Shown in pieces: positions 1-40,246 of a stretch of 40,246 bases of DNA. Under the pieces are notes generated by a model. It searched no databases, was not told the origin of the DNA, and was given only the letters and a program-made list of their open reading frames with translations. Both the position numbers and the translations under genes were made by a program. Every line of letters starts with the position of its first letter. The first letter of the stretch is position 1. This DNA is from Actinomycetota bacterium (lineage in GTDB: Bacteria; Actinomycetota; Coriobacteriia; Anaerosomatales; JAUXNU01): contig JAUXNU010000200.1 of the NCBI GenBank assembly GCA_030682655.1, forward strand, positions 1 to 40,246, read 5' to 3'.

Positions 1-133
1 CCGCCCACAGGCGTCGACGTCTCTCATCGAACTCTCCCGCGAGCGCCCGATAGCGCTCTCCGATCGCATGCTCGTTGATCATACGATCTTACTTCGACAT
101 CACCAGCCAATCTCCTACTTGTTGTTTGACGCT
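1..133. other. non-coding flank of CRISPR array
   Basis: I see no repeat unit, promoter or credible gene here. It lies on the upstream side of the array, next to the degenerate first repeat. An open frame that runs from here through the array exists only because the repeats lack stops in that frame. Confidence 0.5.
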
Positions 134-500
134 TCCTTAGCTCCCCGCCACACTCCGAAGTGCTACGCTAACCTCCGCGACGCGGACCTGGACCTCGTCG
201 TCTTAGCTCCCCGCCACACTCCGAAGTGCTACGCTACGGGGGCGACGCTGCATACCGACTACGACAGTCTTAGCTCCCCGCCACACTCCGAAGTGCTACG
301 CTGTTACCTGTCGTGTCTACGTGGTCTGGTAGGTCTTAGCTCCCCGCCACACTCCGAAGTGCTACGCTCGCAACCTGCGTGAGGCAGAGGCAGAAGGCGT
401 CTTAGCTCCCCGCCACACTCCGAAGTGCTACGCTTACCCCTCGTTTGTGAACCTCAGCGGACCTGTCTTAGCTCCCCGCCACACTCCGAAGTGCTACGCT
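134..500 (+). CRISPR. type II-C CRISPR array, 6 repeats and 5 spacers
   Basis: Six copies of a 36-bp repeat start at 134, 200, 267, 333, 399 and 465. Spacers are 30 bp, except the second (236-266), which is 31 bp. The repeat begins GTCTTAGCTCCCC and ends GTGCTACGCT, which is very close to the Neisseria type II-C repeat (GTTGTAGCTCCC...GTGCTACAAT). This fixes the crRNA reading direction as rightward, convergent with the minus-strand cas genes. The first repeat differs at its first two bases, so the degenerate end is the 5' end, as reported for other II-C arrays. That would put new-spacer insertion at the cas2-proximal end. The repeat 3' end has an extended -10-like element (TGCTACGCT), so each repeat may carry its own promoter. 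Spacer targets cannot be judged from sequence alone. Confidence 0.98.
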
Positions 501-509
501 GGTGAGACG

Positions 510-538
510 GAAACGGCGCTGCTGAGCAGCGCCGTTTC
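510..538. terminator. perfect hairpin between array and cas2
   Basis: Two 14-base arms (510-523 and 525-538) are perfectly complementary around a single central base. The stem lies between the convergent array and cas2, so it could stop transcripts from either side. There is no clear U tract on either strand, so strength as an intrinsic terminator is uncertain. It may also mark the spacer-acquisition end of the array. Confidence 0.6.
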
Positions 539-565
539 TGATGACTCTCGTCTGAAAAGTGGTTT

Positions 566-874
566 CTAAAGCCATAGCTGAAGCTGTGCACCCACCTTTT
601 TCTCTTGCGGTGACGGCTCGCCCACGAGGAACAACATCGAGGCGTACTGCTTCTCGGTGACCGTCATTACGCGGATGTTTCCCTTGGCAGGAGCGTTCGC
701 CCGGAGGCGATTCAGATGCTTGTCGATTCCGTCAAGGCCGTCCGCAATACGAGAGTACACCGAAAACTGCATCATCGTGTACCCGTCCTTGACGAGGAAC
801 TTGTGGAACAGCTGATAGCGCTTTCTATTGGCCTTGGAGTTCACTGGTAGGTCGAACAGCACGATCAGTCGCAT
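566..874 (-). CDS. cas2: CRISPR-associated endonuclease Cas2
   Basis: Cas2 is the structural partner of Cas1 in the spacer-integration complex. The protein (102 aa) opens with MRLIVLFDLPV, the first beta strand of the ferredoxin-like fold with the conserved Asp, and continues with the family pattern RYQLFHKFLVKDGYTMMQFSVYSR. I chose the ATG at 874 because GAGGTGA sits about 6 bases before it. A GTG at 892 that overlaps the cas1 stop by 4 bases is the alternative and adds six residues. The gene is last in the cas9-cas1-cas2 operon and converges on the array. No csn2 or cas4 gene follows, which fits subtype II-C. Confidence 0.95.
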   Translation of the reverse strand: MRLIVLFDLPVNSKANRKRYQLFHKFLVKDGYTMMQFSVYSRIADGLDGIDKHLNRLRANAPAKGNIRVMTVTEKQYASMLFLVGEPSPQEKKVGAQLQLWL

Positions 875-888
875 CGGCTTCACCTCAA

Positions 889-1788
889 TCACTCCGGCAC
901 ACAGTCGGCCGTGACGTCTTCGGGGGCAAGCGCTGGTACGCGAAGCTCGCAGTGATCCTTGCGGGCGAACGCTCGCATCAGGCTGGCCGCCACTTCCTCA
1001 ACACCCGTGAGCACTGAGTGCTGTCGGTCGCCGATTCTGCATGGAGCGTTCAGTGTGCTGACGAGGGCCATGCGGCCCTCCTTGTTGTTGACGCTCGCCT
1101 GTTCGCGAACTGCGACGAGATCGACAAAGGGACGGAACGGCTCAAGCAGGTCGTCTGCGAGATTGAATGCGTTGAGTTGGCTGTCATGGTGAATCCCGAC
1201 GGCGGGGTAGAGCCCGTGCCCGACGAGTGCACGGGCGACAGCGGCTCGCACCACCGCGTAGCCATAGTCCAGTGCCCCGTCCGGATCGTGGCCACTGTGG
1301 CGTTTGACTCCCGGCATGAGCCGGGCGAAATAGTATCTTGCGGCCGTTCCTTCGACTCCCGTGGCGTCGCCAGAGACAACTCGACCTGCATACTCTTCGA
1401 GCTTCTCCGCTCCAGGCAGGTCGAGAGCTTGAAGGCAGAGGGCCTGGTTACGGACCTTGCTCACGATCAGTCTCTGCCAGAGGCGCTTCTTCTGGGGAAG
1501 TGAAGCGGCAAGCTGCTGCCGCGTTGCGGCGAGTTGCCGGCTGTGTCGGCAGTGAGGTAACAGAATTCCCGTGGGCATGTGCTTGTCGTCGCATACCGCA
1601 ACCGCAACTCCGCTTGCGGCGATTAGAGACAGGGCTGCCGAAGAAAGCCAGATCCGGGGATTCTCAAGAACGAGCACGGCGATGTCTTCCAGGGGGATCC
1701 AGTAGCTCTGGCCCTGGACAGCAATCAGTTGATCGGAGTGTACGTGCAGCTCCGCCTCATTGCTGATCACCACCGTGCGAAAAGCCAA
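889..1788 (-). CDS. cas1: CRISPR-associated endonuclease Cas1
   Basis: Cas1 is the integrase that inserts new spacers, acting as a complex with Cas2. The 299-aa protein opens with AFRTVVISN, the usual start of type II Cas1. The active-site regions are visible: Glu in GVEGTAARYYFARLM, His in GIHHDSQLNAFNLADD and the acidic LLEPFRPFVD segment. I chose the TTG at 1788 because family similarity begins there and GGGAG lies about 7 bases upstream. An ATG at 1833 would add 15 residues with no matching homology. The gene overlaps the 3' end of cas9 by 32 bases, so translation is probably coupled. The stop is followed closely by cas2. Confidence 0.95.
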   Translation of the reverse strand: MAFRTVVISNEAELHVHSDQLIAVQGQSYWIPLEDIAVLVLENPRIWLSSAALSLIAASGVAVAVCDDKHMPTGILLPHCRHSRQLAATRQQLAASLPQKKRLWQRLIVSKVRNQALCLQALDLPGAEKLEEYAGRVVSGDATGVEGTAARYYFARLMPGVKRHSGHDPDGALDYGYAVVRAAVARALVGHGLYPAVGIHHDSQLNAFNLADDLLEPFRPFVDLVAVREQASVNNKEGRMALVSTLNAPCRIGDRQHSVLTGVEEVAASLMRAFARKDHCELRVPALAPEDVTADCVPE

Positions 1789-4700
1789 GTCGCTTCTCCC
1801 GTCTGACTCGGTGGACGGACTTGCCGAGAACATCAATCTCGTACTTGTCGAAGCTTACGACCCCCTGCGCTACTCCGAGCCCACGTCGGGTCCAAGAGGA
1901 ATCGTGAGCTGCGATTGTCAGAGTCCCGCCTGCCCGGTCTGTCCCTTTGAAGTAGCCGAAGATCGTTTCAACTCCATCCCTGCTCTTCTTCGTCAGCTTG
2001 ACCAGGTCGTTCATATAGAGGCTGAAGGCGAACCGATAGGTCTCATCGATCAACCGCCAGTCTGCTTCCGCCTTATGCGCGACGATTGCCCGGTTTGGTA
2101 GTGCTCCCCCAGCAACATCTTTGAGATATATCGGCACCAAGTAGTACTTTCCTGACTTCTCGAACGCGTCCGTGCGAACCATCTCTCCGTTGTCTGCAAT
2201 TCCGCCGCGCACAGGAGTGCCGCCACTCGACGGGGCGTCGTACACGCGGATCGATCTGACGCGCGGGGAGACGCGGCCTGCGCGTGTCGGCTTGTAGACC
2301 GGGTCTGCGAATGCCTTCTTGGCGTCACCATCGTGTGCGTCGAGGCACGCTCGCAGCATCGAGAATAGCGCGGCGTCTCTCTCGCGCCCCACCATCCGGT
2401 CGAGTGAGTTGCGGTTGAGATCCTCGAGGTTCACGCGTTTGCTGCTCATGAGTCTGCCCTTGGCATCCTCGCCCTCGATTCGCCTCACTGTTTCCTTGTG
2501 GACTTCACCGCGGATGGATCGTGATGGCATGCGGCTGACCAAGATCGGCCGTGGCTCCAGTGAGTCGGTGTCCAGATCGGTCGCAGGGTCGTCAGAGAAG
2601 CGTGCGGTCAGTATCGCTGTCAACTGCTCTGCGAAGCCCTCCCAGGGCTCGGGGACGTGCTTGGCGTCGACGATCTCCCCGGTGCTGGTGTCAACGTACA
2701 CGCCGTCAGGGTTTCGTAGTGGGCGTACTGAGAAGAAGCGGCTCACCGCCTGAACCATCGCCCGGCTCGTCGCGGCGATCACGGCTGCATCGAGCGCGTG
2801 GTGCAAGTCGCCATCAGCTCGCACCTTCTGTAGCTGCCAACCAGTGCGCAAGAACGCGGTGGCACGACCGTTCACCGTCAGGACGGGACGCTTCTTGTCT
2901 CCTGCGAACTGCAGGTTCTCTTCTACGAAGTTCTTGAAGTAGCGCGCGATGTAGCGCGTGTCCACGAGGTTGCGCTCTCGGAACTCGTCGGATGCCCGCG
3001 CATCGAAATCGGTCCGAAGGAGCCTGTCCTTCTTCGGACGGGGCAGATGCATCGACAAGACCCGCTCCTCGAACTCATGCCATCCGTGCGGGTCTCGACC
3101 CAGATATTCAAACGGCGTCAGGCCCCGCTTGCCCTGATTCGCACTTGCTGTGACCAGAACCTTGTTCATGTACCCGTCATCGAACGAGCGGGAATGCGGA
3201 AGAATGTGATCGACCTCGGCGACGCCGGGCTCTCCGGAGAGCATCCGCACGGGGTCGATGTACTTGCCCGTGTAGGGGCAGCGGCCGTCCTGTTCCTTCC
3301 ACAACTTGTACTTGACGATGTCTAGCGGGCGAGGGTCCGCGATGTTGTGATGCTCGTGCAGGTCGTCGAGTATCGAGTCGTTTCGCGCGCGGTTCTCCTT
3401 CTGACCCTTCTCGATCTTCCTGCGATCCTCGTACGAACGCGCGACGTCTCGCGCCATCTCAACATGCAGCGCCTCGATTGGACCGAAGGTAGCGATAATG
3501 GCGTTGAGCACCTTGCGGGTCTGGGACAGGGCCCGGATGACGACGGGATTGCGCACGTCGTCGTACGGTATCGGCGGGAGTTTGGAGTGTCGGGCGCCCG
3601 ATGCGACCTGGGAGTGATGGAAGCCCGCTGCGACGCAGGCGTCCGAGTAGGGCATGCCTGCTTCCATGTGAGGCAAGATCGCGAGGATCGTTTCGCGCGA
3701 GAGGTGGCCGTGTCCCGAGAAGCGGCACTGCGAGAGTGCATCGACCGCAGTGGCGGGCAGTCCGAGTGCATCGAGCTCTCGGCGGACGCTCTCGGTCAGC
3801 TTGTAGTAGGTAAGCACACGCGCAATGTCGTCGAGGGTCCCGGAATCGTCGCGCAGGCGAGCCCAATCCTCCTTCGAAGCATCACTCATGCGCTTGCGTA
3901 ACTCGCTCCATGCTTTCGGGTGCGGGAGCTTCTCCTTCTTCTCGGCGTCCACGTTGTCAGGATCGGTCCGGTCGTAGCGAAGGCCCACGAAACGCGCGGT
4001 GTCGGGAAGTCCGCAGGCTTTCCGAACGTGCGCGTAGGTCAGTGGTGTTGCGCGCTCGAAGGCCATGTTGGCAATAAGTTGGCGCGCTTCTGGCGGTAGA
4101 GTAAGGCGGTGCCCGCCTGGCTGTTCGGTGTATCGGATGTTGCTGATCTTGTCGAGCACCCGGAATCTCTCAAAGGTAGGGCATGCGCGTGGAACTCGAG
4201 GGTTCGTGCGATCCAGGCTGCACACGCCGACTTTCGCCAACAGCGCGTCGCCCTCAGCGATTGGCGCTTGTGTGGAAATGATCCCGACGTACTCGCGCTC
4301 GAAGTCCGCGCTGGCGTAGGGACTTCCGTGGCCTCGCTGGGCTTCGAACAACGTGTCGATTTCCTGGAGCAGCAGGCTGCGGGAGATCACGCCCTTGTAG
4401 TCCCCTTTGTTGCGCTTGGATTCTTCGAATCTCTCGTCCTTCGCGAGCATCTCTCCGACGGTCCGGTAGCCCTTTTCGCGCATCAGGGCGTCGTTCTCTG
4501 CGATGGCGTGTTTGACAGCGCCTTCGTCGTCGTCGGGCTTGTCTGAGAGCCGCATGGATAGGTATCCGCGTCTCTTGCACATCTGCGTGAGCACGCGAGC
4601 CCATTCCCTGGGCGCGAGCAGCCGGTCCAGACCCTCGCATCGCAAGTCGTAGGGGGTCTTGTTGTTTGCGGACACGATGAAGGCGCTTTCGAGTTCCTCC

Positions 4701-4945
4701 GTCGTCAGCACGCCCTTGACCAGCAGCAGTTCGCGCAGTTGCGACATGCGGACACGGCGCCTGCGGAGTCGCCGCCGTGCCGAACGTGCAAGGCGGCGCG
4801 GTTCTGCCAGCGACGCTCCCGTCTTGGGATTCTCGGCTCGTGTGAACGTTCGCACCCCGGCCGCGACGATTGTCTTGGCGGCAGGATCGAGCACGCACCA
4901 GCCAACGGAAGCGATCCCGATATCCAGTCCCACTCGCAGGCCCAT
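1757..4945 (-). CDS. cas9: type II-C Cas9 endonuclease, Neisseria-like
   Basis: This is the RNA-guided DNA endonuclease of the locus (1062 aa). All nuclease motifs are intact: RuvC-I GLDIGIASVGW (Asp8), an Arg-rich bridge helix near residues 48-65, RuvC-II HVEMARDV near 490, the HNH motif VDHILPHSRSFDD near 580, and RuvC-III HHALDAAVIA near 717. From start to end the layout follows N. meningitidis Cas9 (1082 aa), including the C-terminal KYYLVPIYLKDVA and FDKYEIDVLGK blocks. The PAM-reading loop is shorter than in the Neisseria protein, so its PAM should not be assumed. GAGGGGGG lies a few bases before the ATG. The gene follows the tracrRNA terminator on the same strand. I saw no strong separate promoter between them. 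Confidence 0.98.
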   Translation of the reverse strand: MGLRVGLDIGIASVGWCVLDPAAKTIVAAGVRTFTRAENPKTGASLAEPRRLARSARRRLRRRRVRMSQLRELLLVKGVLTTEELESAFIVSANNKTPYDLRCEGLDRLLAPREWARVLTQMCKRRGYLSMRLSDKPDDDEGAVKHAIAENDALMREKGYRTVGEMLAKDERFEESKRNKGDYKGVISRSLLLQEIDTLFEAQRGHGSPYASADFEREYVGIISTQAPIAEGDALLAKVGVCSLDRTNPRVPRACPTFERFRVLDKISNIRYTEQPGGHRLTLPPEARQLIANMAFERATPLTYAHVRKACGLPDTARFVGLRYDRTDPDNVDAEKKEKLPHPKAWSELRKRMSDASKEDWARLRDDSGTLDDIARVLTYYKLTESVRRELDALGLPATAVDALSQCRFSGHGHLSRETILAILPHMEAGMPYSDACVAAGFHHSQVASGARHSKLPPIPYDDVRNPVVIRALSQTRKVLNAIIATFGPIEALHVEMARDVARSYEDRRKIEKGQKENRARNDSILDDLHEHHNIADPRPLDIVKYKLWKEQDGRCPYTGKYIDPVRMLSGEPGVAEVDHILPHSRSFDDGYMNKVLVTASANQGKRGLTPFEYLGRDPHGWHEFEERVLSMHLPRPKKDRLLRTDFDARASDEFRERNLVDTRYIARYFKNFVEENLQFAGDKKRPVLTVNGRATAFLRTGWQLQKVRADGDLHHALDAAVIAATSRAMVQAVSRFFSVRPLRNPDGVYVDTSTGEIVDAKHVPEPWEGFAEQLTAILTARFSDDPATDLDTDSLEPRPILVSRMPSRSIRGEVHKETVRRIEGEDAKGRLMSSKRVNLEDLNRNSLDRMVGRERDAALFSMLRACLDAHDGDAKKAFADPVYKPTRAGRVSPRVRSIRVYDAPSSGGTPVRGGIADNGEMVRTDAFEKSGKYYLVPIYLKDVAGGALPNRAIVAHKAEADWRLIDETYRFAFSLYMNDLVKLTKKSRDGVETIFGYFKGTDRAGGTLTIAAHDSSWTRRGLGVAQGVVSFDKYEIDVLGKSVHRVRREKRLGFSHGGDQQ

Positions 4946-5015
4946 GGACCCCCCTCACAAAGGCATCATTGGCAAGAACTATGGCCCCAGGGTCTGACAA
5001 ACGGGGGAGAAACGC

Positions 5016-5100
5016 AAAAAGGACGCCCCGGGGATGATTCATCACCGGGGCGGAGCCTTACGCTTTTGCTTATCCTAGCAAGCCCGCCACACTCCGAAAT
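5016..5100 (-). ncRNA. tracrRNA
   Basis: Read on the minus strand, the RNA opens with an anti-repeat. TTTCGGAGTGTGGCGGG pairs perfectly with the repeat; after a small internal bulge, GCTAGGAT pairs with the repeat start GTCTTAGC using two G-U wobbles. A small GC-AAAA-GC loop follows, then a segment similar to the Neisseria tracrRNA (AAGGCTCCGCCCC against AACGCTCTGCCCC). It ends in a strong hairpin (5024-5052: an 8-bp stem topped by GATG-AAT-CATC) and a T5 run at 5016-5020. Predicted length is about 85 nt. The 5' end is inferred from the promoter; the mature processed end is not visible. Confidence 0.9.
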
Positions 5101-5106
5101 GCTACG

Positions 5107-5135
5107 AGTAGCTCGACAAGCAAGCGCATTGTCAA
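5107..5135 (-). promoter_or_regulatory. tracrRNA promoter
   Basis: A perfect -35 box TTGACA (5130-5135, minus strand) lies 17 bp from a weak -10 GCTACT (5107-5112). This predicts transcription from about 5100, the exact start of the anti-repeat. The spacing and position support the call; the -10 is poor (3 of 6). Confidence 0.65.
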
Positions 5136-5213
5136 GTGTAGCACCCTGACCCGGCTCCGTGTCCACAAGCTGCCATACTCTGTCGTCGGTTCGAGTGTAG
5201 GGAGACCGATCGA

Positions 5214-5254
5214 ATGGAAACTTGAACGTCCATGATGGACGGTATAGATTCCAT
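5214..5254 (+). promoter_or_regulatory. promoter with nested palindromic operator for the MNT/HEPN pair
   Basis: A perfect dyad CGTCCAT-G-ATGGACG (5227-5241) is flanked at 7 bases on both sides by a second pair of arms, ATGGAA (5214-5219) and TTCCAT (5249-5254), on the same centre. A -10 box TATAGA (5243-5248) lies between the right arms. A possible -35, TTGAAC (5222-5227), is 15 bp from the -10 and overlaps the left arm. Transcription would begin about 3-6 bases before the ATG at 5258, giving a nearly leaderless mRNA, which fits the lack of a ribosome-binding site. The N-terminal HTH of the downstream protein is the obvious candidate to bind it. Confidence 0.65.
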
Positions 5255-5257
5255 ACG

Positions 5258-5914
5258 ATGCGACCAACGTTCACCATCTCGGACATCTTCGAGACTCCGG
5301 CGCGTGCGCGCGTGTTGCGTGCCCTGCTCCTCACTGACGGTCCGCTCAGCGTGCGCGGAGTGGCGCGTGCAGCGAGCGTCAGCCACCCCACCGCGGCACA
5401 AGCGCTCGGTGATCTGGCGGCGATGGGACTCGTTCATCAGCGCAGAACAGGACGCTCTATCATGCACTGGATCAACGAGTCGAACGTCTACGTGCGGCTT
5501 ATGGTTCGGCCGGCGGTCGACGCAGAGGAAGCTGTTGTCGACGCGCTGCGCGTCGATCTCGTGAGTTCATTCTCCGGTGATGCCGAGTCGCTCATCCTCT
5601 TTGGCAGCTATGCGTATGGTGACCAGAGCGATGAGAGCGACGTCGACGTCTTCGCACTCGCGGCTGACGACCGGCTCAAGCAGCAACTCGAGGAGAAAGC
5701 TCTACGGGAGAGTCGCCGCTTCCTCGAGACGTACGGATCTCACCTTTCGATGCTCGTTCTTACCCGTGCAGAGGCTGCAGGGAGTCTGAGAATCGGACAG
5801 AGCGGGTTCAGAGTCGAGTTGGAGTCCACTGGCATCATTCTCTCGGGGAGTAGTCCGGGGGAGTGGGGTATCGATGGGTCGCAAGAACCGAACCCGCGGG
5901 GCGTCACCGGGTGA
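5258..5914 (+). CDS. HTH-nucleotidyltransferase (MNT) protein
   Basis: The 218-aa protein joins an N-terminal winged HTH (about residues 5-70, with RGVARAASVSHPTAAQALGDL as the recognition region) to a minimal nucleotidyltransferase domain. The domain motif LFGSYAYGDQSDESDVDVF near residue 115 carries the GS and paired Asp residues of an active enzyme. MNT proteins paired with HEPN proteins often act as antitoxins that adenylylate the partner. The HEPN gene follows with a 41-base overlap. An upstream TTG at 5222 lies inside the operator and is unlikely to be the start. Family assignment is firm; the antitoxin role is inferred from the pairing. Confidence 0.85.
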   Translation: MRPTFTISDIFETPARARVLRALLLTDGPLSVRGVARAASVSHPTAAQALGDLAAMGLVHQRRTGRSIMHWINESNVYVRLMVRPAVDAEEAVVDALRVDLVSSFSGDAESLILFGSYAYGDQSDESDVDVFALAADDRLKQQLEEKALRESRRFLETYGSHLSMLVLTRAEAAGSLRIGQSGFRVELESTGIILSGSSPGEWGIDGSQEPNPRGVTG

Positions 5915-6305
5915 ATCCCGCGCGTACGCCATGAAGGCATTCGAGTTCCTTGAGTCGTCGCGGGTGGATCTCGCAGAAGAGCGCTTCAACGCGGCGAGTC
6001 GGTCGGCCATTCACGCGGACGTTTCTGCGGCGGACGCCGTTCTCGCGCACGCTGCCGGCAAGGTAGACATCGCCTCCGACCACGCCGCCGCGATTGCTCT
6101 GATGCGTACCTGTCTGGGGGAGGCCTTCCCTGCCACTGCGCAGCGGCAGATCGCAGGACTGCTCTCGATGAAGAACGAGGTCGAGTACGGTCAGCGCGTG
6201 GCCTCCGAGGTGAGGGCGCGGACCCTGGTCGACCAATCAGAGAGATTCGTCGCCTGGGCGAACCGCACGATTGAGGAATCGTCTGGTTCCGGGCATCGGC
6301 GCTGA
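5874..6305 (+). CDS. HEPN-domain protein, partner of MNT
   Basis: This 143-aa, mainly helical protein fits the HEPN family often found beside MNT proteins. It has the long central helix ASRSAIHADVSAADAVLAHAAG and the late motif MKNEVEYG, equivalent to the xRNxADYG block of PF05168-type HEPN proteins. A Lys replaces the usual Arg, and there is no His 4-6 residues later, so the classic RNase motif (Rx4-6H) is missing. The gene starts inside the MNT gene with GGGGAG upstream, indicating translational coupling. It could be the toxin of a type VII-like pair or a non-catalytic relative. Confidence 0.75.
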   Translation: MGRKNRTRGASPGESRAYAMKAFEFLESSRVDLAEERFNAASRSAIHADVSAADAVLAHAAGKVDIASDHAAAIALMRTCLGEAFPATAQRQIAGLLSMKNEVEYGQRVASEVRARTLVDQSERFVAWANRTIEESSGSGHRR

Positions 6306-6374
6306 TGGGCCGTCTGGTCTTCTGTTCCGAGGCCGGTCTTCGCCGCAAGCATCGCGGTCGACTACCGGCTCCAC

Positions 6375-6596
6375 CTGTGGATTTTGTGGATACTGTGGAC
6401 AACTGCCTGTCACGCTACCGCCTGTCGGCCGACTCCTTCCGCTCGCCACATCGCTGGCGAGAGTCGCACGAAATCCGTTGCGTTCTCTCGGCCCCGAGGT
6501 ACTATCTGAACTGTAAGACCGTTGAGAATCCGGATGGGCACAAGCCGTAAGGTGGATTGTTCGTTCGGAGGATCGGCGGTCTTGTACTTTTGTGCG
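6375..6596 (+). repeat. 222-bp structured direct repeat, copy 1
   Basis: This segment recurs at 7220-7441 with no gaps and seven substitutions. It starts with three back-to-back 9-mers (TGTGGATTT, TGTGGATAC, TGTGGACAA at 6376-6402) that resemble actinobacterial DnaA boxes. It holds the palindrome GTCGGCCGAC (6424-6433), a hairpin CTCGCCA/TGGCGAG (6442-6461) and a closing stem TGTAAGACCG/CGGTCTTGTA (6512-6521 with 6577-6586). The right edge touches the relE stop codon exactly. Function is unknown: structured RNA, recombination site or mobile remnant are all possible. Confidence 0.9.
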
Positions 6597-6863
6597 TTAG
6601 AGTCCGCGATACACGTCGCGGCGGTGGCCGATCTTGACGACTAGAATCACGAGCAGGTCGTTCTCGACGGCGTACACGATCCGGTAGACTCCCACGCGGA
6701 TTCGATACAGCTCATCTTCGGTCGCAAGACGCTTGGCACCGTGCGGCCGCGGCTCCGTCGCGAGCATGTCGATTTCGGGAGCGAGCCGCCGTTTGGCGTC
6801 GGGAGCCAGTTTCGCGAACTGCCGGTGTGCGGACGCCGCGAACTCGATCCGGTACGTGGCCAT
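6597..6863 (-). CDS. relE: RelE-family mRNA interferase toxin
   Basis: The 88-aa protein has the RelE/ParE fold signature: an N-terminal YRIEFAASAHRQFAKL helix, a central RIRVGVYRIVYAV strand pair, and a C-terminal GHRRDVYR carrying the basic and Tyr residues typical of RelE toxins that cut mRNA on the ribosome. The ATG at 6863 is 4 bases after the stop of the antitoxin gene, the normal order for such a pair. The TAA stop abuts the upstream copy of the 222-bp repeat. ParE-like gyrase inhibition is less likely given the HRRDVY ending. Confidence 0.88.
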   Translation of the reverse strand: MATYRIEFAASAHRQFAKLAPDAKRRLAPEIDMLATEPRPHGAKRLATEDELYRIRVGVYRIVYAVENDLLVILVVKIGHRRDVYRGL

Positions 6864-6867
6864 CGTG

Positions 6868-7131
6868 CTACAGTCCGAACTCGCGCTTGATCGCTTCCCA
6901 TCCGACACGATCCTCGTGCGCTTCAAGTAGTGCTGCGCGTGCATCCTCGACGTCCGACTCGTCCTCGTACCGTTCGATGAGTGCGTCGAGCAGTCGAAGC
7001 TCCTCGATCGAGATGACCGCCGCGACATCGGTTTCGTGACGTGTGATCACGGTGCGTTCGCGGTTGTAGGTCGCGCGGTTCAGGATCTCTGCGAACTCCC
7101 GTCTTGCTTCGGCAACGCTGACTCTAATCAT
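6868..7131 (-). CDS. Phd/YefM-family antitoxin
   Basis: The 87-aa protein begins IRVSVAEARREFAEILNRA, the Phd/YefM dimer and DNA-binding domain. It continues TVITRHETDVAAVISIEELRLL before a charged C-terminal helix that would wrap the toxin. GGAGG stands 7 bases before the ATG at 7131. It is first in the operon with the RelE-type toxin. Proteins of this family repress their own promoter; a repeated TGTACA site lies at the start of this transcript. Confidence 0.88.
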   Translation of the reverse strand: MIRVSVAEARREFAEILNRATYNRERTVITRHETDVAAVISIEELRLLDALIERYEDESDVEDARAALLEAHEDRVGWEAIKREFGL

Positions 7132-7147
7132 TCGACGCCTCCGGTGT

Positions 7148-7193
7148 TGTACATGGTGTACAGAATATACACACACCGAATGGCGGGTGGCAA
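7148..7193 (-). promoter_or_regulatory. toxin-antitoxin promoter and probable operator
   Basis: On the minus strand, TTGCCA (7188-7193) and TATATT (7164-7169) are 18 bp apart, a good promoter for the antitoxin gene. Two TGTACA palindromes (7148-7153 and 7157-7162), 3 bp apart, lie just downstream over the predicted start. That is a likely autorepression site for the Phd/YefM protein. Confidence 0.65.
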
Positions 7194-7219
7194 CCGACGC
7201 GTGCAACACCCCATTTCAT

Positions 7220-7441
7220 CTGTGGATTTTGTGGATACTGTGGACAACTGCCTGTCGCGCTACCGCCTGTCGCGCGACTCCGTCCGCTCGCCACATCGCT
7301 GGCGAGAGTCGCACGAAATCCGTTGCGTTCTCTCGGCCCCGAGGTACTATCTGAACTGCAAGACCGTTGAGAATCCGGATGGGCACAAGCCGCAAGGTGG
7401 ATTGTTCGTTCGGAGGATCGGCGGTCTTGCACTTTTGTGCG
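7220..7441 (+). repeat. 222-bp structured direct repeat, copy 2
   Basis: This is the second copy of the segment at 6375-6596. Six of the seven differences fall in paired or palindromic elements and keep them intact: the palindrome becomes GTCGCGCGAC, and the closing stem becomes TGCAAGACCG/CGGTCTTGCA (7357-7366 with 7422-7431), with two G-U pairs turned to Watson-Crick pairs. The copy ends 24 bases before the GNAT start codon, so it could also be part of that gene's leader. Together the two copies bracket the 623-bp toxin-antitoxin segment. Confidence 0.9.
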
Positions 7442-7465
7442 CCCAGAACCGAAGAGCAGGGACCC

Positions 7466-7951
7466 ATGTCGCTCCACATCAGACCAGCCACGACTGCCGA
7501 CGCGCGAGTGCTTGCGGCGTTCCGCGGGCGGATGTTCGTCGACATGGGACACGCGGAAGAATCTGCGCCCGAGATCCTCGATGCCGCAGCCGCCTACATG
7601 GAGCGCGCCATTCCGGTCCGCGAGTACTTCGCGTGGATTGCCGAGGAAGTTGGGACGCCGGTGGGAAGCGTCGGTGCACTCATCGTGACAGGCCCTCCGA
7701 TGGTCGCGGCGCCGTCGGGGCAGATCGCTCGCCTCCAGAACGTGTTCGTGACGCCCGAATACCGTGGACGCGGCATCGCGCGAGACATGCTCGCCGCCGC
7801 GATGGCCGGCCTGAAGGGTATCGGCATCGGTCACGTTGCGCTCGTTGCGAGCGACGCCGGCCGTCCGGTCTACGAGCGGATGGGCTTCGAGCCGATTCCC
7901 GAGATGCGCCGGTCGCTTGCCGACTGGCCGCCGGAGAACGCCGAGCAGTAG
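7466..7951 (+). CDS. GNAT-family N-acetyltransferase
   Basis: The 161-aa protein carries the GNAT fold: IRPATTADARVLAAF at the start, then a core strand ARLQNVFVTPEYRGRGIARDML. The latter holds the acetyl-CoA pyrophosphate loop (Q/RxxGxG/A form RGRGIA) near residues 95-103, followed by HVALVASDAGRPVYERMGFE. The acceptor substrate cannot be told. I chose the ATG at 7466 because the conserved domain starts there and AGCAGGGA lies upstream; a longer frame reads back into the repeat. It converges on the ASCH gene 7 bases away. Confidence 0.88.
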   Translation: MSLHIRPATTADARVLAAFRGRMFVDMGHAEESAPEILDAAAAYMERAIPVREYFAWIAEEVGTPVGSVGALIVTGPPMVAAPSGQIARLQNVFVTPEYRGRGIARDMLAAAMAGLKGIGIGHVALVASDAGRPVYERMGFEPIPEMRRSLADWPPENAEQ

Positions 7952-7958
7952 CGAGCGT

Positions 7959-8375
7959 TCACGTGCCGGGGACGGGCTCCTCGGCCAGCTCGAAGATCTC
8001 AACGAGCAGCGGCTCGTCGTCATGCAACTGTTCGCCGGCGAAGTCGAGTTCCCAGACGATGCGATGATCAGCCTGGAACTTCGCTACATCATCTCCATCG
8101 CCTTCGCCGCGTACGAGACGCAGGTCCGGAGCACCGAACGGAGTCTCGAACACGTCGAGGATCCGGAGGAAGCCGCGAACCGTCCCGTGGTGGTCGATGA
8201 TCGGGATGACGCTGTCGACGCTTTCGCGGATGCGGCTCAGTTCTTCGGGGGTGTAGGCGCGCACGAAGCCGCAGGTCGCGGTCTTGACCCCCGAGAGAGC
8301 CTGGGTGATCAGTTCCTCGCCGAGGCCGTTGTCGCCCTCCCAGCCGAAATCCATGCTGTGTTCGCATTCCACCAC
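7959..8375 (-). CDS. ASCH-domain protein
   Basis: The protein (about 138 aa) has the ASCH signature near its start, FGWEGDNGLGEELITQ and ALSGVKTATCG, then a beta-barrel pattern ending RIVWELDFAGEQ. ASCH domains resemble the PUA RNA-binding fold; some members hydrolyse N4-acetylcytidine, others are thought to bind RNA. The exact role here is unknown. The start is unsure: a GTG at 8375 has GGGAG six bases upstream, while an ATG at 8354 begins closer to the domain. The gene is divergent from hom. Confidence 0.78.
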   Translation of the reverse strand: MVECEHSMDFGWEGDNGLGEELITQALSGVKTATCGFVRAYTPEELSRIRESVDSVIPIIDHHGTVRGFLRILDVFETPFGAPDLRLVRGEGDGDDVAKFQADHRIVWELDFAGEQLHDDEPLLVEIFELAEEPVPGT

Positions 8376-8444
8376 GCGCTCCCGTCGACCGCTCCATCGT
8401 AGCGCAGCTGTCCCGGGTGCCGTCACATGCCACGCGACCTCGGG

Positions 8445-8450
8445 TACAAT
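8445..8450 (+). promoter_or_regulatory. -10 box of hom-thrB
   Basis: TACAAT in the context CTCGGGTACAAT lies about 60 bases before the hom start. I cannot pick a good -35. A near copy, CTCGGGTACCAT, lies upstream of murA at 39788-39799. I saw no threonine attenuator or riboswitch in the leader. Confidence 0.4.
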
Positions 8451-8509
8451 ATGCTGACCTGCGGCGCACATCGGCGTCGCTCGATAGCGGCACGCAGCGG
8501 AGGAACCCA

Positions 8510-9799
8510 ATGCGCACGGTGAACGTCGGTTTGATCGGACTCGGTACGGTCGGCTCTGGTGTGGTGGAGATCTTCCGCCGCCACGGCGCGGACTTCGCGC
8601 GCCGCGCGGGAGTCTCGATCGAGCTCACGCGCTTCGCAGACCGCGACACCGCGCGCTTCGAGGCGCTCGGTCTCCCGGCCGATGCGTGCACCACCGACGC
8701 GTTCGAGCTTCTCGCCGACCCCGACGTCGACATCGTTATCGAGCTCATCGGCGGGACCGGCATCGCCCGCGATGTCGTGCTCGCGGCACTCGATGCGGGC
8801 AAGAGCGTCGTCACCGCCAACAAGGCGCTCATGGCGAGCCACGGCCGCGAGGTGATGGACTCGGCCGATGCGCACGGCGTCGACATCGCCTTCGAGGCGA
8901 GTGTCGGCGGCGGCATCCCGATCATCTCGCCGCTCAAGCACTGTCTCGTCTCCAACGAGATCCAAAGCGTCATGGGCATCGTCAACGGCACCACCAACTA
9001 CATGCTTACGCGCATGGCCGAGGACGGGCTGGACTACGACACCGCGCTGACCGAGGCCCAGGAGTGCGGATTCGCTGAGGCCGATCCGACCGCCGACGTC
9101 GACGGTCTCGACGCAGCCGCGAAGATCGCTATCCTCGCCTCTATCGCGTTCAACTCCCGCGTCACGCTCGACCAGGTACCCGTCGAGGGTATCCGGGCGC
9201 TCACTCCGGGCGACATCGCGTATGCCGATGAGATGGGCTACGCCATCAAGCTGCTTGCGATCGCGCGCCGCGCCGGGGGCGGCGTGGACATCCGCGTGCA
9301 CCCGACGATGATCCCGCTGGCTCACCCGCTCGCGAGCGTCAACGGCGTATACAACGCGATCTACGTCGTGGGCGACGCCGTGGGCGAGACGATGTTCTTC
9401 GGCGAGGGCGCGGGCTCCATGCCGGCTGCCAGCGCGGTCGTGGGCGATGTCATCGAGACAGCGCGTCACATTCAGGGCGGCTGCTTGAACCTCGTGGGGT
9501 GCACCTGTCACGAGTTGCTCGCAGTCCGCGACATCGCCGAGCTCACCGCACGCTACTACATTCGCTTGCTCGTGAAGGACGAGCCGGGGGTCCTCGCGGC
9601 GACGGCGAGCGTCTTTGGCGAGCACGGGGTATCTCTCGCGTCGGTCATCCAGAAGGGCTCCGGCGACGCCCCTCAGGCTGAGATCGTGTACGTGACGTAC
9701 GATGCGACCGAGGCCGCCGTCCGCGACTCACTCACCGAGATCGAGGGTCTCGACGTGGTGGACGCGGTGGCGAGCGTCATCCGCGTGGAGGAGCTGTAG
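8510..9799 (+). CDS. hom: homoserine dehydrogenase
   Basis: This enzyme reduces aspartate semialdehyde to homoserine, the branch-point step toward threonine and methionine. The 429-aa protein has the NAD(P)-binding GLIGLGTVGSGVVEIF at the start, the central TANKALMASHG and GGGIPIISPLK, and the catalytic-domain region GIVNGTTNYMLTRM. A C-terminal ACT domain (YYIRLLVKDEPGVLAATASV, from about residue 350) suggests feedback control by threonine. GGAGGAA stands just before the ATG at 8510. The thrB start follows 5 bases after the stop. Confidence 0.97.
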   Translation: MRTVNVGLIGLGTVGSGVVEIFRRHGADFARRAGVSIELTRFADRDTARFEALGLPADACTTDAFELLADPDVDIVIELIGGTGIARDVVLAALDAGKSVVTANKALMASHGREVMDSADAHGVDIAFEASVGGGIPIISPLKHCLVSNEIQSVMGIVNGTTNYMLTRMAEDGLDYDTALTEAQECGFAEADPTADVDGLDAAAKIAILASIAFNSRVTLDQVPVEGIRALTPGDIAYADEMGYAIKLLAIARRAGGGVDIRVHPTMIPLAHPLASVNGVYNAIYVVGDAVGETMFFGEGAGSMPAASAVVGDVIETARHIQGGCLNLVGCTCHELLAVRDIAELTARYYIRLLVKDEPGVLAATASVFGEHGVSLASVIQKGSGDAPQAEIVYVTYDATEAAVRDSLTEIEGLDVVDAVASVIRVEEL

Positions 9800-9804
9800 G
9801 CGCT

Positions 9805-10728
9805 GTGCCTTCCGCCTCCGTCTCCGTCCCCGCCACCTCGGCCAACCTCGGTCCGGGCTACGACTCGTTCGGGCTCGCGCTCGGGCTCCACAACCGCTTC
9901 TCGGCCCAACCTGCCGAGGAATGGGCGGTTGAGATCGTCGGCGAGGGCTCCGATGTACTTGCCACTGACGGCACGAACCGCGTGGCGCGCGCGATGGCTC
10001 GCGTCTTCCAGGAGAACGGCGAGCCGGGGCGCTGCGCACATATCTTCTGCGTGAACCGCATCCCACCCGGACGAGGTCTCGGGTCCTCGGCGGCCGCGCT
10101 GGTGGGTGGCATGTTGTTGGCCGATGCACTCAGCGAGGTTCCCCTGGGCAAGCACCGGATCTTCGAGATGGCGACCGAGATGGAGGGGCACCCCGACAAT
10201 GCGGCTGCGGCGCTCTTCGGCGGCCTGACTCTGAGCTGGGACGACGACGGCCCGCGATGCGTCATGGTTGAGCCGCGCGGGGGACTCGCGGTGGTGGTCG
10301 TGACCGGCGCGAACTCGCTCCCGACAGAGGAGTCGCGAGCCCTGCTACCGCAGAGCGTGCCGCACGCGGATGCGGCGTTCAACGCAGCGCGTGCCGGGCT
10401 GCTGGTCGCCGGTCTCGTGCTCGGGAGGGAAGACCTGCTGGCGCCAGGGCTTGCGGATCGGCTTCACCAGCAGTACCGGGCGATGGCCATCCCCGATTTC
10501 GACGCGGTCCGGACTGTGCTCCTCGATGCGGGTGCCGCTGGTGTCGTGCTTTCGGGGGCGGGGCCAGCTCTCATTGGGCTGGTCGCGGGCACGGATGATG
10601 ATGCCGCATTCCTGGCTGCGCGCGAGGTCGCCAGACGAGCCGAGGGCGGCATTGCTGCGCTTGCCGAGCGTGGCACGCCAGCGGCTCTGCGGATCGATCG
10701 AGCGGGCGCTGTTGTTTCACTGGCGTAG
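9805..10728 (+). CDS. thrB: homoserine kinase
   Basis: This GHMP-family kinase phosphorylates homoserine for threonine synthesis. The 307-aa protein starts with SVPATSANLGPGYDSFG and has the ATP-binding loop PPGRGLGSSAAALVGG near residues 90-107, then EGHPDNAAAALFGGLT. Near the C-terminus AGVVLSGAGPALIGLV is the third GHMP motif. It starts at a GTG 5 bases after hom, so the two genes form one unit. A thrC gene is not in the window. It converges on the last small gene of the ABC transporter operon. Confidence 0.96.
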   Translation: MPSASVSVPATSANLGPGYDSFGLALGLHNRFSAQPAEEWAVEIVGEGSDVLATDGTNRVARAMARVFQENGEPGRCAHIFCVNRIPPGRGLGSSAAALVGGMLLADALSEVPLGKHRIFEMATEMEGHPDNAAAALFGGLTLSWDDDGPRCVMVEPRGGLAVVVVTGANSLPTEESRALLPQSVPHADAAFNAARAGLLVAGLVLGREDLLAPGLADRLHQQYRAMAIPDFDAVRTVLLDAGAAGVVLSGAGPALIGLVAGTDDDAAFLAAREVARRAEGGIAALAERGTPAALRIDRAGAVVSLA

Positions 10729-10750
10729 CCGACGAGACCCGCATTTCGTC

Positions 10751-11002
10751 CTAGACGCGCTCGACCACGGTGGAGCCGCTCGGCTCCGGTTCCGAGGCGG
10801 CGTGCAGCGCCTGGTGAAGCTCCTCACTCGCCTCGGTAAGCAGTCTCGCTGCACGACCGAGCGGAGGGACGACCGCCCCATCGCTGGCTCGTGATGCCGT
10901 CTTGAGTAGCTGTCCGCCTGCGCGCTCGGCCAGCTTCACCGTCTCGCGCGCCTGTCCGATCGCCTGCACCATCTGGTCGTTGTTGACGGAGCCCTGGCAC
11001 AT
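10751..11002 (-). CDS. small protein of unknown function, end of ABC operon
   Basis: This is an 83-aa Ala-rich protein that I do not recognise. It begins MCQGSVNNDQMVQAIGQARETVKLAERAGGQ and looks mostly helical, without a signal peptide or membrane segment. One Cys at position 3 and one His (near 62) are the only residues that could bind a metal. AAAGGA stands about 9 bases before the ATG. The gene starts 27 bases after the stop of the upstream ATPase gene, so it is probably on the same mRNA. It converges on thrB. Confidence 0.55.
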   Translation of the reverse strand: MCQGSVNNDQMVQAIGQARETVKLAERAGGQLLKTASRASDGAVVPPLGRAARLLTEASEELHQALHAASEPEPSGSTVVERV

Positions 11003-11029
11003 CGCCCGAGTCCTTTCTCTCTACGGTCT

Positions 11030-11629
11030 TCAGTCGAGTTCGATCACGCGGTCACACAATCTGCCGACGAGCGACGCGTCGTGGCTGACGACGAGCACCC
11101 CGGCTCCGCTCGTGGACGCCCAGTCCATGACGACTGCCCAAATCTGCGCTTGCGTGACCGCGTCAAGCATCGTCGTCATCTCGTCCGCGATGAGATACCG
11201 CGTCTTGCGAGTGAGGGCGCGCGCCACACAGAAACGCTGAAGCTCGCCGCCGCTCACCTCGTTCGGGAACCGCCCCATCCATTCGTCCTCCATTCCCAAG
11301 CCTTCCACGACTCCATCTTCGGTAAGCCGGCTCTCGGCGAGTACCTGGCGCATCGTCCACCGAGGGTTCACGGCCTTCTCCGGGTGCTGGAATACGAGCT
11401 GCACGGGGCAGAACCCGGCGATGCCGAGGACGGGTGTGCCGTCGAGCGCCACGATTCCGCGTGCCGGTTTCTCGTAGCCGGCGAGCACGCGCGCCAAAGT
11501 CGTCTTCCCGCGCCCGGACGGGCCGGAGAGCGCAACGCGCTCGCCGGGGGCCACGTCGATGTCGATTCCCGAGAAGACATCGGCGGCGGTGCCATCGTAG
11601 CGAAAGGCCAGGTCTCGACCGCTAAGCAT
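11030..11629 (-). CDS. ABC transporter ATP-binding protein (second, NikE/DppF-like)
   Basis: The 199-aa ATPase has Walker A GPSGRGKTT near residue 37, signature VSGGELQRF near 124, Walker B YLIADEMT and the H-loop SHDA. It is shorter than usual NikE/DppF proteins (around 260 aa) because it lacks the C-terminal peptide-transporter extension. It begins 8 bases inside the end of the first ATPase gene. Like its partner, it would power the two-permease importer encoded upstream. Ni or peptide specificity rests with the binding protein and the operator. Confidence 0.88.
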   Translation of the reverse strand: MLSGRDLAFRYDGTAADVFSGIDIDVAPGERVALSGPSGRGKTTLARVLAGYEKPARGIVALDGTPVLGIAGFCPVQLVFQHPEKAVNPRWTMRQVLAESRLTEDGVVEGLGMEDEWMGRFPNEVSGGELQRFCVARALTRKTRYLIADEMTTMLDAVTQAQIWAVVMDWASTSGAGVLVVSHDASLVGRLCDRVIELD

Positions 11630-12536
11630 GGAAGCACCTCACCCAGCTGCTGTCGTGCGCGGACGGATCGGGCGCTGCCGCAGCGCATTCCGGTGTGGCC
11701 CTCGGGCAACGCGGCTCGAAGACGCAGCCATCGGGCATGTTGTCGGGCATCGGTTGCGCACCCGGCATCGGCGTGAAGTCGCAATCGGGCATCGCGCGCC
11801 AGAGTCCCCGAGAGTAGGGGTGCAGCAGTGCCTCGCCGTCGCCCGAGAACGCACTCGATTTCGCGACTTCGAGCGTCGTTCCCGCGTAGAACACCGCGAC
11901 CCGGTCGGCGACGGAGCGGGCGGCCATCAAGTCGTGGGTGATGAGCATGACTCCGCGCCCGTCGTTGGCGAGTTCGCGCATGTGGCCGAGGGTCTCGCGT
12001 ACGGCGGCCGGGTCCAGGCCGGGTGTGGGCTCGTCGGCGATGATGAGACTGGCGCCGCTCAATACCGCCGTCGAGACGAGCACCCTCCTCAGCATGCCGC
12101 CGGAGAGCTGGAACGGATACATCTCGTCGACGTGCTCCGCGAGGCCGTAGCGCGCGAAGACCTCGCGCTGCCGCGCCGCTCCTACCTCGCCTGATCCGAT
12201 GTCGCGGGCCTGTTGCCCAACGCGCATGAGCGGGTCGAGGAATGTCACCGCCTGGGGGATGAGCGCGATGCGCCTGCCTCTCAGTGCGGCCTGTCGTTTC
12301 GGTTCGAGTTTCTCTCCCTCGAAGTACAGCTCGCCACTTACGCGGGCGTTGTTTGGCAAGATGCCGAGGACGGCGTGGGCGAGCAGGCTCTTGCCCGACC
12401 CACTCGAACCGACGATGGCCACGATTTCGCCCGGTGCGACGTCGAGGCTCAAATCGGTAATGACCTTGAGATCCCGCTGACGCAGGCCAACCTGGTACTG
12501 AGTGAATGAAATGGTGAGTTCCTTGACTTCAAGCAC
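11622..12536 (-). CDS. ABC transporter ATP-binding protein (first, NikD/DppD-like)
   Basis: The 304-aa protein starts LEVKELTISFTQYQ. It has Walker A GSSGSGKSLL near residue 41, signature LSGGMLRRVL, Walker B LIIADEPTPGLD and the H-loop THD. The C-terminal Cys-rich extension (MPDGCVFEPRCPRATPEC) is typical of the peptide/nickel ATPase family (oligo_HPY domain). I chose the GTG at 12536, two bases after the permease stop with GGAG 5 bases upstream; the longer frame upstream is antisense-like Arg-rich sequence with no homology. Confidence 0.92.
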   Translation of the reverse strand: MLEVKELTISFTQYQVGLRQRDLKVITDLSLDVAPGEIVAIVGSSGSGKSLLAHAVLGILPNNARVSGELYFEGEKLEPKRQAALRGRRIALIPQAVTFLDPLMRVGQQARDIGSGEVGAARQREVFARYGLAEHVDEMYPFQLSGGMLRRVLVSTAVLSGASLIIADEPTPGLDPAAVRETLGHMRELANDGRGVMLITHDLMAARSVADRVAVFYAGTTLEVAKSSAFSGDGEALLHPYSRGLWRAMPDCDFTPMPGAQPMPDNMPDGCVFEPRCPRATPECAAAAPDPSAHDSSWVRCFHA

Positions 12537-12538
12537 GG

Positions 12539-13414
12539 CTACTCCTGAACCGTATGGGGGTCGATGAGGTCGCGCAGGCCCTCGCCGAGCGCATCGATCA
12601 CCTTGACGGCGACGACCAGCATGAATCCCGGAAGCACGGCCAGCCACCAGTACCCGAGCGAGAGATAGCGCATCGATTCCGCCAGAATGACGCCGATGGC
12701 GGGCAAGTGCGGAGACAACCCGAAACCGAGGAACGTCAGGCCGGCTTCGTGCAGGAGCGCGTGGGGAAAGAGCAGTACGAGTCCGACGATGAACTGCGGC
12801 AAGACGTGAGGGACCATGTGATTGAGCGCGACCCAACTGGCGGAACGGCCGAGCTTTCGCCCCACCTGCACGTACTCCGCCGAGCGCAGCTGCATGACCT
12901 CTGCGCGGATTACACGCGTGAGCGACGGCCAGTGGGTGACAGCGACGGCGATGATGACGCCCCGCGTTCCTCCGCCGAGCGCGAATGAGATCAGGATCAG
13001 CAGTACGATGTGCGGCACGCTCATCACGGTGTCTACCGCGAACGTGATTGCCGCGTCCACACGTGGACCTGCGGTTGCGGCGACAATGCCAAGAACGAGC
13101 GCGATAAGCGCCGCCACTGCGGAGGCGAGTGCGCCGACCCCAAGCCCGCGCACGAGGCCCTTGATTGTCCGGGTGAGCATGTCCCGTCCGAGCGGATCGG
13201 TGCCGAACCAGTGCGCCGAGGAAGGCGCCTGGCTCTGCTGGAGGAAGTTCGTGCGCAAACCGGTGTCAGGCAATGCCAACCCGACCACCACAAGTAGGAC
13301 GAGCGCACCGAGTGTTACGCCAAGCGCGATGAGCATGCGCGACCTGCGCGAGAACGACGGCATACCACCGTAGATCGACTGTTCCGGCTCGATCGCCTCC
13401 CTGACGTGCGACAC
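12539..13414 (-). CDS. ABC transporter permease (NikC/DppC-like)
   Basis: The 291-aa inner-membrane protein has a first transmembrane helix near residues 27-48 and the HWFGTDPLGRDMLTR block typical of DppC/NikC. Four or five more helices follow. The EAA-type coupling loop falls in RAEVMQLRSAEYVQVGRKLG. It starts at a GTG directly after the stop of the first permease gene, with no gap, and ends two bases before the ATPase gene, so the operon is tightly packed. It forms the channel with its DppB-like partner. Confidence 0.92.
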   Translation of the reverse strand: MSHVREAIEPEQSIYGGMPSFSRRSRMLIALGVTLGALVLLVVVGLALPDTGLRTNFLQQSQAPSSAHWFGTDPLGRDMLTRTIKGLVRGLGVGALASAVAALIALVLGIVAATAGPRVDAAITFAVDTVMSVPHIVLLILISFALGGGTRGVIIAVAVTHWPSLTRVIRAEVMQLRSAEYVQVGRKLGRSASWVALNHMVPHVLPQFIVGLVLLFPHALLHEAGLTFLGFGLSPHLPAIGVILAESMRYLSLGYWWLAVLPGFMLVVAVKVIDALGEGLRDLIDPHTVQE

Positions 13415-14392
13415 CTAGAGCCTCCCTGTCAGGCGGATCTTGGGGTCGACGAGCCGGTAGATGACGTCGGCGGTCGTGTTGCCCACGAACACGAACACGG
13501 TGCTGAACAGCACAATGCCCAGGAGCAGCGGGACGTCGCCACGCAGTCCCGCCAGCACTGTGGTGCGGCCGAGACCGGGGTACGCGAACACCTGCTCGGC
13601 AAGGACGGCGCCGCCGAAGATTTCGGAGAAGAGTGCGAACTGGAGTGTCACCGCGGGTAGCGCGGTGTTGCGCAAACCGTGCCGCATCACGGCGCGCCAG
13701 CGGCTCTGACCGCGGGCGATTCCGAACAGGAAGTAGTCCGAACGCTTCACGTCGATGAGCTTCTGGCGGGTGTGCAATGTGACGTTCGCGATGCCGATAA
13801 CGCCGAGGGTGATCGCCGGCAGGATGAGGTGGTGCAACCGGTCAGCCCACGTGACGTCGGCCTCGAGCACGCCCGCCGGTACCGCGAGACCCACCGGTGT
13901 CCAGCCAAGCCAGACGGAGAAGACCATCAGCATCAACAGCGCCAGCCAGAAGGTGGGCATCGACGCGAGCGTGAACGCGTAGAGCTGGATGCTTTTGTCG
14001 ATCCACGAGCCTTCGAGCGTTCCCGAGACGACGCCGAACAGGTAGCCGAAGACGCCCGTGAGCAACCAGGCGCTCATCATGAGCAATAGCGATGCGGCGA
14101 AACGCTCCGCGATGACCTTCGCCACCGGCTGCCGGTAGATGAGCGACGTCCCGAGGTCGCCCTGCACGAGGCGCGAGGCCCACTTCAAGAACCGCTCAGC
14201 GGGGGGTCGACCGACCCCCCATCGCTCGGCGATAGCCGCACGCTGCTCGGGAGTGACGCGCATCATGTCAGCCCCGACGTATGCCCTCACCGGGTCTACC
14301 GGAGAGAAGCTCAAGAGCGTGAAGGAGATCGCGCTGACAGTAGCCAGAAGGACAAGGAGTTTCAGGATCCTGAGGGCGAGGAATTTCGTCAT
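13415..14392 (-). CDS. ABC transporter permease (NikB/DppB-like)
   Basis: The 325-aa membrane protein begins with a helix LALRILKLLVLLATVSAISF, then the family motif FSPVDPVRAYVG and a periplasmic region ending GDLGTSLIYRQPV. Six helices are visible. The cytoplasmic loop LIDVKRSDYFLFGIARG is the EAA-like site that contacts an ATPase. The ATG lies about 14 bases after the stop of the binding-protein gene. It is the first of two permeases in the proposed nickel importer. Confidence 0.92.
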   Translation of the reverse strand: MTKFLALRILKLLVLLATVSAISFTLLSFSPVDPVRAYVGADMMRVTPEQRAAIAERWGVGRPPAERFLKWASRLVQGDLGTSLIYRQPVAKVIAERFAASLLLMMSAWLLTGVFGYLFGVVSGTLEGSWIDKSIQLYAFTLASMPTFWLALLMLMVFSVWLGWTPVGLAVPAGVLEADVTWADRLHHLILPAITLGVIGIANVTLHTRQKLIDVKRSDYFLFGIARGQSRWRAVMRHGLRNTALPAVTLQFALFSEIFGGAVLAEQVFAYPGLGRTTVLAGLRGDVPLLLGIVLFSTVFVFVGNTTADVIYRLVDPKIRLTGRL

Positions 14393-14405
14393 CGGTCTCG
14401 AATGA

Positions 14406-16028
14406 CTACTCGCCGGTCCAGGTCCACTCGGTGATATTCGCTGTCAGCGGCCAGCCGTGCCCGTGCGGCTGCACGCGCTGATCGCCGAGATCGAGACCCT
14501 CGCTGGCAAGGTAGACGTGGTCGATATTCACGAGCCACGCGTACACGGCATCTCCCTTGGCCGAGTACCCAGTCGCGCCGTCCCATGCAGCCGCCCGCCA
14601 GTACGGAATGGCTTCGGCTTCGGACTTCGCGCTCATGGCCGCGTTAAGGTTCTTGTCCACGGTCGCGTTCGAGTAGAACTCCGCGTTGTTCCACTGAACG
14701 CCAGCCCACTTGCTGTTGTAGATCATGTTGATCTCCATGGGGTTGTGGCTTCCCCAGCCCCACAGCACGGCGTTGGCATGCTTGAGCGACGTGATCTCGT
14801 CCCAGCTCTTACCGACGACCTCGATTTCGATCCCGAGGGGCTTCATCGTGTCGACGACTGCGAGGGAAAGCGCCTGACGCAGTGAGTCATCGGCGGGGTA
14901 GACGAGCGTGAACTTGGCTTCCGTCGATCCCTTTTCGAGCACGCCGTCAGAATCGGTGTCGCTCCACCCGCCGTCCGCAAGCATCTGCGTGGCCTTCTTG
15001 ATGTCGCCGTCCTCGAACGCGAGATCGGTGTTGCCCCACGGCAACCCGTCGGCCGGGCTGAAGGCGGGCGAGCCATAGCCGTACAGCGGTCCGTCGACGA
15101 GCGCCTGCCGGTCCATCGCGTAGTTCACGGCAAGCCGGATCGCCTTGTCGGACGTGACGTCGTTGCCAATCGGATAGCCGTCATCGGTCTTCTTGCCCTC
15201 GTCGGGAACCATAGGGAAGCCCACGCCGCGGTTGTCAACACTGGCGATCGGCACCACATTCATGCCGTCGACGGCCTGCGACGCGAACGACGAGGGGATG
15301 GCCGCTATGTCGACCTCGCCAGCCTTGGCGGCTGCGAAGGCGGCATCCTCGGCCAGGAATAGGAAAGTGATCTTCTTGAATGCGGGTTTGGTCCCGTAGT
15401 ACTCGGGGTTCACCTCGACGATGAGCTGCTGACCCTTGTCCCACTGAACGAACTTGTATGGACCGGAACCGAGCGGGTTGTCGGCGTAGTTGGCGCCGTA
15501 GGCGTGCTCGGGCACGATGCCGAGCTCAGCCATCCGGTAGACGAAGACGCTCGACGGCTCATTCAGCGTAAACTGCACCGTGCTTGCATCGAGGGCTTTG
15601 ACCTCCTCCATCATGGTGAGGTCGACCACGCTGCCGCTCGTGCCCGCTGTCTGGTAGGTGAAGACGACGTCGTCAGCGATCAGGTCCTCGCCGTCCGAGA
15701 ACTTGGCAGTTTGCAGCTTGACGGTGTAGGTCAGGCCGTCCTCGCTCACGTCGTATCCGGTCGCGAGGTCGTTGACGATCTCGAGCTTGTCGTTGCGAGC
15801 CAGAAGCGTGCTCTGGAACAGGGGGGACCCGTAGCGCCCCCATCCGGCCGTCGGGTCGAAGCCGCCGTCGGTCGGCTCGCCACCAAATGCAAGAACGAGC
15901 TCGTCCTTTGTCGGGGTAGACTCGGCACCGTTGTTGGCCTCCGCCTTGACACACCCGGCCACACACCCTATGAGCAGGGCTGCGATCAGGAGCAGAACCG
16001 CGCGTTTGAACCTGGTAAGTCCGCGCAT
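14406..16028 (-). CDS. extracellular solute-binding lipoprotein, probable nickel/peptide type
   Basis: This 540-aa family-5 binding protein (SBP_bac_5) delivers substrate to the importer encoded downstream. It has a lipoprotein signal (Arg/Lys start, hydrophobic stretch, lipobox VAGC near residue 25), so it would be anchored on the outer face of the membrane. Family blocks include YDVSEDGLTYTVKL, GSGPYKFVQWDKG and AIRLAVNYAMDRQ. The C-terminus carries PHGHGWPLTANITEW, whose two His residues could bind metal. The ATG at 16028 has AAAGGAA upstream. The NikR-like operator in front suggests nickel; a peptide or metallophore complex is also possible. Confidence 0.88.
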   Translation of the reverse strand: MRGLTRFKRAVLLLIAALLIGCVAGCVKAEANNGAESTPTKDELVLAFGGEPTDGGFDPTAGWGRYGSPLFQSTLLARNDKLEIVNDLATGYDVSEDGLTYTVKLQTAKFSDGEDLIADDVVFTYQTAGTSGSVVDLTMMEEVKALDASTVQFTLNEPSSVFVYRMAELGIVPEHAYGANYADNPLGSGPYKFVQWDKGQQLIVEVNPEYYGTKPAFKKITFLFLAEDAAFAAAKAGEVDIAAIPSSFASQAVDGMNVVPIASVDNRGVGFPMVPDEGKKTDDGYPIGNDVTSDKAIRLAVNYAMDRQALVDGPLYGYGSPAFSPADGLPWGNTDLAFEDGDIKKATQMLADGGWSDTDSDGVLEKGSTEAKFTLVYPADDSLRQALSLAVVDTMKPLGIEIEVVGKSWDEITSLKHANAVLWGWGSHNPMEINMIYNSKWAGVQWNNAEFYSNATVDKNLNAAMSAKSEAEAIPYWRAAAWDGATGYSAKGDAVYAWLVNIDHVYLASEGLDLGDQRVQPHGHGWPLTANITEWTWTGE

Positions 16029-16066
16029 GTGACATTCCTTTCCCTCGACGCGTAGCATGAGTTAGT

Positions 16067-16105
16067 AATTCGTATGCCGTGTTACGAATTCCGGAAGCGT
16101 AACAC
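16067..16105 (-). promoter_or_regulatory. probable NikR operator and overlapping second dyad
   Basis: GTGTTAC (16079-16085) and GTAACAC (16099-16105) are separated by 13 bases, matching the GTGTTAC-N13/14-GTAACAC site described for some NikR proteins. A second perfect dyad, AATTCGTA-N8-TACGAATT (16067-16090), overlaps its left arm. Both lie 39-77 bases before the binding-protein start, where the promoter should be. I could not pick the -35/-10 boxes with confidence. No nikR gene is in the window. Confidence 0.7.
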
Positions 16106-16257
16106 AACTCGGAGAGGAGTCAACCCCAGGGGACCGGGCCAGACACTGGTGCGGCAGGGAAAGGCCTCCCGGGGGCGTCCGACCAATCGGGTCAGGCGAG
16201 TTCTCGCGCACACAGCAGTGAAAGCCCTAGTTGACCGACCCAGCCTTCCTCGGGGAA

Positions 16258-16263
16258 TATAGT
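16258..16263 (+). promoter_or_regulatory. possible sppA -10 box
   Basis: TATAGT (5 of 6 to consensus) lies 54 bases before the sppA start. A TTGACC at 16231-16236 would be a good -35 but is 21 bp away, too far for a standard promoter. The rest of the interval 16106-16257 holds nothing I can name. Confidence 0.35.
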
Positions 16264-16316
16264 GAGCACCGCAGCTCTTGCGCCGAATCCGGCGCCCCAT
16301 CGCGCGGAGGAACCCC

Positions 16317-17468
16317 ATGGACGATCAGGGCACAATACCCCCCGCTGGAAACGACCAGCATGCGCATGAGCCTGCCCCACCGAGCGTGACCGGAGGTGAG
16401 ACGCAGGGCTATCCGCTCGCGAACGGTCCTACGACCACGTCGGCGCCGCCCCCGGGCGCAGATGTGCCACCACAGCAGCCACCCGCGCCGCCGCAGCAGC
16501 AGTACGGCCCAGCGTCGCAGCCGCCGGCCGGGCAGCCACCCGTTGCGAAGTCGTCTACCGGGTGGAAGATACTCGCGGCTATCATCGCCGTCATGTTCAT
16601 CTGTGCCATCGCGTGCTGCGGCCTATCCATCGCGGCGGTTGGTTCCGCCGGCTCGGGCGGGTCGGCCGCCTTCGGCGAGGCTATCGCCGTCATCCACATC
16701 GACGGGATCATCGCGGGGACGGGGAGTTCGATGAATGGAGTGATCAGCCCCGAGGAGTTCCTTGGCAAGCTCGACCAGGCGGCAGACGATTCCAACGTCA
16801 AGGCTGTGCTTCTGCGTGTCGACTCGCCGGGCGGGACGGTGGCGGCGTCGCAGGAGATCGCTACCGAGATCGCCAGGTTCGAGAAGCCCGTGGTTGTGAG
16901 CATCGGCGATGTCGGCGCTTCGGGAGCGTATATGGTCGCGTCGCAATGCGACGAGATCGTCGCCAACCGCACGTCGACCGTCGGCAGCATCGGCGTCATC
17001 GCCGAGATCCCGAACGTCGCGCGCCTCCTGGAGAAGGTCGGCGTCGAGTTCACCGTGCTCACCGCAGGCGAGTACAAGGGCGCCGGCAGTCCCTACCGCA
17101 GCCTGTCTGCGAGCGAGACCGCACTGATGCAGGAGGAAATCGACTTCGCCTACGACGAATTCATCAGCATCGTTGCCGACGGTCGTGGTCTACCCGAGGC
17201 CGAGGTCCGCAAGATGGCGACCGGGTGGGCCTGGTCCGGCGTGAAAGCCAAGGAGATGGGGCTGGTCGACACGCTGGGAACCTATGCGGACGCGATCGAT
17301 CGCGCAGCGGAGCTAGGCGGAATCGATGGCGAGCCGCAGATCGTCACCTACGATGAGTACTCTCTGTCCGACGTTGTCGGCAGTCTCATCGGGCTCACCG
17401 ACCGCCTGGATCGCATCGGCGCTCTTGGTGGGGCGACCGATTCCTACGGGCCTTCGGTCCCAAAGTAG
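16317..17468 (+). CDS. sppA: signal peptide peptidase SppA-like S49 protease
   Basis: This is a membrane serine protease thought to clear signal peptides. The 383-aa protein has a cytoplasmic Pro/Gln-rich segment (residues about 5-80), one membrane helix (about 83-108) and an S49 domain. The nucleophile Ser is in GDVGASGAYMVAS near 202 and the general-base Lys in TAGEYKGAGSPYR near 254. The single S49 domain matches the short SppA form found in Gram-positive bacteria. GCGGAGGAA precedes the ATG at 16317. The metallophosphoesterase gene follows 16 bases downstream. Confidence 0.92.
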   Translation: MDDQGTIPPAGNDQHAHEPAPPSVTGGETQGYPLANGPTTTSAPPPGADVPPQQPPAPPQQQYGPASQPPAGQPPVAKSSTGWKILAAIIAVMFICAIACCGLSIAAVGSAGSGGSAAFGEAIAVIHIDGIIAGTGSSMNGVISPEEFLGKLDQAADDSNVKAVLLRVDSPGGTVAASQEIATEIARFEKPVVVSIGDVGASGAYMVASQCDEIVANRTSTVGSIGVIAEIPNVARLLEKVGVEFTVLTAGEYKGAGSPYRSLSASETALMQEEIDFAYDEFISIVADGRGLPEAEVRKMATGWAWSGVKAKEMGLVDTLGTYADAIDRAAELGGIDGEPQIVTYDEYSLSDVVGSLIGLTDRLDRIGALGGATDSYGPSVPK

Positions 17469-17484
17469 GCCAGGGAGCCGCCAC

Positions 17485-18342
17485 ATGAGCGATCAGCCGA
17501 CGATCATCGCGCACATCTCGGACCTGCACTGCGGGTCCCGTTACCACATCCCGAGTCTCGCGACGCGCGTCATCGACGAGCTGAATGACCTCGCGCCCGA
17601 CATCGTTGTAGTCACCGGCGACCTCACCGACATGGGGTTCCGGCAGGAGTTCAAGCAGGCGCACCGGCTGCTCTCGAAGCTCGACTGCGAGCACCGGCTC
17701 GTTCTCCTTGGCAATCACGACGCACGCAATGTCGGCGACGAGCACTTCGCCGAGATGTTCGGCGCGCGCAGCCGAGAGCTGCTCTTCGAGAACGTGCGCA
17801 TCCTTGGCATCGATTCGAGCGAGCCGGACCTGGACAGCGGTCGCGTCGGCCGTGCCCGTTACCGGTGGATCGAGGAGCGCTTCAGCGACCCGGAGGACTT
17901 CAAGATCGTCGCGATGCACCACCACCTCGTGCCGGTGCCTGGAACCGGCCGCGAGCGCAACATCGTCTACGACGCGGGCGACGTGCTGCGCGTTCTCGCG
18001 AGTTGCGGCACCGACCTCGTGCTCTGCGGCCACAAGCACGTGCCGAACGTTTGGCGACTCGAGGACATGCTCATCGTGAATGCCGGCACCGCCTGCTCGC
18101 ACCGTCTGCGCGGCAAGGTCAAGCCTTGTTACAACATCATCGAGGTCCATGACGGCAACCGCGTGCGTGTGCTCCTGAAGGAGCCCTACACCAGCGCGCA
18201 GGTGGTAGTCGACTATCGCGGCGTGCACAAGCACTACTGCAACTGGCGTCCCGGTGCGGACGGATCGGAAGAGGTCGACGAGACGCGCGTGACCCCCACC
18301 ATGCTCGAACGCACCTCAACGACGCTCGAGGAGGACGAATGA
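17485..18342 (+). CDS. calcineurin-like metallophosphoesterase
   Basis: The 285-aa protein has all five metal-binding motifs of the family in order: ISDLHCG near residue 12, VTGDLTDMG, LGNHDAR, MHHHLVPVP and CGHKHVPN. It should be an active two-metal phosphoesterase; the sequence does not fix the substrate. It has no signal peptide. The ATG of the next gene, for cyclic 2,3-diphosphoglycerate synthetase, overlaps its stop by 4 bases. This makes a role in opening or degrading that cyclic product an attractive idea, which is inference only. A cyclic-nucleotide phosphodiesterase is an alternative. Confidence 0.88.
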   Translation: MSDQPTIIAHISDLHCGSRYHIPSLATRVIDELNDLAPDIVVVTGDLTDMGFRQEFKQAHRLLSKLDCEHRLVLLGNHDARNVGDEHFAEMFGARSRELLFENVRILGIDSSEPDLDSGRVGRARYRWIEERFSDPEDFKIVAMHHHLVPVPGTGRERNIVYDAGDVLRVLASCGTDLVLCGHKHVPNVWRLEDMLIVNAGTACSHRLRGKVKPCYNIIEVHDGNRVRVLLKEPYTSAQVVVDYRGVHKHYCNWRPGADGSEEVDETRVTPTMLERTSTTLEEDE

Positions 18343-19682
18343 AGCGGGTCCTCGCCCTCATCGACGGGGAGCACTATCCGCCTGTCGTCCGATTCGCCCT
18401 CGATCAGCTCGCCCGGGAGTCCGAGGTCGTGGCAGCGGTGTTCCTCGGCGGCACGGAGAAGGTCGATCTCGAGGCCGGATTCGCGATCTATGGCGTGCCG
18501 GTGGTTGCCGGACCGAACGCGGACGAGGCACTCGCGCGGGCGGTATCCGAACACTCTCCCGATGAGGTCGTGGACCTCTCGGACGAGCCGGTCGTCTCCT
18601 CGGCAGACCGGTTCAGGCTGGCCAGCATCGCACTCGGACTCGGCTTGTCGTACCGCGGCGCGGATTTCCTATTCACACCGCCGCGCGTGCTCGTCGTCCC
18701 GCGGACCCCGACGCTGGGCCTCATCGGCACCGGCAAGAGGGTCGGCAAGACGGCCGTGTCAGGCTACGTTGCCCGCGCGCTCAAGGCGGCCGGCCGCGAC
18801 ATCGTCGTGCTTGCGATGGGACGGGGCGGCCCCTCCGAGCCGGAGCTGATACACGGTGACCGGGTCAGCCTTCGGACCGAGGACCTGCTTGAACTCGCCC
18901 GGCAAGGCAAACACGCGTCCAGCGACAACTACGAAGACGCGGTGATGAGTCGCGTGACGACGGTGGGATGCCGCCGCTGCGGTGGCGGAATGGCCGGCGA
19001 GACGTTCTTCTCCAACGTTCCGGAGGGAGCGAGACTGGCAGACTCGCTGGGCAAGGAGCTCATCGTTCTCGAGGGTTCAGGCGCCGCGATCCCGCCGGTG
19101 CATTCGGACGCGGACATCCTTGTCGTCGGTGCCGGCCGAGGTATCGTCTACGTTGACGGTTACTTTGGACCCTACAGGCTCTCCCGGGCCGACATGGTCA
19201 TAATCGCTTCTGCCGAGGAGCCCGTGGCCACTCCGGCGCAGGTTGCCGAGATTCGCGCCGAGATCACCAGGCAACGCCCCGACATTCCCTGCGTGGTCAC
19301 CACTTTCAGACCCGCGCCGATCCAGCCGGTGAAAGGCCTGCGAGCGTTCTTCGCGACGACAGCCCCGGCCGAGGTGGTGCCGGTGTTGGTCGCGCACCTC
19401 GAGGCCGAGTTCGGGTGCGAGGTTGTGGCCACAAGCGCACACCTCTCCGATAGGGCGCGGCTGCGGAGGGACATGCAAGCTGCGCAAGGAGGCTACGACG
19501 TGCTCCTGACGGAGCTCAAGGCCGCCGCGATAGACGTCGTAGCTGCGGCAGGCGAGGAGGCCGGGGTGCCCACGGTGCTCTGCGACAACGTTCCAGTGGC
19601 CACGGGAGGCCAGGATCTACACGGACTCGTGACCCGCGTGGCGGAGATCGCGATAGAGCGCGGCAGCGCGAGGGAGGTATGA
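18339..19682 (+). CDS. cpgS: cyclic 2,3-diphosphoglycerate synthetase
   Basis: The enzyme joins the two phosphates of 2,3-diphosphoglycerate in an ATP-dependent step, making a cyclic solute known from Methanothermus and other archaea. The 447-aa length is close to the archaeal enzyme. The start MKRVLALIDGEHYPPVVRFAL is typical of the family; a P-loop GTGKRVGKTAVSG lies near residue 128, and a conserved VGCRRCGGGMAGETFF block near 210. The gene overlaps the phosphoesterase before it and the kinase after it by 4 bases each, so the three are translationally coupled. Assignment is from remembered family features; no search was run. Confidence 0.85.
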   Translation: MKRVLALIDGEHYPPVVRFALDQLARESEVVAAVFLGGTEKVDLEAGFAIYGVPVVAGPNADEALARAVSEHSPDEVVDLSDEPVVSSADRFRLASIALGLGLSYRGADFLFTPPRVLVVPRTPTLGLIGTGKRVGKTAVSGYVARALKAAGRDIVVLAMGRGGPSEPELIHGDRVSLRTEDLLELARQGKHASSDNYEDAVMSRVTTVGCRRCGGGMAGETFFSNVPEGARLADSLGKELIVLEGSGAAIPPVHSDADILVVGAGRGIVYVDGYFGPYRLSRADMVIIASAEEPVATPAQVAEIRAEITRQRPDIPCVVTTFRPAPIQPVKGLRAFFATTAPAEVVPVLVAHLEAEFGCEVVATSAHLSDRARLRRDMQAAQGGYDVLLTELKAAAIDVVAAAGEEAGVPTVLCDNVPVATGGQDLHGLVTRVAEIAIERGSAREV

Positions 19683-20590
19683 GTGTGCCAGAACACAGGA
19701 CGATCACCCTGAGCGACCGCAAGCACGGGCTTCCGTTCTCGAAGGGGCTGCTGGCCCAGTCGTTCATGGCGACCGGGCTCCCGCCGAGTCGGGCGTACGT
19801 CATCGCCACGCGAATCCAAGACGAACTGCGCGAGCGCGATGAGCTATCCATTACCGTTGCTCGCCTCAGGCAGCTCTCCTGCGACTATCTCGAGCGCATG
19901 GCCGGGGGCGACTATGCCCGTCGCTACATGCGCCTGTACGAGCTGAGCAAGCTCGACAAACCCCTCGTCGTGATGATCGGCGGAACGACCGGTGTGGGCA
20001 AGTCAACGATCGCGACGGAGGTTGCCCACCGGCTGGGTATCACGCGAATCGTATCGACGGATTCCATTCGTGAGGTCATGCGTGGTATCTTTACCAGGGA
20101 CCTCATGCCCGCGATTCACGAAAGCGCGTTCAAAGCGTGGCGAGGCCTGCGCATCCCGGTACCGCACGGTGCCAATCCCGTTATCGTCGGATTTCGCGAG
20201 CAGACTGCCGTCGTGACGACCGGGGTGGAAGCGCTGATAGAACGGTCGGTTCTCGAGGGGGACAGTCTCGTTATCGAGGGCGTCCATCTCGTTCCCGGAT
20301 ACATCGAGGCCAGCAAGTTCGAGGGTGCCCGGGTCGTGCAGCTTGTCATCACCGTCGACGATGAAGACGCGCACAGAAGCCACTTCTACATCCGTGAGGT
20401 TCAGACGGATGGGATGCGGCCCTTTGAGCGGTATCGCGCGAACTTCGGAAATATCCGCACGCTCGGGCACTACATCGTCGACCTGGCACGGGAGCACGGA
20501 ATCCCGGTCATCGCGAGCCATCAGCTCGACCTGACCGTGGCGGACGTGCTGGAGCACATCGTCAACGAGGCCATAGCGCCCGACGAGTAG
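19679..20590 (+). CDS. pgk2: 2-phosphoglycerate kinase
   Basis: The enzyme phosphorylates 2-phosphoglycerate to 2,3-diphosphoglycerate, the substrate of the upstream synthetase. The 303-aa protein matches the archaeal length. It has an N-terminal ATP-cone-like domain (about residues 8-88, FSKGLLAQSFMATGLPPSRA) and a P-loop kinase domain with IGGTTGVGKSTIA near residue 100, then IVSTDSIREVMRG and VIEGVHLVPGYI. It starts 4 bases inside cpgS. The pairing with cpgS strongly supports the call. A transaldolase gene begins 47 bases downstream. Confidence 0.85.
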   Translation: MSVPEHRTITLSDRKHGLPFSKGLLAQSFMATGLPPSRAYVIATRIQDELRERDELSITVARLRQLSCDYLERMAGGDYARRYMRLYELSKLDKPLVVMIGGTTGVGKSTIATEVAHRLGITRIVSTDSIREVMRGIFTRDLMPAIHESAFKAWRGLRIPVPHGANPVIVGFREQTAVVTTGVEALIERSVLEGDSLVIEGVHLVPGYIEASKFEGARVVQLVITVDDEDAHRSHFYIREVQTDGMRPFERYRANFGNIRTLGHYIVDLAREHGIPVIASHQLDLTVADVLEHIVNEAIAPDE

Positions 20591-20637
20591 AGCGTCGCCC
20601 GTCACGGGGAAGCGGCGGGAGAAGGGAAAGGGTGCAC

Positions 20638-21300
20638 GTGAAGTTCTTCTTGGACACTGCAAACATCGCCGAGATCGAGGAGGCCGCGTCGTGGGGCGTG
20701 CTAGCCGGCGTCACTACGAACCCGACGCTGTACGCACGCGAGGGCGGCAGACTCGCCGACTTCCACAGTCACATCACACGCATATGCGAGATCGTTGACG
20801 GACCTGTGTCCGCCGAGACAGTCTCGCTGAAGCGTGACCAGATAGTCGCCGAGGGCGTGGAGCTCGCTGCCTTGCACCCCAACGTGGTCGTCAAGGTTCC
20901 GACGATGCCCGAAGGCCTTGCCGCGACTCGGACTCTGTTCGAGAAGGGCATCAATGTGAACATGACCCTGTGCTTCACTGTTCCGCAGGCACTGCTCGCG
21001 GCGCGTTCTGGTGCCGCGTTCGTCTCTCCCTTCGTTGGCCGGTTCGACGACATCTCCGAGGACGGGATCGAGCACCTCGCCAATGTCGTCGCGGCGCTGG
21101 GCAACTACGACTTCGGCCATTCGGTCGAGGTTATCGCGGCCTCGGTGCGTCATGCAGAACACGTGCTGCAGGCGGCGCTCATCGGCGCCGATATCGCCAC
21201 CGTGCCCTTTGGAGTACTGGAGAAGTGCATCAAACACCCGCTGACGGATCGCGGGCTGGAATCGTTCCTCGCCGATTGGGAGAAGGTCAAGAACTCATGA
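20638..21300 (+). CDS. tal: transaldolase / fructose-6-phosphate aldolase family
   Basis: This is a small TalC-type transaldolase of the pentose phosphate pathway. The 220-aa protein starts MKFFLDTANIAEIEEA, has GVTTNPTLYAREG, and places the Schiff-base Lys in VVKVPTMPEGLAA near residue 85. PFVGRFDDI and ADIATVPFGVLEK close the barrel. The GTG at 20638 starts at the family N-terminus with GGAAAGG upstream; a GTG two codons earlier is less well spaced. The rho ATG overlaps its TGA. Fructose-6-phosphate aldolase activity cannot be excluded from sequence. Confidence 0.92.
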   Translation: MKFFLDTANIAEIEEAASWGVLAGVTTNPTLYAREGGRLADFHSHITRICEIVDGPVSAETVSLKRDQIVAEGVELAALHPNVVVKVPTMPEGLAATRTLFEKGINVNMTLCFTVPQALLAARSGAAFVSPFVGRFDDISEDGIEHLANVVAALGNYDFGHSVEVIAASVRHAEHVLQAALIGADIATVPFGVLEKCIKHPLTDRGLESFLADWEKVKNS

Positions 21301-22646
21301 GTGCACGTCCCCGCAAGCGTGGCCGTCGCGGAGGTGGCGGAAGCCAGCAGGAGCCCGTGGCGCCGTCAATCAGCCGGACGGACCTGGAGGCCAAGACAGT
21401 CGTCGAACTCCGTACCATGGCCACCGAACTCGGAATCGACGCCAAGGCTCTCAAGAAGAAGGACGAGCTGATCGAAGCGGTCCTCGAGGCGAAGGTCAAA
21501 GCCGAGGGGTTCATCGAGATCCAGGGCATTCTCGACATCCTGCCCGAAGGCTACGGGTTCATTCGGACGAGCGGCTACCTGCCTGGTGACAACGACGTCT
21601 ACTGCTCTATGTCGCAGACCCGCAAGTTCGAGCTTCGCCGAGGTGACATGGTCAAGGGCCAGGTTCGTCCGCCCAAGGACAACGAGAAGTACTCCGCGCT
21701 ACTGCGCGTAGACACCATCAACGGCCTGCCTCCGGAGTCTGCGCGCAATCGCGAGAGCTTCCGCGATCTCACGCCGGTCTACCCCGACGAGCGATTCCGA
21801 CTCGAGCATGGCCCGCAGTTCATGACGGCGCGCATCATCGACCTCGTCGCCCCGATCGGGAAGGGTCAGCGCGGGCTGATCGTGTCCCCGCCGAAGGCCG
21901 GCAAGACAACAGTGCTCAAGGACATCGCGGCCGCCATCAGCGCGAACAACCCCGAGGTCTACCTCATGTGCCTGCTCGTCGACGAGCGGCCAGAGGAAGT
22001 CACAGACATGGAGCGCTCGATCCACGGCGAGGTCGTGTCGTCCACCTTCGACATGCCGAGCGAGAACCATGTCGCGGTCTCCGAGCTCGTGATGGAGCGG
22101 GCCAAGCGCCTCGTGGAGAGCGGATACGACGTACTGATCCTGCTCGACTCGATCACGCGACTCGCACGCGCCTACAACCTCGCCACGCCCGCCTCCGGCC
22201 GCATCCTCTCCGGCGGTGTCGATTCGACTGCGCTCTACCCGCCCAAGCGCTTCTTCGGCGCGGCGCGCAATATCGAGCACGGCGGTTCGCTCACGATCCT
22301 TGCCACTGCGCTCGTAGAGACCGGTTCGAAGATGGACGAGGTCATCTTCGAGGAGTTCAAGGGCCCCGGTAACATGGAGCTGCGTCTCAACCGCTCCATG
22401 GCCGATCGCCGCATCTTCCCTGCGATCGACGTTGTCGTCAGCGGCACACGCAAGGAGGAGCTGCTGCTCGACCCGATGGAAGCGCCGTTCGTGTGGGGCC
22501 TTCGCCGAGTCCTCCACGGTGTCGATTCGCCGGATCGTGCGATCGACATGCTTATCAAGGGACTCAAGCAGACCGACTCCAACCAACTCTTCCTTACCAA
22601 GATGGCCAAGAAGGCCGGGGAGAAGCGCAACGGTATCGATCTGTAG
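21297..22646 (+). CDS. rho: transcription termination factor Rho
   Basis: Rho is the hexameric RNA helicase that ends untranslated transcripts. The 449-aa protein has a short basic tail, a Rho_N helix domain (about 28-65), an RNA-binding cold-shock-like domain (GILDILPEGYGFIR to about 145), Walker A SPPKAGKTT near 200, the Q-loop DSITRLARAYN and the R-loop GPGNMELRLNRSMADRR. It lacks the long N-terminal insertion of many high-GC actinobacterial Rho proteins. The start overlaps the transaldolase stop by 4 bases. No clear intrinsic terminator follows. Confidence 0.97.
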   Translation: MSARPRKRGRRGGGGSQQEPVAPSISRTDLEAKTVVELRTMATELGIDAKALKKKDELIEAVLEAKVKAEGFIEIQGILDILPEGYGFIRTSGYLPGDNDVYCSMSQTRKFELRRGDMVKGQVRPPKDNEKYSALLRVDTINGLPPESARNRESFRDLTPVYPDERFRLEHGPQFMTARIIDLVAPIGKGQRGLIVSPPKAGKTTVLKDIAAAISANNPEVYLMCLLVDERPEEVTDMERSIHGEVVSSTFDMPSENHVAVSELVMERAKRLVESGYDVLILLDSITRLARAYNLATPASGRILSGGVDSTALYPPKRFFGAARNIEHGGSLTILATALVETGSKMDEVIFEEFKGPGNMELRLNRSMADRRIFPAIDVVVSGTRKEELLLDPMEAPFVWGLRRVLHGVDSPDRAIDMLIKGLKQTDSNQLFLTKMAKKAGEKRNGIDL

Positions 22647-22717
22647 GTCGCGACCCCGCATGCCTGGAGCCGCGAATCGCTGTGGTTCCCTGGCGGTCCT
22701 TGGCGGGTAGTACGCTG

Positions 22718-22746
22718 TTGAAGCGGTCAGTGGCGCGTGCTATCCT
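22718..22746 (+). promoter_or_regulatory. rpmE promoter
   Basis: TTGAAG (22718-22723) and TATCCT (22741-22746) are 17 bp apart. The -10 is preceded by TGC, giving an extended -10. Transcription would start near 22753, about 58 bases before the gene. Confidence 0.6.
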
Positions 22747-22764
22747 ACTCCGGCTGTTCTCGAA

Positions 22765-22787
22765 GCGCCTGGTCGGAAACCAGGCGC
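22765..22787 (+). promoter_or_regulatory. hairpin in rpmE leader
   Basis: A perfect 9-bp stem (22765-22773 with 22779-22787, GCGCCTGGT/ACCAGGCGC) with a 5-base loop lies in the predicted 5' leader of rpmE, 24 bases before its start. It could be an autoregulatory or stabilising element; no known L31 leader motif is recognised. Confidence 0.5.
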
Positions 22788-22810
22788 GCCTGTTGAAGAG
22801 GTGAACCATA

Positions 22811-23329
22811 GTGCGTGAAGGAATCCATCCGGACTACGTGGAGTCGACGGTGACGTGCTCCTGCGGGGAGAAGTTCAAGACCCGCTCCACCAACTCCGAG
22901 CTGCACATCGAGCTCTGCTCGAAGTGCCACCCGTTCTACACCGGCAAGCAGAAGTTCGTCGACACCGGTGGTCGCGTGCAGCGATTCGCCGACAAGTTCG
23001 GCAACGCCGCCACGGCGACGCTCGAGAAGGAAGCCGCCGTGCGCGACGCCCGCGTGAAGGCCGCCGAGGAAGCCGCCGAGGAGGCTCGCCGAGTCCGCGA
23101 GGCCAAGGAGGCCGACAAGGCCACCCGCGCCGCACGGTTCGAGTCCGCACAGCCCCGCGTGCGCAAGGCGGAGGCCACTGAGGCGTCGGCCGCAGAGGTT
23201 GTAGCCGAGGCCACCGACGAACCAGTCGCAGACGCTGTCGACGAGCCCGCAGCAGAGGCCGTCGAAGCTACCGATGAGCCGGTTGCCGAAGAGGTTGCCG
23301 AAGAGGCTGCCGAAGAGGCTGCCGAGTAG
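22811..23329 (+). CDS. rpmE: ribosomal protein L31 with long acidic tail
   Basis: L31 sits on the large subunit and bridges to the small one. The first 70 or so residues are a normal zinc-type L31, with CSCGEKF (near 17-23) and [13 protein letters not shown] (near 37-49) giving four Cys ligands. The protein then runs on to 172 aa, over twice the usual size. The extra part is a charged helix (about 75-115) followed by a Glu/Ala/Val-rich repeat such as [22 protein letters not shown] stands upstream of the GTG start. The tail has no frame break, so it is a real fusion or extension. Confidence 0.95.
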
Positions 23330-23350
23330 CGTCGAGCGGACGCATCTCAC

Positions 23351-23359
23351 TGCTATCAT
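23351..23359 (+). promoter_or_regulatory. extended -10 promoter before thyX
   Basis: TGCTATCAT matches the TGn-TATAAT extended -10 pattern. No good -35 is seen. Transcription would begin within the hairpin at 23361-23384, so the thyX mRNA would start with that structure. Confidence 0.5.
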
Positions 23360-23360
23360 G

Positions 23361-23384
23361 GGGAGGCGAGGAGACTCGCCTCCC
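23361..23384 (+). terminator. perfect 10-bp hairpin between rpmE and thyX
   Basis: GGGAGGCGAG and CTCGCCTCCC pair perfectly around GAGA. The stem could end rpmE transcripts, though what follows (TCTGCATTC) is only weakly U-rich. It also lies right at the predicted thyX start point, so it may instead be a 5' structure of that mRNA. Confidence 0.55.
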
Positions 23385-23436
23385 TCTGCATTCAGGCGGT
23401 GGACCTGCCCGCCGGATTCTCCGAGAGGCACCGTGC

Positions 23437-24120
23437 ATGGACGTCCGACTGCTCTTCCATACGCCTGAGCCTGAGCGTGCGATCGCCGTCGCCGCACGGC
23501 TGTGCTATGCGTCGGTGGGTGCTGCCGAGCTCATGGAAGGGCTCTCCGACGACGCCGTCCGCAAAGTACTGTGCACCATCCTTGGATCGGGACACCTCTC
23601 CGCACTCGAGCATGCTACCTACACCTTCGCCATCGACGGCGTGTCCCGCGCGCTCACCCACCAGCTCGTCAGGCACCGCCTGGCCAGCTACAACCAGCAG
23701 TCACAGCGCTACGTGAGCTACGCCGAGGAACCGTGCTTCATCGTGCCTCCTGACATCGCCGGGAATCCCGACGCTCTCGAGGCGTACCACGCCGCGACGA
23801 CGGCTGCTTTCGCGGCCTACCGTGCGTTGATCGATGCGGGTGTGGCGGCGGAAGACGCGCGCTACCTTCTCCCGAACGCGATGGAGACCAAGATCGTCGT
23901 CACGATGAATGTGCGCGAATTGCTGCACTTCTTCGAGCTCAGGTGCTGCAAGCGGGCGCAGTGGGAGATTCGCGACCTTGCGCTTGCCATGGTTGCGCTC
24001 GCCGAGCCGACCGCTCCCTATGTCTTCATGGATGCCGGAGCATCATGCCGGCGTGGCCCTTGTCGCGAAGGATCGATGACTTGTGGAGACCCCTACGAAA
24101 GGGTGCCGAAACGTGACTGA
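23437..24120 (+). CDS. thyX: FAD-dependent thymidylate synthase ThyX
   Basis: ThyX makes dTMP from dUMP using methylene-tetrahydrofolate and reduced flavin. The 227-aa protein has the signature RHRLASYNQQSQRY (the RHRxxSxxxxSxR ThyX motif) near residue 78 and a second conserved block NVRELLHFFELRCCKRAQWEIR near 155. Length is normal. GAGAGG lies before the ATG at 23437. The glyA gene that regenerates the folate cofactor is in the same neighbourhood. Its 3' end overlaps the DUF1385 gene by 8 bases. Confidence 0.97.
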   Translation: MDVRLLFHTPEPERAIAVAARLCYASVGAAELMEGLSDDAVRKVLCTILGSGHLSALEHATYTFAIDGVSRALTHQLVRHRLASYNQQSQRYVSYAEEPCFIVPPDIAGNPDALEAYHAATTAAFAAYRALIDAGVAAEDARYLLPNAMETKIVVTMNVRELLHFFELRCCKRAQWEIRDLALAMVALAEPTAPYVFMDAGASCRRGPCREGSMTCGDPYERVPKRD

Positions 24121-25156
24121 CCCGAACAGCTCTGTGGCGCCTGTCGCGCGCGTTCAGCACACGCATATCGGGGGGCAGGCGGTCCTCGAGGGCGTGATGA
24201 TGCGCGGGAAGTACAACTGGGCGATCGCCGTACGCAAGCCCGATGGCGACCTCCACATCGAGGAGCACGATCTGAAGACAGCCGTTAGCCGGCGGCCCTA
24301 CCTGGGCAAGCCTGTCATCCGCGGAATCATCGGGCTCTACGAGACTATCGTGCTTGCGATGCAGGCCTTCGGCATCTCCGCGGGTTTCGCGGGCGAGACC
24401 GAGGAGGAGCAGCTCTCCAGCAAGGAGATCGCGCTCACCATGGTGCTCGGGGTGGGACTGGCGGTGCTGCTGTTCGTGGTTGCCCCCGCTGTGCTCACCA
24501 ACTTCGTGGTGGGTCAGGCCACAGACAAGCCGATTACCTGGAACATCGTGGACGGCCTCATGCGGGTGGTGTTCTTCTTCGCCTACATCTGGCTGGTGAG
24601 CCGCATGCGCGATATCCAGCGGGTCTTCGCGTATCACGGAGCCGAGCACAAGACGATTCATGCCTACGAGCACGGTCTTGATCTTGAGCCCGAGCTCATT
24701 CAGCGATACGAAACCATGCACGTGCGGTGTGGGACGTCGTTCCTGCTCATGGTTATGGTCATCGCCATTGCAGTCTTCTCACTCGTTCCGGTCAAGACGA
24801 TGGCTGCGGGCTGGGGACTCGACAACAGACTCTCGGTGCTGGGGCTGGCGATCGCCGTGCGCATCGTGTTGATGCCACTGATAGCCGGGCTGGCCTACGA
24901 GGTCATCAAGTGGGCGGGCAGCCGAGCGGACCAGCCGGTCGTGAAGGTCATACTGTGGCCGGGCCTGATGCTACAGAAGATGACCACGCGCGAGCCGACG
25001 GACGACATGGTCGAGGTGGCGATAGCCGCCGTCAAGCCGGTGATCGCCCGCGAGCAACGCGAGGCAGGAATCATACCTGCCGAGGAAATCGCCCAGGCCG
25101 ATGACTCACCCAACGACGGGCCTAGTCTCGACGCAGTTCTCGCTGAGACGTTGTAG
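24113..25156 (+). CDS. DUF1385 membrane protein
   Basis: This 347-aa protein belongs to the DUF1385 family, which commonly stands between rpmE and prfA in Gram-positive bacteria. Function is unknown. The conserved start IGGQAVLEGVMMRGKYNWAIAVR and the central block AYHGAEHKTIHAYEHG, rich in His and Glu, look like a metal site. Four or five membrane helices lie between about residues 105 and 270. The GTG at 24113 has AAAGGG upstream; a GTG at 24083 would add ten unconserved residues. Confidence 0.9.
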   Translation: MTDPNSSVAPVARVQHTHIGGQAVLEGVMMRGKYNWAIAVRKPDGDLHIEEHDLKTAVSRRPYLGKPVIRGIIGLYETIVLAMQAFGISAGFAGETEEEQLSSKEIALTMVLGVGLAVLLFVVAPAVLTNFVVGQATDKPITWNIVDGLMRVVFFFAYIWLVSRMRDIQRVFAYHGAEHKTIHAYEHGLDLEPELIQRYETMHVRCGTSFLLMVMVIAIAVFSLVPVKTMAAGWGLDNRLSVLGLAIAVRIVLMPLIAGLAYEVIKWAGSRADQPVVKVILWPGLMLQKMTTREPTDDMVEVAIAAVKPVIAREQREAGIIPAEEIAQADDSPNDGPSLDAVLAETL

Positions 25157-25183
25157 GCGCGCGGTTTGCTTGAGCCTACCCCG

Positions 25184-25684
25184 ATGAGCAGACGACTCCA
25201 GACCACAACACCCTCTGCGGCCTCACCCGACCCCGTCGACGGGCGGTTGAACAGATGGAAGCCGCGGACGAGCGCTCGCGTGCAGCTTGTACTCGCTGCG
25301 CTCCTGTGGACGACCGCCGGACTCATCCTTGGCATACGCGGAATGGACTGGCTTCTGGGAAACACACTTGCGCTCCCTTTGTTCACCGCGGCACTCATCC
25401 TCGGCGAGCTGAAGGCGCGCTACCTGCTCGATCCGGTGGCGACGAAGGCTGTCGAGCGGATTCTCGAGCGCGGGCGCGGAGCTTGCGCGGGCGGATTCCT
25501 GTCCTGGAGGTCATGGCTGCTCGTTCTGACGATGATGGCGGGCGGACACGCTTTGAGGCTCACTGCCATTCCGCACATGTGGCTTGGTGCGCTGTACACG
25601 ACCATCGCGACCGGTCTGCTGCTTGCGAGCCGAAGCTTCTGGCGTGGCGCGAAGATGGCCGTCGACTCCGGGACAGGCGAGTAG
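25184..25684 (+). CDS. predicted membrane protein, unknown function
   Basis: The 166-aa protein has an Arg-rich start and about four hydrophobic segments: VQLVLAALLWTTAGLILGI (near 33), LALPLFTAALILGEL, WLLVLTMMAGGHAL and LGALYTTIATGLLLA. I do not recognise the family. It sits 27 bases after the DUF1385 gene and before prfA. The ATG at 25184 is chosen over a TTG at 25166; neither has a strong ribosome-binding site. Confidence 0.7.
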   Translation: MSRRLQTTTPSAASPDPVDGRLNRWKPRTSARVQLVLAALLWTTAGLILGIRGMDWLLGNTLALPLFTAALILGELKARYLLDPVATKAVERILERGRGACAGGFLSWRSWLLVLTMMAGGHALRLTAIPHMWLGALYTTIATGLLLASRSFWRGAKMAVDSGTGE

Positions 25685-25715
25685 CCTCGCCGGCGCACGG
25701 TCCCGAGTTTCCCGA

Positions 25716-25724
25716 TGCTAGAAT
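25716..25724 (+). promoter_or_regulatory. extended -10 promoter before prfA
   Basis: TGCTAGAAT is a near-perfect extended -10 element (TGn plus 5 of 6 of TATAAT), 63 bases before prfA. No clear -35 lies upstream. Confidence 0.5.
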
Positions 25725-25786
25725 GTCATGTTGCCTGCCCGAGGTTGGAGAGCGTTTCGACGTGAGTAAGGGATCCCTGATAAGCC

Positions 25787-26854
25787 ATGCGTGACAAGTT
25801 GCAGAGCATTCTCGACGGGTACGGCGAACTAGCCGAGCGCCTCGGTGACCCGGCCGTCCTTGGCGACCAGAAGGAGTACGCGCGCCTGGCCAAGGAGCAT
25901 TCGGCCATGACTCCGCTTGCGAACAAGATCGCCGAGTACTTCAGCGTGCTCGACGGTATTGCCGATGCGCAGGAGATGCTCAAGTTCGAGACTGATCCGG
26001 ACATGAAGGAGCTTGCGAAAGAGGAACTGCACGACCTCGGGGGGCAGGTCGAGGCGCTCGAAGAGGGGCTCAAGGTCATGATGTTGCCGAAGGACCCGAA
26101 CGACGACAAGAACGTCATCATCGAGATCCGCGCAGGTGCAGGGGGCGATGAGGCCGGGTTGTTTGCCGGAGACCTTTATCGAATGTACACGCGCTATGCG
26201 GAGACGCAGCGCTGGAAGGTCGAAGAGATCGATGCGAGCGAGACCGAGATCGGCGGGTTCAAGGACGTGTCGTTCATGATGAAGGGCAAGAATGTCTACT
26301 CGAAGATGAAGTTCGAGTCGGGCGTCCACCGTGTCCAGCGCGTCCCTACGACCGAGTCGGGTGGGCGGATTCACACGTCGACCGCGACCGTGGCGGTGCT
26401 TCCGGAGGCGGAGGACGTCGAGATAGACATCAGTCAGAACGACCTGCGAATCGATGTCTTCCGGTCCAGCGGGCCTGGCGGACAGTCGGTGAACACGACC
26501 GACTCGGCAGTTCGCATCACCCACCTGCCGACCGGACTGGTGGTGCAGTCACAGAATCAGAAGTCGCAGCTCCAGAACAAGGAGAACGCGATGCGCGTTC
26601 TGCGCGCCCGCTTGTACGAGCTCGAGCTCGAGAAGCAGCAGACGGAGCTCGGCGCAGAGCGGCGCAGTCAGATCGGGTCCGGCGATCGCTCTGAGAAGAT
26701 CCGGACCTACAACTTCCCCCAGGACCGCGTCACCGACCACCGTGTCGGGCTGACGGTACACAATCTGCCGGCGATCCTGATGGGCGACATAGGCGACCTC
26801 ATCGAGGGCCTCGCCGCTGCCGACCGCGCGGAGCGCCTCGCGGCGGTGGTGTAG
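25787..26854 (+). CDS. prfA: peptide chain release factor 1
   Basis: RF1 ends translation at UAA and UAG. The 355-aa protein has the stop-codon-reading tripeptide Pro-Thr-Thr in [18 protein letters not shown] near residue 188, which marks RF1 rather than RF2, and the catalytic GGQ in [10 protein letters not shown] near 228. Length and the N-terminal [14 protein letters not shown] block are normal. The prmC gene, whose product methylates the GGQ glutamine, starts one base after its stop. Confidence 0.98.
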
Positions 26855-26855
26855 C

Positions 26856-27722
26856 GTGACCACGCGCGTCTGGTCGGTACGCGACGCGCTCGGCTGGACC
26901 GTCGACTACCTTGAGCGCAAGGGTATCGAGCAACCGCGGCTATCTGCGGAGTGGCTACTCTCCTCGGCGACCGGACTTTCTCGTATCGAGCTATATGCGT
27001 ACCACGATCGTCCGCTTGGCGAGGTGGAACGGGCGAACTTGCGCGAAGGTGTCAAGGCGCGCGGGGCCGGCGCCCCGCTGCAGTACGTCACCGGCGAGAT
27101 GCCGTTCCGCCACATCGTGGTGCGTGTCCGTCCCGGCGTCTTCATCCCGCGGCCTGAGACGGAGATCCTGGTGGAGCAGGTCCTCGTTGCCATCGCGTCG
27201 ATCGACTCACCCGTTGTCGTGGATCTGTGCACGGGCTCAGGGTGCGCGGCGTGCTCGATCGCCCATGAGCGCCCGGATGCCCGTGTCGTCGCCACGGATC
27301 TCTCTCCTGTGGCGGTCGAGGTGGCCCGGGACAATGCCGGGCGGCTTGGCATCGCCGACCGGGTGACCGTGTATGAGGGCGATCTCTTCGCGCCGCTGCC
27401 GCGCGATCTCGTGGGTCAGATCGACGCCGTGGTAGCGAATCCGCCGTACGTACCGACCGCTGACCTGCCCGAACTACCTGCCGAGATTCTCGGCTATGAG
27501 CCATCGCTAGCTCTGGACGGCGGGCCGGACGGACTCGATCTCGCGCGGAGAATCATGTCGGATGCCCGGGAATGGCTTGTCCCGGGGCATGGGCTTTTCA
27601 TGGAGCTTGACGAAACAAGGGTCTCGGATGCTGTAATCGAGATGCAGGCGTGGTATGAACATTGTAGAACCGTAGAGGACCTGGCGGGACGGTCGCGAGT
27701 TGCGGCCGGGTGTCTCCGCTAA
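26856..27722 (+). CDS. prmC: release factor glutamine methyltransferase
   Basis: PrmC methylates the Gln of the GGQ motif in release factors. The 288-aa protein has a helical N-terminal domain and a Rossmann methyltransferase domain with VVDLCTGSGCAACSIA near residue 121, and the substrate-binding NPPYVPTADLPEL near 191. The motif FIPRPETEILVE is diagnostic. It starts at a GTG directly after prfA. The beginning of the tsaC frame overlaps its end, but the likely tsaC start lies 44 bases downstream. Confidence 0.96.
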   Translation: MTTRVWSVRDALGWTVDYLERKGIEQPRLSAEWLLSSATGLSRIELYAYHDRPLGEVERANLREGVKARGAGAPLQYVTGEMPFRHIVVRVRPGVFIPRPETEILVEQVLVAIASIDSPVVVDLCTGSGCAACSIAHERPDARVVATDLSPVAVEVARDNAGRLGIADRVTVYEGDLFAPLPRDLVGQIDAVVANPPYVPTADLPELPAEILGYEPSLALDGGPDGLDLARRIMSDAREWLVPGHGLFMELDETRVSDAVIEMQAWYEHCRTVEDLAGRSRVAAGCLR

Positions 27723-27766
27723 GGTTCGGGAGGCCAGGGCAGGCGCCAGAAATGGAGGCGGTCACC

Positions 27767-28408
27767 ATGAGCAAGGTGTTCCACATTGACCCGGAGAAGC
27801 CATCCGCGGAGGTCATAAATCTCGCCGCCAATGTACTACGGGACGGCGGGATTGTTGTTTTTCCGACAGAGACGGTGTACGGCATCGGCGCATCCGCGCA
27901 TTCGTGTTTCGGTCCGCAGGAGATATTCGACATCAAAGTACGGCCTCTCGAGAAGCCGCTGCCCTGGCTGGTAGAGAACGAGAACGCACTCGACATCTTC
28001 GGGGTCGAAGTGCCTGAATTCGCACACAATCTGGCGAAGGCGTTCTGGCCCGGAGCGCTGACGCTGGTCGTCAAGGCGTCCGATCGCGTGGGCAAGGACT
28101 TCCGTGCCGATGACGGAACGGTGGCACTGCGCAGCCCAGACCACGAGGTGGTCATGGAGCTCATCCAGGCTTCGGGCGGCCCGATCATCGCCACGTCCGC
28201 GAACACGAGCGGTCGGCCGGCGCCCGGGGATTTCACCGAGGTGGAGGAGCGCATCATTGCAGCCGCAGACGTGGCGCTCGACGGTGGCGAGACAGCCCAT
28301 CGGCAGGCCTCGACGGTAGTCGACTGCACTTCCGGCGAACCCAAGGTCATCCGCGAGGGTGCCATTCCGACCGACGCGATCATGTCGGCCGTGATCGGCG
28401 GTTCGTAG
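27767..28408 (+). CDS. tsaC: L-threonylcarbamoyladenylate synthase
   Basis: This Sua5/YciO/YrdC-family enzyme makes the threonylcarbamoyl-AMP used for the t6A modification of tRNAs that read ANN codons. The 213-aa protein has GGIVVFPTETVYGIGA near residue 25 and IKVRPLEKPLPWLV, the KxR..K..P motif, near 60, then PIIATSANTSGRPAPG near 143. It has only the YrdC domain and lacks the Sua5 extension. GGAGG stands 9 bases before the ATG at 27767. The position after prmC is common in Gram-positive genomes. Confidence 0.95.
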   Translation: MSKVFHIDPEKPSAEVINLAANVLRDGGIVVFPTETVYGIGASAHSCFGPQEIFDIKVRPLEKPLPWLVENENALDIFGVEVPEFAHNLAKAFWPGALTLVVKASDRVGKDFRADDGTVALRSPDHEVVMELIQASGGPIIATSANTSGRPAPGDFTEVEERIIAAADVALDGGETAHRQASTVVDCTSGEPKVIREGAIPTDAIMSAVIGGS

Positions 28409-28431
28409 GCTCCGCAACGTACGGGTGAGAC

Positions 28432-28440
28432 TGGTACAAT
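28432..28440 (+). promoter_or_regulatory. extended -10 promoter before rpiB
   Basis: TGGTACAAT is a strong extended -10 (TGn plus TACAAT). It stands directly against the hairpin at 28441-28473, so the start site falls within the stem. Confidence 0.55.
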
Positions 28441-28473
28441 CGGCGGTGGCGGCCCGTACGGGTGCCACCGCCG
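28441..28473 (+). promoter_or_regulatory. perfect 10-bp hairpin at rpiB start site
   Basis: CGGCGGTGGC and GCCACCGCCG pair perfectly around a 13-base loop that itself contains the palindrome CCCGTACGGG. It could end tsaC transcripts, though there is no U run, or act as an operator or 5' RNA structure for rpiB. Confidence 0.5.
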
Positions 28474-28510
28474 AACCGTCCGACAGATGACCTGAGAGGC
28501 ATGACATCGC

Positions 28511-28954
28511 ATGCGCGTCTTCCTTGGCAGTGACCACGCCGGGTTTGCGATGAAGGAAGCGCTCAAGCCCTATCTTGAGCGCCGGGGGGATGAGGTCACC
28601 GACGTCGGAGCCGATACCGAGGATTCGGCTGACTACCCGGATTTCGCCGAGCAGGTTGCCCGTGCGGTGAGCGAGGGCCGTGCGGATCGCGGCGTGCTCA
28701 TCTGCGGGTCTGGAATCGGCATGGCGATAGCCGCCAACAAGGTGTCGGGCGTGCGCGCCGCAATGGTCACTGACGCGGAACTCGCGAAGATGATGCGACT
28801 ACACAATGACGCGAACGTCGTCACACTAGGCGGGCGCTACATCTCACAGCAGCTTGCCGAGGAGATACTCGACGCGTTCTTCGACACCGAGTTCGAGGGC
28901 GGGCGGCACCAGGCACGAGTGGACAAGATCGCCGCGCTCGAGCGGCACGAGTGA
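28511..28954 (+). CDS. rpiB: ribose-5-phosphate isomerase B
   Basis: The enzyme interconverts ribose 5-phosphate and ribulose 5-phosphate. The 147-aa protein begins [17 protein letters not shown] and has the active-site Cys in [17 protein letters not shown] near residue 67, then [14 protein letters not shown] with the phosphate-binding residues. The DHAG and CGSGIG features mark RpiB and not LacAB. The ribose 5-phosphate it makes can supply PRPP for the Upp reaction encoded two genes later. The glyA gene follows 16 bases downstream. Confidence 0.95.
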
Positions 28955-28970
28955 AGGGGAGCACGACGGC

Positions 28971-30218
28971 ATGACGCTGAAGTACATCCCGGGCCAGGAC
29001 CCGGAGATCGCGGCGGCTATCGACGCGGAGCTCGCGCGCCAGCGGGGGACCATTGAGCTGATTGCGAGTGAGAACTTCGTCTCTCCTGCGGTGCTCGAAG
29101 CTGCGGGCACGGTGCTCACCAACAAGTACGCTGAGGGCCTGCCGGGCAAGCGCTACTACGGTGGCTGCGAACAGGTCGATATCGTCGAGAACCTTGCCCG
29201 GGAACGCGCCAAGGAGCTCTTCGGCGCCGAATACGCCAACGTTCAGCCACACGCGGGCGCGCAGGCGAACATCGCAGCTTACTACGCGTTCCTGGACCCC
29301 GGCGACACCTTCCTTGGCATGAGCCTTGCGATGGGCGGGCACCTCACGCACGGCTCACCTGCCAACTTCTCCGGCAAGTGGTTCAACGGTGTGCCCTATG
29401 GACTCGACATGGAGACCGAGACGATCGACTACGACGAGGTCGAGCGTCTGGCCAAGGAGCACAGGCCCAAGATGATTCTCGCGGGCGCAAGCGCATACCC
29501 GCGCACGATCGACTTCGAGCGCTTCGCGGCAATCGCTGGGAGCGTCGGGGCGATTCTGATGGTGGACATGGCGCACATCGCGGGTCTGGTGGCCACCGGG
29601 GCGCACCCGTCCCCGGTGCCGTGGGCCGACGTTGTCACCTCGACTTCGCACAAGACGCTGCGCGGTCCCCGCTCCGGCTTCATCCTCTGCAAGCAGAAGC
29701 ATGCAGCCGCCATTGACAAGGCGGTCTTTCCCGGGCTGCAAGGCGGCCCTCTCGAGCACACCATCGCTGCGATGGCCGTGGCGTTCAGGGAGGCCATGCA
29801 GCCTGAGTTCAAGACGTACATCGATCAGGTCGTAGTCAATGCGAAGGCGATGGGGGCCGCAATGGTCGAGTGTGGGCTGCGGCTGGTCTCCGACGGCACC
29901 GACAACCACCTCATGCTCGTGGACCTCCGCCCAGCCTCCATCACCGGCAAGGATGCCGAGCGCCTCCTGGAAGAGGTCGGCTTCACCGTCAACAAGAACG
30001 CTATCCCGAACGACCCGGAGAGCCCGTTCGTGACAAGCGGTATCCGGATCGGCAGTGCTGCGATGACGACGAGGGGCTTCACCGAGGGCGAGGCACACAC
30101 GGTCGGCTGCCTCGTCGCAGACGCGATCCTCAACCGCGAGGACGAGGGTCGGCTCGCACAGATCAAGGCTGATGCAGCGGGGATGCTCGAGGCGCACCCG
30201 CTCTATCCCGGGTTCTAG
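28971..30218 (+). CDS. glyA: serine hydroxymethyltransferase
   Basis: This PLP enzyme converts serine and tetrahydrofolate to glycine and methylene-tetrahydrofolate, the one-carbon donor for ThyX. The 415-aa protein has [32 protein letters not shown] and the PLP Lys in [16 protein letters not shown] near residue 228. Length is normal. The ATG at 28971 has AGGGGAG upstream. An extended frame begins inside rpiB but without homology. The upp gene follows 27 bases downstream. Confidence 0.98.
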
Positions 30219-30245
30219 AGACTGGTGCAGAGGAGGGGCGTGCGC

Positions 30246-30890
30246 ATGGACGGGAACACATATCCCAATGTGACGGTGATGGACCATCCCCTGATCCAGC
30301 ACAAGCTGTCTATCCTCAGGGACATCAACACCGGAGCCAAGGAGTTCCGCGAGCTCGTGAAGGAGCTCGCCATGCTCATGGCCTACGAGGCGACCCGTGA
30401 TTTCCAGTTGGCCGAGTCCATCGTCACGACGCCGATCATCGACACGACCACCTACGTGCTGGCCGGCAAGAAGGTGGCCGTCATCCCGATCCTGCGTGCG
30501 GGTCTTGGCATGGTCGACGGCATTCTTGAACTCATCCCGGCCGCCAAAGTCGGTCACATCGGCCTGTACCGTGACCCCGAGACGCTCGAACCGGTCGAGT
30601 ACTACTGCAAGTTGCCCGAGGACATCGGCGAGCGAGACATCCTCATCGTCGATCCCATGCTTGCGACAGGTGGTTCTGCCGCCGCCGCCGTCCAGTTCCT
30701 GCGTGAGCGCGGCGCCAGGGTGATCAACCTCCTCGTGCTCATCGCAGCGCCGGAGGGCATCGAAGCGGTCGTGAACTGCTGCGATGACGTCAACATCTAC
30801 GCGTGTGCGGTTGATAGCCACCTGAACGAGCACGGGTATATCGTGCCCGGGCTCGGCGACGCGGGCGATCGCCTCTTCGGCACGAAGTAG
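30246..30890 (+). CDS. upp: uracil phosphoribosyltransferase
   Basis: The enzyme salvages uracil to UMP using PRPP. The 214-aa protein has [13 protein letters not shown] near residue 13, [11 protein letters not shown] near 83 and the PRPP-binding [14 protein letters not shown] near 136, ending in the uracil-binding [17 protein letters not shown]. All are intact. GAGGAGGGG lies 8 bases before the ATG at 30246. The dCMP deaminase gene follows after 29 bases, making a small pyrimidine cluster. Confidence 0.97.
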
Positions 30891-30919
30891 CGGGCCGTCC
30901 CGCACTCGAAAGGATACAA

Positions 30920-31396
30920 ATGCCGCGACCGTCATGGGACGAGTACTTCATGAACATCGCCGTACAGGTTTCCGGGCGCTCTACCTGTTTGCGTCGTCAC
31001 ACAGGCGCCGTACTCGTGAAGGACAAGAGGATACTCGCAACCGGGTACAACGGCACTCCAGCCGGGCTGGCGCATTGTGAGCAGGTAGGGTGTCTGCGCG
31101 AACAACGCAACATCCGGTCCGGCTCCAACCACGAGCTGTGCCGCGGTATCCATGCAGAGCAGAATGCGGTCATCCAGGCGGCCAAGCACGGGATAGCGAT
31201 CGATGGCGCGGCCGTCTATTGCACTCACCAGCCCTGCGTCCTTTGCGCGAAGATCCTGCTGAATGCGGGCATCACCGGCATAGCGTACAGGGACTCCTAT
31301 CCCGACCCCCTTGCCGAGGAACTGCTTGCGGAGGCGGGTGTCCTCACGCGGTGTGTCGCTCCAGCCGGGGTGGATGGCGAGGTCGCTTCCTCGTGA
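30920..31396 (+). CDS. comEB: deoxycytidylate (dCMP) deaminase
   Basis: The enzyme deaminates dCMP to dUMP, the substrate of ThyX. The 158-aa protein has the zinc and catalytic motif [11 protein letters not shown] near residue 75 and the second zinc motif PCVLCAK near 104. The sequence [18 protein letters not shown], with its extra Cys and His residues, is typical of ComEB-type dCMP deaminases. AAAGGA stands before the ATG. The stop overlaps the GTG start of the next gene. Confidence 0.95.
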
Positions 31397-32478
31397 GCGT
31401 GATGCACTACGGAGCCTTGATCGCAGTCGCCCTCGCCGTGACGTGGGTCCTGACCCCTGTGGTCCGCGGGCTCAGCCGGCGCCAGGGACTTCTCGACACG
31501 CCGGGGGGCCGCAAGGTTCACACGGAGGCCATTCCCCGACTGGGCGGCGTTGCGATGTTTGCGGGCTTCCTTTCCGCCGTTGCGCTTCAGGCGGCAGGAG
31601 AGAGTTGGTTGGGATGGGGCGGCATGCTCACGACAACCGGTCGCGAGATCTACGGAGTGCTCGCCGGATTGGGAATCATCTTCGTCGTTGGCGTGATCGA
31701 CGACCTGTTCACCCTGGGCCCGGGACTGAAGTTCATCGGGCAGCTCGCCGCCGCATCGGTGGTGATCGGCTCCGGCCTGCGTATCGACTACGTTGGCAGT
31801 CCGGGAGGACTTGTGGCGCTCGGCCTCATCGGCATTCCGGTCACGCTCGTCTACATCGTCGGCTTCACCAACGTCATCAACTTGATTGACGGCCTTGACG
31901 GCCTTGCGGCCGGTGTGTCGGCGATCGCCGCATTCAGCTTCATGGTGCTCGCGGCCCAGGGCAACCACCTGGAAGCGGCGGCTATCGCTGCGGCGCTCAT
32001 CGGTGCGTGTGTCGGTTTCTTGCGGTACAACTTTCACCCTGCTTCGATCTTCATGGGTGACTCGGGCGCCATGTTCCTTGGCTTCTCCTTGGCCACCATC
32101 TCGCTTCTCGGCGTGATGAAGACGACCGCAGCGATTGCCCTGGCGGTTCCGCTACTCATCATTGGCGTGCCCATATTCGACACCGCGTCGGCGATCGTGA
32201 GACGCGTGAGGCACAACCAGCCCATCCAGGAGGGGGACCGGGGGCACATACACCACCGGCTCCTTGGTCGCGGGTTCGACCAGCGCCAGACGGTTCTCAT
32301 CATCTACGCTTGGTCTTCCGCCCTCGCGCTTGGCGGGTACGCGCTAAGGTGGGCGCCTTCGCTGATCAAGTGGGTGTCCTTCCTCGTTCTGGCGAGTCTG
32401 ACCGCGTTCATGGCGTACTGGCTCGGCCTCTACGAGGCGGCGCATCATCACGAGGGCGAGTTGACCGACGAGCTCTAG
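31393..32478 (+). CDS. undecaprenyl-phosphate GlcNAc-1-phosphate transferase family (WecA/TagO)
   Basis: This inner-membrane enzyme moves a UDP-amino-sugar phosphate onto a polyprenyl carrier to begin a wall polymer. The 361-aa protein has about ten helices and family motifs: [55 protein letters not shown] and the HHR block [12 protein letters not shown]. The last motif favours WecA/TagO over MraY. The GTG at 31393 overlaps the preceding stop. Which polymer it primes is unknown. It is the last gene before the ATP synthase promoter. Confidence 0.92.
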
Positions 32479-32495
32479 TCGCGTCGCGGAACGCC

Positions 32496-32524
32496 TTGTC
32501 GGAGAAAGACCGTTCAGGTACGAT
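32496..32524 (+). promoter_or_regulatory. ATP synthase operon promoter
   Basis: TTGTCG (32496-32501) and TACGAT (32519-32524) are 17 bp apart, each matching 4 of 6 consensus bases. They lie in the first non-coding gap upstream of the atp genes. The stretch from here to about 32604 shows no other feature. Confidence 0.5.
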
Positions 32525-32604
32525 TAGGCCGCTTTCCGAACCCCCCGGTCGGATTCACCGTCTTCGTTGCGCGCGCTCTCACGTGTGCATGGAGTCACAA
32601 GCCC

Positions 32605-33030
32605 TTGCGTGCGCAGTCGGGCGGGTCGAGAGCACCCGGTTCCGGCGGTTGCGATTCAAGGGGTAGGGCACTGACTTCCGAAATCCTAGGTAGCGTCCGA
32701 ACGGTTCTCGAGCAGCCAGTCGTGGCGGTTGTTCTGGGGCTCGGATTCGGCGTCGTCTTGCTTCTCATCTCTCGCGCCAGCTTCCGCGGTATCACCGCCG
32801 AGGATCCGTTCCGCGGACTCGTGGTTGCAGCCATTTCTCTATTCCTAAGGCTCGGGCTAGCCGTCGCGGTTCTCTACGCCTACGACCGCTTCGCCGACTC
32901 TGGATTCCTCCCGTTCGCGCTTGCTTTCGCGGCCGGGTTCTTGGCCCTGTACATGGTGGAGTTGGTTCGCTTCGGGGGCTTGCATCGCTATTTGCGCCCC
33001 CGTTCGGGCCCCGGGATAGGAGGTAGGTAG
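32605..33030 (+). CDS. small membrane protein, AtpI-like
   Basis: The protein directly before atpB is where AtpI, an assembly helper for the c-ring, is normally encoded. It has three hydrophobic helices (VVAVVLGLGFGVVLLLI, GLVVAAISLFLRLGLAVAVLY and PFALAFAAGFLALYMVELV). AtpI sequences vary greatly, so the call leans on position. The start is unclear: the TTG at 32605 gives a Gly/Ser-rich lead (141 aa) that looks non-coding, while a CTG at 32671 has AAGGGG about 8 bases upstream and starts close to the first helix. The atpB gene begins 4 bases after its stop. Confidence 0.6.
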   Translation: MRAQSGGSRAPGSGGCDSRGRALTSEILGSVRTVLEQPVVAVVLGLGFGVVLLLISRASFRGITAEDPFRGLVVAAISLFLRLGLAVAVLYAYDRFADSGFLPFALAFAAGFLALYMVELVRFGGLHRYLRPRSGPGIGGR

Positions 33031-33034
33031 TCGA

Positions 33035-33871
33035 GTGAACCCAATGGACCTGCTGCCTGACAAGATCACGGAGCTTGTCCACGAGCTGTCGGTACTGCCC
33101 TACAACGACATGCACGGGACTGTCAGCAGCCCCCTTACGCTGACCAACTACACGTTCTGGGGGATCATCGCCCTGGTGACCGTGGTCTTGATGTTCACCA
33201 TCGCGGCTCGTCGCGTGTCTTTGAAGCCCGCGGGCCGGTTCACCGGGATCATCGAAGCAGGTGTCGAGTTCATTCGCGATATGGCCGTCGATGTCATCGG
33301 CCAGAAGGACGGCCCCAAGTACACCGCCTTCCTTGCCACCTTCTTCTTCCTGATTCTCATGTCGAACTTCTACGGACTCATCCCGGGCGGCAAGTCGTTC
33401 GCCGGAAGCATAGGCGGCACGGTTGCCCTCGCCTTGATCTCCTGGCTCGTGTTCGTGTGGGTCGGCATCACGAAGAACGGCTTCATCGGGTACTTCAAGA
33501 GCCTGATTCCGTCCGGCGTGCGCGAGATGCCGCTTGCCGGGCGGCTCGTGCTCGGGGCCTACATCTTCCTGCTCGAGTTCATCTCGACGTTTCTCGTGCG
33601 GCCGCTCACGTTGGCCGTCCGACTCTTCGCCAACATGTACGCCGGTCACATCATCCTCGGCGTGTTCGCCGCGTTCGTGGCGCTGTTCCTGCCGGCGTTC
33701 GTCCCCGAGCTGAGTTTCTCGGTCGGCGGCGGGGTCGTCGGGCTCGTGTCACTTCTCTTCCTGATTCTCATGTACGCCTTCGAGGTGTTCGTCGCCTTCA
33801 TCCAGGCGTACGTGTTCACGATTCTCACGGCCGTGTACATCCAGAGTTCGGTCCACGCGTCGGAGCACTAG
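33035..33871 (+). CDS. atpB: ATP synthase Fo subunit a
   Basis: Subunit a forms the two proton half-channels beside the c-ring. The 278-aa protein has five or six helices; the essential Arg is in FISTFLVRPLTLAVRLFANMYAGH near residue 189-196, and the last helix has EVFVAFIQAYVFTILTAVYI. AGGAGG lies 9 bases before the GTG at 33035. Upstream is the AtpI-like gene; the c-subunit gene follows after a 78-base gap with its own strong ribosome-binding site. Confidence 0.96.
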   Translation: MNPMDLLPDKITELVHELSVLPYNDMHGTVSSPLTLTNYTFWGIIALVTVVLMFTIAARRVSLKPAGRFTGIIEAGVEFIRDMAVDVIGQKDGPKYTAFLATFFFLILMSNFYGLIPGGKSFAGSIGGTVALALISWLVFVWVGITKNGFIGYFKSLIPSGVREMPLAGRLVLGAYIFLLEFISTFLVRPLTLAVRLFANMYAGHIILGVFAAFVALFLPAFVPELSFSVGGGVVGLVSLLFLILMYAFEVFVAFIQAYVFTILTAVYIQSSVHASEH

Positions 33872-33937
33872 ACCTGGTCAGTTTCCGGCCCTCGTGCCGG
33901 TCAAGTTGTTCGTAAGGCCCACGGGTTTGTGACTTAA

Positions 33938-34165
<228 letters not shown>

Positions 34166-34200
34166 AGGGCCGGACCTGCCGAAAGAGGAGGTAGTCAACC

Positions 34201-34773
34201 GTGTTTACACCGATACTGCTGGCCAGCGAGGCCGCGGCGACTTCTGAGGCGTCGGGCGGTCTTGCGTCGAAGCTGGGGGCGGTTTACCCGAACCCGGCCG
34301 ACATCTGGCCGACGTGGGTTGCGTTTCTCATCTTGTTCTTCGTGCTCTACAAGTTCGCGCTTCCGCCGATTCTGGCGATGCTCGACAAGCGCGCCGCGAC
34401 CATCATCGAGTCCCTCGAGCGTGCCGAGCAGACCAAGGTCGAGGCCGAGCGGCTGCTCGATGAGTACAAGCAGCAGATGGCCGAGGCCCGCGGAGACGCG
34501 AGCAAGGTCATCGACCAGGGCCGCAAGGTGGCCGAGTCGATGAAGGAAGAGATCATCGCCAAGGCCAACGAAGAGGCCGCAGGCATCGTCGCGAAGGCTC
34601 GCGAGGCGATTCAGTCGGAGAAGAAGGCCGCCGTGGCCGAGTTGCAGGCATCAGTCGCCGATCTCACGGTCGCCGTTGCAGGCAAGCTCATCGGCGAGAA
34701 GCTCTCCGCCGCTGACCACGCGAAGCTCATCGACCGCTACGTCGCAGAGGTGGGCGGCCTGAATGACAACTAG
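34201..34773 (+). CDS. atpF: ATP synthase Fo subunit b
   Basis: This is the peripheral-stalk subunit, 190 aa. A single N-terminal membrane helix (PTWVAFLILFFVLYKFALPPI, near 38-58) is followed by a long charged coiled coil (about 65-155) rich in Glu, Lys and Ala, which reaches up to the delta subunit. GAGGAGGT lies before the GTG at 34201. The atpH gene starts 11 bases before its end. Only one b gene is present, so the stalk is a b2 homodimer. Confidence 0.95.
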   Translation: MFTPILLASEAAATSEASGGLASKLGAVYPNPADIWPTWVAFLILFFVLYKFALPPILAMLDKRAATIIESLERAEQTKVEAERLLDEYKQQMAEARGDASKVIDQGRKVAESMKEEIIAKANEEAAGIVAKAREAIQSEKKAAVAELQASVADLTVAVAGKLIGEKLSAADHAKLIDRYVAEVGGLNDN

Positions 34774-35320
34774 CGAGATCACAGGGACCTACGGGCGGGC
34801 CCTCTTCGACCTCGCGAACGCTGCCAACGCGGTCGACGCTGCCGACGCCGCTCTCCGCACGATTGCGGAGACGGTTCGAGGCAGTGTCCAGCTGCGCGAC
34901 ACGCTGGCCGATTCGACCATCCCGGCAGACAAGAAGCGTGACATCATGTGCGAGCTGTTCGCCGGTGTCGAGTCGCCCGAAGCGGTTGCAGTCGCGTCGG
35001 CTATGGTAGAGCGCGGCCTGGTGGCCTCGCTTGGTGGCATGCTCGCGGCATTCGGCGCCATCGCCGAGGCCGAGCGTGGCATCGTGGTCGCCGAGGTGAC
35101 CACTGCCGTCACCATGGCCGATGAGACCCGTGCGTCACTGGTCCAGAAACTGACCGCCACACTCGGGCGTCCCGTCTCGCTTCGCGAGAAGGTCGACGCC
35201 TCGATAGTGGGCGGTATCCGCATCAACGTTGCCGGTCGCGTGCTCGACGGGAGCCTCTCGGCTCAGCTCGACGCGATGCGTGCCGCGCTTGCGACGTCTT
35301 CGCAGGGAGGTGAGGCATAG
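34763..35320 (+). CDS. atpH: ATP synthase F1 subunit delta
   Basis: The delta subunit fixes the stalk to the top of F1. The 185-aa protein has the helical N-terminal domain (TYGRALFDLANAANAVDAAD near residue 7) and the conserved C-terminal signature REKVDASIVGGIRINVAGRVLDGSL near 145-170. Length is normal. It overlaps atpF by 11 bases and ends directly before the GTG of atpA. Confidence 0.95.
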   Translation: MTTSEITGTYGRALFDLANAANAVDAADAALRTIAETVRGSVQLRDTLADSTIPADKKRDIMCELFAGVESPEAVAVASAMVERGLVASLGGMLAAFGAIAEAERGIVVAEVTTAVTMADETRASLVQKLTATLGRPVSLREKVDASIVGGIRINVAGRVLDGSLSAQLDAMRAALATSSQGGEA

Positions 35321-36886
35321 GTGGCAGAGATCACTGCCAGTGCGATTCACGACGTACTGAAGGCACAGCTCGAAGGTTTCGAGCCCGAGGTCGACATGCG
35401 CGAGGTCGGCACGGTCATGCAGATCGGCGACGGCATCGCCCGCATCGATGGTCTACGTGGCGCGATGGCCGGCGAGCTGCTTGAGTTCGTGGCCGAAGGT
35501 GGCGAGACCATCTTCGGAATGGCACTCAACCTCGACGAGAACGAGGTCGGCGCCGTCCTTCTGGGCGGGGTCACCAGTGTCAAGGAGAACGACTCGGTGC
35601 GTACGACGGGTCGCGTCGTAGAGGTGCCATCGGGCAGGGCCATGCTTGGCCGCATCGTTGACCCGCTCGGCCAGCCGCTCGACGGCAAGGGGCCAATTGC
35701 GGCAGAGGGCATTCGCCCGGTCGAGTTCAGGGCACCCGGCGTTGTCGAACGCCAGCCGGTCCACGAGCCCATGCAGACCGGCATCGTAGCCATCGACTCG
35801 ATGATCCCGATCGGTCGCGGTCAGCGCGAGCTGATCATCGGCGATCGCCAGACCGGCAAGACGGCGGTCGCGATCGACACCATCATCAACCAGAAGGGCA
35901 AGGACGTCATCTGCATCTACGTCGCGATCGGCCAGAAGGCCTCCACGGTCGCCGGCGTGGTAGAGACCCTTGCCGAGCACGGTGCGATGGACTACACGAT
36001 CGTAGTGGCGGCCAACGCGTCCGACCCGGCGCCGATGCAGTACCTTGCGCCGATGTCGGGCGCCGCGATCGGCGAGTACTTCATGTACAACGGCGACAAC
36101 GGGCAGCCCGCGAGCAAGGACAACCCAGGTCGCGCGGTTCTGTGCGTCTACGACGACCTCTCCAAGCAGGCCGTCGCCTACCGCCAGATGTCGCTCACGC
36201 TCCGCCGCCCTCCGGGCCGTGAAGCGTACCCGGGCGACGTCTTCTACCTGCACAGCCGTCTGCTCGAGCGTGCGGTCAAGCTGTCCGATGAGAACGGGGC
36301 CGGTTCGCTTACGGCCTTGCCGGTCATCGAGACGCAGGCCGGCGATGTCTCCGCCTACATCCCGACGAACGTCATCTCGATCACCGACGGCCAGATCTTC
36401 CTGCAGACCGACCTGTTCTTCCAGGGAGTTCGCCCGGCCATCAACGTCGGCATCTCGGTATCGCGTGTCGGCGGCAACGCCCAGGTCAAGGCGATGAAGC
36501 AGGTCGCCGGTTCGCTCCGGCTTGACCTCGCGAACTACCGCTCGCTCGCCGCATTCGCGCAGTTCGGCTCCGACCTCGACAAGTCCACGCAGGCAACGCT
36601 CAACCGTGGCGCACGCCTTGTCGAGCTGCTCAAGCAGGGTCGCTACACGCCGATGCCGGTCGAAAGCCAGATCATGGCGATCTTCGCCGGAACGAAGGGC
36701 TTCCTCGACGACATTGCTCCGGACAGAGTCCAGGCGTTCCGCGACGGCCTCCTCTCGTTCGTCGGCAATGCCTATCCCGAGATCGGCAAGACAATCGCCG
36801 AGGAGAAGGTCATCTCCGACGAGACCGTCGAGAAGCTCTCCACGGCTATCGAGGAGTTCAAGGCACAGTTCGCGGTCGAGGAGTAG
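35321..36886 (+). CDS. atpA: ATP synthase F1 subunit alpha
   Basis: The alpha subunit makes up the F1 hexamer together with beta and binds non-catalytic ATP. The 521-aa protein has Walker [14 protein letters not shown] near residue 170, [12 protein letters not shown] near 270 and the alpha signature [17 protein letters not shown] near 368. The start GTG directly follows the atpH stop, with GGAGGTGA nearby. Length is typical. Confidence 0.98.
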
Positions 36887-36890
36887 CTGG

Positions 36891-37781
36891 ATGCCGAACC
36901 TGAGAGACATCAAGCAGCGGATCGACAGTACGCAGAGCACGCGTCAGATCACGCGCACCATGGAGATGGTCTCGACGGCCAAGATCAAGAAGGCGCAGGA
37001 GCGCATCGAGGCGGCACGACCCTACGCGCTCTCGATGATGGAGGTTCTGGGCAATGTCGCCCGCTTCGCCATCGGTGTACCGCACCCGCTGCTGGCCGAG
37101 CATGGCAAGCGAGAGCGCATCGTCGTCATCTCGGTGACATCGGATCGCGGACTTGCCGGTGCGCTGAACTCCAACATCATCCGGCTCACCGAGTCGCTGA
37201 TGACCGAGGAGACCGCGGCCGGCGCTCAGGTCGACATCATAGCCGTGGGCAAGAAGGCGGGCAGCTACTTCCGATACCGGGGAGTCAAGCCACTCGCTGC
37301 ATACCGCGATATCTCCGACAAGCCGACGTTCGCCGACGCCAAGTCGATTGCGAGCCACATCATCCCGGCCTACGCCGCCGAGGAGATCGACGCGGTCTAC
37401 ATCGCCTTCAACCGCTTCAAGAACGTCGCCGAACAGAGGCCGGAGATCCACCAACTCCTGCCGATCGAGCGTCGCGTCATGACCGAGGCTGCCGAGGACG
37501 CCGCCGCAGCCAAGGTCAATGCGGAGTACCAGTTCGAGCCCGACGCCGAGACGGTGCTCGAGCTGCTTCTGCCGACCTACGTCGAAACGCTCATCTACCG
37601 CGCGCTCATGGAGTCCGCGGCCTCAGAACACGGAGCCCGCCGAAAGGCGATGAAGTCAGCTACCGACAACGCCTCCGAGATGATCACCACTCTGACCCGC
37701 AGCTACAACCGCGCCCGTCAGGCAGCGATCACACAGGAGATCGCCGAGATCGTGGGCGGCGCCGCGGCTCTGGAGGACTAG
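36891..37781 (+). CDS. atpG: ATP synthase F1 subunit gamma
   Basis: The gamma subunit is the rotor shaft inside F1. The 296-aa protein starts PNLRDIKQRIDSTQSTRQIT, followed by MEMVSTAKIKKAQ, the first shaft helix, and ends with the conserved ALMESAASEHGARRKAMKSATDNA helix. It has the SVTSDRGLAGALNSN block in the middle domain. It starts 4 bases after atpA and ends immediately before the ATG of atpD. Confidence 0.97.
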   Translation: MPNLRDIKQRIDSTQSTRQITRTMEMVSTAKIKKAQERIEAARPYALSMMEVLGNVARFAIGVPHPLLAEHGKRERIVVISVTSDRGLAGALNSNIIRLTESLMTEETAAGAQVDIIAVGKKAGSYFRYRGVKPLAAYRDISDKPTFADAKSIASHIIPAYAAEEIDAVYIAFNRFKNVAEQRPEIHQLLPIERRVMTEAAEDAAAAKVNAEYQFEPDAETVLELLLPTYVETLIYRALMESAASEHGARRKAMKSATDNASEMITTLTRSYNRARQAAITQEIAEIVGGAAALED

Positions 37782-39218
<1,437 letters not shown>

Positions 39219-39231
39219 GGAGCAACGATCC

Positions 39232-39654
39232 ATGGGACGCACTCTCATATGCGAGATCATCACGCCGGAGCGCATCGTGTACACCAACGAAGTCGCGATG
39301 GTGGTTGCACCGACGGTCGACGGCGAGGTCGGAATCCTGCCGCTACACGCACCACTCGTGAGTGCGCTGAAGCCGGGCGAGATCCGGGTGCGACGCGACA
39401 ACGACGAGGTCGAGTGGTTCGCCATCGCGGGCGGCTACATCCAGGTACACGAGGACAAGGTCATCATCCTGGCCGATCACGCGGCGGCTTCTTCGCAGAT
39501 CGATATCGAACGTGTCCGCAAGGGTGCTGAACTCGCGCAGGCGCGGCTGAAGGAGTTGTCGCGTGATGCGAGCGCCGCTGAGGTGAACGAGTGCGAACTC
39601 GAGCTGAAGTGGTGCGAGGCCCAGCTGACGGTGGCTGACAAGCGCAAGAGCTGA
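39232..39654 (+). CDS. atpC: ATP synthase F1 subunit epsilon
   Basis: The epsilon subunit links the rotor to the c-ring and can inhibit ATP hydrolysis. The 140-aa protein has the N-terminal beta sandwich (CEIITPERIVYTNEVAMVV, EVGILPLHAPLVSALKPG, FAIAGGYIQVHEDKVIILAD) and a C-terminal two-helix domain from about residue 92. AAGGAG lies 9 bases before the ATG at 39232. It is the last gene of the operon. Confidence 0.95.
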   Translation: MGRTLICEIITPERIVYTNEVAMVVAPTVDGEVGILPLHAPLVSALKPGEIRVRRDNDEVEWFAIAGGYIQVHEDKVIILADHAAASSQIDIERVRKGAELAQARLKELSRDASAAEVNECELELKWCEAQLTVADKRKS

Positions 39655-39689
39655 AGCAGCGCACGAACGTTCCCGAGTAGAGCCACTCC

Positions 39690-39708
39690 GAGAGGGGCCG
39701 CCCTTCTC
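39690..39708 (+). terminator. weak hairpin after atpC
   Basis: GAGAGGGG and CCCTTCTC can pair with a one-base bulge around a short GC loop, 36 bases after atpC. No U tract follows, so I rate it low. The remaining gap to murA holds a possible promoter (TTGTCT at 39750-39755, TAGCGT at 39774-39779, 18 bp apart). Confidence 0.3.
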
Positions 39709-39838
39709 TCTCACGTCGCTACCATTCGGTTACGATGCCGCTCGCCGTGTTGTCTCTGAGCCGGGTTCCACGCTAGCGTGGGTCGTTCTCGGGTACCATG
39801 TGAGCGGTTGGCTATGGCGAAGGGATCGGCAGCACCCC

Positions 39839-40246
39839 ATGTCATCTTCGATCATCATTCGCGGCGGAAGTCGTCTTGCCGGCGAGGTCACCGTCGAGGG
39901 CGCCAAGAACTCGGCGCTCAAACTCATGGCGGCGGCGCTGCTGGCCGAGGGCGTGTCGCATATCTCCAACGTTCCCGACATCAGCGATGTCGATACGATG
40001 TCCGATGTGCTTGCCGGACTCGGCGTGCCAGTCACACGTCACGATCATGCGCTGGACATCGACGCGACAGAGCTGACCTCGTTCGAGGCACCCTACGAGA
40101 TGGTGGCGCGCATGAGGGCGTCGATCGCGGTCCTTGGCCCGCTTGTGGCACGACTCGGCCAGGCAAGAGTCGCCATGCCCGGAGGCTGCAACATCGGGTC
40201 TCGCAAGATCGACATGCACATTCGCGGCCTCGAAGAGCTGGGCGTC
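39839..40246 (+). CDS. murA: UDP-N-acetylglucosamine 1-carboxyvinyltransferase, N-terminal part
   Basis: MurA makes the first committed peptidoglycan precursor from UDP-GlcNAc and phosphoenolpyruvate. The visible 136 codons show GGSRLAGEVTVEGAKNSALK with the catalytic Lys near residue 23, RASIAVLGPLVARLGQARVA, and the active-site Cys in MPGGCNIGSRKIDMHIRG near residue 117. Because this Cys is present and not Asp, fosfomycin sensitivity is expected on this point. The ATG at 39839 has AAGGGA about 14 bases upstream. The window ends inside the gene; it is cut, not broken. Confidence 0.96.
   Translation, partial: MSSSIIIRGGSRLAGEVTVEGAKNSALKLMAAALLAEGVSHISNVPDISDVDTMSDVLAGLGVPVTRHDHALDIDATELTSFEAPYEMVARMRASIAVLGPLVARLGQARVAMPGGCNIGSRKIDMHIRGLEELGV

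Follow-up and report, generated by a model that had tools for sequence, protein, structure and literature searches.

A window of DNA (the whole 40,246-nucleotide stretch analysed, from an actinobacterial genome of 2.94 Mb) carries three adjacent genes encoding a metallophosphoesterase (MPE), a cyclic 2,3-diphosphoglycerate (cDPG) synthetase (CpgS) and a homologue of 2-phosphoglycerate kinase (2PGK). Together they probably form a bacterial cDPG cycle, in which 2PGK and CpgS would synthesize cDPG and MPE would hydrolyse cDPG and/or 2,3-diphosphoglycerate (2,3-DPG); we place the probability of this reading at roughly two in three. As judged from sequence, synthesis of cDPG in bacteria is very likely, and it is probably accompanied by a breakdown enzyme of its own. 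This is not a new kind of system, but the gene set is real, is conserved and shared by both domains, includes a new component and has a host range far beyond the published one.

Organization of the locus

The three genes form a tight unit on the + strand, comprising the MPE gene (17485–18342, 285 aa), cpgS (18339–19682, 447 aa) and the 2PGK homologue gene (19679–20590, 303 aa), with ATGA overlaps at 18339–18342 and 19679–19682. The open reading frames thus lie exactly where a previous sequence-only reading had located three genes joined by 4-base overlaps, with the second overlap hinging on the choice of start codon. The Shine-Dalgarno-like sequence GAGGGAGG (19670–19677, + strand), the likely ribosome-binding site of the 2PGK gene, is spaced 1 nt from the ATG at 19679 and 7 nt from an in-frame GTG at 19685. 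The second overlap is uncertain because this site suits the GTG better, and the true start may be GTG 19685, just past the CpgS stop. The likely ribosome-binding site of cpgS (GAGGAGG, 18328–18334, + strand) is located inside the 3′ end of the MPE gene with the ATG 4 nt on, and AGGGAG, 7 nt ahead of the MPE ATG, is a plausible site for the first gene.

An SppA-like signal peptide peptidase gene (16320–17468) ends 17 bp before the MPE start, and a transaldolase-family gene (20638–21300) and the gene for the transcription terminator Rho (21297–22646) follow downstream, all on the + strand and all conserved in relatives of the window. The whole SppA-MPE-CpgS-2PGK-Tal-Rho-L31 block is kept intact in these relatives. 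The SppA-like peptidase is probably not part of the cDPG pathway. A sequence scan, which was uninformative, gave no convincing promoter or terminator inside the gene block.

Identity of the three proteins

A phmmer search against the PDB aligned the window CpgS end to end with the Methanothermus fervidus synthetase (PDB 8oru/8ork; E 6e-123, 46% identity) and over its full length with a second deposited synthetase (9sxb; E 9e-108). Residues 2–439 of the query covered positions 4–452 of the 8oru chain, including the unique N-terminal domain of ~127 residues. The structure paper names the CpgS residues that contact 2,3-DPG, ATP and Mg, among them E45′ and K46′, which the partner subunit contributes (PMC10690619). 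The M. fervidus ligand residues E45′, K46′, K145, R146, K149, T150, D208, E305, T353, E404 and K406 were identical in the window protein (11/11), where they correspond to E40, K41, K133, R134, K137, T138, D196, E293, T341, E392 and K394, respectively; P335 of the structure paper was left out, as the chain itself has F at this position. An alignment of 89 CpgS sequences covered archaea as well as Actinomycetota, Bacillota and Calditrichota. In it, E45, K46, K145, R146, K149, T150, D208, E404 and K406 were identical in 89/89, T353 was conserved in 88/89, and position 305 held E in 75 sequences and D in 11. The synthesis half of the sequence-only reading is strongly supported: CpgS is homologous over its full length, its catalytic residues do not vary, and it co-occurs almost perfectly with 2PGK (below). 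The alignment revealed none of the deviations from the archaeal proteins at key residues that would have spoken against it. No Pfam or NCBIfam family matched CpgS above its cut-off, which may partly explain why the protein has been little noticed; automatic databases may already carry labels for bacterial CpgS.

The 2PGK homologue scored below the curated equivalog cut-offs of both NCBIfam models, with 309.9 bits against 343 for NF003259 and 326 bits against 603 for NF008994, a model built on a 492-residue protein. For this reason we term the kinase a homologue and do not file it as a member of 2PGK. Its residues 6–298 aligned to model positions 3–292, nearly the whole length, spanning the core and the N-terminal extension, with the P-loop GGTTGVGKST inside the conserved core. 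Its structure model (pLDDT 89.7) was nearest to P-loop nucleoside kinases, and the gene is single-copy in the source genome. The NCBIfam search also showed the mevalonate-3-phosphate 5-kinase family to be related to it, and in published papers the label "2-phosphoglycerate kinase" is used for plant phytate-pathway genes too. Together with the sub-threshold scores, these relationships would suit enzymes acting on a bisphosphate other than 2,3-DPG, leading to another cyclic pyrophosphate or signal, with the archaeal names being misleading. We consider this improbable: the substrate-contacting residues of CpgS are unchanged, including E45′ and K46′ of the partner subunit, and in loci of archaea and Bacillota BPG-independent phosphoglycerate mutases adjoin CpgS or 2PGK, pointing to phosphoglycerate substrates.

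MPE matched PF00149 (E 4e-17, 63.8 bits, cut-off 21.5) with a complete two-metal ligand set, which identifies it as a calcineurin-like phosphoesterase. Residues D13, H15, D46, N77, H183 and H185 and a His run at 145–147 were invariant across the CpgS-adjacent clade, and no membrane segment was obvious when the sequence was inspected by eye. The nearest folds to the AlphaFold model (pLDDT 80.5) were Rv0805 (Z 24.9) and GpdQ (Z 24), followed by purple acid phosphatases, with phytases also among the neighbours. Rv0805 and GpdQ are two-metal phosphodiesterases, and purple acid phosphatases and phytases are monoesterases. Rv0805 and GpdQ have the fold and the two-metal site in common with MPE (Z 24–25), but identity is only about 20–24%, and the CpgS-associated subfamily carries motifs of its own (NHDxRNVG, DSSEPDLDxGRVG, HHHLxPVPGTGRERN and GHKHVP). 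In the MPE tree, all CpgS-adjacent bacterial proteins formed one clade (support 85); a bacterial paralogue that is not linked to CpgS branched separately, and generic MPEs were distant. On these grounds MPE is a candidate cDPG/2,3-DPG phosphohydrolase.

Two other assignments were rejected. A 70% DNA match on contig C97 was not a second operon; it encodes the unlinked MPE paralogue, 51% at the protein level. Matches of MPE to anti-phage or defence nucleases (NCBIfam DS9_1, PADLOC) were weak and covered only part of a domain.

Distribution and linkage in bacteria and archaea

CpgS was present (E ≤ 1e-20) in 200 of 396 Actinomycetota genomes sampled evenly across the phylum. MPE occurred in 197 of the same genomes, 192 with CpgS and five without, and 2PGK in 198, 194 with CpgS and four without; all three were found together in 186. 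Fisher values for co-occurrence with CpgS were about 1e-95, a figure that ignores shared ancestry and treats genomes that are not independent evidence as if they were. All three genes were absent from the listed genomes of three sampled families (f3–f5) of the window's own class, and CpgS was rare in Bacillota (5/199 genomes). A GTDB scan returned 154 CpgS relatives, the best 80 of which were mostly Coriobacteriia-like, Aquicultor, Gaiellales-like and Rubrobacter and also included Theionarchaea, Bacillota and Calditrichota. Record titles among these best 80 of 154 included MAGs from palsa, groundwater and sediment; judging from such record names, not from growth data, CpgS carriage seems not to require hyperthermophily.

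The MPE-CpgS-2PGK order, for which the sequence-only reading had suggested a survey across genomes, was found in most loci: among the named loci, 67/76 have MPE as the immediate upstream, same-strand neighbour of CpgS and 66/75 have 2PGK immediately downstream; in a family-level sample the corresponding figures are 35/39 and 36/39. In Rubrobacter the MPE-CpgS pair is kept and 2PGK is located elsewhere in the genome. The actinobacterial loci L006, L051, L061 and L156–L158 have no adjacent MPE, and some retain only an unlinked paralogue. The Bacillota locus consists of a GntR-type regulator, CpgS and an ABC importer, then an iPGM-like metalloenzyme. The MPE subfamily was not found in CpgS-bearing Bacillota, and 2PGK was not found in the two such genomes searched; generic MPEs of CpgS-positive Bacillota and Calditrichota were rejected as counterparts, since they fall outside the subfamily.

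For archaea we sampled one phylum, entered via a Theionarchaea record (115 genomes). Of these, 91 had CpgS, 96 had 2PGK and 98 had a two-domain MPE. In 79 of 93 genomes MPE and 2PGK were no more than 3.5 kb apart, whereas random positions would give about 0.4% per genome. The orders and strands of MPE, 2PGK and CpgS vary among archaea and differ from those of bacteria, so the link between MPE and 2PGK is not merely inherited gene order. Two domains in tandem make up the archaeal MPE, the first with all metal ligands kept and the second with most lost, whereas the bacterial MPE is one complete domain. In the loci that were read, a CBS-domain protein usually adjoins the archaeal MPE, which suggests that this enzyme may be regulated by adenylates.

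The intact SppA-MPE-CpgS-2PGK-Tal-Rho-L31 block and the proximity to the solved structures of Rv0805 and GpdQ would also fit an MPE with general activity on cyclic nucleotides or other phosphodiesters, a bystander in a conserved sppA-transaldolase-rho chromosome block. We disfavour this explanation as very improbable. The MPE subfamily occurs in only 5 of 196 CpgS-negative Actinomycetota genomes, it is missing along with CpgS and 2PGK from the three families mentioned above, and, as the strongest argument, it is linked to CpgS/2PGK also in archaea, which lack the other genes of the block. The phosphoesterase that the sequence-only reading had described as linked to the synthesis genes proved to belong to a distinct subfamily, which is almost confined to genomes with CpgS and, in archaea, is again linked to these genes.

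Seven small archaeal genomes (G413–416 and G429–431) carry 2PGK and MPE side by side with no detectable CpgS; in three of them a neighbouring gene product resembles a BPG-independent phosphoglycerate mutase, a likeness tested against Pfam in one case. The substrate of MPE could therefore be 2,3-DPG, cDPG or both, and these genomes suit a phosphatase of 2,3-DPG no less than they suit a hydrolase of cDPG. MPE might accordingly dephosphorylate 2,3-DPG, reversing the kinase step, and the opening of cDPG would then fall to the reverse reaction of CpgS or to some other enzyme. The monoesterases among the fold neighbours of MPE (purple acid phosphatases and phytases) fit such an activity, as does the reported reversibility of the M. 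fervidus CpgS reaction (PMC1224877). We nevertheless regard this alternative as rather unlikely: in Actinomycetota MPE adjoins CpgS and not 2PGK, it stays beside CpgS even in Rubrobacter, whose 2PGK gene has moved away, and its closest folds, Rv0805 and GpdQ, act on phosphodiesters.

In the CpgS tree the window protein grouped, at strong support, with Actinomycetota, to which all of its neighbours belong. Bacterial CpgS diversity is deep, with most Actinomycetota in large actinobacterial clades. A simple recent transfer from methanogens was rejected, given the deeply diverged bacterial sequences and the actinobacterial clades, on a backbone that is itself weakly supported; with the deepest branches weak, any ancient transfer could have run in either direction.

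Proposed cycle and known cDPG biology

The identity of the genes, their catalytic residues, their linkage and their co-occurrence are shown above; from them we infer the substrates, the direction of the reactions and their physiological role as follows. The 2PGK homologue would perform the 2,3-DPG-forming step, converting 2-phosphoglycerate and ATP to 2,3-DPG. A CpgS dimer would use a second ATP to close 2,3-DPG into the cyclic pyrophosphate cDPG, following the mechanism of M. fervidus, in which the γ-phosphate passes to the 2-phosphate, the 3-phosphate attacks and Pi is released. The two-metal MPE would open cDPG to 2,3-DPG and/or strip phosphate from 2,3-DPG, refilling central metabolism. 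The net effect would be a reversible reserve of high-energy phosphate and carbon branching off 2-phosphoglycerate. The sequence-only reading had proposed a module for both synthesis and breakdown. Its synthetic half stands on homology, residues and co-occurrence, and the link to MPE on the distinct subfamily and the linkage in archaea, whereas cDPG degradation by MPE is a step that the sequence evidence suggests.

The M. fervidus/Methanothermobacter cDPG pathway (2PGK + cDPGS) uses the same two enzymes, with full-length CpgS homology and unchanged catalytic residues. The locus described here differs in its bacterial host, in its overlapping genes in an operon with a phosphoesterase, and in its membership of a deep bacterial CpgS diversity that is no recent copy of the methanogen gene. 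Methanobrevibacter smithii is a mesophile. Since cDPG has been reported in this organism too (PMC1224877), the statement of a 2023 structure paper that cDPG is exclusive to hyperthermophilic methanogens, with the synthetase only there (PMC10690619), was already too strong. Half of our broad actinobacterial sample has CpgS, with catalytic residues intact wherever aligned, contrary to that paper. The sequence is compatible with each of the roles raised by the sequence-only reading (stabilizer, phosphate or energy store, signal). These genes are, however, also carried by lineages that show no sign of being extreme thermophiles, which speaks against thermoprotection as the sole function of cDPG. 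If the enzymes are active, cDPG, known as an archaeal extremolyte, would be an overlooked phosphate and energy metabolite of bacteria.

A cDPG hydrolase activity of Methanothermobacter thermautotrophicus was reportedly described by van Alebeek in 1994 and by Sastry in 1992, and its reaction is the same as that proposed for MPE. It is known as an activity, reported to be membrane-bound, and no gene is named for it in the literature searched. Methanothermobacter shows rapid cDPG turnover, and its membrane-bound hydrolase is inhibited by K+ and Pi (PMC1224877, review). The open-access literature searched held nothing relevant on a hydrolase gene, on bacterial or actinobacterial cDPG, or on a link between cDPG and metallophosphoesterases. 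Should MPE hydrolyse cDPG, the orphan activity measured in the 1990s would gain a testable gene. Points counting against the cycle are the 2PGK scores below the cut-offs, the seven CpgS-less archaea, the Bacillota without the MPE subfamily and (in the two genomes searched) without 2PGK, the few actinobacteria with no adjacent MPE and the membrane-bound location of the Methanothermobacter hydrolase.

A wider picture is tentative, and we lean slightly against it as a whole: cDPG metabolism may be common in bacteria, ancestral or nearly so in deep actinobacterial lineages and without a tie to hyperthermophily, MPE may be the missing cDPG hydrolase in both domains, and the degenerate second domain of the archaeal MPE, with its CBS partner, may act as an energy-sensing switch on release of the store. 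Rubrobacter, being culturable, allows a direct test of bacterial cDPG.

Among archaea, AOA papers list cDPG synthetase, and the annotation of Pyrococcus yayanosii places the two proteins for cDPG synthesis next to each other in a cpgS-2PGK cluster (PYCH_14390-400) whose genes are described as pressure-regulated (PMC4890121). The archaeal genomes sampled here, like the bacterial locus, carry MPE near cpgS-2PGK. One archaeal locus (L201) combines an importer like that of the Bacillota with CpgS, a phosphoglycerate mutase, a CBS protein and MPE.

MPE domains and paralogues

In archaea, the CpgS-associated metallophosphoesterase (MPE) subfamily has two tandem domains. Alignment of the metal ligands revealed their loss from the second domain in nearly all aligned rows (8410–9207 in locus L064; likewise in L200, L202, L206 and others), and the archaeal MPE is predicted to be an intact domain fused to a pseudo-enzyme domain. 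The two-domain MPE also adjoins 2-phosphoglycerate kinase (2PGK) in archaeal loci L249–L254 (genomes G414, G416, G415, and G429–G431), where no CpgS is detectable; in G429–G431, an apparent archaeal-type phosphoglycerate mutase precedes the 2PGK/MPE pair.

The source genome of the window (G000) encodes an additional MPE from this subfamily, unlinked and on a different contig (C97:11906–12634, locus L280). Such unlinked paralogues clustered as a group of their own, and in some genomes lacking a CpgS-adjacent MPE, the unlinked paralogue was the sole copy of the subfamily.

Gene neighborhoods of cpgS in other bacteria

The Bacillota loci (L068, L074, and L209–L212) comprise a GntR/UTRA regulator followed by cpgS and then an ABC importer with an iPGM-like metalloenzyme. 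The MPE subfamily is missing here, and no 2PGK was found in the two cpgS-bearing Bacillota genomes searched. This setting perhaps reflects the use of phosphoglycerates brought in from outside.

In Rubrobacter, a glpX-type fructose-1,6-bisphosphatase gene, assigned by Pfam in L075 and from its antisense ORF in L083, lies between CpgS and Rho, where other lineages have 2PGK and transaldolase. The full MPE-CpgS-2PGK block was present in L055, from a MAG titled Slackia heliotrinireducens. This title is doubtful, because the L055 CpgS is identical to that of L190 (genome G306), whose family code is outside the window's class.

Probable CRISPR-Cas genes at the contig end

A CRISPR array (window 136–504; repeat about 34–36 nt, spacing 66–67 nt) is located at the end of the contig, beside Cas1-like (315 aa; 889–1836, minus strand) and Cas9-like (1062 aa; 1757–4945, minus strand) ORFs. 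Together these look like a compact type II system.
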